Part shown: positions 1 through 64,000 of the stretch, one piece after another
Numbering within the stretch: position 1 is the stretch's first letter
How the letters are laid out: every line of letters starts with the position of its first letter
DNA from: Acidobacteriaceae bacterium
Lineage (GTDB): Bacteria; Acidobacteriota; Terriglobia; Terriglobales; Acidobacteriaceae
Assembly: GCA_027452245.1 (NCBI GenBank)
Contig: DAIDGW010000220.1
Coordinates: forward strand, 1-64,000
Direction: 5' to 3'
DNA length: 64,000 nt
Program-made: the position numbers and the translations under genes
The notes under the pieces: generated by a model
Databases searched by the model: none
Told to the model about the DNA's origin: nothing
Seen by the model: the letters and a program-made list of their open reading frames with translations, nothing else

Positions 1-12
1 GCGGCGATTCCT

Positions 13-222
13 TCACTGCAGGCCCAGCGGTCGCTTGTTCTCAACATCTTGCTCGCGAATGGGACGGAAGCGGTGCCAGAGATACAGTCCCAGAGCAACC
101 ACGATTCCCACGCCGAAGCTGATCCCGAGAAAGAGTCGATAGGCCGGAAGCCAGATCAGCGTCGCCGCGACGATGATCGCAGCCACTACCAGCGCCATTG
201 TGCCGCGAACCGGGATCACCAT
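13..222 (-). CDS. small membrane protein (start re-assigned to the internal Met, MVIPVRGTMALVV...)
   Basis: Hydrophobic helices; the N-terminal extension of the track ORF (to 381) looks non-coding. Confidence 0.5.
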   Translation of the reverse strand: MVIPVRGTMALVVAAIIVAATLIWLPAYRLFLGISFGVGIVVALGLYLWHRFRPIREQDVENKRPLGLQ

Positions 223-387
223 ACTGATTAGTTTCCAGCTTCCGGTTTCGAGTTTCAAGCCGAAAGCTGGATGGATCTCTTTGGACGGGCGAAGTCCCGC
301 AGGGGCGGAATTCGCTAGCCCAGGGAGCAAGCCCTGGGAAGAGAGGAATGTTGGAACGAGTCCCGCAGGGGGACGGCACAACTGGCA

Positions 388-2805
388 CTACTGGTGCGCC
401 GTCGGAGCTTCACCCGCGTTGCTCAACGGCGGCGGAGCGATCGTCGGATTGACCCCGTCCTCGCTGATTGAGGGCAGTGGAGCTTCCAGCGCAATCTGCA
501 GCACCTGGTCCATCGTATCGACAAAATGCAGCTTCATCGCGTTCCGCAGGTTCTCCGGAACTTCCGCGAGATCCTTCTCGTTGTCTTTGGGCAGAATCGC
601 CTCGAAGACTCCGGCACGGTGCGCCGCCAGCAGTTTTTCTTTCAGTCCGCCAATGGGGAGCACTTTGCCGCGCAATGTGATCTCGCCGGTCATGGCGATG
701 TCGCGGCGGACAGGAATCTTGCTCAACGCGCTGGCGATCGCGGTCGCAATCGTGATTCCCGCCGACGGCCCGTCTTTGGGAATGGCGCCTTCAGGAACGT
801 GCACATGCAAATCGAGGTTGCGGTAGAAATCGCGATTTAAGCCGAGCCGATGCGCGCGTGACCGGATGTACGACATCGCGGCCTGGGCCGATTCCTGCAT
901 CACATCACCGAGTTTGCCGGTCAAGGTCAGCTTGCCTTTGCCGTCCACTACCGTGGCCTCGGTGCTCAGAATTGAGCCGCCGACTTCGGTCCAAGCCAGC
1001 CCGGTGACCAAGCCCACTTCGCTCTTTTCGTGCGCCAGCGTGTCGCGGAACTTGATTACGCCGAGGAAGTCGCCGACATTCTCTCCCGTGACGGTGATCG
1101 TGTATCCTTCACCCTCTTTGACCACCTTGCGGGCGATCTTGCGGCAGACATTGCCAATTTCGCGCTCCAGGTTGCGCACGCCCGCTTCCCGCGTATAGGA
1201 GCGAATGAGCGCAATGATGGCGTCGTCGGTGAACTTGACGTTTTTCTCCAGCAGCCCGGCAGCTTCCATCTGTTTTTTCACCAGGAACTGCTTGGCAATT
1301 TCCATTTTCTCCTGCTCGGTATAGCCGTGCAGCCGCAGTACTTCCATACGGTCTTGCAGCGCGGGAGGGATGGTGTGCATCACGTTCGCCGTGGCCACGA
1401 AAAACACCTGCGACAGGTCATATTCCACGTCGAGGTAGTGGTCGACGAACATGAAATTCTGCTCCGGATCCAGCACTTCCAGCAGCGCCGCCGACGGATC
1501 GCCGCGGAAGTCCATCGACATCTTGTCCACTTCATCCAGCATGAAGACCGGGTTCTTGGTGCCCGCCTTCTTCATCATCTGGATGATCTGGCCCGGGAGC
1601 GCGCCAATGTAGGTACGCCGGTGGCCGCGAATTTCCGCTTCATCGCGCACGCCGCCCAGAGACATACGGACGAACTTGCGTCCGGTGGCCTTGGCAATCG
1701 ACATTCCCAGCGAAGTCTTGCCCACGCCCGGGGGCCCGACGAAGCACAGAATCGATCCCTTCGGGTTCTTGACCAGTTGCCGCACGGCCAGGAATTCAAG
1801 AATTCGTTCCTTGATCTTTTCCAGTCCGTAATGATCTTCGTTCAGAACTTTTTCCGCGCGCGAGATGTTGCGGATTTCCTTCGACCGCTTCTTCCACGGA
1901 ACCGCCAGCAGCCAATCCAGATAGTTGCGCGACACGGTCGACTCAGCCGACATCGGCGGCATGGCTTCCAGCTTTTTGAGTTCCTGCAGCGCCTTGTCTT
2001 TGACTTCCTTGGTCATGCCGGCGGCTTCGATTTTCTTTTTTAGTTCGTCGAATTCGCTCTTCTCGCCGCGCCCCAGTTCTTTCTGGATCGCTTTAATCTT
2101 TTCGTTTAAGTAATACTCTTTCTGCGCTTTTTCCATCTGGCGCTTCACGCGCGACTGGATGGTGCGGTCCACGTTGAGTTTCTCGATTTCGATATCGAGC
2201 ACGTCGGCAATGCGGGTCAGCCGCTCGGCGGGATCGAAAATCTCCAGAAGTTCCTGCTTTTCTTCAATCGACAACTGCAGGTTCGCCGAGATCACATCAG
2301 TCAGCTTCGCCGGATCTTCCATCCTCACGGCCGAGATCATGGTCTCGTAATTCAGCGCCTGGCAGAGCTTCACGTACTGCTCGAACAGGGAAGTCACGCG
2401 CTGCATGCCGGCTTCGACCTGCGGATTGTTTTCGATCGAGTAGCGTGCCACGCGCACCGACGCCTGCATAAAGCCGTCGGTATCGGTGACCTGCAGAATT
2501 TTCCCTCGCTCTACACCTTCAACCAGAACTTTAATATTTCCGTCGGGGAGCTTGAGGCTCTGCACGATATTGACGATGGTCCCAACCTGATAGATTTCGT
2601 GGGCCTTGGGTTCGTCGATGGAGGCGTCGTGCTGCGTCGCCAGGAAAATTTTCTTGTCTGCCGCCAGTGCTTCCTCAAGCGCGTGCACGCTCGATTCGCG
2701 CCCCACCACGAACGGGGTCATCATGAAAGGGAAGATGACCACGTCCCGAATGGGCATCATGGGTAGCTTTTTGGTTTCGAATTTTTCCTTGGATGGTGTG
2801 GTCAC
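388..2805 (-). CDS. lon: ATP-dependent protease Lon (LonA type)
   Basis: 805 aa; N-terminal LON domain, Walker [12 protein letters not shown], catalytic region [14 protein letters not shown]. Confidence 0.97.
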
Positions 2806-2918
2806 TGATTCTCCCTGGGCTGCCGGCGGACCTGCTACCGGCGTCTATGCTGACTTGCGCCACGTGACCTTGCCGTCGGCAGAAGCAGCAAGGACCTCTA
2901 CTGATTTTACCGCGTTCT

Positions 2919-4196
2919 CTAGCTCGCCTGCTTCTCAATCATAGCGAACGAAGCGGTCCGCTTCTCCACCATCTCCCGGGTCACTTCAAATTCTTTTAAC
3001 TTCTTCTGGCTCGGGAGGTTAAACATCAGGTCCAGCATCAGTTCTTCCAGGATCATACGCAGGCCACGCGCCCCTACCTTGCGCGCCATGGCCTGGCGTG
3101 CGATGGCTCGCAACGCCTCATCATTGAACTTCAAACGCACATTCTCAAACTCAAATAAACGCTGATACTGCTTGATAATCGCGTTTTTCGGGCGAGTAAG
3201 AATTTCGATCAGGGCGAATTCGTCCAGATCTTCCAGCATGCCGACCACCGGCAACCGTCCGACGAATTCCGGGATCAATCCAAACTTGATCAAATCCTCG
3301 GGCTGCACTTCGCTGAGCAGTTCGAAGTTGCGCTTGCGCGCCGCTGCATCCTCGCGCTCGGCCTCGTCAGTCCCGCGGAACCCAAGCGACCGCTTGCCGA
3401 TACGCCGGGCAATGATCTTGTCCAGTCCCACGAACGCGCCACCGCAAATAAACAGGATGTTCGTCGTGTCGACCGGGGTGAATTCCTGGTGCGGATGCTT
3501 GCGTCCGCCCTGTGGCGGAACGTTGGCGATGGTGCCTTCCAGAATCTTGAGCAGCGCCTGCTGCACGCCCTCGCCCGAAACATCGCGGGTGATCGACGGA
3601 TTCTCATCCTTGCGGCCGATCTTATCGACTTCGTCGATATAGATGATCCCCGTCTGCGTGCGGCTGACATCGCCGTCGGCGGCCTGCAACAGCTTCAAAA
3701 TGATGTTTTCGACGTCTTCGCCGACGTATCCCGCTTCGGTCAGCGTGGTGGCATCGACGATGGCAAACGGAACGTCGAGCATGCGGGCTAATGTCTGCGC
3801 CAGCAGTGTCTTGCCGGTTCCAGTCGGGCCGATCAGCATGATGTTCGACTTGGTCAGTTCGACCCCGTCGGTGCCTTTCTGGCGATTCATGTAAATGCGT
3901 TTGTAGTGGTTGTATACGGCAACCGCCAGCTTCTTCTTGGTCTGCTCCTGGCCGATGACGAACTCGTCGAGGAAGGCCTTTACTTCCTGCGGCTTGGGCA
4001 GTTGGTTGGGGGTGCTGCTGGGCGGAGTCGCGGTGCGGTCGTCTTCCAGAATGGAGTTACAGACGGCCACGCACTCGTCGCAGATATAGGCGCGCGGATA
4101 ATCGCTAGGGGAAGAAATGAGCTTGGCGACGGCGTCCTGTGACTTATGGCAAAACGAGCAGCGGAGAATCTCTTCCGTCCCGGACCTGTTTTTCAC
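2919..4196 (-). CDS. clpX: ATP-dependent Clp protease ATP-binding subunit ClpX
   Basis: N-terminal zinc-binding motif CSFCHKSQ...[25 protein letters not shown]. Confidence 0.97.
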
Positions 4197-4266
4197 TCAG
4201 TTTTACTCCTTGGTGTATGCCCCGCGTCCGGAGGTCCTAGCCGTCCTCCCTACACGCGCTGACCGA

Positions 4267-4956
4267 TCATACAGCCTTCACGGTCTTGTAGATGATATCG
4301 TCGATGATTCCGTATTCCTTAGCCTGCTGCGCGTTCATAATGAAGTCGCGCTCCACGTCCTTTTCGACCTTATCGAGCTTCTGGCCGCTGTGCTTGGAAA
4401 GCAACTGATTTGTAATCTCACGCATACGCAGGATTTCGCGGGCGTGGATATCAATGTCAGTCGCCTGACCGGACAGGCCACCCATCGAGGGCTGATGTAT
4501 TAATATCCTCGAATTCGGCAGTGCCAATCTCTTTTTGGGCTCGCCCGATGCCAAAAGTAACGCCGCCATCGAGGCTGCCTGGCCCACGCACAGGGTCATG
4601 ACATCGTTCTTTACATACTGCATGGTGTCGTAGATGGCCATACCGGCAGTGATGGAGCCCCCGGGAGAGTTGATGTAAAGCTGAATGTCTTTCTCCGGGT
4701 CTTCCTGCGCCAGAAACAGCATCTGCGCGATCACAAGGTTGGCAATGTTGTCGTCGATCGGGGTGCCGATGAAAATAATGTTGTCGCGAAGCAGGCGGGA
4801 GTAGATGTCGTAGGCGCGCTCGCCCCGTCCGGTCTGCTCGATGACCATGGGTACTAGCATCAATCGTTCCTCATTGTTGTTTTTCACGTTTACCTGCCAC
4901 ACTCCGTCCCTGACAGCGTTTTCTGGCGTTCGGGGAGGATCGAAAGCCGCGGTCAC
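4267..4956 (-). CDS. clpP: ATP-dependent Clp protease proteolytic subunit ClpP
   Basis: [42 protein letters not shown]. Confidence 0.96.
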
Positions 4957-6245
4957 GCGGACTGGTGATACAGAAAATCGAGGGTCTTTTCGCTGCGGAT
5001 TCTATTCCGGATTCTATCCAGCCCCCCATCCTCTGTCAAACGAGCCCGAACCGCCTCAGGCGTTTGTTTCGTTTGCCTTGCGAGCGCCTCGAGCTCACGA
5101 TTTACCTCTTCGTCGCTGACGTGAATCTTTTCCTCGTCGGCGATGCGTTCCAGCAACAACGACGACTTCACATCCTGCACGGCCTGATCCCTCTGCCCGG
5201 CGCGGAGACGGGGAAGATCCATCTTTTTCATGTCTTCCACTTTCATTCCCTGTGCCGCGAGGGCCCGTAATCCGCGTTCCAGCCGAATATCGATCTGGCG
5301 CTCGACCAGCGACTCCGGAACCTCGAATTCATTGCGCCGCACCAGTTCGGAAACCAGCTTGTCTTTGGCTTCGCGCTCGGCCGTGTGCCGCTTTTCCGCT
5401 TCCATGTTCTCGCGAATCTGCTTGCGCACCTGCTCGATGCTGGTGAATTCTCCCAACTCCTTGGCGAACGCGTCATTCAGTTCGGGAAGGTTCTTCTGCT
5501 TGATGGCGTGAATCTTCACGGTATACAGAAAGGTCTTGCCCGCCAGGCGTTTATCGGGCGCATCCTCGGGATACTTCACTTCAAACGCGCGTTCTTCGCC
5601 CGCGCCGGCTCCGCGCAGGTTCTCGGTAAATTCCGGCACTGTGTTTTTGCCGCCGATCTCGATCAGCACGTCATCCATGTGGACCGGCTTGGCTTCTTTA
5701 TCTTCCGGATTCTGGGGGCGCCCATCCATCGAAGCTTCGGCGAAATCGCCATCGTTCAGCGTGCTGCCTTCGATGCCGGTAAAGGTCGCCTTCTGCTCGC
5801 GGAGATGGTTCAACGCGTCTTCCACATCCTGATCGCTTACTGCGATTTCGGGCTTATCGGCGCGCAACTCCTTGTAGCCTTCCACGTGAATCTCGGGCAG
5901 GACTTCGAAGCTGGCTTTGAAGCGCAGCGGTTCGCCTTCATGGATGTGCAGGTCGGTGACCCGGGGCTGCGACACCGGGATCATGCCCAGCTTGTCGGCT
6001 TCTTTGCGGAAGTAGCGCGGGACGAGCGCCTCGACCACATCGCTTTTCAGGTCTTCGGCAAAGCGCTGGCGGATAATCGTCGCCGGCACATGTCCGCGGC
6101 GGAAGCCCGGCAGCCGCGCCATCTTCTGGTATTTCTGCACCAGGGTTTCGGTTTCGCGCTTGACCTCATCCGCCGGAATCTCAATGGAAATTTCGCGTTT
6201 GACGCCGTCTTTGGTTTTCGCGTCGGTAGTTTCGGTAGGACTCAC
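4953..6245 (-). CDS. tig: trigger factor, peptidyl-prolyl isomerase chaperone
   Basis: [18 protein letters not shown] ribosome-binding signature; lies directly upstream of clpP. Confidence 0.95.
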
Positions 6246-6404
6246 AATATCCTCTCACGCCGCAGCGGGGCCTGACCGGATTCGCTCCCAGCCCTCGATT
6301 CACACCGCGTCACTTTGAGTGTAAAGAGGAACGAAGATAAGCGTCAAACCCCGGGGGGGGAGATATACGGGGCGGGAAAATTCCTACACCCCGTAACACA
6401 GCGG

Positions 6405-6435
6405 CCTCGACCGACCCCTGCGGGTTCAGTCGAGG
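6405..6435. other. hairpin-forming inverted repeat upstream of tig
   Basis: CCTCGAC-cg-ACCC-ctgc-GGGT-tca-GTCGAGG. Confidence 0.6.
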
Positions 6436-6518
6436 TCAGTGGGCCCGCCCGCGCGTGGGGCTCGTGCGTGCGCGCGTGCGAGCGCGGGAGCAAGGCAGTT
6501 GTGAGAGACGCACCGGAA

Positions 6519-6576
6519 CAAACGCACAGATGTGAACTGAATCGAAACACGTTGAAATTTGAGTGTTAACGCCTGA
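6519..6576 (+). repeat. partial copy (3' part) of the 94-bp structured repeat
   Basis: caaacgcacag...gaactgaatcgaaacacgttgaaatttgagtgttaacgcctga aligns with the 3' half of the copies at 8297-8390 and 10063-10156. Confidence 0.65.
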
Positions 6577-6615
6577 TAGCGTCACGTGACCAGCCGACTG
6601 AGATAGAATCCGACG

Positions 6616-7062
6616 ATGCTTCGCAATCTGAAATTCTGCGGCGCTCTGCTAATCAACTTGCTTGTCGCCGTGGTCGGAACGGCCATCCTAGACACCGGAG
6701 TGCGAAGGGTGATTCCAACTCATACGGTCTCCGCAATCGTGTGGAAGGAAATCATCCTAAGCGTCGTGTGCGCGGCTTTTCTCGGCTTCTTCATGTGGCG
6801 CACTTGGCGGAGTGCTGCCGCAAAATGGGTTTGGGTTTTGACTGCAATCTGGTTTGTCTTCGGCTACTTGACCATCGAAGGTAGCGCGAATGTGTGGGGA
6901 CGATTCTCTGGCTTTAGCTCTGGAAGTGTTCTGAGTGGGCCTGACGTGAGGACTTTTTTCGGGTTCACGATTCCGCTCATTCGAGCCGTGAGCTACTCCA
7001 TTGGCGCGTACATCTCCGCGCTGGTGTATCACGGCAGAATCAGCTTACCAGATGGTTGTTGA
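6616..7062 (+). CDS. hypothetical small multi-pass membrane protein
   Basis: 148 aa with several hydrophobic segments; its stop TGA lies inside the repeat motif gtTGAaacatccgg. Confidence 0.6.
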   Translation: MLRNLKFCGALLINLLVAVVGTAILDTGVRRVIPTHTVSAIVWKEIILSVVCAAFLGFFMWRTWRSAAAKWVWVLTAIWFVFGYLTIEGSANVWGRFSGFSSGSVLSGPDVRTFFGFTIPLIRAVSYSIGAYISALVYHGRISLPDGC

Positions 7063-7083
7063 AACATCCGGATTGCACTTGAT
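7059..7083 (+). repeat. 5' motif of the structured repeat (TTGAAACATCCGGATTGCACTTGAT)
   Basis: Matches the 5' part of the 94-bp repeat; begins at the stop codon of the preceding ORF. Confidence 0.6.
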
Positions 7084-7151
7084 TTGACGCGTTGCCGGGG
7101 AAATGAGCCTAGAATCTAAAGGACCTGTTGCGCCCATAGAAGTGTACGAAC

Positions 7152-7517
7152 TTGAAACCACTGCCACCGGGCTATCGCCGCTGCCCCAACTGCGACGCTG
7201 CTCTCAGCGCTGAAGAAGTCCAGTCTGCACCGCTTCGTTGTCCTCACTGTAATGAACTTTTGCTGCCGAAATTTCCTAAATGGTACGAACGGTTACGCTT
7301 GGCCGTGTGCCTTATCGCTGGAATCGTGATTCCGTTGTGGAGCCATCCGGATTGGGGATCATTCGTTGTCTTCATTGTCGGGTTTTACTGGCTAGGCGCT
7401 TTCGCCGTCTGGCACATCATCGTGCGACCTTTCATGCGGCCAAAAGAGATTCGCCTTTTTACGCATCGTCCCCTCATTCAAACCCTTGGCATTGGCTCGA
7501 CTCAGCCAAAGAAATGA
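7152..7517 (+). CDS. zinc-ribbon-containing small membrane protein
   Basis: CPNCDAALSAEEVQSAPLRCPHCNE zinc ribbon followed by hydrophobic helices; TTG start uncertain. Confidence 0.6.
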   Translation: MKPLPPGYRRCPNCDAALSAEEVQSAPLRCPHCNELLLPKFPKWYERLRLAVCLIAGIVIPLWSHPDWGSFVVFIVGFYWLGAFAVWHIIVRPFMRPKEIRLFTHRPLIQTLGIGSTQPKK

Positions 7518-7528
7518 CCGTCATTGTC

Positions 7529-7600
7529 GTAACATCCCGATTTCACTCACGATCCCTTCGTGCAGCTTTCGTAACATGCGGAATTTCAAGCGAAAGATAG
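7529..7600 (+). repeat. divergent copy of the structured repeat
   Basis: taacatcccgatttcactcacgatc...gcggaatttcaagcg; internal CTTTCG...CGAAAG stem; starts about 12 nt after a stop codon. Confidence 0.5.
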
Positions 7601-7620
7601 AATTGCACTGGGAGTTGATT

Positions 7621-7881
7621 GTGACATTGCCCAGTCCAACTAAAGCGGAGCGCGTCACCGAAGTTGTCATTTGCGTGATCTGTGTCGTTGTGGCGATAGC
7701 AATCGCGGCTTGGCAGCGTTCGATGTTCCTGATGATCTTCGCCGAAGTCGTGACAGTGCTCGTTCCCTTTAGCCTAGTGAGGTCGCGCAGATTAGGCGAA
7801 GAGGAAATGATGCGGCGGCAAGACAAAGCGATGGGAAAACCCACCGACGATCCAAGGGAAATGGCCCGTTGGGTCCCTTGA
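7621..7881 (+). CDS. hypothetical small membrane protein (GTG start proposed)
   Basis: Hydrophobic segments VICVICVVVAIAIAA and FLMIFAEVVTVLVPF; the earlier track start (7486) overlaps the previous ORF and the repeat. Confidence 0.5.
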   Translation: MTLPSPTKAERVTEVVICVICVVVAIAIAAWQRSMFLMIFAEVVTVLVPFSLVRSRRLGEEEMMRRQDKAMGKPTDDPREMARWVP

Positions 7882-7914
7882 TTTAAGCCCACCAGCAACT
7901 TCTAGCGTCAACTG

Positions 7915-7939
7915 TTGAAATATCTCGATTACACTCATC
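7915..7939 (+). repeat. 5' motif of the structured repeat (TTGAAATATCTCGATTACACTCATC)
   Basis: Near match to the 5' part of the 94-bp repeat; lies 34 nt after the preceding stop. Confidence 0.55.
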
Positions 7940-8277
7940 TCCCCGCCCATAGGCGATGCACCTTCAGTACCCTTTGCATTGCTTTGTCAGCACTCTACTC
8001 TTGTTTCGTGAACAGGAGAACGATCCCGCGCTTGCTACTTGCTGCAGAGGTCGGATCGTGCGTGTCCACACTCCTGCTCTGGCTGACCTACACGACACAT
8101 GCTGACGTGTTGTTCTACCCTCAAGCCGCGGGTTTCGTGTTGTGTTGGCTGACGCGAGGGATACACAACGCCACACAAACTGATTACTGGGAGATCGTGA
8201 TGCCTGCAAATGCCGCTTTGTACGGTGTGGCCGTGTTCGTACTGAGCGGCATTCTCCGCAAAAGACGACCGGCTTAA
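7915..8277 (+). CDS. hypothetical small membrane protein (true start uncertain, probably downstream)
   Basis: Hydrophobic segments; the TTG start proposed by the track lies inside a repeat motif. Confidence 0.45.
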   Translation: MKYLDYTHLPAHRRCTFSTLCIALSALYSCFVNRRTIPRLLLAAEVGSCVSTLLLWLTYTTHADVLFYPQAAGFVLCWLTRGIHNATQTDYWEIVMPANAALYGVAVFVLSGILRKRRPA

Positions 8278-8296
8278 AGATCACGAAGTATGTCCG

Positions 8297-8390
8297 CAAT
8301 TGGGGAAACATCCTGATTACACTCATCGTCCAAACGTACCTATGCGAACCGAATCGCAACGAGTCGGAATTTGAGTGTTAATGCCTGGTT
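8297..8390 (+). repeat. full-length 94-bp structured direct repeat, copy A
   Basis: 90/94 identical to 10063-10156; outer inverted arms GATTACACTCAT / ATTTGAGTGTTAA and inner hairpin CCGAaTCG-caa-CGAgTCGG. Confidence 0.9.
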
Positions 8391-8412
8391 TCGACAATTG
8401 ACTGAGAACCAA

Positions 8413-9930
8413 CTATTGCGTCACGCGAAAAACCACGTTGCTTTTGAGCGTGCCGCCGGAAGTGGTCACTTCGACCGTGCCGGTAGTCGCGTCAGCGGGG
8501 ACGGTCGTTTCGATATAGGTACCCGAAATAATGGTGAATGTTCCTGACGTTCCATTGAAGCTGATGCTGGTAGCGCTCGCCAGATTGTTTCCCAGGATGC
8601 GGACCTTCGTTCCCACGCGGCCCGAGGTAGGCACGGTCTCTACGAACGGGCTGAGACCGACCGACAGCTTGTAGACGATGCCGATGCTGTAGCCTCCGGA
8701 GGAGGTCGAGCCGTAAAAGCTGCCGTCAGTCGCCTGCATTACGCCGGCGAATACGTCCGCGCCGTCGCCACCGTCTGCCGGAAGGAATCTGTGCAACGTG
8801 GTCAGCGTGCCGGTCGGTGTAATTTGGAAAACCGTCCCGCATCCAGCGAATTGGCACCCTCTGAGGCTGCCGCCAAGTCGCGTCGTACCGTAGAGATTTC
8901 CGTCAGTGCCTTGGACCAGCCCCGCAAGCGGGCTTTCACCGTCAGTGTTGTGAAAGCTGTGCAATGTTGTCAGCTTCCCGTTGGGCGTGAGCTTGAAGAC
9001 CGTTCCTTCCTTGAACGCCCCGCCTCCGTAAGTTGTCCCATAGAGGTTCCCGTCAGTGGCTAACACGATTCCTCCATTCGGAGCATAGCCGTCGGTGCAT
9101 GTTGCTTTGGAGCAAAAGCTGTAAAGCGTGGTCAGCTTCCCGTTGGGCGTGAGCTTGAAGGCCGTTCCTTGCTCGAACGCCCCGCCTCCGTAGGTTACCC
9201 CGTAGAAGTTCCCGTCCACAGCTTGCACCAACGTCCCGGCGGGTTCTGCACCATCAGCGCAGTCGGCCAAGTTGCAGAAGCTGTGAAGCGTGGTCAGCGT
9301 CCCTGACGGTGTAATCTCGAATACCGTTCCACAACCGTTATAGTTACAGACGACGGAATTGTTGTTGGCTCCGCCATTTTCCGTCGTCCCGTAAAAGTTC
9401 CCATCGGGTGCTTGTATCAGCCCTTCGGGCCATGCGCCATCCGGGCAGTTCGCTTGGGAACAGAAGGCGTAGAGCGTGGTCAGCGCACCGGTGGGGCTCA
9501 CCCGGAAAACCGTGCCGCAGCCGTCAGTACTGCAGTTGCTGCTCGTCCCGCCGAGGCGGGTCGTACTGTAGAAGTTCCCGTCGGTAGCCAGGACCAAGGG
9601 CCCGCCCGGATCCGAGCCGTCGCTGAAGTCGAAACTGTAGAGCAGCGTAAAACCGCCTGAAGGAGTCATTCTGAAGACGGTGCCATCGAAATTTGCACCC
9701 TCTAGAGCACCTGTTGTGAAGAAGTTTCCGTCGAGGCCCTGAACGAAGCTGCTGGCGCAGCACTCGGTAATATTAAAGTTTGCCAGCTTCTCGTACTTCT
9801 GCGCGGGTGAGGAATTTGCAGCTACAGCGATGAAGACGAGAGTGAGACAGCCGAATTTCATGATTTTCGACGTGCTGTTCATTTTGCGCTTTGGAGCAGC
9901 GAGAATTGCAGAGATTAGCGGTCGCGACAT
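8413..9930 (-). CDS. secreted choice-of-anchor tandem-repeat (GloVer-type) protein with C-terminal IPT/TIG-like domain
   Basis: Repeated motifs LTTLYSFC...ADGNFYGTTYGGG...GTVFKLTPNG; C-terminal VPTSGRVGTKVRILGNNLASATSISFNGTSGTF. Confidence 0.8.
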   Translation of the reverse strand: MSRPLISAILAAPKRKMNSTSKIMKFGCLTLVFIAVAANSSPAQKYEKLANFNITECCASSFVQGLDGNFFTTGALEGANFDGTVFRMTPSGGFTLLYSFDFSDGSDPGGPLVLATDGNFYSTTRLGGTSSNCSTDGCGTVFRVSPTGALTTLYAFCSQANCPDGAWPEGLIQAPDGNFYGTTENGGANNNSVVCNYNGCGTVFEITPSGTLTTLHSFCNLADCADGAEPAGTLVQAVDGNFYGVTYGGGAFEQGTAFKLTPNGKLTTLYSFCSKATCTDGYAPNGGIVLATDGNLYGTTYGGGAFKEGTVFKLTPNGKLTTLHSFHNTDGESPLAGLVQGTDGNLYGTTRLGGSLRGCQFAGCGTVFQITPTGTLTTLHRFLPADGGDGADVFAGVMQATDGSFYGSTSSGGYSIGIVYKLSVGLSPFVETVPTSGRVGTKVRILGNNLASATSISFNGTSGTFTIISGTYIETTVPADATTGTVEVTTSGGTLKSNVVFRVTQ

Positions 9931-10062
9931 CCAGAAATCCTTTCGCGGGACGGACTGACGATCCTCCAGCAGCGCTAGCGCGAGGCGGGCCGTCTAGAAA
10001 TGCAGGCTCTTCTGGGGGAAGAGCGATAGCCGGAGAATTATCCTTCGGGGCGGCTATGCTGT

Positions 10063-10156
10063 CAATTGGGGAAACATCCGGATTACACTCATCGTCCAAA
10101 CATACCTGTGCGAACCGAATCGCAACGAGTCGGAATTTGAGTGTTAACGCCTGGTT
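10063..10156 (+). repeat. full-length 94-bp structured direct repeat, copy B
   Basis: Same orientation as copy A, with four mismatches over 94 bp. Confidence 0.9.
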
Positions 10157-10543
10157 ACGGCAGTCATCGTGCAAGCTGGCGAACGCCCTGCGAAAATGCT
10201 CCAGTCGTGTTCGATGAGATTCCACCTCGGCGAGCCCCGGAGCCAGCGGTTTTACATTTTTAATTTTGCATTCATTTCTGCATTTTCCCCAGTATTGTTC
10301 GCAACCACGTGGCCTCTTTGGTGGCACCCGCTGTCATTTCAGGACAAGTTTGTGTTAGGGGTTTGATAAGGAGCAAGCGCTGATGGCCGAACCCGTCTGT
10401 GATGCACGGACATCGTGACCGACCTCGCGGCCGCCCCGCTCTTGAACACGCGAAAGCTGCGGCAGTTCCTCTGTTACACTGCCCACGAAAACGACGTAGA
10501 CGTCCCGGCTGTTTCAAGATTTCCAGAGTGAACGGAAGGTGAC

Positions 10544-10798
10544 ATGAACATCGAAATCATCTCGTGCCCGACCTGAACTGGCAATCAGGCCAAGGCTGCG
10601 AGTCTCGCGGCCCGAATCAGGGAACGGATCGGCATCACACCTACCATCAAATCGGGCGCCGTTGGCCAATTCGATGTGATCGCGGACGGCGAGCCAGTTG
10701 CCACCCGAGGCGGAAACTGGTTCACGCGCAGATTTGGCGCAGGCTATCCAGATCTGGACCGTCTGCTCGATGCGCTCGAAAAGCGAATCCGAAAATAA
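10544..10798 (+). CDS. putative selenoprotein, SelW/Rdx-like (CxxU), 84 residues with UGA read as Sec at codon 11
   Basis: MNIEIISCPTUTGNQAKAASLAARIRERIGITPTIKSGAVGQFDVIADGEPVATRGGNWFTRRFGAGYPDLDRLLDALEKRIRK*; in-frame TGA at 10574-10576; RBS-like GGAAGGT just before the ATG; resembles SelW layout (CxxU, G.F.V...G, C-terminal helix). Confidence 0.75.
10594..10612 (+). promoter_or_regulatory. candidate bacterial SECIS hairpin
   Basis: GGCUGCGA-GUC-UCGCGGCC, 8-bp stem (one G-U pair) with a 3-nt loop starting with G; loop begins 26 nt after the UGA. Confidence 0.65.
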
Positions 10799-11040
10799 AC
10801 CACCGGCCATTTCACTACGCGAGCTCGAAGTGTGACAAGCTTGGCGCGGGTTGCCGGCGCGTTTCGGCCACTTGGCCGTCTGATCACCCGGCCGCAAAAG
10901 AACGACGAGCAGAGATGCAGGCTAGACGATCTCCTGAGTCATGTAGCAGCAAAGCCCAGCCCTCGACCGCGAAGTCTGAGGCACGCGCTGCGGCGTCGGC
11001 CCCCTAACGTCCGCAAAACAAAAAGAGCAGGCAGCGTTCC

Positions 11041-11208
11041 TCATCCGCGCTTGAGAAATCTCAGGTAGAAAGCTGCGAAAACCAGCACGATTCCTATATT
11101 GGCGATCAGCCTTTCCCAGAAGCGGTGCCGGAAGAACAGGAAATCCACGCCGACTACTGCGGCCACCATCAGCAATACGTAGAGCACGATCGTTAGCTGC
11201 TTTTCCAT
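11041..11208 (-). CDS. hypothetical small membrane protein
   Basis: MEKQLTIVLYVLLMVAAVVGVDFLFFRHRFWERLIANIGIVLVFAAFYLRFLKRG, two hydrophobic helices; start re-assigned. Confidence 0.6.
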   Translation of the reverse strand: MEKQLTIVLYVLLMVAAVVGVDFLFFRHRFWERLIANIGIVLVFAAFYLRFLKRG

Positions 11209-11834
11209 CTTGCTCTTAATATTAAACAAATCCCGGTTAGACAGGTCCGCCTGTTCCCCTAAACCACCACCTGTTTTCCTTCTCCCCGGCTCTGGGCTTC
11301 TGTGGGAGCGGCACCCTGAGCAGGTGCTGATCGGGCCTTCGTCCATAAGGCTCAATCATTTACAGCGAATGTACATACATAATGATAGCTACTGCGATAT
11401 ATGGAATCGACGCCAGGGTGGTTTCCTGCCCCCTAGGGCGATTTCTGGCCTCCGGCCGACGTCCGGGATGGTGGATGTCGAGGTCGTCGCTCTAATGGCA
11501 TTGCAGGCCCCGCAAAGGGCATTCTGGGCGAGGCTCTGAGCGCCGAACCAAAACTTCTGAAGTGTACATACAATTGTGGAACTACTTGCAGTCTCGGGTC
11601 CGATAAATCGAGGCGTTCTGCGGAAGCTGAATCGAATCAAGCACTTGTGGGCGACCCCGCCCGAAGTGCTCGGTTGAATACTAATCGATGCCGAAGGTGC
11701 TGTTGCGATTTTCAACAACTCTATTCAGGCAATCGCTTTACCCGAGAACGCCGCCCCGGATCGTGATCCATTTTGCCGGCATTTCCCTGCGCGATGGGGA
11801 GGATCAGACGGCCCGGCTCCGGCGGCGTCTCCCG

Positions 11835-12518
11835 TTATTCATCGGCAAGTCGCGCTGCCTGCTTGAATATTTCCACGAACATCGTCCGCGTCAGCTTTCC
11901 TGTCTGCGTATTCTGATTCGACGGATGATATGAGGCCAGCAGGATTTTCCTATCCGGCATCCGGTAACTGACGCCATGCTTGAAAACGTATGCGGCACGG
12001 CGCGCGAGCAGTCCGCGGCGTTTCAGATGATTGAGATAAGCATCGAAGCCAATCTTTCCCAGCGCCACGATCACCCTCACATCTTTCAATCCGGCCAGTT
12101 CCCGATCGAGATACTCCGAGCAGTTTAGGAGTTCCTGCGGCAAGGGCTTGTTGTCCGGAGGCGCGCATCGCACCGCGGCGGTGATGTACAGATCTTTCAG
12201 TCTGAGTCCGTCGTTGCGATCGGTCGCGGTGGGCTGGCTGGCAAAGCCGGTTTCGTGCAGCACGGGATACATGAAGTTGCCGGACGAATCCCCAGTAAAG
12301 GGACGCCCGGTGCGATTCGAGCCGTGTGCCCCGGGAGCCAGACCGAGAATGAGGACGCGCGCCTTGGCATCTCCAAAGCCTGGGACAGGTTTGCCCCAGT
12401 ACTCCCAATGAAGATATGCACGACGCTTGACGCGCGCGACCTCCCGCCGGTACTCCACCAGTCGCGGACAACGCGTGCAGGCGATGACTTCTTTATTCAG
12501 GATTGAAAGCCAGGACAT
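11835..12518 (-). CDS. uracil-DNA glycosylase, family 5 (UdgB-like)
   Basis: Cys motif CTRCPRLVEYR, LGLAPGAHGSNRTGRPFTGDSSG, VALGKIGFDAY, SYHPSNQNTQTGKL. Confidence 0.9.
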   Translation of the reverse strand: MSWLSILNKEVIACTRCPRLVEYRREVARVKRRAYLHWEYWGKPVPGFGDAKARVLILGLAPGAHGSNRTGRPFTGDSSGNFMYPVLHETGFASQPTATDRNDGLRLKDLYITAAVRCAPPDNKPLPQELLNCSEYLDRELAGLKDVRVIVALGKIGFDAYLNHLKRRGLLARRAAYVFKHGVSYRMPDRKILLASYHPSNQNTQTGKLTRTMFVEIFKQAARLADE

Positions 12519-12814
12519 CGCTGCCCATTACAACATATCAGGAAGAGCTCAGAGGCTACTCAGGCGGCCACTCCGTACCGAAATGCCATGTTCGCCTTCC
12601 GAGAAAGTGAGGTTCCCGCCTGGGCTTTCCGCGGCAATAATTCAGGCCGGATTAAGGGTCCCGCATCCCACCTCTTGCAATTGAGGCCGGAGCGGGCGTA
12701 TAGACCAATAAGCGTCTCCGCCGCTCCGAAAACGGAGCGGACTGGGTTCTCGAAAAAACTGGGGAGTTTTCCCTCAAATTCATCGGAATTGCTGAATTCT
12801 GTGGAGGAACATTT

Positions 12815-13339
12815 ATGGCCACGCTGAATGTCAATGGAGTGCAACGGGAAGTCGAGGCTTCGCCCGACACACCGCTGCTTTACGTTCTGCGCAACGATCT
12901 TCAGCTCATCGGTCCGCAGTTCGGCTGTGGCCTGGCGCAGTGCGGGGCCTGCGCGGTTCTGATCGACGGCAAGGAAGCGCGTTCCTGTGTGACCGCCCTG
13001 TCCGACGTAGCTGCTCACCAGGAAATCACCACGCTCGAAGGCCTGCCCGCGCGCTGGGCGAAGCAGAAAGGCCTTTCCGCCGACGAAGCGAAGTCCGCGC
13101 TTCATCCCGTGCAGCAGGCCTGGATCGAAGAGCAGACTCCGCACTGCGGATTTTGCCAGAACGGCATGATGATTAAGGCCACCGAACTGCTCGAGAGCAA
13201 TCCGAATCCCACTGTGGCGCAAATCAAAGACGCCTTCACCAATTCGGGACCGTCTCCGAACCTCTGCCGCTGCGGCACTTATACCGCGATCATTGAAGCC
13301 GTGCAACATGCCGCCACGATCATGGCGAAAGGGAGATAA
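12815..13339 (+). CDS. (2Fe-2S)-binding small subunit of a molybdenum hydroxylase (IorA-like)
   Basis: FGCGLAQCGACAVLIDG and CGFCQNGMMIKA...CRCGTY. Confidence 0.92.
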   Translation: MATLNVNGVQREVEASPDTPLLYVLRNDLQLIGPQFGCGLAQCGACAVLIDGKEARSCVTALSDVAAHQEITTLEGLPARWAKQKGLSADEAKSALHPVQQAWIEEQTPHCGFCQNGMMIKATELLESNPNPTVAQIKDAFTNSGPSPNLCRCGTYTAIIEAVQHAATIMAKGR

Positions 13340-13341
13340 CG

Positions 13342-15726
13342 ATGGCCAGCATAAGCGAAAAACCAATGGACGTTTTCGGAGCCACACTCTCGCGCCGTCA
13401 TTTTCTGAAAGCCGGAGGCATTCTCGCGGTTGGATTCAGTGTTGCCGGTCCGGAATTGCTCACGGCAGGCACGAGCCAGCGCACAACCATGAAGAACTCG
13501 CTCGATCCCACGCTGCCCAGTTCCTGGATCGAGATTCATCCCGACAACACGATTTTAATCCGCACCGGCAAAAACGATTTCGGCCAGAGCACTACCTTCA
13601 CCGCCTACAGGCAGATTGTGGCCGATGAATTGAGCGTGCCCTTCGAGGCGATCACCACCGTCATCGCTGGCGATACGGATAAAACGCCCGATGGCAGCGG
13701 CGCCTTCGACTTCCTTGGCGGAGGGATGCCGAACATCCGCAAGGCCGCCGCCTACACGCATCAGGCCCTGCTCGATCTCGCCTCCGAACGCCTGGGCGTA
13801 CCGAAAAGCAAGCTGGCAGTGAAAGACGGAATCGTCTCGGGAGGCGGAAAGAGCGTTTCCTACGGCGATCTCGTCAAGGATCAGCAACTGAAGCTCACGA
13901 TCCCGGTGAAAGGCAGCCTGACCAGCATCTCTGGATTGACGATCGAAGGCAATCCGCCGATGAAGCCGGTCAGTGAATATACCGTGATTGGCAAGTCGTT
14001 CAAAAATTCGGTTACCAGTTCAAAAGTTGCGGCCAAAGAAACCTGGGCGACCGATGTGCGGTTGCCCGGCATGTTGCATGCCCGTGTCGTGCATCCGAAA
14101 ACGCTGGGCTCAACGCTCGTCTCCGCGGGCAAACTCGACCAGGCGAAATTCCCCAACTCCCAGGTCATCGTAAAGGGAAACCTTGTAGGCGTGGTGGCTT
14201 CCAGCGAGTGGGAGGCAATCCAGGCGGCCGATCAGGTGGCAAAAGACACAAAGTGGACCGACTGGAAAGGACTGCCCGGCAACGCGAAGCTTTATCAGCA
14301 ACTTCGAAAACAAAGCGATTGGACAGCCGCGCCGGTGCAGAAGAGTGACGATACAAAAGGAAGCCCCGCAGCCGTGCTGGCCTCGGCTCACAAGAAGCAT
14401 TCCGCAACCTACGAACTGCCCTACATGAAGCACGCGCCCATCGGCCCGACCATGGCTCTCGCCGATGTCCAGGCCGATGGCACGGTGCACATCTACACCC
14501 ACAACCAAAATCCGCAAGCGCTTCGCGGAGAGATCGCGAAGATGCTTCACACCACCCCCGATCAGGTGATTGTGCACGCCTATCCCGGGCCCGGCCACTA
14601 CGGGCGTTCGAACGGCGGAAACGCCGGCGCTGAGGACGAAGCCGTGCTGCTCTCGCAAGCCGTGGGCAAACCGGTGCGCGTGCAGTGGATGCGCGCTGAC
14701 GATATGCAGTGGTCCACGCAATCTCCCGCGGCTTTTTCGGATATTCAGATTGCCCTCGACGACAATCACAAAATTGTGGCGTATCAGGCCGACCACTACA
14801 TGCCTGCCATGCAAGACGATCGTCCGGTCGGTGCGGTGCTGGCGGGCCTGCCCACGATGTCGGCGCCCGATGTCCACTCCGGCGGCGCGACCTCCACTGT
14901 CAACGAGATTCAGGATCCCTGGATTTACACTTCCGTGCCCAACGTTCTCGAGCGCGGCCATGGCACCTTCCAGGTAGGACAAAAAGCCTCGCCGATCGCG
15001 GTCGGCCTGCGCGATCACAGCATGCGCACGCCCGTGCAATATCAGCAGAACTATCCGCGAGAGTTGGCCATGAATGAGGCCGCGGCGCTGGCCGGAGTGG
15101 ACGCCATTCAGTTCCGCATCGACAATGCCAGGACCGGCAATAAGAAGACCGACAGTGCGAAAGCAGAACGGCTGATCGGCGTGCTGAACTCCGTGCGCGA
15201 TGCCTCCGGCTGGGATACCCGTCCTTCGCCGCATTCCGGCGCCGTCTCGACCGGGCCGCAGCCCGTGCGCGGCCGTGGCGTGTCGTCACTCCTGCGGAAC
15301 GGAACCTACTGGGCCTGCGTCTGTCACATCGCTGTCACTCCCGACAGCGGCGTGATCAAGGTGGAGAAGTATACGATCGCGGTCGATCCCGGCATCATCG
15401 TGAACCCGCTGCAACTCAAGCGTCAGGTACAAGGCGGCGCGGTGATGGGCATCAGCCATGCCCTGCTCGAAGAAGTCCTGTTTGATGAGAGCGGCGTAAC
15501 CCAGTATGACTGGAATAGCTATCCCATCCTGACGATGGCCGACATTCCCGAGATTAAGGTTGAGCTGATCAACAATCCGAAGGTCGGCAGCTACGGAGGA
15601 GGATCGGAAGCGGCGAACGCGCTGGCCGCACCCGCGATTGCAGCCGCCCTGCACGACGCCACGGGGAAAATTCTGCGCCGTCTCCCGCTGAAACCCGAGT
15701 ACGTAAAGGCGATGCTATCAACATAG
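13342..15726 (+). CDS. molybdopterin-binding large subunit of a molybdenum hydroxylase (IorB-like), Tat-type leader
   Basis: Leader SRRHFLKAGGILAVGFSVAGPEL; xanthine-dehydrogenase-family large-subunit architecture; one codon gap after the small subunit. Confidence 0.92.
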   Translation: MASISEKPMDVFGATLSRRHFLKAGGILAVGFSVAGPELLTAGTSQRTTMKNSLDPTLPSSWIEIHPDNTILIRTGKNDFGQSTTFTAYRQIVADELSVPFEAITTVIAGDTDKTPDGSGAFDFLGGGMPNIRKAAAYTHQALLDLASERLGVPKSKLAVKDGIVSGGGKSVSYGDLVKDQQLKLTIPVKGSLTSISGLTIEGNPPMKPVSEYTVIGKSFKNSVTSSKVAAKETWATDVRLPGMLHARVVHPKTLGSTLVSAGKLDQAKFPNSQVIVKGNLVGVVASSEWEAIQAADQVAKDTKWTDWKGLPGNAKLYQQLRKQSDWTAAPVQKSDDTKGSPAAVLASAHKKHSATYELPYMKHAPIGPTMALADVQADGTVHIYTHNQNPQALRGEIAKMLHTTPDQVIVHAYPGPGHYGRSNGGNAGAEDEAVLLSQAVGKPVRVQWMRADDMQWSTQSPAAFSDIQIALDDNHKIVAYQADHYMPAMQDDRPVGAVLAGLPTMSAPDVHSGGATSTVNEIQDPWIYTSVPNVLERGHGTFQVGQKASPIAVGLRDHSMRTPVQYQQNYPRELAMNEAAALAGVDAIQFRIDNARTGNKKTDSAKAERLIGVLNSVRDASGWDTRPSPHSGAVSTGPQPVRGRGVSSLLRNGTYWACVCHIAVTPDSGVIKVEKYTIAVDPGIIVNPLQLKRQVQGGAVMGISHALLEEVLFDESGVTQYDWNSYPILTMADIPEIKVELINNPKVGSYGGGSEAANALAAPAIAAALHDATGKILRRLPLKPEYVKAMLST

Positions 15727-15786
15727 TGCGAAGCGGGCATGAAGATGTCCCGCAGAAGGACGGGCCTTGGTGGGCGATCCCGCACC

Positions 15787-17298
15787 TCACGCTACTTCCT
15801 GCGACTCAGAGATGTCGGCTGATTTCTTGAGGGGGAACATCACCCGAATCGACGTCCCGGTGCCATTGGACTCAATGTCGAGCGTTCCGCGGAGTTGAAT
15901 CACCCGTTCTCGCATGCCTCGGACGCCCACTCCCACCGGCCCCGAGCCTAGCAGCACGGCCTTTTTCTCCGGAGGAATACCCTTGCCTTCATCGTGGATT
16001 TCGAGCAGCAGCGCGTCCTGCGACCGGGTTAGCCGGACACTCGCCTTCTTGCTTCCAGAATGCCGGTGCACATTCGTGAGGCACTCCTGCACCACGCGGA
16101 AAATCGCGATCTCCAGTTCGGGATTCACGCGTCCGAAATCTTCGGCCAGATCCAGCGTGGTGGCGATGCCGCTTCGTTTCGCGAATCCATCGATGTACCA
16201 CTGCAGCGCAGAGCACAATCCCATTTCATCCAGCAGCGGAGGATGCAGCAGATGCGACATGGTGCGCAGCTCAGAACTCAAGCTCTGCAATAGCGTTTCC
16301 GTGTCCGAGATCAGGTTGGTTCGATCGCCACCCGCGCCGTTCGTCCTCTTCAATTGAGCAACGTTCATGGCGAGCGCCGCGACGATCTGTCCGGCGCTGT
16401 CATGCAGTTCGCGCGCCAGCCGCCGGCGTTCTTCGTCCTGAATTTGCAGCAGGCGTGCACTGAGTTCACGGGCTGCATCCTGCGCCACTTTGCGTTGGGT
16501 TATGTCGCGTACTGCGCTGGTGAACAACAATCCCTGCTCAGTTTCCAGCGGACTGAGGCTGATCTCCACAGGAAATTCCCGGCCGTCCTTGCGCAAAGCG
16601 TACAGCTCCAGAGCTTCGTCGATCGACCGAGAGCGCGGCTCGGATGCGAAACTGCTTCGCTGCGGAAGGTGACGATTGCGGAACCGAGCCGGCATCAGCA
16701 TTTCCACCGGTTGTCCCAACAACTCCTCCCGCGTGTAGCCAAAAACTTTCTCGGTTTGCGAATTTATGAAGACGATCTTCCCATCCTTGTCAGTCACCAC
16801 CATCGCGTCGGGCGCCGACTCGAGCAGCGCCCGGAATCTCGCCTCGGCGCGAGCTAACTCAGCCGTGCGATGCGTTTCTTCTTCCGCCGCCATCCGGCGG
16901 CGTGCACTGCGGCGGTATCCCTCCGCCAACCCGATGATGAAGACACCCAGTACGACGAAGCTCACCAATCCGTAAATTTCACGGCGGTCCTCGAAGTGGA
17001 AGGTGTGATAAGGAGGGATGAGCCAATACCAGATCCCCAGCGTTTCAATCACTAACGCGACTAAGGACTGCCAGAATCCGCAGTACCACGCCGCGAAAAC
17101 GATCGACAGCCATGCCAGATGATAGGGATTGTGTTCTCCAAATGCGAAAACCAGCGCTTTGCGAAGCAGGAGAGAGGCAATGGCCGCCAGAATCGCCAGC
17201 GCGTAACGGACAGTTTGCTGCCCGGTATTGTTCAGCAGCGCAGGTTCGAAAACCTGCTGCCAGCGTTTCAGACCTTCCGATTTAGAACCTGAACCCAC
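15787..17298 (-). CDS. PAS sensor histidine kinase (DUF4118-like N-terminus, HisKA_3 type)
   Basis: Hydrophobic N-terminus, PAS (RFRALLESAPDAMVVTDKDGKIVFIN), RRRLARELHDSAGQ, HATPase. Confidence 0.88.
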   Translation of the reverse strand: MGSGSKSEGLKRWQQVFEPALLNNTGQQTVRYALAILAAIASLLLRKALVFAFGEHNPYHLAWLSIVFAAWYCGFWQSLVALVIETLGIWYWLIPPYHTFHFEDRREIYGLVSFVVLGVFIIGLAEGYRRSARRRMAAEEETHRTAELARAEARFRALLESAPDAMVVTDKDGKIVFINSQTEKVFGYTREELLGQPVEMLMPARFRNRHLPQRSSFASEPRSRSIDEALELYALRKDGREFPVEISLSPLETEQGLLFTSAVRDITQRKVAQDAARELSARLLQIQDEERRRLARELHDSAGQIVAALAMNVAQLKRTNGAGGDRTNLISDTETLLQSLSSELRTMSHLLHPPLLDEMGLCSALQWYIDGFAKRSGIATTLDLAEDFGRVNPELEIAIFRVVQECLTNVHRHSGSKKASVRLTRSQDALLLEIHDEGKGIPPEKKAVLLGSGPVGVGVRGMRERVIQLRGTLDIESNGTGTSIRVMFPLKKSADISESQEVA

Positions 17299-17500
17299 AG
17301 CGGACCCGCTCCCATTCTAATGCTTTCAAGAATGACGGTGGGGTCGAGCAAACGTAACAGCACCCCCAGTACATTGAAAGCTACTTTACCCGGGCTATCG
17401 ACCGCGGCAAGCGCCAAGATGCGCCATGGTGCGGAGCTAGAACCATTCAACTCCATTGTTGGACGTGCGTGGAAATATTCGGGGCAGGGCCGGCTGTAGT

Positions 17501-18805
17501 TTAGCTACTGCGCGCCTGAGCAGCCGCTCTTTTCGGGAAGAGTTCTCCGATGCGGCGGATCTGAGCGCCCACGCCTTTCAGTTTCTCTTCAATGCGCTCG
17601 TAGCCGCGATCGATGTGATAGACGCGGTCGATGATGGTCTCGCCGTCGGCGACCAGCGCGGCCAGCACGAGTGAAGCGGACGCGCGCAGATCGCTGGCCA
17701 GCACTGCGGCGGCGCTGAGCGGACTCTTGCCGCGCACCACCGCGCGCCGTCCCTCAATCTTGATATTCGCGCCCATGCGCACCAGTTCCTGCGCGTGCAT
17801 GAAACGGTTCTCGAAAATATTTTCCGTAACGATTGACGAGCCTTCCGCCTGTGTGACCAGCGCCATGAACTGCGCCTGCATGTCGGTGGGGAATCCCGGA
17901 TATTCTTCGGTGAGAATGTCGCAAGCTTTCAGAGGATTGTCGCCCATCACGCGTACCGACTCTCCATTGGGACGCGTTTTCACGCCCGCTTCTTCCAACT
18001 TGCGCAGCAACGCCCCGAGATGCTCGGGATCGCATCCGGCCACGTTGAGATCGCCGCCAGTGATCGCCCCAGCAATGATGAATGTTCCAGCCTCAATGCG
18101 ATCCGGAATGATGCGGTGTTTCGCGCCTTTCAGACGGCTTACGCCCTTCACGCGAATGGTTTCCGAGCCTGCGCCTTCGATCTTGGCTCCCATTTTGTTG
18201 AGCAGATCGGCGAGGTCGGCGACTTCGGGCTCACGCGCGCAGTTCTGCATGATGGTCTCGCCCTCGGCGAGTGTGGCTGCCATCAGCAGGTCTTCGGTTC
18301 CGGTTACGGTAATTTTGTCGAAAACAATTTCCGCGCCCTTCAGGCGATGGGCGCGTGCTTCGATGTATCCGTGCTCCTGAACGATCTGCGCTCCCAGGCG
18401 CTCCAGGCCTTTGATGTGAAGATCAATGGGACGGGCGCCGATGGCACAACCGCCGGGCAGGGAAACGCGGGCGCGTCCGCAGCGCGCCACCAGCGGGCCA
18501 AGCACCAGAGTGGAGGCGCGCATGGTCTTTACCAATTCGTAAGATGCCTCGGGAGCCTCCAGTTTTTCGCACTGAATGGTGGTGCGGTGCTGCGCTCGTC
18601 CGTAGCCGAGTTCGACCTCGGCTCCCATGGCCGTCAGCAGATTGCGCGTCGTCTGTATGTCGCGGACCTGCGGAATGTTCTCCAGAATGACTGGCTCTTG
18701 GGTGAGCAGGGCAGCGGCCATGCACGGAAGCGCGGCGTTTTTGGCTCCGCTCACGCGCACCGTTCCCAGCAACGGCTCGCCTCCGCGGATTACGAATTTA
18801 TCCAT
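17501..18805 (-). CDS. murA: UDP-N-acetylglucosamine 1-carboxyvinyltransferase
   Basis: [12 protein letters not shown], active-site [32 protein letters not shown]. Confidence 0.96.
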
Positions 18806-19004
18806 GGATGAGTCACGTCCTCAAAAGTCGATTGTAACGTCGAACGGCGGAGGAGAGGGTTACCCCAGAGGGCACGGAAGAAAGTAACATCCAGAAGAAA
18901 GCCGATTCACTTCGGCTAACAATCGGGCACAAGAATCGCAATCTGCGGCGTTCTTTCAGCAGAAGTTTTCCCGAGCAGGTTCATTGTCGGATCGGAGGCG
19001 TGAC

Positions 19005-19733
19005 ATGAAATGCATTCTCGGTTGTCTGGTTCTGATGGTTCTTTCGGTGCCGCTGGCCTTTACGCAGGACCGGCCGTCGGTGGCGGCACAGCCTAACACG
19101 ATTTACGTCGGCGCGGACGGAAAGTACGAGGCGGCGCCCGATACGGCCGTCATCCAGTTCAATGTTTCGGTGCAGGACAGTACGGCGCAAGAGGCCTACG
19201 CGCACGCGTCGCAGGAAACGGAAAAAGTCCGCCAGGCGCTGCGGGCCAACGGAATCGATCCGAAGTCGGCCAATATCGGATATTTCTCGGTGCAGCCCGT
19301 GTATGACTATCGCAATCCCAAGCAGAAACTGATTGGCTACCGCGTCACTTCCGACGTCAGTCTGAAGCTGAAAGATTTTTCGAAGATCGGCCCGATCACC
19401 CAGCAATTGGCGGACGCCAATGTGAGCGAAGCGCAGAACGTGAACTATACGCTCGAAAATATGGACGACGCCAAGAACAAAGCGGTTGAAGATGCCTATC
19501 GCCGGGCCCGGAACTCCGCTGAAACACTGGCGCACGCCAGCGGACGGCTGCTGGGAACGCTGTCTTATGCTTCGGTGGACACGTTTGAGAACGCTCGGCC
19601 GATCATGCCGCGGATGGCGCGTTCCATGGCGATGGCAGCGGCGGCGCCTGCGCCCACAGAAGAATTCTCGCCGCAGACGATTACGGTAACGGCGCACGTC
19701 AATGCCGTGTTTCAGATGAGGCCGTCGGAGTGA
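19005..19733 (+). CDS. SIMPL-domain (DUF541) secreted protein
   Basis: Signal peptide; IYVGADGKYEAAPDTAVIQFNVSVQD...; start re-assigned to MKCILG. Confidence 0.85.
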   Translation: MKCILGCLVLMVLSVPLAFTQDRPSVAAQPNTIYVGADGKYEAAPDTAVIQFNVSVQDSTAQEAYAHASQETEKVRQALRANGIDPKSANIGYFSVQPVYDYRNPKQKLIGYRVTSDVSLKLKDFSKIGPITQQLADANVSEAQNVNYTLENMDDAKNKAVEDAYRRARNSAETLAHASGRLLGTLSYASVDTFENARPIMPRMARSMAMAAAAPAPTEEFSPQTITVTAHVNAVFQMRPSE

Positions 19734-19816
19734 ATTCGTTCAGCGGCAGAAAGCCGTTTTTCGGGAAGACTTAACCGGCGCCTGGAGGCGTGCCGTCACA
19801 AAGCACGATGGAAATT

Positions 19817-20569
19817 TCAGCGCAGGGCTTCGGTGCGGGAGATGCGGCCGGCATCGACGGTGATCGCCCGCTGCACTTCCATCTGAATGGAGCTTCCGAC
19901 CTCGAGCCTCACGTCTGGACCGCGCTTGAGCAGCGCCCATGCAATCCCGGCGGCAGCGCCCGCGGCGGCTCCAGCACGGGCTCCGTTCAAGCCTCCGGCA
20001 AGAGCACCGCCGGTGGCTCCAGCCATGGTTCCGATGGCGCCGCCCTCGGCCGCCTGCTCAACTTTCTTGCCCGTCGTCTTATCCTGCTGAATCGTGCCTT
20101 CCTTATCTTTCATGGTTGTGTTCTCGGCGCCGGGCGTGTTCTCCACGGAGGCGGGCAGCATGACCGTGTATCCGTCGGGATAAATCAGCGAAGTGAAATG
20201 GATGAGGATCTCGGCACGTCCTTTGACGCGGCCCGCGCGGCGCACGTGCGAAATCTTGCCCTGCACGAACGTTCCGGCAGGAACCAGAACGCGGTCGTTG
20301 AGCACGAAGGGAAACGCGGTCTTTGCGTACACAGAATCGCCATCGCGTGCATTCTTGGTGGAGATCGCTTGCGTGAGCGTGAGAGGAATTTGAGTTCCGG
20401 CAGGGATAACGAGGGTATTCGCGTCGGGGGGCGACGAGGGAGCCGCGGCCGACGCATCCTGGGAAGCGGGCGCCAATGCCGAAGACGGATTTGCTGTCTG
20501 GGCGCTTACAGTCGGGACTGCGGTGAAGGTCAGCAAAGAACTCAGCAAAGTCATCCACGCCAAGCGCAT
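19817..20569 (-). CDS. secreted protein with TrbI/VirB10-like segment and Ala/Gly-rich zipper
   Basis: Signal peptide; LVIPAGTQIPLTLTQAISTKNARDGDSVYAKTAFP...VPAGTFVQGKI; GAIGTMAGATGGALAGGLNGARAGAAAGAAAG; paralogue at 61930-62586. Confidence 0.65.
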   Translation of the reverse strand: MRLAWMTLLSSLLTFTAVPTVSAQTANPSSALAPASQDASAAAPSSPPDANTLVIPAGTQIPLTLTQAISTKNARDGDSVYAKTAFPFVLNDRVLVPAGTFVQGKISHVRRAGRVKGRAEILIHFTSLIYPDGYTVMLPASVENTPGAENTTMKDKEGTIQQDKTTGKKVEQAAEGGAIGTMAGATGGALAGGLNGARAGAAAGAAAGIAWALLKRGPDVRLEVGSSIQMEVQRAITVDAGRISRTEALR

Positions 20570-20897
20570 CGTCCCACCTCCCTTTATGCCCTGAATCATT
20601 TTAGATGATGATTCGGCGAATACGGCAAGCTCAGGCATCCGGGGTTTTCGGGAGGCCGTCGGCACTTGAGACCGAAGTTCCTGAAGGGGCTAGAGGCGGG
20701 TTTTTGTTAGAGGCGCAATGGCAGCGCTGAAAGGGCTGCGTCACCCCCAATGCGCTGCACCGCTTCAAAAGTGGTGCGGCACCTGATAGCGTTGCTCGCA
20801 GAAAAGACGCGCAGGCCAAGGCGGGGGCCCACGCACTTCCTGCTTGCCAGGATTCTCTGCTGCGCGGAATGACGTGCAGTACGGGCTTAACCGGCTC

Positions 20898-21119
20898 CTA
20901 GTCGTGGGTGAAGGCGCCCGCGATCGCGTATCCCAGGATGAAGGCGACGGCTGAGCCGGCTGCGGCGGCGCGTCCAAAGTGCAAGCGCACGTTATACGCC
21001 GGACTGAGCTTCTCCTTGGTCTCGTCGACCTTCGACATTAACTCGAGTGCGGTACGGTGGATTCTTTCGCGCTCCTGGGAGGCGCGCAGTTCCAGATTTT
21101 CCCTTGGTGCAGTGCTCAT
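20898..21119 (-). CDS. small membrane-anchored protein (DUF3618/YqjD-like)
   Basis: Charged N-terminus with C-terminal TM helix; upstream neighbour is a holin-III-like gene. Confidence 0.55.
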   Translation of the reverse strand: MSTAPRENLELRASQERERIHRTALELMSKVDETKEKLSPAYNVRLHFGRAAAAGSAVAFILGYAIAGAFTHD

Positions 21120-21132
21120 AATGCAGTCCTCG

Positions 21133-21552
21133 CTAGATAACCTTTGCTTCCTGTTGGATCCAGGCTTTGTCGTCGTGCAACACGGAGATGGTCTTGCGCG
21201 GCATCAGCTTGCGCGCCGTGAGTTGGCGCATGGCGATCATTGCGGCAATGACTCCCAACACCAACCAGAGGAAGCCCACGATGAGAAACCCGAAGAACCA
21301 GCGGTACGGGTTACCGGCGAATACGCCTGCAAACAATCCAGCCAGCGCAAAACTGAAAAGAAGGAATGCTATGGTCAGCAACAATGCACCGGCCGCGAGC
21401 AGGGGCAGGGTGGCTTTGACAGTGGCAAACTTTTCCTGCAGTTCGCGCTTCAGCAGTTCGATACGGGTCTGCACGAACTGCTGCAGTTCTTCTTTCATCT
21501 CGTTCAATATGTCAACCAAGCTGCGGCCATTCGGCGTTGCGGTGGTATTCAT
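21133..21552 (-). CDS. phage holin family III / YqjE-like membrane protein
   Basis: RSLVDILNEMKEELQQFVQTRIELLKRELQEK followed by two TM segments. Confidence 0.75.
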   Translation of the reverse strand: MNTTATPNGRSLVDILNEMKEELQQFVQTRIELLKRELQEKFATVKATLPLLAAGALLLTIAFLLFSFALAGLFAGVFAGNPYRWFFGFLIVGFLWLVLGVIAAMIAMRQLTARKLMPRKTISVLHDDKAWIQQEAKVI

Positions 21553-22010
21553 GAATTGTGAGACCTCCAAAATCGTAAGACTATGCCAGCGATGAAGGCC
21601 GTGCCCGCGATGAGAGCGAGAGCGCGCAGGGGATCTTGGTCACGCATGCGGCGCGCGCGCCGGGAGACTTGCGTCACGGCCGAGCGCGAAGAGTCGATCG
21701 CGCGACGATAAGCAGTCGCACTTCGGATTTCGATTTGAGCCTGCGTGCGTCCCAGCCAGCTTCCGGCTTCGCGCATGGCATCCACGACTTGCGACTGTTC
21801 CGCTGGAGGCAATTCGTGGGACAAGATTACACGCGGGAACACAGCCCGAAGATGTGGCCGGTCACGCAAATCGACTTGATCCTGTTCAGTGATGTCGGCA
21901 GACGCCTGCTCGGCGGCTGCAGTTGGGTCTACACTCGGAATTTCAGCTGCGCTCATTTTTCCCCACTCCCCGGGTCTTGCCAGATTTGGCTGGTGTGTCC
22001 GAGCTGCCAT
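21549..22010 (-). CDS. hypothetical protein with C-terminal TM segment
   Basis: Overlaps the holin-like gene start by 4 nt; start re-assigned to MAARTHQPN, preceded by AAGAAGG. Confidence 0.55.
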   Translation of the reverse strand: MAARTHQPNLARPGEWGKMSAAEIPSVDPTAAAEQASADITEQDQVDLRDRPHLRAVFPRVILSHELPPAEQSQVVDAMREAGSWLGRTQAQIEIRSATAYRRAIDSSRSAVTQVSRRARRMRDQDPLRALALIAGTAFIAGIVLRFWRSHNS

Positions 22011-22184
22011 AACACCAACCTTCTTGCGCAGACGAGTGAGCGCGACAGCAGCATCCATAGGATGCTGCGCTTATGCCGCCTGTTGTCGCGAAAGCCGCTA
22101 CTGGTCAGCTACTTTCGAGCCAACGTTCCGCGGGACCGCAAGCGCGTAGGGCACCTACCCTAAATTAACGCTGATGATAAAAAT

Positions 22185-22994
22185 TCATTTTGTATTTACC
22201 GCAGATGACGCTGGGGCCTTCTGGTAGTCGTAGTAGGTGTCATTCTCCTGCGAGCGGTGCGTGAAGAGGTGAATGATGCGAGCCTTGGCGCTCATGGAGA
22301 AGTGTGTGGGAAGCCAGATGTCATCGTCGACCGGCTTCTTTTCCAATTCAAATCGGGTCCCGGGTTCCACCTGCGCGAGGAAGCCCTCGATCGACACTGG
22401 GTGCAGGACCTGAGCTTCGACTTTGACCCACTGAAAAGTTTTCTTGTCGATCCACATTTTTCCCTGCATACCCTTCAAGACCTGTGTATCTGTATTGGGG
22501 GGCTTGTATCCCGGCTTGGGAGTGGCTTTCAGAACGTAGACTTCGTATCCGTCGAGCTTCAGCTCTCCGATCAGTCTGAAGTCGAATGCCTCGGTGAGTT
22601 GTTGCATGAGCAGGTGATCACGGGTGCGGTCTTTCTGATATTGCGCGATGCGCGCGGCGCGCTGTTGTGGAGATTCAGCGCGGCGCCTGGCGATTTCCGC
22701 GTTCATCTTGTTCTCCTGCTCATCCTGCTGTTGCCGGGAGAGCGGCTTGCCATTGATCGCAACCAGCTTCTGGTAAGGAGAGCCGTAGAGCATCAAATCC
22801 TGGTAGGTCTTGCTGCCGTGCGGGTCGCGGTCGCGTTCAAAGCAGTTGTATTGCGGATTGGCATTCCAGTCTCTTGCATTGGCTTCGACCGATCGCTGAA
22901 TGATGGCAGGGACATCGATCTGGGCGAAGCAGAGGCTGGCTGCAGTCATAACTAAGATCACAATGGAACTGCTCAATCCCGGACGTATGCGCAT
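22185..22994 (-). CDS. secreted hypothetical protein, possibly outer-membrane-lipoprotein-sorting-like
   Basis: Signal peptide; GYEVYVLKATPKPGYKP...LKGMQGKMWIDKKTFQWVKVEAQV. Confidence 0.55.
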   Translation of the reverse strand: MRIRPGLSSSIVILVMTAASLCFAQIDVPAIIQRSVEANARDWNANPQYNCFERDRDPHGSKTYQDLMLYGSPYQKLVAINGKPLSRQQQDEQENKMNAEIARRRAESPQQRAARIAQYQKDRTRDHLLMQQLTEAFDFRLIGELKLDGYEVYVLKATPKPGYKPPNTDTQVLKGMQGKMWIDKKTFQWVKVEAQVLHPVSIEGFLAQVEPGTRFELEKKPVDDDIWLPTHFSMSAKARIIHLFTHRSQENDTYYDYQKAPASSAVNTK

Positions 22995-23291
22995 CCAAAC
23001 TCCATCGCAAGGCGAAGGTCAGCCAGCGGAGAATAGGAATACTGTTGCAAATTTCTTTCAGGACGTTGCATACGCATGAAAGCTGAGTGGCATGGAGCGG
23101 TGGTACCAGCGTGGATGCAGCACCTGCATCCTAGCCGGAAGATGCAAGTGGCGGAGATGGCAGCGTTCTGTTCCTGATTGCCCCGTCTCTGGTCGTTTCT
23201 TTCCTGGCCATGATCCCGTTGGCGCGTGCCAAGTAGAACGGACTGGTTAAGGCGGCGTGTCGTTGCCTTACTCTGAAGGCATACTTAGTCG

Positions 23292-23693
23292 GTGATGGTG
23301 GCGCTGGGACAGGTATCGGGCTTCTTCTCCGCGATGGCGAGTTGTGTTCTCGTGGTACACGCGCTGTTTATTCTGTGGGTCGTGTTTGGGGCAGTGATCG
23401 CCCGGCATCGCCCGGTGCTGCGGTGGATCCACATAGCCTCTCTGGTGTGGGGAATTCTGTTCGAATTGTTTCCGTGGCCGTGTCCGCTGACGCTCCTGGA
23501 GAACTGGCTGGAAGTGCAGGCGGGAATCACTCCCTATCAAGGCAGCTTCCTTGTGCATTACCTGGACAAGCTGGTATATCCCGAGATTTCTGTCACGGCG
23601 CTGACGATCGCAGGCGTCACAATCTGTGTGGCGAATCTCCTGATTTATGGGCGAACGCTGGGACACTACCTGCGCTCGCAGCATTCACAGTAG
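23292..23693 (+). CDS. DUF2784-family membrane protein
   Basis: HALFILWVVFGAVIARHRPVLRWIHIASLVWGILFELFPWPCPLTLLENWL. Confidence 0.85.
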   Translation: MMVALGQVSGFFSAMASCVLVVHALFILWVVFGAVIARHRPVLRWIHIASLVWGILFELFPWPCPLTLLENWLEVQAGITPYQGSFLVHYLDKLVYPEISVTALTIAGVTICVANLLIYGRTLGHYLRSQHSQ

Positions 23694-23704
23694 AGCGAAG
23701 TTGC

Positions 23705-24454
23705 TCAGTCCACGGGAGCAGGGGTTCCGTCGGACCACTTGCCCACTTCAACGGTAAAAATGCGAAGCGGGGGCAAGCCTTCGAGGTCATGCCCCGCTTT
23801 GTCAGAAATGAACCAGTAAGGTCCGGAGCCGACTGGGGAACCGGGGAGTCCTGCGCCCCAAACCGCGGGATCGGTGACGTGCGTGTAAAACATCAAGTGA
23901 GCTCCGTTGTGACCATCCTGATCTGTGAGATACGAACCTTTGCCCATCATGTAACTCATTGCCCCGGATTCCAGTGCGGGGAGTTGGTTTTTGGCAAGGG
24001 CAGCTCTGATTTCGTCGAGCATTTCTTTTCTGCTGCGGCCAGCTAGTACAAGCCTGGTCCTCATCTCGGCAATCGGCAGCATGGAGCGTGCCGCGGGAGG
24101 GTTCAGGCAATCGGCGCCGCGGATTTTGGGATTCCAAAATTCCGGCCAGTCAACGGCTCCCATCCAGCCGCGTTCGACCATGCAGACAAAGCCATTCTTT
24201 CCCTTGATCGCAGTTTTATAACCGTGTCGTTCAAGCACAAGAACGGCCGCATCCTGGGATATCGAGGCAGGGGCAGCGCTACGCGCCAAGGTGATCTCGG
24301 CATCTTTGTCCATGAGATATTGATCCACCGGGGCCCGGTGGGGATACTGAGTTGCGGGCTGTTGAGCGTGCAAGGGACGGAAAAGGGCAGAGAACAGAGA
24401 CATAACTCCCAAGATGAATAAGTAGCGCAGTCGCAGCTCTGACAGGAATTTCAT
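23705..24454 (-). CDS. secreted hypothetical protein
   Basis: Signal peptide and full-length ORF; start re-assigned to MKFLSEL. Confidence 0.6.
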   Translation of the reverse strand: MKFLSELRLRYLFILGVMSLFSALFRPLHAQQPATQYPHRAPVDQYLMDKDAEITLARSAAPASISQDAAVLVLERHGYKTAIKGKNGFVCMVERGWMGAVDWPEFWNPKIRGADCLNPPAARSMLPIAEMRTRLVLAGRSRKEMLDEIRAALAKNQLPALESGAMSYMMGKGSYLTDQDGHNGAHLMFYTHVTDPAVWGAGLPGSPVGSGPYWFISDKAGHDLEGLPPLRIFTVEVGKWSDGTPAPVD

Positions 24455-24802
24455 CTGTGGCTTTCTCCCTGGGGAAATCAAGGGCGATCAGAATATCGAA
24501 CAGATTACGCTCTTTGTTGGATGCCGGCACATTGAAGGACCCACGGCCGGGGTCTAGAATGACGGCATGGTGCAAGAGGGCCTGAGTCATGCCCCAATGC
24601 CAGTTCTCCTGCCGCACCCGTATTCGATACTTCTTTGAGAAGTTCATTTCCTGCAAATACAAAGACGTGAATCGTGACCTGAGAGCCGCGGGATCTTGGG
24701 CTGGAACCATTCGGATCGCTACCAAACAGAGGCCTGGTTTGTGGTGAGGCCGGGGCAGTTGCTGATGGCCCTACTTGCCGATGCTGGAGCAAGGAGGTTG
24801 CA

Positions 24803-25300
24803 ATGCCAACGAAGAAGCTGAGAGAGTTTCTCGACAGCCAAGGCGTGAAATACGTGGCCATTCCGCATCGGGTGGCGTATACGGCTCGGGAAACGGCTGC
24901 GATTACTCACATATCCAACAAAGAATTGGCGAAGACGGTGGTTATCAAGATTGACGGCGTCTTCGCGATGGCGGTTCTTCCCGCGTCGCACGAGGTCGAT
25001 GTTTCTTTATTGAAGACAGCGATCGGGGCAAACACAGTCAGTCTGGCAAAGGAATGGGAGTTCAAAGATCAATTTCCAGAATGTGAGCTTGGTGCAATGC
25101 CGCCGTTCGGAAATCTCTACGGAATGACGGTTTACGTGGACGAGAGTCTGACGAAAGACAAGGAAATTGCCTTCAATGCGGGCTCCCACTACGAACTGCT
25201 TCAAGTCGCCTACGCTGACTTCGAACGTCTGGTCAGGCCCAAGGTGATCAGTTTCGCAGGTTTGCGAGAAACAGAGATGATGGGAGCCTGGCACCTCTGA
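24803..25300 (+). CDS. YbaK/EbsC-type aminoacyl-tRNA deacylase
   Basis: KTVVIKIDGVFAMAVLPASHEVDVSLLK; strong SD AAGGAGGT. Confidence 0.9.
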   Translation: MPTKKLREFLDSQGVKYVAIPHRVAYTARETAAITHISNKELAKTVVIKIDGVFAMAVLPASHEVDVSLLKTAIGANTVSLAKEWEFKDQFPECELGAMPPFGNLYGMTVYVDESLTKDKEIAFNAGSHYELLQVAYADFERLVRPKVISFAGLRETEMMGAWHL

Positions 25301-25404
25301 ATTGAGTCTCTCGGCTGGATAGAGCAATTCGAGCGTTGAACACTCGGTAATTTGATGCTGCTTGGGGATGACTTCTCATGGCAAGGGAGATGGTTGTCTC
25401 TCTC

Positions 25405-25426
25405 CTGCAGTTCGCCGCAACTGCAG
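25405..25426. other. perfect inverted repeat upstream of the FAD oxidoreductase gene
   Basis: CTGCAGTT-cgccgc-AACTGCAG. Confidence 0.6.
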
Positions 25427-25496
25427 AAGCATTAACCATTATCACCTCGGACAATAACCCCGCGCGGTGAGGAATCATGGCAAAATTCATAGCGCA

Positions 25497-27359
25497 ATGA
25501 ACCGACGAACATTTCTAAGACAATCCGGAATGGCGGCCCTCGTTCCGCTGTGGGCGCGCGAGTTATGGGGAGCTAATAAGAGCCTAGGTGACGCGGGACT
25601 CGGGAACTCTCGGAACGCAGCGGGAGTTCGTCTACCGTTGCGGCGGCGAAGGCCGGTGGACGCGAACTGGCCTTCCCAATCAGCGTGGAAGCGTCTGAAC
25701 GATGAGGTTGAGGGAAATTTGATTCCTGTGGATTTCCCGATAGAGCCGTGCGTGAAGGAAACAAGGAGCGCGGACTGTCAGGCTCTGATGAGCAATATTC
25801 ACAATCCCTATTACATCGGCGACCAACCCGGCCTGACGCAGACGCTGGGATGGGTAGATGCGTGGGTGAGCAAACCCAGTGTTTATGCCGTCGCGGCAAG
25901 AAATGCAGATCACATCGCGGCGGCGGTAAATTTTGCCCGGGAAAACGATTTACGACTCGTAATCAAAGGCGGCGGGCATAGTTATCAGGGAACCTCAGAT
26001 GCCGAAGATTCGTTGCTGGTGTGGATGCGGCACATGCACGACATCACGATGCAGGAAGCATTTGTTCCGCAAGGCTGCAAGGGGGGACCGCAAAAAGCAG
26101 TCACGCTCGGTGCAGGCACGATCTGGATGCAGGCATACGATGCGGTGACAACCAAAGCCGGCGCGTATGTGCAAGGTGGCGGGTGTACGACGGTCGGCGT
26201 GGCTGGACTGGTCCAAAGCGGAGGCTTTGGGAGTTTTTCCAAGCACTATGGCACTGCGGCGGCAGGACTCCTGGAAGCGGAAGTGGTGACGTCAGATGGC
26301 AAGGTCCGCATCGCGAATGCATGCACGAATTCGGATTTGTTCTGGGCGCTGAAGGGCGGAGGCGGGGGAACATTCGGGGCAATCAGCAAGGTGACATTGC
26401 GTGCGCACGAACTTCCAGAATTTTTCGGCGCAGCAATTGTTCGCGTGAAAGCGGCATCGGATGAAGCATTTCGACGTTTACTCAGCTATTTCATTACATT
26501 CTATCGAGATCATCTTTTCAACGATCACTGGGGCGAGCATGCGCGGATTACGGGCGACAATGTGCTCGACCTGTTGATGGTGTGCCACGACCTGACGCCA
26601 GAGGATGTGAAAAGGATATGGCAGCCCTTTCTGGACTGGGTGGCGCGTTCGCCGGGCTCGTACACGCTCCAAGGGCAACCGATTCTCGCCAGCATGTCGG
26701 CTCGGCATTGGTGGGATGTGGAATGGAGCAAACAACATCATCTGTCAATTTTCGAAGTCGACCAGCGGCCGGGAGCCGGTCCAAACAATGCGTGGTGGAC
26801 GGGAGATTCCGGCCAGGTGGCCTGGTTCATCTACGGCTATGAATCGCTCTGGATGCCCGCGTCCCTTCTCAATGCTGACTCTCAGCAGCGGCTTGTGCGG
26901 GCTCTGTTTACGGGTTCGCGACACAAGACCATCGAACTGCATTTCAACAAAGGGCTGGCGGGAGGGCCGAGCGACGCGATTGAGGCGACACGCAATACGG
27001 CCACGAATCCCGCAGTGCTGGAGGCGTTTGCGCTGGCGATCGTGGGAGACGCGGGCGGGGGTTATCCGGGGGTGCGTGGGCATGAGCCGAATGTTGCGGC
27101 GGGACGAAAAGCGCGGCAAGAAATTCACAAATGCGTGAACGAATTGCGAGCGATCGTGCCGAACGGCGGAGCGTACGTTTCCGAGAGCAATTTTTTTCAA
27201 GAGGATTGGCAGCACGCCTACTGGGGAAGTAATTATGGTCGTTTGGCAGCGTTGAAGAAGAAATACGATCCGACGGGATTGTTCTTCGTACATAACGGCG
27301 TGGGTTCGGAGGGGTGGAGCGACAACGGCTTTGTGCGGAAGACGAGCAGGCGGTCCTAG
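25497..27359 (+). CDS. FAD-binding oxidoreductase (BBE-type), exported via Tat-like leader
   Basis: Leader NRRTFLRQSGMAALVPLWA; NDLRLVIKGGGHSYQGTSDAEDSLLVWMRHM; GGGCTTVGVAGLVQSGGFG; C-terminal YWGSNYGRLAALKKKYDPTGLFFVHNGVGSE. Confidence 0.9.
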   Translation: MNRRTFLRQSGMAALVPLWARELWGANKSLGDAGLGNSRNAAGVRLPLRRRRPVDANWPSQSAWKRLNDEVEGNLIPVDFPIEPCVKETRSADCQALMSNIHNPYYIGDQPGLTQTLGWVDAWVSKPSVYAVAARNADHIAAAVNFARENDLRLVIKGGGHSYQGTSDAEDSLLVWMRHMHDITMQEAFVPQGCKGGPQKAVTLGAGTIWMQAYDAVTTKAGAYVQGGGCTTVGVAGLVQSGGFGSFSKHYGTAAAGLLEAEVVTSDGKVRIANACTNSDLFWALKGGGGGTFGAISKVTLRAHELPEFFGAAIVRVKAASDEAFRRLLSYFITFYRDHLFNDHWGEHARITGDNVLDLLMVCHDLTPEDVKRIWQPFLDWVARSPGSYTLQGQPILASMSARHWWDVEWSKQHHLSIFEVDQRPGAGPNNAWWTGDSGQVAWFIYGYESLWMPASLLNADSQQRLVRALFTGSRHKTIELHFNKGLAGGPSDAIEATRNTATNPAVLEAFALAIVGDAGGGYPGVRGHEPNVAAGRKARQEIHKCVNELRAIVPNGGAYVSESNFFQEDWQHAYWGSNYGRLAALKKKYDPTGLFFVHNGVGSEGWSDNGFVRKTSRRS

Positions 27360-27410
27360 AGAGCGGTCAAATACCGCAAGCCTGCTTACGAGGAATGAAG
27401 GGCAAAGGTA

Positions 27411-27778
27411 TGGTGGAGGCGGCGGGAGTCGAACCCGCGTCCGAAAATGTCACTGGTCAAGAGACTACATGCTTAGTCCAGTTCGTGCCGTGGGCCATTA
27501 CCCCACAACGTTCGCGCCTGCCGCTCAGAACGGACAAGAAACGGAAGTCGCTAGCCTGTGATCTTAGCCTCTCGTCCCAGACGTAGACGCGAAGAGCAGC
27601 CCACTGTGCGACGTCCTTCGAAGGCCCATGGGCGAAGCCTCCGGGGACGGCTACTTAAAAATTAAGCAGCGTATGCCATTTGAGGTGTGGCATTTCTAGT
27701 TTTGCACGCGATTACGGGTGTGTGCACCCCGGCATGCCTCTTGGCCGCAAGCATCTCCGTCGAAGCCGTGACGCCCCC
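27411..27778 (-). ncRNA. ssrA: transfer-messenger RNA (tmRNA)
   Basis: Minus strand begins GGGGGCGTCACGGCTTCGACGGAGATGC and ends GGACGCGGGTTCGACTCCCGCCGCCTCCACCA; 5'/3' acceptor arms GGGGGCG/CGCCUCC pair; tag frame ends ...AYAA-TAA. Confidence 0.95.
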
Positions 27779-27965
27779 ACTGGTGGGATTGGCCATTCAA
27801 AGATCCACTTCCAATCTAGGGTTCGCCGGATAGGAAGTCAATCTGTTAGATGTTCTGTGAGAAGCACACGGTTCCGTCGGGAAAGCTGCACCCTTAGGCA
27901 GGATCAATGGACGTTATATCAAGGGATCGATCCATATGGAAAGCATGCATTGGTGTGAATTGACA

Positions 27966-27983
27966 TGCATTGCATGCTATGCA
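27966..27983. promoter_or_regulatory. palindromic operator candidate in the putative promoter of the PIN-domain operon
   Basis: TGCAT-t-GCATGC-t-ATGCA immediately after TTGACA (27960-27965). Confidence 0.65.
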
Positions 27984-28007
27984 AGAATTATAGCTCTGGA
28001 GAGAACT

Positions 28008-28418
28008 ATGAGCCCTACCCTAAAAGTCTCGGATCTGGTTAGAGAGCAGGCGAGCCGAAGCTATGTGCAGGCGGCGCGACGCAAGGGAGTGGCGAGGTTT
28101 TCTATCAATGTAGGTGATGTCCACCGCGAATCGAAGCTGCAGAATCGGGTGCCCTTGGTTTGCATGGCACTGAAGTCGGGGAAATTCCTGGACAGCAACG
28201 GAGTGCGGCTAGTCTCACAAACTGGCCCGCAATCCGGTCTGAGCACGACCGTGACCTACACTTATGAATTCCTGGACGCTCCGCATGCAGATGTAAGTCA
28301 GGATGCGTGGAGCCGATTGCGCGGTGCTCTCAAAGATGTGTTCCATGAATTGGGAGGCGGCGAGAGCTACCTGCGGGAAGAGCGTGAACATTTCCAGGGT
28401 CCGGGTGGCCAGCAATGA
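28008..28418 (+). CDS. hypothetical protein, candidate antitoxin or partner of the downstream PIN protein
   Basis: 136 aa; overlaps the PIN ORF by 4 nt (ATGA); no familiar antitoxin fold recognised. Confidence 0.6.
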   Translation: MSPTLKVSDLVREQASRSYVQAARRKGVARFSINVGDVHRESKLQNRVPLVCMALKSGKFLDSNGVRLVSQTGPQSGLSTTVTYTYEFLDAPHADVSQDAWSRLRGALKDVFHELGGGESYLREEREHFQGPGGQQ

Positions 28419-28840
28419 GCCGCATTTACTGGGACACCATGCTATTCATTTACTGGCTGGAAGACAGTCCTCAGTTCGCAAAGAGGGTTGGTACGATCCG
28501 CTCGCGAATGGGGGAGCGCAACGATCAACTGATCACAAGTTGTTTCACGATGGGAGAACTGCTGGCTGGCGTCTATCGAAAAGGTGCCAGCGAACAAGCG
28601 CAGAGCATCCGGAAGGAACTGGAGCGAGCGGTTTCCGAACTGGTTCCGTTTACGGCGGAGACCGCCGATTTATATGCGCAAATCCGTGGGAGGATGGGGG
28701 TTCCCCCCGCCGATGCGATTCAACTCGCGTCGGCTGCATGGGCAAAGGCGGATCTGTTTTTGACGAATGACAAGAACCTCATCGGTAAGATTGTTCCTGG
28801 AATCCAGTTCGTTGCCGGACTCGATTCAAACCTGTTCTGA
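28415..28840 (+). CDS. PIN-domain ribonuclease (VapC-like)
   Basis: IYWDTMLFIYWLED; TMGELLAGVYRKG; GVPPADAIQLASAAWAKADLFLTNDKNL acidic active-site motifs. Confidence 0.9.
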   Translation: MSRIYWDTMLFIYWLEDSPQFAKRVGTIRSRMGERNDQLITSCFTMGELLAGVYRKGASEQAQSIRKELERAVSELVPFTAETADLYAQIRGRMGVPPADAIQLASAAWAKADLFLTNDKNLIGKIVPGIQFVAGLDSNLF

Positions 28841-29012
28841 ACCGCCGGTTGTCCTCTGCTGGACGATCAACCCGAGTTCTATTCGACAGTGAAAGGCAGG
28901 CAGGCTGGCTGCATGGTTGTGCGTTGCTATTATGTTGCATCGCCGCGCATCCAACCGCATCTGATTTGGAGCGCGCCGAAATGCTTATTCCTATGACTTC
29001 GACCCGAAAAAC

Positions 29013-30665
29013 GTGGTGCAATTCGATCGCGGCGGAGCCGTGCCGGTGAAGGCTCATTGTCTGCCATTCGCGCAAATCCCGCACCAGACGCGGCTTTTTC
29101 TGGACTATCTCGCGCATGCGCCTTCGGTTCAATCCTTTTATCCTCGTTCGCCAAGCATTTCTGAGTGGTTGCAGCAGGAAGCTTCGACGCTCCCCTATGA
29201 AGATTCGCGTCGTCAGCGAGTCGCGGAAATCCTCCAACGTCAGAGCGACGCTTGCAACGCCTCGCCGAAGATTCGCGAGAACATTGCCCGGTTTCGCAAG
29301 GGAGCCGTGGCCGTGGTCACCGGCCAGCAAGTCGGACTATTCGGCGGCCCGACGTTTTCGCTATATAAGGCACTGACCGCCGTCAAACTCGCAGAGCAGG
29401 CGACGCAAACGGGTATCGACACCGTTCCAGTCTTTTGGCTGGCTTCCTACGATCACGATCTCGCGGAAGTGAATCACGTCGCGCTGCCTTCGGCGGAAGG
29501 TACCTTGAAGACGCTTTCGACCCCGAGCCAGGGCATTGTGGGAGCGCCTGTCAGTACAGTGAGGCTCGGCGAAGAAATTTTGCCAGTGCTGGAGGAAGCG
29601 GCCGGATTGCTGGGAGAGTCGGAAATTACGGCGATCCTGCGCGATTCTTACAAACCCGGCGAGACGCTAAGCACCGCATTTGCGCGTTTCTACTGTCACC
29701 TGCTCGCCGACTGGGGAGTGATTCTGCTCGATGCCTCTGATCCGGAACTTCATCGGATTGCGCAGCCGGTTTATCAGGCAGCGGTAGAACAAGCGGGTGA
29801 GTTGGCGGAGAAACTTGTGGCGCGCGGAGAGCAACTCGAATCCGCCGGGTATCACCAGCAAGTGAAAGTCACGGCTTCGTCAGTGCTCCTGTTCACCCTG
29901 CAAAAGGAAGCGCGGACGGCGATACAGCGTGCGTCTTACGGGAAGTTTGTAATCGGGGCGGAGGGCAGCGCGGAAACGATCCCGGAGAGCGAACTGCTGG
30001 CTCGCATAGCAAGTCATCCAGAACAGTTCAGTCCCAATGTTCTTTTGCGGCCGGTGATTGAGGACTATTTGCTGCCCACTCTGGCGTACACGGGGGGAGC
30101 CGCGGAGGTGGCCTACTTCGGGCAGGCAGCGGTGGTTTACGAAGCGTTGCTGGGGCGAGTTACGCCGATCGTCCCTCGCTTCTCTGCGACCCTGGTCGAA
30201 CCGAAGGCGCAGCGCTTGCTCGAACGTTACGCCATCACGGTACCAGAGATATTCGAAGCTCCGGAAAAGCTTAAGCAGCAACTTGCCGCCAAAAGCTTGC
30301 CGCAGGGATTGCAAGCGGCCTTCGAGCAAGCCGACATTTCTTTCGCTACGCATATCGCCAGGATCCAGGAAGAATTGGCTAAGCTCGACCGCACGCTGGT
30401 CGATGCCGCGCAAACGGCCGCGTCCAAGATGCAGCATCAGATGGAAAAACTGCGAACGCAGGCCGCACGCGCCGAGGGGCAAAAAGAAGAAGTGATCGCC
30501 CGGCACGCCGAGACTCTGAGCCATGCGCTCTATCCAGGCAAAGGCCTGCAGGAACGTGGAATCGGGGGCATTTATTTCCTGGCGAAATACGGCTTGGAAC
30601 TGCTGACGCAGATTTATTCCGCTATGAACAGTGATTGCCACGACCACCAGATCGTGGAACTGTAA
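29013..30665 (+). CDS. bshC: bacillithiol biosynthesis cysteine-adding enzyme BshC
   Basis: VVTGQQVGLFGGPTFSLYKALTAVKLA; PVFWLASYDHDLAEVNH; start codon uncertain. Confidence 0.93.
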   Translation: MVQFDRGGAVPVKAHCLPFAQIPHQTRLFLDYLAHAPSVQSFYPRSPSISEWLQQEASTLPYEDSRRQRVAEILQRQSDACNASPKIRENIARFRKGAVAVVTGQQVGLFGGPTFSLYKALTAVKLAEQATQTGIDTVPVFWLASYDHDLAEVNHVALPSAEGTLKTLSTPSQGIVGAPVSTVRLGEEILPVLEEAAGLLGESEITAILRDSYKPGETLSTAFARFYCHLLADWGVILLDASDPELHRIAQPVYQAAVEQAGELAEKLVARGEQLESAGYHQQVKVTASSVLLFTLQKEARTAIQRASYGKFVIGAEGSAETIPESELLARIASHPEQFSPNVLLRPVIEDYLLPTLAYTGGAAEVAYFGQAAVVYEALLGRVTPIVPRFSATLVEPKAQRLLERYAITVPEIFEAPEKLKQQLAAKSLPQGLQAAFEQADISFATHIARIQEELAKLDRTLVDAAQTAASKMQHQMEKLRTQAARAEGQKEEVIARHAETLSHALYPGKGLQERGIGGIYFLAKYGLELLTQIYSAMNSDCHDHQIVEL

Positions 30666-30673
30666 GGTCCCGC

Positions 30674-31303
30674 TTATTTGCTCTCGCTCACTGCAAGATA
30701 CGTTCCCAGGCCAATCATGATCGCGCCAGTTGCGGTCCGCTGGCGGCGACGGAATGTGGCGGACGACCGAATGCGGTTTCCGAGCGGCCCGGCCATGGCG
30801 ATCACAACAAGATCTGCGGTCGTGTTCAAGCTCACCGAAATTGTTCCCAGCACGATGAATTGCAGAAAGAGATGTCCAGCGCCGCGGTTCACGAACTGCG
30901 GAATAAAGGATAGAAAAAACAGTGCGGTCTTGGGATTGAGCACTTCAGTGGCAACTCCTTGCCACAGCGGATTCCGAGCGGGTGGTACGACCACGGATTC
31001 CTGTTTCTCCGGCTTGCGCGCATCGACGATCATGCGAATTCCCAGGACGCAGAGATAAGCCGCGCCGCAATACTTCACGGTTTCAAAAGCGATAGCCGAG
31101 CGGGCCAGTATCAGCGAGACGCCGAAGGCGGCGGCAAAGACGTGGACCATTCCTCCCAGGAATGTTCCTATCGCCGATAGAACGCCTTCGCGCTTTCCGC
31201 CGGCCAGGCTCCGAGCCAGCACGTAGAGCATTCCCGGTCCGGGAGCGATTGCGAGCAGCAGGGCCGCGGTGAGGAACAAATAGAGGCGAGCGGAATCAAA
31301 CAT
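30674..31303 (-). CDS. LysE family translocator
   Basis: AIAPGPGMLYVLARSLAGGKREGVLSAIGTFLGGMVHV; NPKTALFFLSFIPQFV. Confidence 0.9.
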   Translation of the reverse strand: MFDSARLYLFLTAALLLAIAPGPGMLYVLARSLAGGKREGVLSAIGTFLGGMVHVFAAAFGVSLILARSAIAFETVKYCGAAYLCVLGIRMIVDARKPEKQESVVVPPARNPLWQGVATEVLNPKTALFFLSFIPQFVNRGAGHLFLQFIVLGTISVSLNTTADLVVIAMAGPLGNRIRSSATFRRRQRTATGAIMIGLGTYLAVSESK

Positions 31304-31318
31304 AATTGTTCTCGGGGG

Positions 31319-31984
31319 TCAGGCCTTCAGCCACTCTTCCAATTGCGTTAGCGATTCTACACGCGGGAGGCCGCGGTCGCGGTAGGCGCCTGAGACATCG
31401 AACAAGACCGCGTCCATGCCGGCGTTGCGGGCGCCCACGTAATCTACGGCATAGACATCGCCAACATACAAACTGTCGGCTGCGGCGGCTCTCATCTCGC
31501 GCAGAGCTGCGTCGAAGATGACCGGGTGAGGCTTCTCGTATCCCACAATACCGGAGTCGGTAATGCATTTGAAGCAGTCATGGATGCCGCATCGGTGGAG
31601 AACATCGGCGATTCTGCCGTCGGCATTGGAAATCACGGCCGTTTGATAGTTGCTACCGATACGCTGCAGTGCCTCGAACGTGCCCGGCAAAATCTGGTCC
31701 CAGTTAGCGGACTGGCGCGTGTTCGCTACGAGTGCTTCGCGTACCGGTTCGTTGATTGCGCCTTGCTGCTCGAGCAGGTGGGTGTGAAACATCCACCAGA
31801 AGCCGTGATCCACGAGTCCGTTGGTCACATCCTGGTCGAATTCTCTTTTGGTTCGACGCTCGAGTTCCTGCCATTGAGCAAGGGAAGGATGGTTCTCCTT
31901 CGGCAGCGGCTCCAGTATGCGTGCGCGGTTCGGGAACAACAGAGTATTGCCGACATCGAAGAAGATGAAGCGCCGTTTCGCCAT
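31319..31984 (-). CDS. HAD-family hydrolase
   Basis: FFDVGNTLLFPN; VISNADGR; GYEKPHPVIFDAAL; YVGDVYAVDYVGARNAGM. Confidence 0.9.
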   Translation of the reverse strand: MAKRRFIFFDVGNTLLFPNRARILEPLPKENHPSLAQWQELERRTKREFDQDVTNGLVDHGFWWMFHTHLLEQQGAINEPVREALVANTRQSANWDQILPGTFEALQRIGSNYQTAVISNADGRIADVLHRCGIHDCFKCITDSGIVGYEKPHPVIFDAALREMRAAAADSLYVGDVYAVDYVGARNAGMDAVLFDVSGAYRDRGLPRVESLTQLEEWLKA

Positions 31985-32293
31985 GCATCCATATTATCGG
32001 ACCATCATTATCGAAGCGTCGCCATCCATCGTCGCAAAGCCACGGAGGAGCCACGCGCCACAAACCTGTGGGGCTGCAAACTCTGCCCCAGGTTGCAAAA
32101 TCCCGTGATGTGCTTCCGGTCGTGACCGCACTCGCGAAAACAGGTAATATCTCTTCACTTAGGGCGTCGCCACCCGCGTGATGCGGGCTAAACAACCATG
32201 CTGCTGCATCCTGCCGCCGTGCTGTCTGCCGGACTTGCGTCCGCAACGCGAGCCGCCGCCGGCGTGTCACTCGCCTTTGGCTGCGAAACTGTA

Positions 32294-32548
32294 ATGGCGG
32301 TCAGTATCATGTTTGAGTTCGACCATCGCGGCTCATCGGCGGATGTTTACAACATACTGTGGGCCGTAGTCTTCGGATTTGCCACCCTGAATATCCTGGG
32401 GCTGGCGGCCCGCCGGCTGGAACCGCGGCGTCGAGGGCTCAGCTTTGGCGAGATCCTCGCGGTCACCGTGGTCCTGCTCTCCATCTTCCTGCTGGGATGG
32501 GAAATGCTTGGCATTTTCCACATCTTTCCGATCAAACTTCGGCGGTGA
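32294..32548 (+). CDS. hypothetical small membrane protein
   Basis: Two hydrophobic segments; start re-assigned to MAVSIMFEF. Confidence 0.55.
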   Translation: MAVSIMFEFDHRGSSADVYNILWAVVFGFATLNILGLAARRLEPRRRGLSFGEILAVTVVLLSIFLLGWEMLGIFHIFPIKLRR

Positions 32549-32606
32549 TCGTCTTCAGAAATGCAGCACCTATCGGATGAGTAGCAGATGCGGTATGATT
32601 CGCTCA

Positions 32607-32927
32607 ATGCCGAAGCGTGCTACCCAGGAAGTTGCCAATTTTGATGTGACGTGTCCCTGCTGCGGGGCGGTGATGAAGGTCGATTCGGAGACACACGCCG
32701 TCATCGCGCACACGGCCCCGGTCAAACCGAAGATGTTCAACGACATCGAAGAAGCCGCGCGGGCTATGAAGGAGCAGGACAGCCGCCGGGAATCGATCTT
32801 CCGGCAGTCGGTGGAGGCTCAGAAGCATGCCTCCGACTTGCTGGAGAAAAAGTTTCAGGAAGCGCTCAAGAAGGCGAAAGAGTCTCCTGATACCGGCAAG
32901 CCGATCCGCGATTTCGATCTGGACTGA
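32607..32927 (+). CDS. hypothetical protein with N-terminal CPCCG motif
   Basis: MPKRATQEVANFDVTCPCCGAVMKVDSETHAVIAH... Confidence 0.65.
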   Translation: MPKRATQEVANFDVTCPCCGAVMKVDSETHAVIAHTAPVKPKMFNDIEEAARAMKEQDSRRESIFRQSVEAQKHASDLLEKKFQEALKKAKESPDTGKPIRDFDLD

Positions 32928-32936
32928 TCACCGACA

Positions 32937-33596
32937 ATGAGCGCCAGACCGCTGCTTCTCGGACACCGCGGCGCCCGTGGTGTGCACTCCATTCCCGAAA
33001 ACACGTTCCCCTCGTTCGACCGCGCCCTCGCCGACGGCTGCGACGGATTCGAATTCGACGTGCGCCTCACAGCCGACCAGCAAGCCGTGATCTTCCACGA
33101 CCCCAAGTTTGGCAGGTTGGAAATCGCGAAGACTCCGGCGACCAACCTCGACGGATTGCCGGATTTCAGTTCCGTCCTTGAGAGATATTGCAGGCGGGCG
33201 TTCCTGGATATCGAGTTGAAAGTGCCGGGCTTGGAGAAGCTGACATTGGAGTTGCTGTGGAAGCATCCCCCGAGTGCGGGATATGTGGTGTCGTCCTTTT
33301 TGCCGGAGGTATTGCGGACGCTGCGCAAAGAGGATGAAGGGATTCTTCTCGGCTTGATCTGCGAAACTCGCCGGCAACTGGAGAAATGGCATGAACTGCC
33401 GGTCGAGTATGTGATTCCTCATTCCAGGCTGATCACGAAGGCAAGCGTAGAAAAATTAAGCGCGGCGGGAAAGAAAGTTGTCGCATGGACCGTTAACGAC
33501 GAAGACGAAATGATGCGATTTGCGGATATGGGAGTTGCAGGCATCATTTCGGATGAGACGGCGCTGCTGGTGCGCACTCTACGTAAGACTGGTTAG
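32937..33596 (+). CDS. glycerophosphodiester phosphodiesterase
   Basis: LLGHRGARGVHSIPENTFPSFDRALADGCDGFEFDVRLTADQQAVIFHD; VVAWTVNDEDEM. Confidence 0.93.
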   Translation: MSARPLLLGHRGARGVHSIPENTFPSFDRALADGCDGFEFDVRLTADQQAVIFHDPKFGRLEIAKTPATNLDGLPDFSSVLERYCRRAFLDIELKVPGLEKLTLELLWKHPPSAGYVVSSFLPEVLRTLRKEDEGILLGLICETRRQLEKWHELPVEYVIPHSRLITKASVEKLSAAGKKVVAWTVNDEDEMMRFADMGVAGIISDETALLVRTLRKTG

Positions 33597-35236
33597 TCTG
33601 CGGCGGCCTCAAAGGCGGCATCCTTCAACGTTGGTTTCCGGAGGAAGGCCAACCGCTCCATTTCAAAGGCTTCCAGATTCTCGCCCAGGGTTTGCTCGTT
33701 CCAGCCCATGACGGCTCCGATGCGGAGCGCAGCCTCCCGGCTGCAGGACTCGGACCAGCATGGGCCGAGGGCGACGGGCACGCGGCGAAGCAGCACATCT
33801 CCCAGACTAACGGCACATTCCCGGCGATAGGCTTCCATAGCCTCGGCAACCAGGTGCGAAGTATGCGGACAGATAGGGGCGCGCAATTGGGGGCTGGCCA
33901 GCGCCATTCTGGCGATTTCCATGGCGCGTTTTCCATGCCATTCCACCAGGCCACGCGCCGATTCTTCGCTGATCGATCCGGCGTGCGCGATCTCGAGCAC
34001 AGCCTGATCCAGCAGCGGGTCAAGCGCGACTCCCGGTCCGGCTGCCGTGGCCCGCGGCTCCGGCACGTCGATGCCAATCTCGCGCGCGCATTCCCGCGCG
34101 AGTGACGTAGCCGTGGTCAGTTTTCCACCAACGACGGAGATCATGCGCATGGCTCCATCATCGCGGTGGTCGTGCAGAATGTGGCGCCGAGTGATGTCGC
34201 TGAGCTGAGCTTTGGGCGAATACGGAAGCGGGCGAACTCCGGCGAAGGCGTATTTCACTTGTTCCGCCGAAATTTTTGCCTTCGGGAACACGCGCTTCAC
34301 CGACTGCAGCAAGTACTCGATTTCCTCGGGTGCGGGGGCTGTCTTACCGGGATCACCGGCGTCGGCAACTTCAGTTGTGCCGACCAGGATTTGATCATTC
34401 CAGGGAAGAACGAAAATGGGACGGCCGTCGGGTGCCTCGGAATAAAGTGCGTTGTTGGGCGCTCCCACAAAGCGGGGCAGGACAATGTGTGAGCCTCGAA
34501 CTCCTCCGACTAGAGGTTGAGCGGTGCGGATCGCCGAGCGCTGGCAAATGCGATCCGCCCATGGGCCGGTGCAATTCAGGATCCAGGCAGCATCTACATG
34601 AGCGTCCTTGCCGGTGATGCGATCACGCACCTGGAGGCCCCGGGCGCGTCCATGAGCCACATCGACGGCAAGCACCTCGGCATGGTTGCGAACAACCGCA
34701 CCCGCATCGATGGCTTCCGTCAGCCATTCCGCCACGAGGCGTTCAGGGAATTCGCATTGTGCATCCTCGTACCTGAAAATCGACCAACGATGTCCGGCAT
34801 CGAGAGCGCGTTCAACGCGCTTCAATTCCATTTCGGTCAGCGGAGCGGCGGACTTTCGTCCGGCGAAGCGCTCGTAGAGCCACAAGCCGGCCCGAACTTT
34901 CAGGGCGCTGCGCCGACTCTGTTCATTCAGCAAGATGAGGAAATTCAGCGGGTGAACGAGGTGGGAGCGTTCCCGCAACAAGCGTTCGCGCTCACGGAGG
35001 GATTCGCGAACCAGATCGATCTCGCCATGCTCGAGGTAGCGCAATCCACCATGGATGATGCGGGTGGAACGGCTGGTCGCGCCGGAAGCGAAGTCATTCT
35101 GCTCGATGAGCAGGGTACGTTTGCCAGCCAGCGCACATGCCCGTGCAATGGCGACCCCGTTGATTCCGCCGCCAATCACCGCGACATGGAAGGTTCCCCC
35201 TTCCAGCGACGGTCGAGTTGTCGAGGGTAAGGTCAT
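33593..35236 (-). CDS. glpD: glycerol-3-phosphate dehydrogenase (FAD-dependent)
   Basis: VAVIGGGINGVAIARACALAGKRTLLIEQNDFASGATSRSTRIIHGGLRYLE. Confidence 0.94.
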   Translation of the reverse strand: MTLPSTTRPSLEGGTFHVAVIGGGINGVAIARACALAGKRTLLIEQNDFASGATSRSTRIIHGGLRYLEHGEIDLVRESLRERERLLRERSHLVHPLNFLILLNEQSRRSALKVRAGLWLYERFAGRKSAAPLTEMELKRVERALDAGHRWSIFRYEDAQCEFPERLVAEWLTEAIDAGAVVRNHAEVLAVDVAHGRARGLQVRDRITGKDAHVDAAWILNCTGPWADRICQRSAIRTAQPLVGGVRGSHIVLPRFVGAPNNALYSEAPDGRPIFVLPWNDQILVGTTEVADAGDPGKTAPAPEEIEYLLQSVKRVFPKAKISAEQVKYAFAGVRPLPYSPKAQLSDITRRHILHDHRDDGAMRMISVVGGKLTTATSLARECAREIGIDVPEPRATAAGPGVALDPLLDQAVLEIAHAGSISEESARGLVEWHGKRAMEIARMALASPQLRAPICPHTSHLVAEAMEAYRRECAVSLGDVLLRRVPVALGPCWSESCSREAALRIGAVMGWNEQTLGENLEAFEMERLAFLRKPTLKDAAFEAAAD

Positions 35237-35409
35237 ATTGCCTAGGCAGCAGTCAACACGGTACCTGCAAGGCGAATTAATCCATCTACGATTTTCAATT
35301 CAAGTTTGCGCCTAAGGTGCGATTTCCAGTAGATCACCTTAGTCCGCCGGGACATTGTCCTAAAATTGGACTTCGAGAGCTTCACGAATGCCTTTCGTAA
35401 CAGGGCAAA

Positions 35410-35434
35410 CCGGCTCTTGCTGTGCAAGAGCCGG
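35410..35434. terminator. hairpin, probable terminator of the PfpI-like gene
   Basis: CCGGCTCTTG-ctgtg-CAAGAGCCGG, located just past the stop of the 35460 minus-strand gene. Confidence 0.6.
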
Positions 35435-35459
35435 AAGGAAGCCCAAGCCATGCATGGAC

Positions 35460-36035
35460 TTAGGCTGTCTTTCGCAATTCGTCCGAGGAGGTGCCAGCTT
35501 CGGCGAACAACGAGATCATCTCCTTGTTGAATACCGGAATGTCGTCCGGCTTGCGGCTGGTCACAAGGCCGTTGTCGTTGACGACGTCTCGATCCACCCA
35601 CTTGCCACCGGCATTTTTGATATCGGTTTTAAGCGAAGGCCAGGAGGTCAGCGTACGCCCCCGGACCGCGCCCGACTCGACAAGCATCCACGGACCGTGG
35701 CAGATCGCAGCGACGGGTTTACCATCGTCAAAGAAGCGCTTGACGAACGCGACGGCCTCCGGGTTCATACGCAGCCGGTCGGGGTTCATTACGCCGCCCG
35801 GAAGCAGAAGAGCGTCATAAGCCTCGGGCTGGGCCTCATCCAGGCGTACATCCACGGGAATCTCGTTGCCCCAGTCTTTCAGATTCCAGCCTTTCACCTT
35901 TCCCTGTGTGGGAGAGATGATATCTGTGCGGGCTCCGGCTTGGTCCAAAGCCTGGCGCGGCTCGGCCAGTTCTACTTGCTCGAATCCGTCAGCCACCAGA
36001 ATTGCAATTTTCATTCCGTCCAGTTCGTTTGCCAT
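35460..36035 (-). CDS. DJ-1/PfpI family type 1 glutamine amidotransferase-like protein
   Basis: KIAILVADGFEQVEL; YDALLLPGGVMNPDRLR; VAAICHGPWMLVESG. Confidence 0.93.
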   Translation of the reverse strand: MANELDGMKIAILVADGFEQVELAEPRQALDQAGARTDIISPTQGKVKGWNLKDWGNEIPVDVRLDEAQPEAYDALLLPGGVMNPDRLRMNPEAVAFVKRFFDDGKPVAAICHGPWMLVESGAVRGRTLTSWPSLKTDIKNAGGKWVDRDVVNDNGLVTSRKPDDIPVFNKEMISLFAEAGTSSDELRKTA

Positions 36036-36231
36036 TTTTCGCTCCTATTGATAATTCGATTGAGGAAGACTTTCTCGTTCCGTTACATCGTGGCGTGAAA
36101 TTAGGATGCCCGAGACGCACTGCGCGGTTTATGGTTATCGCCACTCATGTGGCCGAAGGCTTGTCTTGAGACGACCTAAATGGGCTTCGCATTGCTCCCA
36201 CACGCGCAGTCATTTACAGTTGTTGGTTCCT

Positions 36232-37140
36232 ATGCCGGGTACTGGAGAGCGTTTCGAGCGAGCCGTGCAAATTATGGAGCGTCTGCGCGCCCCGGGCGGC
36301 TGCCCGTGGGATCGTGAGCAGACCTTCGATTCGATCAAACCCTATACGTTAGAAGAAACGTATGAGGTGCTCGAAGCCATCGACAATCGCGATTGGCGCG
36401 AACTGACGGGGGAGCTCGGCGACCTGCTGTTGCAGATCCTGTTCTACTCCGAGATGGCGAAAGAGCAGGGGACTTTTACGATCGATGATGTTCTCGACCG
36501 GCTCTCGACCAAGCTGATCGACCGGCATCCCCATGTATTCGGGGAGGTCAAAGCCGATACCGCCGCGGATGTGAAGCGGAACTGGGAAGCCTTGAAGGTT
36601 GAAGAGCGAAAAAAGCGGGCCGAGAAATTCGAGAAAGCGCAGGCGGGGAAGAAGAAAGAATCGATTCTCGATGGAATTTCGTCGGCGATGCCGGCATTGA
36701 TTGAAGGACATAAGCTTAGTTCCCGGGCAGCGCAGGCTGGATTCGACTGGCCAAATATCGAGGGATTGTTCGATAAGCTTCAGGAAGAGACCGACGAACT
36801 ACGGGAAGAGTTGAGGCAATTTCCGGCGCCAGGACCGCGTCCTGAACTGCGGGGAATTGCCGGATCAGGGGGACAAAGGATTCCCGAGGCGCTACGTGCC
36901 CGGCTGGAGGACGAACTCGGCGACCTATTTTTTGTTCTGGTGAACATTGCGCGCTATCTTTCGCTGGATTCAGAGTCAGCGCTGCGCAAGACGAACCGCA
37001 AATTCAAGCGCCGCTTTCAATGGATGGAAGCGCGACTACAGGAGTCGGGACAAACCCTCGACCAAACCTCAGCCGAAGAATTGGAATTGCTATGGCGGCA
37101 AGCAAAGGAGCAGGAAACGTCGATGGAGAAGCAACTGTGA
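36232..37140 (+). CDS. mazG: nucleoside triphosphate pyrophosphohydrolase MazG
   Basis: RLRAPGGCPWDREQTFDSIKPYTLEETYEVLEAI; second MazG half LEDELGDLFFVLVNIARYL. Confidence 0.93.
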   Translation: MPGTGERFERAVQIMERLRAPGGCPWDREQTFDSIKPYTLEETYEVLEAIDNRDWRELTGELGDLLLQILFYSEMAKEQGTFTIDDVLDRLSTKLIDRHPHVFGEVKADTAADVKRNWEALKVEERKKRAEKFEKAQAGKKKESILDGISSAMPALIEGHKLSSRAAQAGFDWPNIEGLFDKLQEETDELREELRQFPAPGPRPELRGIAGSGGQRIPEALRARLEDELGDLFFVLVNIARYLSLDSESALRKTNRKFKRRFQWMEARLQESGQTLDQTSAEELELLWRQAKEQETSMEKQL

Positions 37141-37910
37141 CGCAAGACGGCCTCGTGCTGAGGCATTGCCAAAGTGTTGACGATATGCGCGCCTGCGTAG
37201 CGCTGCAAAAGGAAGTCTGGAATTTCAGTGACGCTGAACTGGTTCCGATGCGCCTCTTTGTGGTTGCGCAGAAAGTTGGCGGACAGGTGATGGGAGCGTT
37301 CGCCGGGAGCGATATGATTGGATTTGCTCTGTCGGTTCCCGGCATGCGGTCCGGCCATAGCTACTTACATTCCCACATGCTTGCAGTTCGCGCGGAATAC
37401 CGGAATAGCGGCTTAGGACGCCGGCTGAAGATGTTGCAGCGGGATGATGCGCTGGCGCGGGGGATCGAACTGATCGAATGGACCTTCGATCCGCTGGAAA
37501 TCAAGAATGCATACTTGAATATCGAGAAACTGGGGGCAATCGTCCGCCGGTACAACGTCAATCAATACGGGATTACGTCGTCTCCGCTGCAGGGCGGACT
37601 GCCCACCGATCGTCTGATTGCCGAGTGGTGGCTCAAGTCCAACCGAGTTGAAACTCTGCTGAAGACGGGAAAACACCCTGCGGTCAATGGTGAGGTGGCC
37701 ATCAAAGTCCCTGCTCAGATTTACGAGTGGAAGGCAGGTGCCGAGACTCGCCAGCTGGCTCTGCAAGTGCAGGAACGGAACCGCGATCAGTTTTTAAAGT
37801 CATTCGATGATGGCTTGGCGGTCCTGGCATATGAACGCAATGCGGAGGGCGATGGCAAGTTCGTGCTGGGAAAATGGGACGAAGAGTGGTCGTATGCGTC
37901 GATCGGGTGA
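37092..37910 (+). CDS. GNAT-family N-acyltransferase (start may be GTG at 37137)
   Basis: SHMLAVRAEYRNSGLGRRLKMLQRDDALARGIELIEWTFDPLEIKNAYLNIEKLGA. Confidence 0.8.
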   Translation: MAASKGAGNVDGEATVTQDGLVLRHCQSVDDMRACVALQKEVWNFSDAELVPMRLFVVAQKVGGQVMGAFAGSDMIGFALSVPGMRSGHSYLHSHMLAVRAEYRNSGLGRRLKMLQRDDALARGIELIEWTFDPLEIKNAYLNIEKLGAIVRRYNVNQYGITSSPLQGGLPTDRLIAEWWLKSNRVETLLKTGKHPAVNGEVAIKVPAQIYEWKAGAETRQLALQVQERNRDQFLKSFDDGLAVLAYERNAEGDGKFVLGKWDEEWSYASIG

Positions 37911-37967
37911 ATTCGGCGCAGATTCGCTGCTTTGGTTAGTGGAGTTGTGCTGTTAACGAGGCCTCTT

Positions 37968-39098
37968 ATGAAAGTCGAAGCCATTACATTGCGTGAGATC
38001 CAAATGCCACTCGTCCATTTTTTTGAGACGAGTTTCGGGCGCATCTACAGCCGCAGCATCATCCTGGTGACCCTTCATTGTGACGGAGTTGATGGCTGGG
38101 GAGAGTGCGTGGCTGGAGAGGTTCCCTACTACAGCAGTGAGTGGAATGAGAGCGCTTGGGCCACAATCGTCCGGTACCTTGCTCCGGCGGTGGTGGGGAA
38201 AGAAATCAAGGCGGGACGCGACGTTCCCGCACTGTTCTCGAAAGTTCGCGAGCATCGCATGGCGAAAGCGGCCATCGAGAACGCTGTTTGGGATGCCGAA
38301 GCGCAGAAGATGCAACAGCCTTTGTGGAAGCTGCTGGGAGGATCGCGGCGCGAGATTGCTTGCGGAGTTTCCATCGGAATTCAGGATTCGGTTGAGCAAC
38401 TTCTCGAAAAGATTGAGCACGAACTCGCCGCCGGATATCGCCGCATCAAGGTCAAGGTCAAACCGGGATGGGACGTCAATGTTCTGGAACCTATTCGCGC
38501 ACGCTGGGCGGAGATTCTGCTGAGCTGTGATGCAAACTCCGCTTATACCTTGGACCAACTGGAGCACCTGCGCGAATTCGACCAGTTCAATCTACTCATG
38601 ATTGAGCAGCCGCTCTGGAACGACGACATTTACTACCATGCGCGGCTACAGAAGGAACTGCGAACTTCTATCTGTCTGGATGAATCGATCACCAGCGCCC
38701 GCAATGCGGCAATCGCCATCGAGTCCGGGGCCTGCCGCATTATCAATGTCAAGGTTGGACGCGTGGGCGGATTCAGCGAGGCCCGCAAGATCCATGACGT
38801 ATGCCAGCAGCAAAAAATTCCGGTCTGGTGCGGAGGCATGCTCGAGTCCGGCATTGGACGCTCGCATAACATCGCGCTCTCGACGTTAGAGAACTTCCGG
38901 TTGCCGGGGGATGTTTCGGCCTCAAAGCGCTATTGGAAGGAAGACATCATCGAACCGGAAGTGCAGGTGTCGGATGATGGGATGATCGCAATCAGCGACA
39001 CTCCCGGGCGTGGTTACCGCCTGAGGGAAGATCTGATCGAGAGGTTCACAGTTAGAAAGGAAACGATCAGCGCCAGGGCGTTAGTCGAAGTGAAATGA
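37968..39098 (+). CDS. o-succinylbenzoate synthase / N-succinylamino acid racemase-like enolase-superfamily enzyme
   Basis: RIKVKVKPGWD; LLSCDANSAY; LLMIEQPL; SICLDESITS; WCGGMLESGIGRSHNIALSTLENF. Confidence 0.9.
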   Translation: MKVEAITLREIQMPLVHFFETSFGRIYSRSIILVTLHCDGVDGWGECVAGEVPYYSSEWNESAWATIVRYLAPAVVGKEIKAGRDVPALFSKVREHRMAKAAIENAVWDAEAQKMQQPLWKLLGGSRREIACGVSIGIQDSVEQLLEKIEHELAAGYRRIKVKVKPGWDVNVLEPIRARWAEILLSCDANSAYTLDQLEHLREFDQFNLLMIEQPLWNDDIYYHARLQKELRTSICLDESITSARNAAIAIESGACRIINVKVGRVGGFSEARKIHDVCQQQKIPVWCGGMLESGIGRSHNIALSTLENFRLPGDVSASKRYWKEDIIEPEVQVSDDGMIAISDTPGRGYRLREDLIERFTVRKETISARALVEVK

Positions 39099-39102
39099 GG
39101 AT

Positions 39103-40050
39103 TCAACGGCCGCTGCCGGAATTGGCTGCCTCACGATCTTCCCCTTTGCGCATCTGGTCGGCTTCGGCCTGGAGCAACTGCACGCCCTTTTGGAAATCGG
39201 TATTCCAGGGAATGCGCTGAAAATCGCTGTAGGTTTCGTCGGATTTGATAGTCAAGCTCTTGATCATCATGATCTTGCCGGTGAAGTTCAATCGCTGACG
39301 CGTGAGTTCCCAGACACCTTCGCCGACATCAGCCTGATTGACCATGAAGTTTCCGCCTTTATTGAGGCGAGCGAGGAATCCCCACCCGAAGGTCACATCG
39401 CGGAAGAGCGTGGCATCGATCTCTGCGATTCTCAACTCTGACTCGTCAATGAGCAGATGTCCCTGCATGCCGAGCAGCACCCGCTCCACTTTTGAAGGGG
39501 GAACAAACGTTGGATTTGGACGAAATTTCAGGCGAATGAGTTCGTCCCCGAGTTTGCCTATCTCCTTTGTGCCAGTCTGGGTCCCATCGAACTCATAGAC
39601 GAAAGCATCCGGTAGTGCACGAATAATGCGAGAGCTGCGGTCGGCGTCATCTTTTTCCTGTTTCTGTTTGCGGCTGAGATCCTGCGGGCTGTGCGCCAGT
39701 TGATTCAAGCGCGTCAATTGGCTCTGAAGTTGCTGCGGGGGTACAGGTTTGCTATCGCTCACCACCAATAGGTCGGCAGTAGCCTGTGTCGTTTCGGCGA
39801 AGAGGCGAGTTTGCATTCCGCTCATGGTTTTCTTATGCGAGCGGAACATGTGCTTGATGGAAGAATGGTTGTCGGCGAGCTCATGCTTCACGGTGGAGCG
39901 CACCAATTCGATGGGAGACATCGCAGGCTTGTCCTGGCGCTGCGTTGCGAAGGATGGCAGAGAAGCGGGGCCGAATCCCAGGCAAATGAAAGAGACTGCG
40001 ATACTTGCAAGAATGTTTGCCAATGCAGCGCCGAAGCGCCAGTGACGCAT
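39103..40050 (-). CDS. secreted hypothetical protein
   Basis: Hydrophobic N-terminal leader; VERVLLGMQGHLLIDESELRIAEIDATLFRDVTFGWGFLARLNKGGNF. Confidence 0.6.
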   Translation of the reverse strand: MRHWRFGAALANILASIAVSFICLGFGPASLPSFATQRQDKPAMSPIELVRSTVKHELADNHSSIKHMFRSHKKTMSGMQTRLFAETTQATADLLVVSDSKPVPPQQLQSQLTRLNQLAHSPQDLSRKQKQEKDDADRSSRIIRALPDAFVYEFDGTQTGTKEIGKLGDELIRLKFRPNPTFVPPSKVERVLLGMQGHLLIDESELRIAEIDATLFRDVTFGWGFLARLNKGGNFMVNQADVGEGVWELTRQRLNFTGKIMMIKSLTIKSDETYSDFQRIPWNTDFQKGVQLLQAEADQMRKGEDREAANSGSGR

Positions 40051-40217
40051 GGTTGCTCCCGACGTCCGGTCTTTAGTCTAGCAACTCCTATCATTCGAAT
40101 GGTCTACATTGCATCTGGTAGAACTGTCATGAAGAAATCGGCATCTCCGGTGCTTGCCGCACTGATCTGGGGTTGGGTATAGTCATCAGGAACACCGAAA
40201 TCCATTACGCCAGCGCG

Positions 40218-40249
40218 CAGGATTGACCACGGCCGCGTGGTCAATCCTG
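40218..40249. promoter_or_regulatory. perfect 14-bp inverted repeat upstream of the bactofilin start
   Basis: CAGGATTGACCACG-gccg-CGTGGTCAATCCTG, ending 21 nt before ATG 40271. Confidence 0.8.
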
Positions 40250-40270
40250 TGTTCGGCGAGGAGAGACATA

Positions 40271-40633
40271 ATGGGCGCACCTGTTTCCGCGAATCTGGCA
40301 CAGATCGGCAAGTCGGTCGTCATCAAAGGCGAGTTGTCGGGCAGCGAGGATCTGTACGTGGACGGTCAGGTTGAGGGCAGCATTGCATTGAAAGGAAACA
40401 GCTTAACTGTTGGCCCTAACGGTCAAGTCAAGGCCAATGTCGAAGCCAAAGGAGTGGTTGTACAAGGCAAACTCGATGGCAACGTGCAGGCCAGCGACCG
40501 CGTTGAGCTTCGCAAGTCAGCGGTGGTCAATGGCGATATCTCAACCCAGCGCATTTCGATTGAAGAGGGTGCTTACCTGAAAGGCAAGGTTGATATTCAG
40601 GGGAAATCGGAAGGGAAGAGCGCGGCCAAATAG
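40271..40633 (+). CDS. bactofilin family polymer-forming protein
   Basis: IGKSVVIKGELSGSEDLYVDGQVEGSI...GQVKANVEAKGVVVQGKLDGNVQASDRVELRKSAVVNGDI. Confidence 0.92.
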   Translation: MGAPVSANLAQIGKSVVIKGELSGSEDLYVDGQVEGSIALKGNSLTVGPNGQVKANVEAKGVVVQGKLDGNVQASDRVELRKSAVVNGDISTQRISIEEGAYLKGKVDIQGKSEGKSAAK

Positions 40634-40744
40634 CGTCAGTTTTCGTACTTAACCTGAATTCATAATGCCGATTTGCTCGTGGAGAGCGCGGCGAGACCGG
40701 ACTGGCGGTTTTGCAGTTGTCCGGCAGTACGGTCAGGAAGTTCC

Positions 40745-41467
40745 ATGGCGTCCGTTACACAAAGTTTCATGAAATTCTTTCGCAGTTCCGGCTCGCGCGA
40801 GGCCGTCAATCCGGCGCAAACCGCTCCGCAGAAGCTCAGTCGCCGCTCCAGTGGTTTGGGCGAACTTGCCCGCATGTGGGACACAACTGAGGTCCTGACG
40901 GTTTTGGATCTGGGATCGACGTCTCCTTCCAACATCCGACACTTTACGGAGCGCGGCCACAGGATATACAGCGAAGATTTGCTGACAGCCTCGACCGACC
41001 CGAGGCTGGTGACGAAAGACGAGCAGGGAAATGTCGTTCTCGACAGCCGGCAGTTTCTGGCCGATAATCTCGTGTATCCTGCGGCACATTTTGACGTCGT
41101 TCTCTGTTGGAACCTCCCCGACTATCTGCACGAGAGCCTAGTGCGTCCGGTTGTAGGAAGGCTATGGTCGGTACTCAAGCCGGGGGGCATGCTGCTGGCG
41201 TTTTTCCACACCCGTGATGCAGGTCCTGACTCACCTTGCTACCGTTTTCACATTGTCGGCAGCGATGCATTGGAGATGCAGAAGATTGAACTGCGCCGCG
41301 AGACCCGCCGCGGACCCACGGGAGCGGTGCACACAGCGATCAGCGACGGATTCCAATTGCAACGGGTATTCAACAACCGTCACATTGAGAACTTGTTCCG
41401 CGACTTCGCGTCGATCAAGTTTTTCCTTGCCCGGGACAACGTCAGGGAAGTGCTGGTCGTCAGATAA
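40745..41467 (+). CDS. methyltransferase-like protein (class I SAM-dependent fold)
   Basis: LTVLDLGSTSPSNIRHFTERGHRIYSEDLL...HFDVVLCWNLPDYL...VGRLWSVLKPGGMLLAFFHTRD. Confidence 0.7.
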   Translation: MASVTQSFMKFFRSSGSREAVNPAQTAPQKLSRRSSGLGELARMWDTTEVLTVLDLGSTSPSNIRHFTERGHRIYSEDLLTASTDPRLVTKDEQGNVVLDSRQFLADNLVYPAAHFDVVLCWNLPDYLHESLVRPVVGRLWSVLKPGGMLLAFFHTRDAGPDSPCYRFHIVGSDALEMQKIELRRETRRGPTGAVHTAISDGFQLQRVFNNRHIENLFRDFASIKFFLARDNVREVLVVR

Positions 41468-41727
41468 TCTTCCGCCCTTAATTACTGCGGTGAAGGAATT
41501 CAATCGCAGTTATTCCAGTTCGCGACTACCTACTTATCTAGCGGTAATTCCCGAAGAGGTCCAGGAGCCACCACTTTGGCACGAAATTTCGCGGCAGGAG
41601 TGCACGTCGTGTATCCGGCTGGACGGGTGACGTCGGAGCCTTTGCTTTCGCGTTTCACGCGATAGGTGCGCATGCTCAGACAAAGGGGCTCCGCAGTCTG
41701 TGACGCGAGCTGTTCGGGAATGACCCC

Positions 41728-41973
41728 CTACATAAGGCGACCGTCAGGCGTGTAGAGGCGGAATGTGAACTCGCTGCTCCCCGCGTCGACCAGGCGACCC
41801 TCAGGGGTGAAGTGGAAAACCTGGAACTCGTCGCTCGGTGGATCGGCGCTTCGTAGCGCCGGTGTTTGGAGGACATTGTTTTGAGGGGATGGTTCGGGCT
41901 TCGAAGATTGCGCCAGTAGAGGGAGCGAGAATAAAAAGACACTCATCAGAGGCAACACGAGACGGGTGAACAT
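41728..41973 (-). CDS. small secreted hypothetical protein
   Basis: Signal peptide MFTRLVLPLMSVFLFSLPLLAQSS. Confidence 0.55.
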   Translation of the reverse strand: MFTRLVLPLMSVFLFSLPLLAQSSKPEPSPQNNVLQTPALRSADPPSDEFQVFHFTPEGRLVDAGSSEFTFRLYTPDGRLM

Positions 41974-42182
41974 ACATCTCTCCGTTTTCAGGGTCATTAT
42001 ACTCGGAGAGTACAATCGGCAAAACTTGACTGGTCCCCTCTATTTTGGCTCGCAGGTCATACCCCTCTTTTTCTGTAAATCTCACGGCTGCAGCAAGGAT
42101 CAACGCAACCCCAGTGGCACCGAAGTTGACTGTATTTGCTGTGTTTGCACAAATAACCGCACGATACGGAGGTTTCCACGAA

Positions 42183-43937
42183 ATGCGCCCGATTGTTCGC
42201 CCCTCAGTGCATTTCATTCTTATTCTCTTGTCTATTCTTACTGCCTGTGGTGGAACTTCATATTCTCCCGAAATCAATCCGAAACTGGGTCGGATATATG
42301 TAGTTTCTGCCACGCCATTAGTTCCGGCTTTGTTGAGTGCCGGAGGAGGAACTTCTACCGCGACCATTACTGTGACCCCGGGAAACGGGTATAGCGGAAA
42401 GGTAACTTTATCGTGTGCGGAGGGAGGCGGCGTAAATCCCGCACCACCAACCTGTTCGTTCAGCCCCAATCCAGTGGCGGTTAGCGCTACCTATACCGCC
42501 AAATCAACACTTACGGTGAGCACTTCGCCGACTACCGACGGAGGAACCTACACGATCTCAGTGACGGGTGCAGACACGAAAGGTGTGGGTCCTATTAACC
42601 GGGAGCAATCTCTCACGCTGACCAACACGGGGCAGATCGAGCATGTCGTGGTGATTTTCCAGGAGAATCGTACTCCGGATAATCTGTTCCAAGATCCAGT
42701 ACTGATATCCCGCGGCGCCGATATCAGGAGCAGTGGCCTAGACTCTGCAGGGCAGACGGTTCCGCTCACGCCAACGGATTTGGGTACTATTGGTTCCGAT
42801 CCTCTTACGTACGATCTGAGTCATACGCATTCTGCGTTCGCAAAGATGTACGACGGTGGCAAGATGGATGGCGCAGATAAGATCGATTGCCTAGTGTACA
42901 CGCTCCCCTGTCCAATACTGCCTCAATTCAAGTACGTCAAACCGGAGGATATTCAGCCTTACTTTGCATTGGCGGAGCAATACACATTTGGGGACCGGAT
43001 GTTCCAAACCAATGAAGGCCCCAGCTTTCCCGCACACCAGTTTATTCTCGCGGGTACGTCCGCCCCAACTGCTACGAGCAAACTTTTCGCCGCCGAAAAT
43101 CCACTTAACTTACTACCGGACTTTGGACCCAGTGGCTGCATTGCCGGTCCAACGAATACCGTAGCCCTCATCGATCCTTACGGAAACGAAAACAGCAATC
43201 CAGCCACCATTCCTTGCTATGACCATCCAACCCTTACGGACTTGCTTGACAATGCAGGTTTTAGTTGGAGGTATTACGCTCCCTCGGCGGGATCCATATG
43301 GACGGCGCCCGATGCGATCGAACATATTTGCCAGGAGGCGCTGATCAACGGAATGAAAACTTGCACCGGGCCAGAGTGGCTCAGTAAAGTCGTTTTCCCT
43401 GAAACTGGGGTGCTCACAGACATTGCCGCAGGTCAACTAGCGCAAGTCAGCTGGGTTGTTCCCGACGGTGCCCATTCCGATCACGCCTATGCCAATGATG
43501 GCAGCGGACCGTCGTGGGTTGCCTCGGTGGTCAATGCGATCGGGAACAGTCAGTACTGGAAGAATACCGCGATCATCATTACCTGGGACGATTGGGGCGG
43601 TTGGTACGACCACGTCCCGCCTACAGTTATCAACGATGGAGTCAGTTGGGGATCAGGATACGTTTACGGATTCCGAGTCCCGCTTATTGTCGTATCACCC
43701 TATGCCAAGGCTGGCTACATTTCTCACAAGCAGCACGATTTCGGCAGCATCCTCAAATATATCGAAACCTTGTTTAATCTGCCTTCTCTGGGATACGCCG
43801 ACACGCCGGCAGATAATCTGTCGGACTGCTTCTCAATGACGCAATCCCCACTGCGATTCAAGACTATTTCAGCGCCTCTTGACGCTGCATATTTCCTCAA
43901 TAACAAGAAGCCCCCCATCGATCCCGATGACGACTAG
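42183..43937 (+). CDS. phosphoesterase-family (phospholipase C/acid phosphatase-like) lipoprotein with Ig-like N-terminal region
   Basis: Lipobox LSILTACGG; IEHVVVIFQENRTPDNLFQD; IIITWDDWGGWYDHVPP; FRVPLIVVSPYAKAGYISH. Confidence 0.9.
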   Translation: MRPIVRPSVHFILILLSILTACGGTSYSPEINPKLGRIYVVSATPLVPALLSAGGGTSTATITVTPGNGYSGKVTLSCAEGGGVNPAPPTCSFSPNPVAVSATYTAKSTLTVSTSPTTDGGTYTISVTGADTKGVGPINREQSLTLTNTGQIEHVVVIFQENRTPDNLFQDPVLISRGADIRSSGLDSAGQTVPLTPTDLGTIGSDPLTYDLSHTHSAFAKMYDGGKMDGADKIDCLVYTLPCPILPQFKYVKPEDIQPYFALAEQYTFGDRMFQTNEGPSFPAHQFILAGTSAPTATSKLFAAENPLNLLPDFGPSGCIAGPTNTVALIDPYGNENSNPATIPCYDHPTLTDLLDNAGFSWRYYAPSAGSIWTAPDAIEHICQEALINGMKTCTGPEWLSKVVFPETGVLTDIAAGQLAQVSWVVPDGAHSDHAYANDGSGPSWVASVVNAIGNSQYWKNTAIIITWDDWGGWYDHVPPTVINDGVSWGSGYVYGFRVPLIVVSPYAKAGYISHKQHDFGSILKYIETLFNLPSLGYADTPADNLSDCFSMTQSPLRFKTISAPLDAAYFLNNKKPPIDPDDD

Positions 43938-44165
43938 TTGATTGGGGCAGAATCGGTATTGCTCGTAACTTAGACAAAAGTTAACCGGTAATGACTTTCA
44001 TTAATGTGTCCCGCAACTCGACCCGGTTAAGCTGCTTCGCGGATAACCTGAACACCGCGATTGTGGCTGATTGAAGCAAGGGTAAGCGGAGGAATACAGC
44101 GGAATCCCGAGTCAGCCGCGAAGGATTCATAAACCAGTCATGAGTCGGTCGCAACGTGAAGGCAG

Positions 44166-44945
44166 CTATTTTCCACGTGCGTTGTTTCCGTCCTTCCAGA
44201 CGATAATGCCCATGCGGAAAAGGTAGTGGTGGGAAATCTCCATTCGCGGAGCGTTTCCTGCCGGAAAAGTCTTAGAAATTATTTCGCGAACTTCAGAAGG
44301 GACGTAGGCTCGTTTCACTGAGGCAACGCCATCGACGCGCGAGACCTGGCTACGCATCAATGGGAAGCCAGCATAAACGAGCGCGAGATGCAGGGGATGC
44401 CGCAAAAGATCGTTGATCAGCACCGCATGCCGGGTAACGCGCAGAGCTTCTTGAACAAAGCGGCCCAGCGCCTGCGGCTCAAGGTGATGGGCAAACAGAT
44501 TGCATCCCACTACGTCGAAAGCTCGATTCTGAAAGGGAAGTTGCAGCGCGTCAGCAACGATGCAAGGCGAAGCGTTCGGATTACCGTTGCGCAGGTGGGA
44601 GAATTTTAGATCGACACAGGTAACTTGAACGTTAATACCCCGCCGGGGAAGTTTTTGGGCGGTGATGTGGGAAACCTCGCCGAATCCGGCCGCCACATCC
44701 AGCATCGACATGCGCTGCAAATTGCGCAACCGGGCGACATGGTGAACCATCCATTGCGTTGTGGTTACTCCGCCAAACCAGCGGTTGATGCGACAGAGAT
44801 CGCGCAACGAGGCCTGCGCTTCGTGGGCAGGACACTCTTCGGAGTCAAGAATTTCGGAAGTATCCACCCGCTGCATGATTGATGAACCCCGGCGATGTTC
44901 ACGATTGTAGCCGGAAGTTGGATGCGAGCCGGAAAGATTTGTCAA
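44166..44945 (-). CDS. class I SAM-dependent methyltransferase
   Basis: MSMLDVAAGFGEVSHITAQKLPRRG; IVADALQLPFQNRAFDVVGCNLFAHHLEP. Confidence 0.85.
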   Translation of the reverse strand: MTNLSGSHPTSGYNREHRRGSSIMQRVDTSEILDSEECPAHEAQASLRDLCRINRWFGGVTTTQWMVHHVARLRNLQRMSMLDVAAGFGEVSHITAQKLPRRGINVQVTCVDLKFSHLRNGNPNASPCIVADALQLPFQNRAFDVVGCNLFAHHLEPQALGRFVQEALRVTRHAVLINDLLRHPLHLALVYAGFPLMRSQVSRVDGVASVKRAYVPSEVREIISKTFPAGNAPRMEISHHYLFRMGIIVWKDGNNARGK

Positions 44946-44957
44946 AAAGACGACTCG

Positions 44958-46697
44958 TTACACTTCTGCTAATTCTTCCTCGAGCAGTTGTTTGTTGTAG
45001 AGATCCATGTAGTAGCCGTTGCGGGCCAACAGTTCGTCATGCGTGCCGATTTCGACAATGCGTCCGCCGTGCAAAACGGCTATGCGGTCTGCGTTACGAA
45101 CGGTCGAGACGCGGTGGGAAATAAAGATGGTCGTGCGGCCTTCCATCATGGTGCGGAGATGATTCAGGATCTTGTCTTCGGTTTGCGTGTCGACGCTGGA
45201 GAGCGCGTCATCGAGGATGAGGATTCGAGGATTTCGAATGAGCGCGCGTGAGATGGCTGTCCGCTGCTTCTGTCCTCCGGAGAGCGTGATGCCGCGCTCA
45301 CCAACCAGAGATCCATAACTTTCGGGAAAGCTCTCAATATCGGCGGCAATGTTGGCCGCTTCAGCGGCGTCGTGAATCTGGTCGTCTGTAGCCGACTCGA
45401 CGCCCAGGGCGATGTTTTCGCGGATCCGCTCGCTGAAGAGAAAAGTCTCCTGCGGCACGAATCCGATGTTCTTGCGCAGAGTAGCAAGGCAGAAATCGCG
45501 AATCGGATGCCCGTCAATCAGCACCGTTCCCGGTTCGGCGTCATAGATTCGCGGAATCAGATTAACGAGTGTTGTTTTGCCCGAACCGGTTGGCCCTACG
45601 ATGGCGAGGCTGGTTCCTGCCGGAATTATCAGATCGACATTATGCAGAACCTGGTTTCCATCGTAGGAAAAATTCAGGTTGCGGAACTGGATCTCTCCAC
45701 GAATCGGCAATTCGCGGGCCCCAGGCCCATCTTTGATTTCCGGTTCTTCCTGAAGGATCTCGTTGAGCCGCACAAGCGAAGCCGTGCCCCGCTGGAAAAT
45801 GTTTACTACCCACCCCAAGGCAATAACGGGCCAGGTGAGTTGCATCATGTAAGTGAGGAATTCTGCGAATTCGCCAGTAGTGAGCCGATGCTGGATGACT
45901 TCGCGTCCCCCAAGCCACAGAACTAACGCGGTCGCGATCCCGAGCATCAGTTCCAGGGTCGGCCACAACATGCCCATGAGTCGGACCAGTTTGAGGCTTC
46001 GCGAGATGTATTCCTGATTTGCACTTTCAAACTGCTCGATTTCTGCTTGCTCTTGTACATACGCGCGGACCACGCGTACTCCGGAGAAGTTCTCCTGTGC
46101 ACGTGCGGAAATGTCGGAGAACATGGCCTGAATCCGCTCAAAGCGTTCGTGAATGCGGCGGCCGAAGTATTGAATTACGATGCTCGCGACTGGCAGCGGC
46201 AAGAAGGTGTAGAACGTGAGCTTGGGGCTCAGCCGTACCATGAATGCTAAGGCGGCGAGGGTGAACACAATCGTGTTCGCCGAATACATGATGGCCGGGC
46301 CGAGCAGCATCCGGACCGCGTTTAAATCATTGGTCGCTCGAGCCATCACGTCCCCGGTGCGGACGCGCTGGTAATAGGAATAGGCGAGTGTTTCAAGTCG
46401 CGCGAACAGGTCGTTGCGAAGGTCGAATTCGATGTCGCGCGAGATGCCGATGAGGATCCAGCGCGTCAGGAACATGAAGGTGGCGCGTACAGCGAAGACG
46501 GCCAGCAACTCTCCCGCGAAGACGGCGAGAGCGTGCCGCGTGACGCCCGAACTCAATGCGTCGATCGCATTCTTGATGATCAGGGGAAATAATACCCAGG
46601 CGGCGTTATTGGCCAGAACGCACAGTGTGCCCGCGAGGTACCCCCAGCGGTAACGCTTCATGTAGGGCAGCAGCGGGCGCAATCTCTTAGGAAACAT
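44958..46697 (-). CDS. ABC transporter, fused permease/ATPase (MsbA-like)
   Basis: Six-TM domain; Walker A AIVGPTGSGKTTLVNLIPR; LSGGQKQRTAISRALIRNPRILILDDALSSVD. Confidence 0.94.
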   Translation of the reverse strand: MFPKRLRPLLPYMKRYRWGYLAGTLCVLANNAAWVLFPLIIKNAIDALSSGVTRHALAVFAGELLAVFAVRATFMFLTRWILIGISRDIEFDLRNDLFARLETLAYSYYQRVRTGDVMARATNDLNAVRMLLGPAIMYSANTIVFTLAALAFMVRLSPKLTFYTFLPLPVASIVIQYFGRRIHERFERIQAMFSDISARAQENFSGVRVVRAYVQEQAEIEQFESANQEYISRSLKLVRLMGMLWPTLELMLGIATALVLWLGGREVIQHRLTTGEFAEFLTYMMQLTWPVIALGWVVNIFQRGTASLVRLNEILQEEPEIKDGPGARELPIRGEIQFRNLNFSYDGNQVLHNVDLIIPAGTSLAIVGPTGSGKTTLVNLIPRIYDAEPGTVLIDGHPIRDFCLATLRKNIGFVPQETFLFSERIRENIALGVESATDDQIHDAAEAANIAADIESFPESYGSLVGERGITLSGGQKQRTAISRALIRNPRILILDDALSSVDTQTEDKILNHLRTMMEGRTTIFISHRVSTVRNADRIAVLHGGRIVEIGTHDELLARNGYYMDLYNKQLLEEELAEV

Positions 46698-46732
46698 GCA
46701 GTTGGACTAGATGAGATTCTAGCAGGAGAGGT

Positions 46733-46939
46733 TCAAGATTTCGTGTGATCCGAAAGGTGCGGCGGAAGGGCGAATGAGTCGCCCGTGCGGCGGGGCGTTC
46801 TTGCCGGCTGTTGCGGGGCTCGTTCCGTCTCCACGTCGTGACCGAAGGCTATTATGGACAACGCCAACAATATCAGCGACCACGCTGCAAAGAGCATCCA
46901 ACTGGCTTCGAGGAGGTAGAACACAGCGTCTTCAGACAT
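46733..46939 (-). CDS. hypothetical small membrane protein
   Basis: Single TM segment SWMLFAAWSLILLALSIIAFG. Confidence 0.45.
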   Translation of the reverse strand: MSEDAVFYLLEASWMLFAAWSLILLALSIIAFGHDVETERAPQQPARTPRRTGDSFALPPHLSDHTKS

Positions 46940-47022
46940 AAATCTGTTGCCCTAGGACAAAGACGCGAGAACCCACGAGTTCCCGCGCCCGGAAGCATAA
47001 GACTTCTGGTCCCACCTATGAA

Positions 47023-47511
47023 CTAGTCTGACGGCGGAGCCGCACTCTGCTGGTTCATATGCCGCTGCATGCGAGCCTGGCGATTGGCTTCGAACTGATT
47101 CAGCTTCTGCTGTTGATCGGGCGTCAGAATCTGATACAGCTCAGAGTGGATGCGGGTCTTAGCAATCAGCAGCTGTGTCTGTGCCTGTTGCGCTTGAGCC
47201 GCGATTGCAGCCACCTTGGCCTCGTCAAAGGTACCCTGCTCATACGGTTTGAGCTGCTGTTCGGTCTGGCGGATCTGCTGCAGCAATGGCCGCAGATTGG
47301 GCATCTCCTTCTGCAGGATCCCTTTGGCCTGGGTCATTTGCGCATCGGTTAGGCCGAGCATGTCGCTATAAAAGCCGAGCATATGGCCGAAATGCCCCAT
47401 ACCGCCGGGTCCTGCGGGCGGGCCCGCATCGGGCGTTTGTGATTGAGCAATGGCTGAGCCCAGCACAACTGCCAGAGCTGCAACCAGAAAGCGATACTGA
47501 ATGGATCTCAT
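47023..47511 (-). CDS. Spy/CpxP-like periplasmic protein
   Basis: Signal peptide; LGLTDAQMTQAKGILQKE...YQILTPDQQQKLNQFEANRQARMQRHMNQQ. Confidence 0.8.
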   Translation of the reverse strand: MRSIQYRFLVAALAVVLGSAIAQSQTPDAGPPAGPGGMGHFGHMLGFYSDMLGLTDAQMTQAKGILQKEMPNLRPLLQQIRQTEQQLKPYEQGTFDEAKVAAIAAQAQQAQTQLLIAKTRIHSELYQILTPDQQQKLNQFEANRQARMQRHMNQQSAAPPSD

Positions 47512-47761
47512 GATCCCTCCTGCATACGGCCACTAAGAGCCTGAATTGCGTACCCTGATGAAAACACGACCGCCTGAAAATGGGGGTAAAAAGTCGGTCA
47601 AACGGAGTAAAGTTTTGTCAAACAAAGCTCGTGGAGTCACAGGCACCAAAGCTCCTCTCGATCGTGAATGTGGGGTGCAAGGGCAGCCTGAACCCATGGT
47701 ATTTGCAAATCTTTACAGCCTGTTGTCGTTTTTGTGATGCACAATGATGGCGGGCAAACGT

Positions 47762-48475
47762 ATGGAACGGATTCTTGTCATCGACGACGATGTCGAGCTT
47801 TGCAGCCTTGTGAAAGAATACTTGCAGGCTGAGGGCTTTACGATCGAGTGCGTGCATGATGGTGAAACCGGCCTGCAGAAAGCCAATGCGGGCGGTTATC
47901 TGTTGGTAGTGCTGGATGTAATGTTGCCGGGCATTAATGGCTTTGAGGTATTGCGCCGCGTCCGTGCGACTTCGCGCCTGCCCGTATTGCTGCTGACTGC
48001 GCGCGGCGAGGATGTGGACCGCATCGTGGGACTGGAAATTGGCGCTGACGATTATCTTCCGAAGCCATTTAACCCGCGGGAATTGGTAGCGCGGATTCGC
48101 GCCATCCTGCGTCGCACAACCGCCGAAGGGAAGCAAATGCCTTCGGCGCCTGATGTTGTGCGGGTTGGTGAAATTGAGCTTGATCCCGCGACACGAACCG
48201 TTCGCCGCGCCGGAGAACCCGTCGACCTGACCTCTGTTGAGTTTAATCTCCTGGAGGTGCTGCTGCGCGAGGCCGGACGGGTTGTCCCGCGGGAGAGACT
48301 AGTGAATGCTGTGCTCAGCCGCAAGTTCTCGCCCTTCGATCGCAGCATCGATATGCATGTGAGCAAGGTCCGTAAGAAGCTGGGGGATACGGATACGGAT
48401 GAGCACATCAAGACGGTGCGTGGCGTCGGCTACATCTTCGCGCGGCCGAGGGAGGATTCGAAAGCCCTGTCATGA
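47762..48475 (+). CDS. OmpR/CpxR-type response regulator
   Basis: RILVIDDDVELCSLVKEYL; VVLDVMLPGINGFEVL; winged-helix C-terminus with VRGVGYIF. Confidence 0.94.
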   Translation: MERILVIDDDVELCSLVKEYLQAEGFTIECVHDGETGLQKANAGGYLLVVLDVMLPGINGFEVLRRVRATSRLPVLLLTARGEDVDRIVGLEIGADDYLPKPFNPRELVARIRAILRRTTAEGKQMPSAPDVVRVGEIELDPATRTVRRAGEPVDLTSVEFNLLEVLLREAGRVVPRERLVNAVLSRKFSPFDRSIDMHVSKVRKKLGDTDTDEHIKTVRGVGYIFARPREDSKALS

Positions 48476-49875
48476 AGACGCTCTTTTTCAGGATTTTTTT
48501 CTCATTCTGGCTGGCCTTGGCGCTGTTTGTGGTGCTGGCAATTCTGGTGACACTGGCCTTTCGTCCACGGAGCTCCACGTGGGAAGCGCTGCGTACTACC
48601 GTGCTTAACGACGCGGTAAATGCCTACGAGGAAGGCGGAGAGCGGGCAGTACGGGAGTACCTGCAGGGGGTTGAGGCCACCCAGCACGTCCGGGTTTATC
48701 TGTTCGATGAGAACCGCGATGAACTTTCGGGACGGGCCGCTCCCGACTGGGCCTTGCGGATCGCGTCAGGTGGTCCCAGGGCGCCACATGATGGCTTCAT
48801 CTTTCCGACGCCCCAGGTGCAGCGCGATTCGCGTGCTTCATCTGATGGCAAGCATCGTTACACAATCGTTCTGGGGCTGCCCCCGGGGCCGAGGGTATTC
48901 TTTGGTCCGCGAGGCATGCCAGTACCGGGACTGCTGATTGCTGTGCTTTCCTCAGGGTTGGTCTGCTACTTCCTTTCCTGGTACCTGACCAAGCCCATCG
49001 TTCGACTGCGGACGGCAACCCGGCAGTTGGCAGCCGGTGATCTTTCAGCACGGACTGGGGCTCCGGCCAATACCCGGCGCGACGAAGTTGCCGGGCTAAT
49101 GCGCGATTTCGATACGATGGCAGAGCGATTGGAATCGCTGGTGAAGGCGCAGTCGCGCTTGCTCAATGATATTTCCCATGAACTGCGATCACCGCTGGCG
49201 CGGTTGAACGTTGCCCTGGGTTTGGCAAGACAGCGCGCCAACTCGGAAAGCATACCGATGCTCGATCGCATTGAACTGGAAGCTACGCGGCTGAACGAGC
49301 TTATCGGCAGAATTCTGACGTTGGCGCGCCTGGAAGATGGCGAGCAGCACGTTGCACAAAGTCCGGTACCGCTCGATGAGCTAGTTGTGACAGTTGCTGA
49401 AGATGCAGAGTTTGAAGCCCAGGCACGCCATTGCCATGTGGAGACTTTCATTCCCGAGGGGGAGTGGGAGGTGCGCGGAGATCCGTCTCTGCTGCATAGT
49501 GCGGTTGAGAACGTGGTTCGGAATGCGATTCGCTATACCGGCGAGGGAACCACCGTTGGGATCCATCTGGAGCGGGAGGTGCGCAATCTGGCTGAGGCTG
49601 TGATTCGAATCACCGATTGCGGCGCGGGGGTTCCGCCGCAGGAACTCGACAAGCTGTTTCAACCCTTTTACCGTCTCGATGATGCGCGTGGACGGAATAC
49701 AGGGGGCGTAGGCTTGGGACTGGCAATTACGGAACGGGCCGTCCGGTTCCATGGCGGCAAGGTGTCGGCCTCCAATCGGAGAGAAGGAGGACTGGCTGTC
49801 GATATCCGCCTGCCCCTCATTCCCAAGTCGGCTAGCTCCCAACTGGTGCAGTCAACGGCTGCAGTCCAGGTGTGA
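48472..49875 (+). CDS. CpxA-like sensor histidine kinase
   Basis: HAMP; LLNDISHELRSPLARLNVALGLAR; NVVRNAIRYTGEG; GVGLGLAITERAVRFHGG. Confidence 0.93.
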   Translation: MKTLFFRIFFSFWLALALFVVLAILVTLAFRPRSSTWEALRTTVLNDAVNAYEEGGERAVREYLQGVEATQHVRVYLFDENRDELSGRAAPDWALRIASGGPRAPHDGFIFPTPQVQRDSRASSDGKHRYTIVLGLPPGPRVFFGPRGMPVPGLLIAVLSSGLVCYFLSWYLTKPIVRLRTATRQLAAGDLSARTGAPANTRRDEVAGLMRDFDTMAERLESLVKAQSRLLNDISHELRSPLARLNVALGLARQRANSESIPMLDRIELEATRLNELIGRILTLARLEDGEQHVAQSPVPLDELVVTVAEDAEFEAQARHCHVETFIPEGEWEVRGDPSLLHSAVENVVRNAIRYTGEGTTVGIHLEREVRNLAEAVIRITDCGAGVPPQELDKLFQPFYRLDDARGRNTGGVGLGLAITERAVRFHGGKVSASNRREGGLAVDIRLPLIPKSASSQLVQSTAAVQV

Positions 49876-50259
49876 GAATTAGAGGATATTTTTGGAGGTC
49901 ATCCTCAGCCCAGGTTTTAGTCAATATGGAGTCACCGGTTCCAGTGCGCTGGCCGTGGGTTAGGCGGAAGGCCTGCGCCTCCCAGGGATATTGGCCCGAT
50001 GGTTCACGCGTTGGCCTTGCGCCATTTCCGGCGTTTTGAACATTCCGTCTGCGACACTGTCCCTCTCTCGATGGCTGACGAAGGCAACTCGGGAAGATGG
50101 TTGAAGGTTCCAATAAGTCTTGTGGAAGTTTGCTCTTCCCGCACTTTCCTGATACACAAATGAGGTACATTTTCACGTCTGGTTAAGGTAGCAGACGGGT
50201 CCGGGACGGTCTTCCCGGACTGAGGGTGTTAGTTCGTCTACAGGGAGAGAAGCTGAAGA

Positions 50260-51555
50260 ATGTCGAAGAGATTCACATGGCTGATGGGGCTGGGAGTGTT
50301 AGTTTCGATTGCGTTGCTTGTGGCGTGCAGCGGCAATTATCTGGCATATAACGATGGCGTCCTGGTGGTTCCCAGCTTGGGCTCGTCGGTGGTAGAAAGC
50401 TTCACTTTCGATCTTGCTACCGGCGCGTCACAGATGCTGGGTACCAATCCAGTAATTCCCGGACCACCGGATCAGGGCGCAATGACCTCTGTGCTGCTGA
50501 GTCCCTCGGGCAATTACGCATTCATGACCACGACGCACGTGCTCAACTCCGGGGCGGACCCCTGCACGCGCAGCAGTGCCATAGCTACTTTTGCGCTCAA
50601 GTACGATGGCACGATGACCACCATCGGGCAGCAGCACTTGAACAATTTTCAGGGAGCATCGGTTATACCAGTCGCGCTGGCTATCAACGGAACCGGCAAC
50701 CTGCTGTTCGTTGCCGATGCGGCCACGTGCATCTACAACCCTTCAACTAAAGCGACCACCGTGGTGCCGGGTTCGATATCGGTGCTTTCGGTGGGATCGG
50801 GTGCATCACTGACGGAAGTTTCCGGTTCTCCGTTTCCTGTACCGGCGAACAATATGTCGGGGAACATTACGGCGAATCCGCTCTCATTGGCTCTTTCACA
50901 CATTGGGTATCCTACGGCTCCCGCGGAATGCTGGCAGAATACCCCGCCGAAGGCTCAGTACCTGTACGTGGCCGACGAGGAAGGAAATGACGTCGTTCCC
51001 TTTACAGTGAGTTCGTCCGGCGCTTTGACTCCAATCGCATTGCCTGCCAATCAGATCGGGTATCCAACCGGAGCTAATCCGTATGGGATCAAAGTAGACC
51101 CGTGCAATCGCTTTGTTTTTGTGGGGAACTTTGGTTCAAACAATGTAAGCGCTTTCCAGATTTGCAACCGGATCGGGTTTGGCAACTGCGAAGTCAATGA
51201 TTGGACACTGTTGCCTGTGACCGGGTCGCCATTCATCGCAGGAACGCAGCCTGGACCTCTGGTTGTCGATCCATTCGGTTTTTATCTTTACCAGCTCGAC
51301 ATGGGATCGAATCAGATTTCTGCTTTCAAAATAGGACAGACTACCGGCTCGCTGAGTCCATTGAGCCCAGCGACGTACGCCGCAGGGCAGGGATCGGTTT
51401 CCATTGCCATTCGGGGAGATTCGAGTTGGCTGTTCGTGACGAACTATACGGCGGCAACAGTTTCGCAGTATGGCGTCAATCCTCAGACCGGAAACTTGCT
51501 TCCCGCTACTCCGATTCAAACGGATGCCTATCCGTATGGGGTAGCGGTTCGATAA
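50260..51555 (+). CDS. secreted beta-propeller (lactonase/YVTN-like) lipoprotein
   Basis: Lipobox LLVACSG; repeated YLYVADEEGNDVVPFTVSSSGALTPI-type blades. Confidence 0.85.
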   Translation: MSKRFTWLMGLGVLVSIALLVACSGNYLAYNDGVLVVPSLGSSVVESFTFDLATGASQMLGTNPVIPGPPDQGAMTSVLLSPSGNYAFMTTTHVLNSGADPCTRSSAIATFALKYDGTMTTIGQQHLNNFQGASVIPVALAINGTGNLLFVADAATCIYNPSTKATTVVPGSISVLSVGSGASLTEVSGSPFPVPANNMSGNITANPLSLALSHIGYPTAPAECWQNTPPKAQYLYVADEEGNDVVPFTVSSSGALTPIALPANQIGYPTGANPYGIKVDPCNRFVFVGNFGSNNVSAFQICNRIGFGNCEVNDWTLLPVTGSPFIAGTQPGPLVVDPFGFYLYQLDMGSNQISAFKIGQTTGSLSPLSPATYAAGQGSVSIAIRGDSSWLFVTNYTAATVSQYGVNPQTGNLLPATPIQTDAYPYGVAVR

Positions 51556-51628
51556 CTGAGCGATAAGGCATGGGTTGTCGGTTTTCTCGGCAGCGACAAC
51601 CCTTCTTCTCTGAACGCATCTTAGGTGG

Positions 51629-52918
51629 GTGTCAAATTCGGACCTTACCTCCATTCTGCTTATTCTCCTGCTCTTGGTGGGATTAGCACAGTCATTGGGT
51701 TGGCTTTTTGCGCGCCTGCGGCAACCCAAGGTTGTGGGAGAGATTCTGGCCGGTGTCGTTCTTGGGCCTGTCGTTGTGGGCCGTTTTGGAGCTGGAGCGC
51801 GATTGCTGGCGGCTACCCAGCATCATGGCAACATCCTCAACTTCGTTTACTGGCTTGGGTTATTGCTCCTGATGTTTCTTTCGGGCGCCGAAACGCAGCA
51901 GCTCTTTACGCGGTCTGAGCGGCGCGAAGTCGGCTGGCTCACCGTGGTTGGAACCGGCATGCCATTTGTCGCAGGTCTGATTGCAGGTCCATGGCTCATT
52001 CGCCCGTCGTTGGCAGGACCGAATGGCGGTCGAGCATCTCTGATCATCATTCTCGCGGTCGGCGTCGCAGTGACCTCCGTCCCTGTAGTCTCAAAGATCT
52101 TTGCCGATCTCAAGATTCTACACACGCGGTTTGCCCGGCTTGTTTTGGGGGTAGCAGTGCTGGAAGATGTGGTGCTCTGGCTAGCACTGGCGCTAGCAAC
52201 GGCCTTGGCGGGGAAGGCATCGCTGAGTCCATCTCAAGTGGCATTACACCTGGGAGCGACAGTCGCATTCTTTGCTTTGGGGCTGACGATTGTTCCCCGG
52301 ATTATCAAGCGTATCAACAAGTCACGGCTTAACTTCCTGGCGAAGGAAGCTCCCGTCGCATATGCGCTTGCCGTTTTATTTCTCTACTGTGTGGTGGCCG
52401 GAGCTCTCGATGTGAGTCTGGTATTTGCGGCATTTCTCGCCGGTTTTGCAGTGGTCCACAAGAAACGGCGGCTGTTTGCAGACGCCTTGGGAGCCATTGG
52501 TAAGGTGTCGTTCGCGTTCTTCATTCCAGTGTATTTTGCGATTGTTGGGCTGAAGCTGGATCTGATTCGAGGAGTCTCTCTTTGGATGATTGCTGCGTTC
52601 CTGGCAGGCAGTTGCCTCGTGAAACTCATCTCCGTGATGCTAGCAGGGCGGTTTGCCGGATTCCGCGGACTGGATTTAATTAATCTGGCGATCACAACAA
52701 ACGCACGTGGCGGGCCCGGGATTGTTCTGGCCAGCGTGGCATTCGATGCTGGCATCATCAGTCCAAAGTTTTACACCACGCTTGTCGTGGCCGCGGTCCT
52801 AACATCGCAACTTGCCGGCGCGTGGCTGGACTATGTGCTCCGTAAGGGCTGGCCGCTGCTCGAGCCCCCTCCATTGGAAGGTTCTGTTGAGTCCGCCGAA
52901 GGATTGTCGGCCGCCTAA
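51629..52918 (+). CDS. cation:proton antiporter (CPA2-like)
   Basis: QPKVVGEILAGVVLGP; multi-TM; FFIPVYFAIVGLKLDL; NARGGPGIVLASVAFDAGIIS. Confidence 0.92.
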   Translation: MSNSDLTSILLILLLLVGLAQSLGWLFARLRQPKVVGEILAGVVLGPVVVGRFGAGARLLAATQHHGNILNFVYWLGLLLLMFLSGAETQQLFTRSERREVGWLTVVGTGMPFVAGLIAGPWLIRPSLAGPNGGRASLIIILAVGVAVTSVPVVSKIFADLKILHTRFARLVLGVAVLEDVVLWLALALATALAGKASLSPSQVALHLGATVAFFALGLTIVPRIIKRINKSRLNFLAKEAPVAYALAVLFLYCVVAGALDVSLVFAAFLAGFAVVHKKRRLFADALGAIGKVSFAFFIPVYFAIVGLKLDLIRGVSLWMIAAFLAGSCLVKLISVMLAGRFAGFRGLDLINLAITTNARGGPGIVLASVAFDAGIISPKFYTTLVVAAVLTSQLAGAWLDYVLRKGWPLLEPPPLEGSVESAEGLSAA

Positions 52919-52931
52919 GAATTTGCTGAAA

Positions 52932-55253
52932 CTAGGTAGGCACCTTCAAAATCAGGTATCCGCCGACAAAAACAAAAATAAGATCGGGAGACCATGCCGC
53001 CAGCGCAGGAGGCAATTGGCTAAGGTCTCCCATGGCTTCAAAGAGCCGGGAGACCACTGTGTAGAAGACGGCAATGCCTACTGCGACCGCCACGCCTGTA
53101 ATCGCACCTTTCTTTCCTGTAGATAACGCAAATGGGACTGCGAGAATTGCCATCACGAACGTGATCAGCGGATAGGACAGCTTTTTGTTCAGTTGCACGC
53201 GCAGACGGACCACATCGAACCCACTCTGCTGCAGGTCGCGGATGTAGCGATGCAGTTCTTCGTAGTTCATCTCCGAATACTGCTTCACTTCCTTCTTGAA
53301 GTAGGAGGGGGGTTCGCTAAATTCGGGAAATGTTGCCACGTCAAAGGGATGATAGTCCGCAATGGCGGAGCCACGGAGTGAGCGGATCCATCCACCCTCA
53401 TAAATCCAGCGATTGAGAGTGTCAGCCCAGTGAGCGCGGTCGGCGTGAATACGGTTCACAATCGTGAAACTGGGCTTGTCGATCTGAAAAATCGTGAGAT
53501 TGCCAAACTGGTTGCGGTCGGCATCAAAGAACTGATAGTAGTAAATGTCATTGTTCTGACCGAATATCCACTTGCGGTCGGGGCGCAGATAGGTCTGCGC
53601 CGGCTTGCCCTTGATGATGTTATGCAATTCTTCCTGCCGCTTGTTCGTGTGCGGCAGATAGAACTGGTCGGCCAGGAAAAGTCCGGTGGCAAGGAACGCG
53701 GCTGCTACTACCACCGGCGCGACCACCCGGTAGATGCTGACCCCTGTTGCTTTCACCGCAGTGATCTCGTTGGAGCGCTGCATCAGTCCGAAGGTCACCA
53801 ACACGGCAAGCAGCATGACCAACGGGGCGACGTTGTAGAGCAGATAAGGCGTCACATTGAGGAGGTACTCAGCGACGATGATTGCCGGGGTCTGGTTGCG
53901 CAGGATATCCCCGAGAAGTTCGAACAGCGTGAAGATCAAGACCAGCACGGTGAACGTGGTCAAGATCATTAGCAGGTAGGCGAAGAAATCGCGCAGAATG
54001 TAGTCGTCGAGCAGCGTCGGAAAGCTGGCACGGAAGACGCGGCGGCGTGTCGAAACGCGCTCAAAAGCATTTTCGTGATGCCGGTGGAAGACCCCATTTT
54101 GGGCGGGCTTCAGTTTTTGCAGCGGTTTCCAACTCACCCGCAGGTTGCTCAGTTCAAAGGGACGCCGCTCGGCCTGCCATAGCAAGAACATGCCTCCGGC
54201 GAGAAAGACGAAGTTCGCCAACCACGCGCCAAGAAACGGTGAGACTTTGCCTTGGCGTGCCAGCGAGACTCCGATCAAAGAAATCACGTAATACGTGAAG
54301 ACCAACAGAATCGTCAGCACGAACCCGCCCGACTTGCCGCTCTTTTTGGATGAAAGCCCGAGCGGGATTCCGACCAGGGACAGCACCAGGCATGCCGTGG
54401 GCAGAGCGAAACGCCGCTGGAATTCAATGTAATACCAGCGGGCCGTGACGGGATCCACGTGCTTGGCCGTCTGCGGCAAAGCCCACGTGCTCATCAGTCC
54501 AACCGGCACGGGTTCTTCGGCCCTGTTTTCGGTGGGCAGATCGATCGGGATGTCAGTCTGCTGAAACGTGGAAATCTGGTAGTGGTCCGCATTTGCCGGA
54601 TCGGTTTCGTGGCTCGATCCATCGATCAGATGAAGGTGCAGACGGTCCGGGCCTTCACTAACAAGTATGCCTTCATGGGCCAGTGTGATCCGTGGACTGG
54701 CAGGATCGCTGATATCCGCGAGGAACACTCCTTTCCACACGGCCGCACCCTCGGCTGTATGGACGTCTTGGACGTAGAGAACGATCTTTGGAAATCCTTC
54801 GTAAAAGACGCGTGGCTGTACCTCGAAAGAGACCTGCGCACCCTTGAGATGGTCTTCCAGTTGCGCCAAAGACGCTTGAGAACGCGGTGCGAGATAGATC
54901 CCATTGAAAAGGGCGATTCCCCAAGCACCAATGACGAAGAGCGACAGCATGCGGAGAAAGCTCCACACGCCCATTCCGCTGGCGCGCATCGCGGTGATTT
55001 CACTATCGGCGGCGAGGCGACTCAGTCCGATGAGGATGCCGACCAGCACACTCATTGGAATCGTGTAGGTGAACGCGACGGGCAGAGTGTAGAAGAAAAT
55101 TTCGGCAACGCTAGGGAGGGGAGCGCTGGCGCGGACTACTAATTCGAGGATGCGCCCCAGGTCGCGGGTAAACAGTACGAAGGTGAAGACCGCAGCGCCA
55201 ATCAAGGCGTGCGATATCACTTCGTGCAGCGTGTAGCGGGTCAGAATCCGCAT
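52932..55253 (-). CDS. LptF/LptG (YjgP/YjgQ) family permease, two-module fusion
   Basis: 773 aa; module 1 MRILTRYTLHEVISHAL..., module 2 begins about FPTLLDDYILRDFFAYLLMILTTFTVLVLIFTLFE. Confidence 0.88.
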   Translation of the reverse strand: MRILTRYTLHEVISHALIGAAVFTFVLFTRDLGRILELVVRASAPLPSVAEIFFYTLPVAFTYTIPMSVLVGILIGLSRLAADSEITAMRASGMGVWSFLRMLSLFVIGAWGIALFNGIYLAPRSQASLAQLEDHLKGAQVSFEVQPRVFYEGFPKIVLYVQDVHTAEGAAVWKGVFLADISDPASPRITLAHEGILVSEGPDRLHLHLIDGSSHETDPANADHYQISTFQQTDIPIDLPTENRAEEPVPVGLMSTWALPQTAKHVDPVTARWYYIEFQRRFALPTACLVLSLVGIPLGLSSKKSGKSGGFVLTILLVFTYYVISLIGVSLARQGKVSPFLGAWLANFVFLAGGMFLLWQAERRPFELSNLRVSWKPLQKLKPAQNGVFHRHHENAFERVSTRRRVFRASFPTLLDDYILRDFFAYLLMILTTFTVLVLIFTLFELLGDILRNQTPAIIVAEYLLNVTPYLLYNVAPLVMLLAVLVTFGLMQRSNEITAVKATGVSIYRVVAPVVVAAAFLATGLFLADQFYLPHTNKRQEELHNIIKGKPAQTYLRPDRKWIFGQNNDIYYYQFFDADRNQFGNLTIFQIDKPSFTIVNRIHADRAHWADTLNRWIYEGGWIRSLRGSAIADYHPFDVATFPEFSEPPSYFKKEVKQYSEMNYEELHRYIRDLQQSGFDVVRLRVQLNKKLSYPLITFVMAILAVPFALSTGKKGAITGVAVAVGIAVFYTVVSRLFEAMGDLSQLPPALAAWSPDLIFVFVGGYLILKVPT

Positions 55254-55336
55254 CGAATATGCGCTTTTACCGAGGATAGCACGGGCTCAGCCCCATGATT
55301 AGTGCCGCAGTGGAGTTCCCGAAGCTTAGTTTGAAG

Positions 55337-57259
55337 TTAGACAGCTCGGAAAAATAGAGCGGCTAATGGTGGCAGGGTCAGCTTTAACGAAAAAGGGCGG
55401 CCATGTTCCGGAGTGGGTTCGGCATTTACGCCTCCGAGGTTTCCAATGCCGCTGCCGCCATATTCGTAGGCATCGCTGTTTAGGATCTCCCGCCAATAGC
55501 CGCCGTGCGGCACGCCGATGCGGTATCCGGAGCGGGGAACGGGGGTGAAATTGAAAACTCCAAGCACGGTCTCGTTCGCGTTCTCGCTTTTGCGCAAGAG
55601 AGAGATTGTGCTGTTCGCGCTGTCATTGCAATCGACCCACTCGAATCCTGTGGGGCTGTTGTCCAGGACATGCAACGCGGGTTCTGCGCGGTACGTACGG
55701 TTCAATTGCTCCATCCAGGCCTGGATTCCGCGATGATGCTGAAATTTCAGGACCCACCACTCTAAACTGGTGTCGTGCGCCCACTCGCGCACCTGGCCGA
55801 ATTCTCCGCCCATAAAAATCAGCTTTTTACCTGGCTGGGCGTACATGTAGCCAAAAAGGAGGCGCAGGTTGGAGAAGCGCTGCCACTCGTCGCCGGGCAT
55901 CTTGCCGATCAGAGATCCCTTGCCGTGAACGACCTCGTCATGCGAGAGCGGTAGCACGAAGTTTTCGTGGAAGCCGTAGAGCATGCGGAAGGTCAGTTCG
56001 TTCTGGTGGTACTTGCGGTGGATGGGATCCTGCTGAAAATACTTCAGCGTGTCGTGCATCCATCCCATATCCCACTTGAGCCCGAAACCGAGTCCGCCCA
56101 CATAGACAGGTCGCGATACCATCGGCCAGGCGGTGGATTCTTCCGCGTAGGTCTGAACATCAGGATGCTCTTTGTATGTCTCCTGATTGAAGCGGCGCAG
56201 GAATTCGATGGCATCGATGTTTTCGCGGCCGCCGTACTTATTTGGAATCCAGTCGCCCGCGTTCCGCGAATAATCAAGATAAAGCATGGAGGCAACTGCA
56301 TCCACGCGCAGACCGTCAACATGGTATTTGTCGAACCAGAACATCGCGCTCGACATGAGGAAGCTGCGCACCTCCGTGCGCCCATAGTTGAAGATGTGGG
56401 TCTTCCAGTCGGGATGAAATCCCTGGCGAGAGTCAGCGTGCTCGTAAAGATGAGTACCGTCGAAGTACGCCAGCCCATGTGCGTCGGAAGGGAAGTGCGA
56501 AGGCACCCAGTCGAGAATTACGCCAACGCCGTGTTGATGCAGATAGTCGACCAGGAACATGAAATCCTGCGGCGTGCCATAGCGGGAAGTAGGCGCGAAA
56601 TAGCCGGTCGTCTGATATCCCCAGGAGCCGTAGAAGGGATGCTCCATCACGGGAAGAAATTCGACGTGCGTGAAACCCATTTGGCCCACGTATTCGGCGA
56701 GACGGGGCGCCAGTTCGCGATACGTCAGAGGACGATTGTGCTCCTCGGGAACCCGCATCCAAGAGCCGATGTGAACTTCATAGATTGCTTGCGGTGCGCG
56801 CAGCGAGTTCCGGTCGGCGCGCTTGTGCATCCATTCGGAATCATTCCACTGGTAATTGAGGTCCCAAACCACAGAGGCCGTACGGGGCGGCTTTTCATTC
56901 CAGAAGGCGACGGGATCGGCCTTATCGACGCGATACCCGTGATGCTGCGACTCAATATGGAATTTGTAAAGCGATCCCTGCGCGATGCCCGGAACAAAGC
57001 CTTCCCAGATGCCTGAAGATCCGCGGGGCTCAAGTCCGTTTGCTTTGGTCTGCCAATCGTTGAAGTTTCCGATTACCGAGACTGAGCGCGCGTTAGGAGC
57101 CCACACGCTGAAGACCGCACCGGCCTGTCCATTGTGATGGTGAAGATGTGCTCCCATCTTGTCATAAATGCGGTAATGGTTCCCCTCGTTGAAGAAGTAA
57201 AGGTCTTGTTCGGTGAGCAACTGCGGAGTTGCAACCAGCGAGCTGGGATCAGGCGTCAT
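55337..57259 (-). CDS. glgB: 1,4-alpha-glucan branching enzyme
   Basis: [69 protein letters not shown]. Confidence 0.96.
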
Positions 57260-57503
57260 GCAAAGTTAGTTTACCGGAACAGCTTTGGCGTTGGCGCCAG
57301 ATTCACCAAACGCCGCTAAAATCTTCGGTATCACGGCCTTGGGATAGGCGCCGCGATGGCACCGAATGCCGAACGCTGGCATACTCGGTGCATAGATGAC
57401 TTCGGTTACATTCCGGATGCTGAAGTATGAGGTAGAACTCGAATTTGTGCGGTGAAATGGCGGATGGGGCTTCCACCCTTGCTTTGACTCGAACGGTGAT
57501 TTC

Positions 57504-58166
57504 ATGCAGATTCTCGGCGTTTCGCTCATGACCGCGACGGCTTGCCTATGCTTCTCCGGGATCATTTACTGGGCGTTAGTGCTTCAGCCGAAGGCAGAAG
57601 CCAGGATGGCAGAAACCGCCGCCCCGTCGATCTGGGATGTCAGTAGCTTGCAGAAATTCGGCAGACCTCCATATGTAACCTATCAACTGCTGCCAAGCAC
57701 AGCGCTAAAGCGTACGGAGTATCTCATAAGGAATGAAGAGCTTGGGCGCGAGATCGGTCGCTATCTTGGCGGAGGGCGAAAGAGCGCAAGTATCGAATAC
57801 GAGGGGAAGACATTAAGTTTGTACATCCAGGGCGCACTGCTCGGAAGATCCGTTAATGCCGGACAGGTTGGGGGGACGTCCAACAATTCGATCGTGATCC
57901 GGGACACGGACCACGTCATAGCGGAGATCTGGCGAACGCAGATACTGCCCTCTCTGGCGTATCGCTGCGACTACGCAGGAGAAACATTTGAAGTTGAATC
58001 CAATGTGATTTGGCCGACCCGTCCGGGACGCATTACGAAAACCGGCAAAGAGGTCGGAGCATTCCGGCGGCCAGCGCTGGCCTCACGAAATATCTTCGTG
58101 GCGCTTGATCGCGAACTCCCCGAGGAGCTTAAAATTTGCCTGTGCAGCATTTGCCTGCTGCAGTAA
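57504..58166 (+). CDS. hypothetical protein, N-terminal TM segment
   Basis: Full-length ORF; possible tubby/scramblase-like beta pattern, not certain. Confidence 0.5.
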   Translation: MQILGVSLMTATACLCFSGIIYWALVLQPKAEARMAETAAPSIWDVSSLQKFGRPPYVTYQLLPSTALKRTEYLIRNEELGREIGRYLGGGRKSASIEYEGKTLSLYIQGALLGRSVNAGQVGGTSNNSIVIRDTDHVIAEIWRTQILPSLAYRCDYAGETFEVESNVIWPTRPGRITKTGKEVGAFRRPALASRNIFVALDRELPEELKICLCSICLLQ

Positions 58167-58172
58167 CGGAAA

Positions 58173-58961
58173 TTATCGGGCGGTCCAGCCACCGTCGATC
58201 AGCAGCGTATGTCCGGTGATCAGTGAAGCCGCGGAAGAAGCCAGAAAGACCACAGCTCCGGCCACCTCCATGGGTTCTCCGATACGATGCAGTGCGGCGA
58301 TGCGTTCGACTACGTCGGCGCGAAATGCGGGATCAGCCAGCGCTGGTTCGGTTCCAGGAGTACGAATGAACGTGGGGGCAACCGCGTTCACGGTGATATT
58401 GTACTTTCCCCATTCCACCGCGAGGCACTTGGTAAGGTGGGCGATACCGGCTTTCGTCATGCAGTAGATCGATTCTGTTGGGAGCGCGGCGAATCCCGCC
58501 TGTGAACTCATGTTGATGATGGTTCCGCTGTTCTGGCGTATCATGACGCGCGCAGCGGCCTGGCAGGCGAAGAAGGTGCCTTTCAGATTCACCGCGAGCG
58601 TGTAATCGAAATCGTCTTCGCGAACATTTTCGGCAAGATTCTCCGGCGCAACTCCCGCATTGTTGATCAAGATGTCGAGGCGTCCGAAGTGGCGGATGCA
58701 AGCGTCAATGGCGGCGCGGATCTGATCGAGATGGGAGACATCCATCTGCAACGGCAGGGCGCGGCGGCCCAGATCTTTGATTTCCTTAGCGAGATTATTG
58801 TCGGAATTGATGTCGCGCAGTCCGAGCGCCACATTGGACCCGGCCTCGGCCAGCGCGAGTGAAATCGCGCGGCCCAAGCCGCGCGCCGCGCCGGTGACCA
58901 GCGCAATCTTTCCTGTCAGATCAAAGCGAGGGAAGTCTTCTGCCGGTGATGGTGCGTTCAT
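58173..58961 (-). CDS. SDR family oxidoreductase
   Basis: ALVTGAARGLGRAISLALAEAG; ILINNAGVA; YCMTKAGIAHLTK. Confidence 0.94.
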   Translation of the reverse strand: MNAPSPAEDFPRFDLTGKIALVTGAARGLGRAISLALAEAGSNVALGLRDINSDNNLAKEIKDLGRRALPLQMDVSHLDQIRAAIDACIRHFGRLDILINNAGVAPENLAENVREDDFDYTLAVNLKGTFFACQAAARVMIRQNSGTIINMSSQAGFAALPTESIYCMTKAGIAHLTKCLAVEWGKYNITVNAVAPTFIRTPGTEPALADPAFRADVVERIAALHRIGEPMEVAGAVVFLASSAASLITGHTLLIDGGWTAR

Positions 58962-59179
58962 TTGCGGCTATTGTCGTCGGGATTGACAGTCAACGCAACT
59001 GCTTGGGAAGCGAGGTTGTACCGCGGAATGAAGATTCGGCAAGTTGACGATGGTTACTTTGTGCAACCTGTTCGGGTGGAGGAGACAGCCGCAAGCTGGT
59101 GCATGATCCTTATCGGGTAATAGATAAAGCATTACTGCGGAGCGATGATTGTCTTTCGTCGGAACAGATCGGGGGAATT

Positions 59180-59410
59180 ATGGGTAGCGTTTTGCGGTTT
59201 TCGGCCCGGCTGTTCGCATTAGTTATCGCCACCATTTCGGGCATATCGTTCCTGGCGTGGTCGGGATTACTGTTGTGGCTGACCTACGAAATGCCAGGGC
59301 ATGTCGGCCACTCCGACATCCTGATCACATCTGCATTGGGGATCACATTCTGTTTTTCCGGAAGCGTTTACATGTTCTTAGTACGGAAATCGAATCAGGC
59401 CGGGGAGTAG
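59180..59410 (+). CDS. hypothetical small membrane protein
   Basis: Two hydrophobic segments; start re-assigned to MGSVLRF. Confidence 0.5.
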   Translation: MGSVLRFSARLFALVIATISGISFLAWSGLLLWLTYEMPGHVGHSDILITSALGITFCFSGSVYMFLVRKSNQAGE

Positions 59411-59523
59411 ATCCAGGTTCATTGCCGAGAGTTTGTTTCTGCTACAGTGAGGGTCTCAGCGGAGACGGTGCTCCGGCTTCGATCCTGAACCCTCCCTCCG
59501 TGCTAGACTGACCATTTCCAGTC

Positions 59524-61785
59524 ATGCCCGTTCTGCGCGTCATCCTGCTGTGGCATCAACACCAGCCCTTCTACAAAGACCTGGTAACTGGCGAGTACCG
59601 TCTGCCCTGGGTGCGGCTGCATGCGCTCAAAGATTATTACGGAATGGTGAAGTTGCTCGACGAATTCCCCAATGTGCATCAGAATTTCAACCTGGTACCT
59701 TCGCTGATTACGCAGATTCAGGACTACGTGGCTGGCACGGCGCAAGATCCGTTCCTGAGCGTTGCCGCAAAATCGGCGAAGGAACTTACTCCCGAAGAAC
59801 GACGCTTTGCGCTGCAATATCTGTTTCAGGCCAATCCGGTCAATCTTATTGGCCGATATCCGCGATATCAAGAATTATGGGAGCGTTTTCGCGAGCACGG
59901 GGATAATCCCGAGCGTGCCGAGCGATATTTCCAGGCGCAGGATTTCACCGACCTGCAGGTGTTGTCGCAGATTGCCTGGTTCGACGAATTCTTCCTGGAA
60001 GACCAGGACGTGGCCGAGCTGGTGGCAAAGGGGCGCCACTATTCATTGGATGAGCAGAAGTTTGTCATTGCTCGCGAACGAGAATTGATGGCCAAAGTTC
60101 TTCCGGCGCACGCCGCAGCCGCACAACGAGGATCGATTGAGATCTCCGCGACCCCGTTTTATCATCCTATTCTTCCTCTGGTGGCCGATACGCATTGTGG
60201 GGCGATATCGGCTCCTGGCCTGCCGTTGCCGCAAAATCGCTTTCGCCATCCGGAGGATGCGCGCGAGCAACTGGTGCGGGCGCTCGATATGCATCAGCAG
60301 GTCTTCGGGGTGCGTCCCCACGGAGTCTGGCCGTCGGAAGGTAGCGTCTCAGAGGAAGTATTAGCAATCGCGCACAGCCTCGGCATCCAGTGGATGGCGA
60401 CCGACGAGGGCGTGCTCGGCCGAAGCCAGGGACTATTTTTTGCCCGAGATGGAAATGGAAGGTTGCCCTCGAACCTGGCTGAGAAACTCTACGACATTTA
60501 TCGCTACGAAAAGAATTCGACGGCGATGCACCTGGTCTTTCGCGATCACACGCTCTCGGATCTGATCGGATTCGTATACTCGGGGATGCCGCCCGCGGAT
60601 GCGGCCCGACATTTGATCGAAAACATTAAGGAAGCCGCGAAGCCGGTTCTGGATCAGGGCCGAGACGCGGTAGTCTCGATCATCCTCGACGGGGAAAATG
60701 CCTGGGAATATTACCCGAAATCGGGACGCGAATTCCTGCGCCGTTTTTACGATGCGCTTCAACAGGATGCCGCAATTGAAGCGATCACGATTTCCGAGGC
60801 GATTGCGCGGCATAAGAATTTCGGCACATTGGCATCCCTCGTGCCGGGGTCGTGGATCAATGCCAATTTCAACGTGTGGATCGGCGCTCCTGAAGATAAT
60901 CGCGCGTGGGACTATCTCTATAATGCGCGCGAGTTCTACTCGCAAAACGCAGCCAGCGCTCGCTTGGAGCAACGAAAGCTGGCATTTGAAGAATTGTTGA
61001 TTGCGGAAGGCAGTGACTGGAACTGGTGGTATGGACCCGAACATCACTCGGCGAATGATCGCGATTTCGATGAACTCTATCGCAAGCACTTGTCGAACAT
61101 CTACCAGGCGCTGGGAGCGATGCCGCCGGACTATCTTTCGCAGCCGATCAGTGGGATTGAAGCTCGTCCGTCCTTTACACCCCAAACTGCTTACATCCAC
61201 CCGCGCGTCACCGGAGACAAAGTCCGCTACTTTGAGTGGATGGGAGCAGCAATCTATACAGCTGATCATCGTGCGGGCGCAATGCACGGCAAACAGTTCC
61301 TGCTGGATGCAGTGTATGCGGGAATCGATTCCACCTATGTCTATGGGCGTCTGGACTTCAAGGGTAATCCTCCGGAAGAGGATTTTGAGGTAGTAGTCAA
61401 CGTCGAATCGTGGTCCGAAAAAGAATCGCGACCGCGATGTACGATACGGCTCGATGCGGCAGCGGGGCACGGCCGCCTTGCTCAATGGACGGTCGCGAAC
61501 ATAGAAGGCAAGACTCTGGCGACCTCGACGGCTGCTCAGGACGGCAACGTTAAGGTAGTCCTTTTGCGAAATTTTGAATTCAAAGTGCCGTTGCAGTGGT
61601 TGCTGACAGTTCCCAGCACTGCATCTACTGAACGCAAACCGAATGCTGCCTTGTCGGCATCGAATCGCATCCGCCTTCGGTTCAGCATTTGGCAGAACCG
61701 CCTTCCGGTCGATGCCCTTCCTTTAGAGGGGTGGATTGAAGTGCAAGTCTTGAGCGAAGGGGACTTGCTTTATGCCGTGGGATAG
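59524..61785 (+). CDS. glycoside hydrolase family 57 protein
   Basis: LRVILLWHQHQPFYKD...; GVWPSEGSVSEEVLAIAHSLGIQWMATDEGVL; IILDGENAWEYYP. Confidence 0.92.
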   Translation: MPVLRVILLWHQHQPFYKDLVTGEYRLPWVRLHALKDYYGMVKLLDEFPNVHQNFNLVPSLITQIQDYVAGTAQDPFLSVAAKSAKELTPEERRFALQYLFQANPVNLIGRYPRYQELWERFREHGDNPERAERYFQAQDFTDLQVLSQIAWFDEFFLEDQDVAELVAKGRHYSLDEQKFVIARERELMAKVLPAHAAAAQRGSIEISATPFYHPILPLVADTHCGAISAPGLPLPQNRFRHPEDAREQLVRALDMHQQVFGVRPHGVWPSEGSVSEEVLAIAHSLGIQWMATDEGVLGRSQGLFFARDGNGRLPSNLAEKLYDIYRYEKNSTAMHLVFRDHTLSDLIGFVYSGMPPADAARHLIENIKEAAKPVLDQGRDAVVSIILDGENAWEYYPKSGREFLRRFYDALQQDAAIEAITISEAIARHKNFGTLASLVPGSWINANFNVWIGAPEDNRAWDYLYNAREFYSQNAASARLEQRKLAFEELLIAEGSDWNWWYGPEHHSANDRDFDELYRKHLSNIYQALGAMPPDYLSQPISGIEARPSFTPQTAYIHPRVTGDKVRYFEWMGAAIYTADHRAGAMHGKQFLLDAVYAGIDSTYVYGRLDFKGNPPEEDFEVVVNVESWSEKESRPRCTIRLDAAAGHGRLAQWTVANIEGKTLATSTAAQDGNVKVVLLRNFEFKVPLQWLLTVPSTASTERKPNAALSASNRIRLRFSIWQNRLPVDALPLEGWIEVQVLSEGDLLYAVG

Positions 61786-61882
61786 AGTGCTGTTTCCCGG
61801 CTGACCGGATATTGCAGTTGAGATCTCTTACTTCGTTCCAAAAAACGCTGGGCTTCGAGAGGACACAGTCTGACTTTAAGAC

Positions 61883-61915
61883 GGAAAAACCGGAGGCCTG
61901 GCCTCCGGTTTTTCC
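61883..61915. terminator. bidirectional terminator between convergent genes
   Basis: GGAAAAACCGGAGGC-ctg-GCCTCCGGTTTTTCC, 15-bp perfect stem with U-tracts in both directions. Confidence 0.9.
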
Positions 61916-61929
61916 AAGCTCTGAGAAGC

Positions 61930-62586
61930 TTACTTGCTGCCGCCGCTGGCCGCCGCTGGTGCATGGTCAAAACTCAAGGGACGATTTAATTCCAGCGTTA
62001 GCTCGGTGCCGGCTGGAAGAAGCGCGGAACGATGCTTCGACAGCCAGTGCGCGGTAGTGGCTCCAGCGCCGATGGCTCCCCCGACGACCAGCCCGACCGG
62101 GCCGCCTGCTAAGCCGCCGATGACCATTCCGCCAAAGGTCCCGCCACCAGCCTCGAGATTGTCAGCGCGATCCCTTGTCGAGCCCTTGAATTCCCCCTCT
62201 GAGTCTACGTCGGTACCTTTGCCGACATTCGTGTCAACCAGCGTCGCGTCCAAATAGAAGCGCTCGCCGTTAGGCATGATCACGGCCTCCGGCAGGATTC
62301 CGATAGTGGGCTTTCCGGACAGGCGGCGTGGCTCACTGACCTTGGTTACGCGGCCTTCGATGATTGTGCCTACCGGGACCAGGGTCTTCCCATTCACGAT
62401 CACGGGTTTGTTGACACTCCCGCGGAATGGATCTCCCGCCTTGTTGCTGAACGTCGCCAGCGTGGTATTAAGCTTCACCATTAGCGATGTCCCGGCGGGA
62501 ACGGCTCCAACGGGTGTATCGACGGTCTGGGCCACCACCGTTCCGGCGAGCAGCAAGATGCAGGAGAGAACAATCCACTTCTTCAC
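61930..62586 (-). CDS. secreted protein, paralogue-like to 19817-20569
   Basis: Signal peptide; VPAGTSLMVKLNTTLATFSNKAGDPFRGSVNKPVIVNGKTLVPVGTIIEGRV; Gly-rich zipper. Confidence 0.7.
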   Translation of the reverse strand: MKKWIVLSCILLLAGTVVAQTVDTPVGAVPAGTSLMVKLNTTLATFSNKAGDPFRGSVNKPVIVNGKTLVPVGTIIEGRVTKVSEPRRLSGKPTIGILPEAVIMPNGERFYLDATLVDTNVGKGTDVDSEGEFKGSTRDRADNLEAGGGTFGGMVIGGLAGGPVGLVVGGAIGAGATTAHWLSKHRSALLPAGTELTLELNRPLSFDHAPAAASGGSK

Positions 62587-62870
62587 AAGTGCCTCCTTGG
62601 AGCTTCAGCTAATTGCTTTGACTCTAGACCAGGTCGAAAGGTAAGCACAATGGTCGTAAGTCGTTGGAACCAAAAGAAGCAAGGGGGTGAAAAGCATCTA
62701 TTCAGCTTTAGTTCCACTAAGGAAATTTCATAGGCAAAATTCACGGCGGAGTCGCCGAGCACTGAGTCCGGTTCGCTATAATCGTGAGTCTCGAAGTCAC
62801 GGATAAACCCGCAAGACGTGTTGCTCCCTGACCGGCGAAGTTTTTTTACATAACGGCCTTCATAAAATAG

Positions 62871-64000
<1,130 letters not shown>

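Follow-up and report, generated by a model that had tools for sequence, protein, structure and literature searches.

A SelW/Rdx-like gene with a predicted selenocysteine codon and a conserved insert marks a divergent subfamily in Acidobacteriota

Bacterial SelW-like selenoproteins have been known for two decades. These CxxU proteins belong to the most frequent selenoproteins of bacteria, and their Cys homologues are scarce (PMC1088965, PMC2398784, PMC1794560). SelW genes missing from annotations have also been described earlier (PMC4607533). The gene described here lies in a window of 64,000 nucleotides, the whole stretch of DNA that was analysed, from an Acidobacteriaceae bacterium. It resembles the bacterial SelW-like selenoproteins (Pfam Rdx PF10262, NCBIfam TIGR02174 / NF041051) in its small size, N-terminal CxxU, beta-alpha-beta-beta-alpha order and G-x-F-x-V segment, and, as in that group, a bSECIS follows the UGA and Sec predominates over Cys at the site (PMC1088965, PMC2398784, PMC1794560). 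Unlike them, the window type adds a conserved segment of about 8 residues (GGN-x-x-TR-x-FGAGYPD) and has one more residue between the Sec and the AASLAA helix, the window protein reads CPTU as compared with CGVU-NY and falls below Pfam/NCBIfam detection, and no Cys version of the subfamily was found among the relatives recovered. No description of the insert-bearing subfamily in Acidobacteriota was found in the open-licence literature searched, and this divergent SelW subfamily, with its conserved insert and as yet without a Cys version, appears to be undescribed there. We consider it very probable (roughly 0.95) that the product is a selenoprotein of 84 residues, a divergent SelW-like/Rdx member of the thioredoxin-fold proteins, in which Sec is inserted at the UGA via a SECIS and which would act as a CxxU thiol-selenol oxidoreductase.

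The original prediction had proposed a single open frame running from ATG 10544 to TAA 10796-10798, interrupted solely by a TGA at 10574-10576 (codon 11) and preceded by an RBS-like GGAAGGT. Frame, coordinates and translation were reproduced exactly, and GGAAGG(T) was found just ahead of the ATG (Table 1). The frame was also said to be absent from the ORF track, and the mechanical list (ORFs of at least 80 aa) indeed holds no ORF in it. Gene finders miss such a real gene because the UGA is taken as a stop, and by ORF logic the gene is presumably unannotated. On the plus strand nothing promoter-like was seen upstream of the gene, and 9900-11400 contained no terminator-like site. Gene neighbourhood was conserved only in one same-genus genome pair (L019 and L020) and thus provides no operon clue to function.

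Table 1. Features of the predicted selenoprotein gene, in window coordinates.
Feature	Position	Strand	Basis or remark
Predicted SelW/Rdx-like selenoprotein gene, 84 residues (Sec = residue 11) plus TAA stop	10544..10798	+	Start, length and frame kept in orthologues
Probable ribosome-binding site, GGAAGGT	10534..10540	+	Sequence; 3-4 nt to the ATG, a rather short spacing
CxxU redox motif, Cys8-Pro-Thr-Sec11	10565..10576	+	All 38 aligned relatives keep Cys8
In-frame UGA, predicted Sec codon	10574..10576	+	25 distinct genes have TGA at this codon
Bacterial SECIS hairpin, 8-bp stem GGCUGCGA/UCGCGGCC, loop GUC at 10602-10604, 25 nt past the UGA	10594..10612	+	Fold, energy, covariation, synonymous-codon control, published rules
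Conserved RGGNWFTRRFGAGYPD segment, subfamily mark, exceeding the corresponding loop of ordinary SelW-like proteins by about 8 residues	10706..10753	+	Alignments

When searched alone, the window protein had no match to Rdx in Pfam or to the SelW models of NCBIfam, and the two scans returned only a weak GcpE match under its cut-off (E=0.011). Its relatives behaved differently: Pfam Rdx matched 12/13 close members (E up to 1; best 1e-7) and 35/38 aligned relatives (E up to 0.01; best 1.3e-20), which places the window protein in a divergent subfamily. The HMM search against SelW/Rdx families that had been proposed as a check was therefore positive for the relatives and negative for the window protein itself. 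The original prediction had missed this divergent subfamily, with its insert in the C-terminal half and a window protein that Pfam Rdx does not recognise.

A profile search of PDB sequences yielded chance-like partial matches and a weak match to 2oka (E=1.6). The AlphaFold2 model (mean pLDDT 83.5, pTM 0.72) had the order E3-7, H12-29, E34-37, E43-47, E50-54, H59-63, H71-83 and was least certain at residues 61-70, within the insert segment. The UGA had been predicted to fall at the Sec position of a CxxU motif, and CPTU occupies residues 8-11 of the model, with strand 3-7 before it and helix 12-29 after it. Foldseek comparison with the PDB gave nine matches with E<=0.001, all of them chains of 2p0g, 2ojl, 2oka, 3dex, 2obk and 2fa8. 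These six structures, three of them with SelW-related or Se-binding in their titles, filled ranks 1-21, followed by mouse SelW (2npb) and MIEN1 (2ljk) at ranks 23 and 24. The six share the modelled fold (Foldseek probability 1.00, TM about 0.70-0.77) but have only about 17-24% identity and lack the insert. The claimed SelW/Rdx layout (beta-alpha-beta-beta-alpha order, N-terminal CxxU, G-x-F-x-V) is shared with the bacterial SelW-like proteins, SelW-related structures lead the Foldseek list, and the protein is predicted to adopt the Rdx/SelW thioredoxin-like fold, although fold and sequence evidence are not fully independent since the AlphaFold2 alignment included Rdx relatives.

Two further groups of proteins from the same class could be compared with the window type. 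The Cys-type Rdx proteins (CTQCRWLLRAAW, L072-L082) align a Cys to the Sec position but carry CxxC in place of CxxU, have no insert and possess a C-terminal KELKQ-VRD-IAP motif which is absent from the window protein. The short CFxU SelW-like selenoproteins (L022-L025) have a UGA at the matching codon and are homologous by profile comparison (E=2.1e-15), while differing from the window type in their shorter length, the lack of the insert and the motif RCFxU. L022-L025 represent a second, shorter SelW-like selenoprotein type, some members of which have a GGA-loop hairpin past the UGA.

The UGA was conserved in the insert-bearing (GGN) genes, with TGA at the same codon in 25/25 distinct genes, counting that of the window and with duplicates removed. 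Within the genus the gene was patchily distributed, being found in 2/37 genomes including the window's own, which is a point against the selenoprotein reading; the one same-genus orthologue retains the TGA. Wider searches recovered orthologues in the same family, class and phylum, and those with names were Acidobacteriota MAGs, Candidatus Polarisedimenticola svalbardensis among them. In the phylum search a relative was present in 84/396 genomes, and nearly all of those listed had exactly one internal TGA. Comparison of homologues at this codon, which had been suggested as a check, gave UGA in the orthologues and Cys in the same-class Rdx proteins; as the searches turned up no Cys member of the exact subfamily, a classic Sec/Cys pair can be drawn only by including Rdx proteins at large. 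This is another point against the selenoprotein reading, as are the missing direct model match of the window protein, the modest single-sequence fold z-score given below and the Gly orthologue described next.

The only sense codon among the close orthologues was a GGA (Gly) in place of the TGA in L021 (G199:C51:8421-8651), where the hairpin is down to 6/8 pairs and the genome retains selA, selB and selD. This gene (start codon region near 1731, minus strand) resembles a case of Sec loss without a switch to Cys, and its Gly codon could also be a sequencing or assembly error. Among other unusual copies, L114 (G980:C244:80002-80238) is a distant relative of the insert-type protein which has no stop and carries Phe at the Sec site (CTMF). 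Two possible decaying copies were observed as well, namely a fragment running out of frame (L117, G992:C145:29814-29876) and a copy with an extra TAG (L051, G521:C577:5548-5796).

Published rules for bSECIS elements specify a loop of 3-9 nt with a G in its first two positions, an upper stem of 4-16 bp, a distance of 16-37 nt from the UGA and an MFE of <= -7.5 kcal/mol (PMC13188914). The RNA past the window's UGA folds into a hairpin with 8/8 pairs formed, which the original prediction had missed and which falls within all of these constraints: a 3-nt loop starting with G, 8 bp, 25 nt and a stem-loop energy of -12.5 kcal/mol. In an alignment of 16 sequences both sides had changed in 4/8 pairs, and 96% of cells were paired as compared with 89% in shuffles and 31-51% when the partners were slid. 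Pairing holds in 98% of cells across the 25 genes, with GUC, GUU or GGC as the loop. The hairpin might simply reflect conservation of the AASLAA peptide, and to exclude this the synonymous codons were shuffled using the window's codon usage; the observed pairing of 97.6% compared with a mean of 69.5%, and none of 20,000 reshuffles was as high. The single-sequence fold z-score against dinucleotide shuffles was modest (-1.73). Many ordinary SelW-like genes of the phylum have the same hairpin as well, there 22 nt after the UGA.

A search of the genome for selA, selB, selC and selD had been named as a check on the selenoprotein claim, and all four were present in the window's genome, which is 97.6% complete. 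The tRNA-Sec (anticodon tca) was located on C43, selB on C202 (371 bits), selA on C265 (549 bits) and selD on C108 (365 bits), all above curated cut-offs. The selD gene (L102, G000:C108:27259-28203) itself contains one in-frame TGA, in KAAGUASKLSP, and the formate dehydrogenase gene fdhA (L123, G000:C215:36274-39264) also contains one, in QARIUHSSTVPGLG, followed by its own hairpin containing GGUCU. Both positions match the Sec sites known for the SelD and FdhA families, so UGA very probably specifies Sec in at least two other genes, and the genome would encode at least three predicted selenoproteins when the window gene is counted with fdhA and selD. These findings bear on the possibility that readthrough of the UGA gives a residue other than Sec, such as Trp through near-cognate decoding. 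Sequence by itself cannot prove which residue is inserted, but a genome with complete Sec machinery and other predicted Sec genes, a hairpin that follows bacterial SECIS rules and is kept by compensatory change, and a position occupied in the CxxC Rdx homologues by Cys and not by Trp together make such readthrough highly improbable.

Comparable odds, by our estimate very poor, attach to the explanation that the UGA is an ordinary stop, as UGA normally is, and that the frame past it arose by chance or belongs to a pseudogene in decay. Decay does occur in the family, since in L021 the UGA is gone and the hairpin is partly lost, and L117 resembles a broken fragment. Against this, the 25 genes share TGA at one codon, the SECIS covaries, and in 20 core members the mean residue identity past the UGA was 0.68 with no further stop. 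Mismatches past the UGA in 20 close orthologues were dominated by third positions (0.21/0.14/0.45 at codon positions 1/2/3), and pairwise dN/dS against the window gene downstream of the UGA was well below 1, at about 0.13-0.43 where computable, values which are rough because synonymous sites are near saturation. Judged by these substitutions, the reading frame past the UGA is under purifying selection; the downstream codons are coding-like, as had been claimed, and the dN/dS check gave no sign of neutral decay. The weakest alternative, with next to no probability, makes the opposite-strand frame at 10514-10897 (minus strand, 127 aa) the true gene and the UGA frame its mirror image; this frame is open in the window and nearly stop-free in the orthologues (2 stops in 20 sequences), but given the codon boundaries that it has in common with the plus gene, its fast-evolving first position and its lower residue identity (0.49 versus 0.68 for the plus frame) it is the mirror and not a gene, and the Pfam, fold and start-codon evidence all lies on the plus strand. 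The antisense and pseudogene readings were both rejected on substitution pattern, dN/dS and residue identity.

For the selenoprotein reading, a real selenium-containing redox protein is very probable because the relatives keep both the UGA and the hairpin for reading it as selenocysteine, and the strong comparative evidence points to Sec insertion in the cell. Translation would arrive at the UGA at codon 11, SelB and the Sec-tRNA would bind the hairpin at 10594-10612, and Sec would be inserted in place of termination. By analogy with the family, the Cys8-x-x-Sec11 pair located where helix 1 begins is expected to be redox-active, probably cycling between the selenol/thiol and selenenylsulfide forms. 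The product would be a small thiol-selenol oxidoreductase, possibly with a low-molecular-weight thiol or thioredoxin as its partner.

More tentatively, the insert-bearing proteins may be a separate SelW subfamily, spread through Acidobacteriota and restricted to Sec. Cys would then be unable to replace Sec, so that genes losing Sec would decay (Gly, Phe, fragments) and not turn into a Cys version, and the GGN-x-x-TR-x-FGAGYPD segment would provide a partner or substrate unlike that of ordinary SelW; we hold this to be somewhat less likely than not. The gene adds a subfamily which current Pfam and NCBIfam models do not reliably detect, and the alignment together with the SECIS pattern could help in annotating numerous genomes of Acidobacteriota. 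With its losses to Gly and Phe and none to Cys, the UGA-only pattern provides a natural setting for testing why certain redox proteins depend on selenium.
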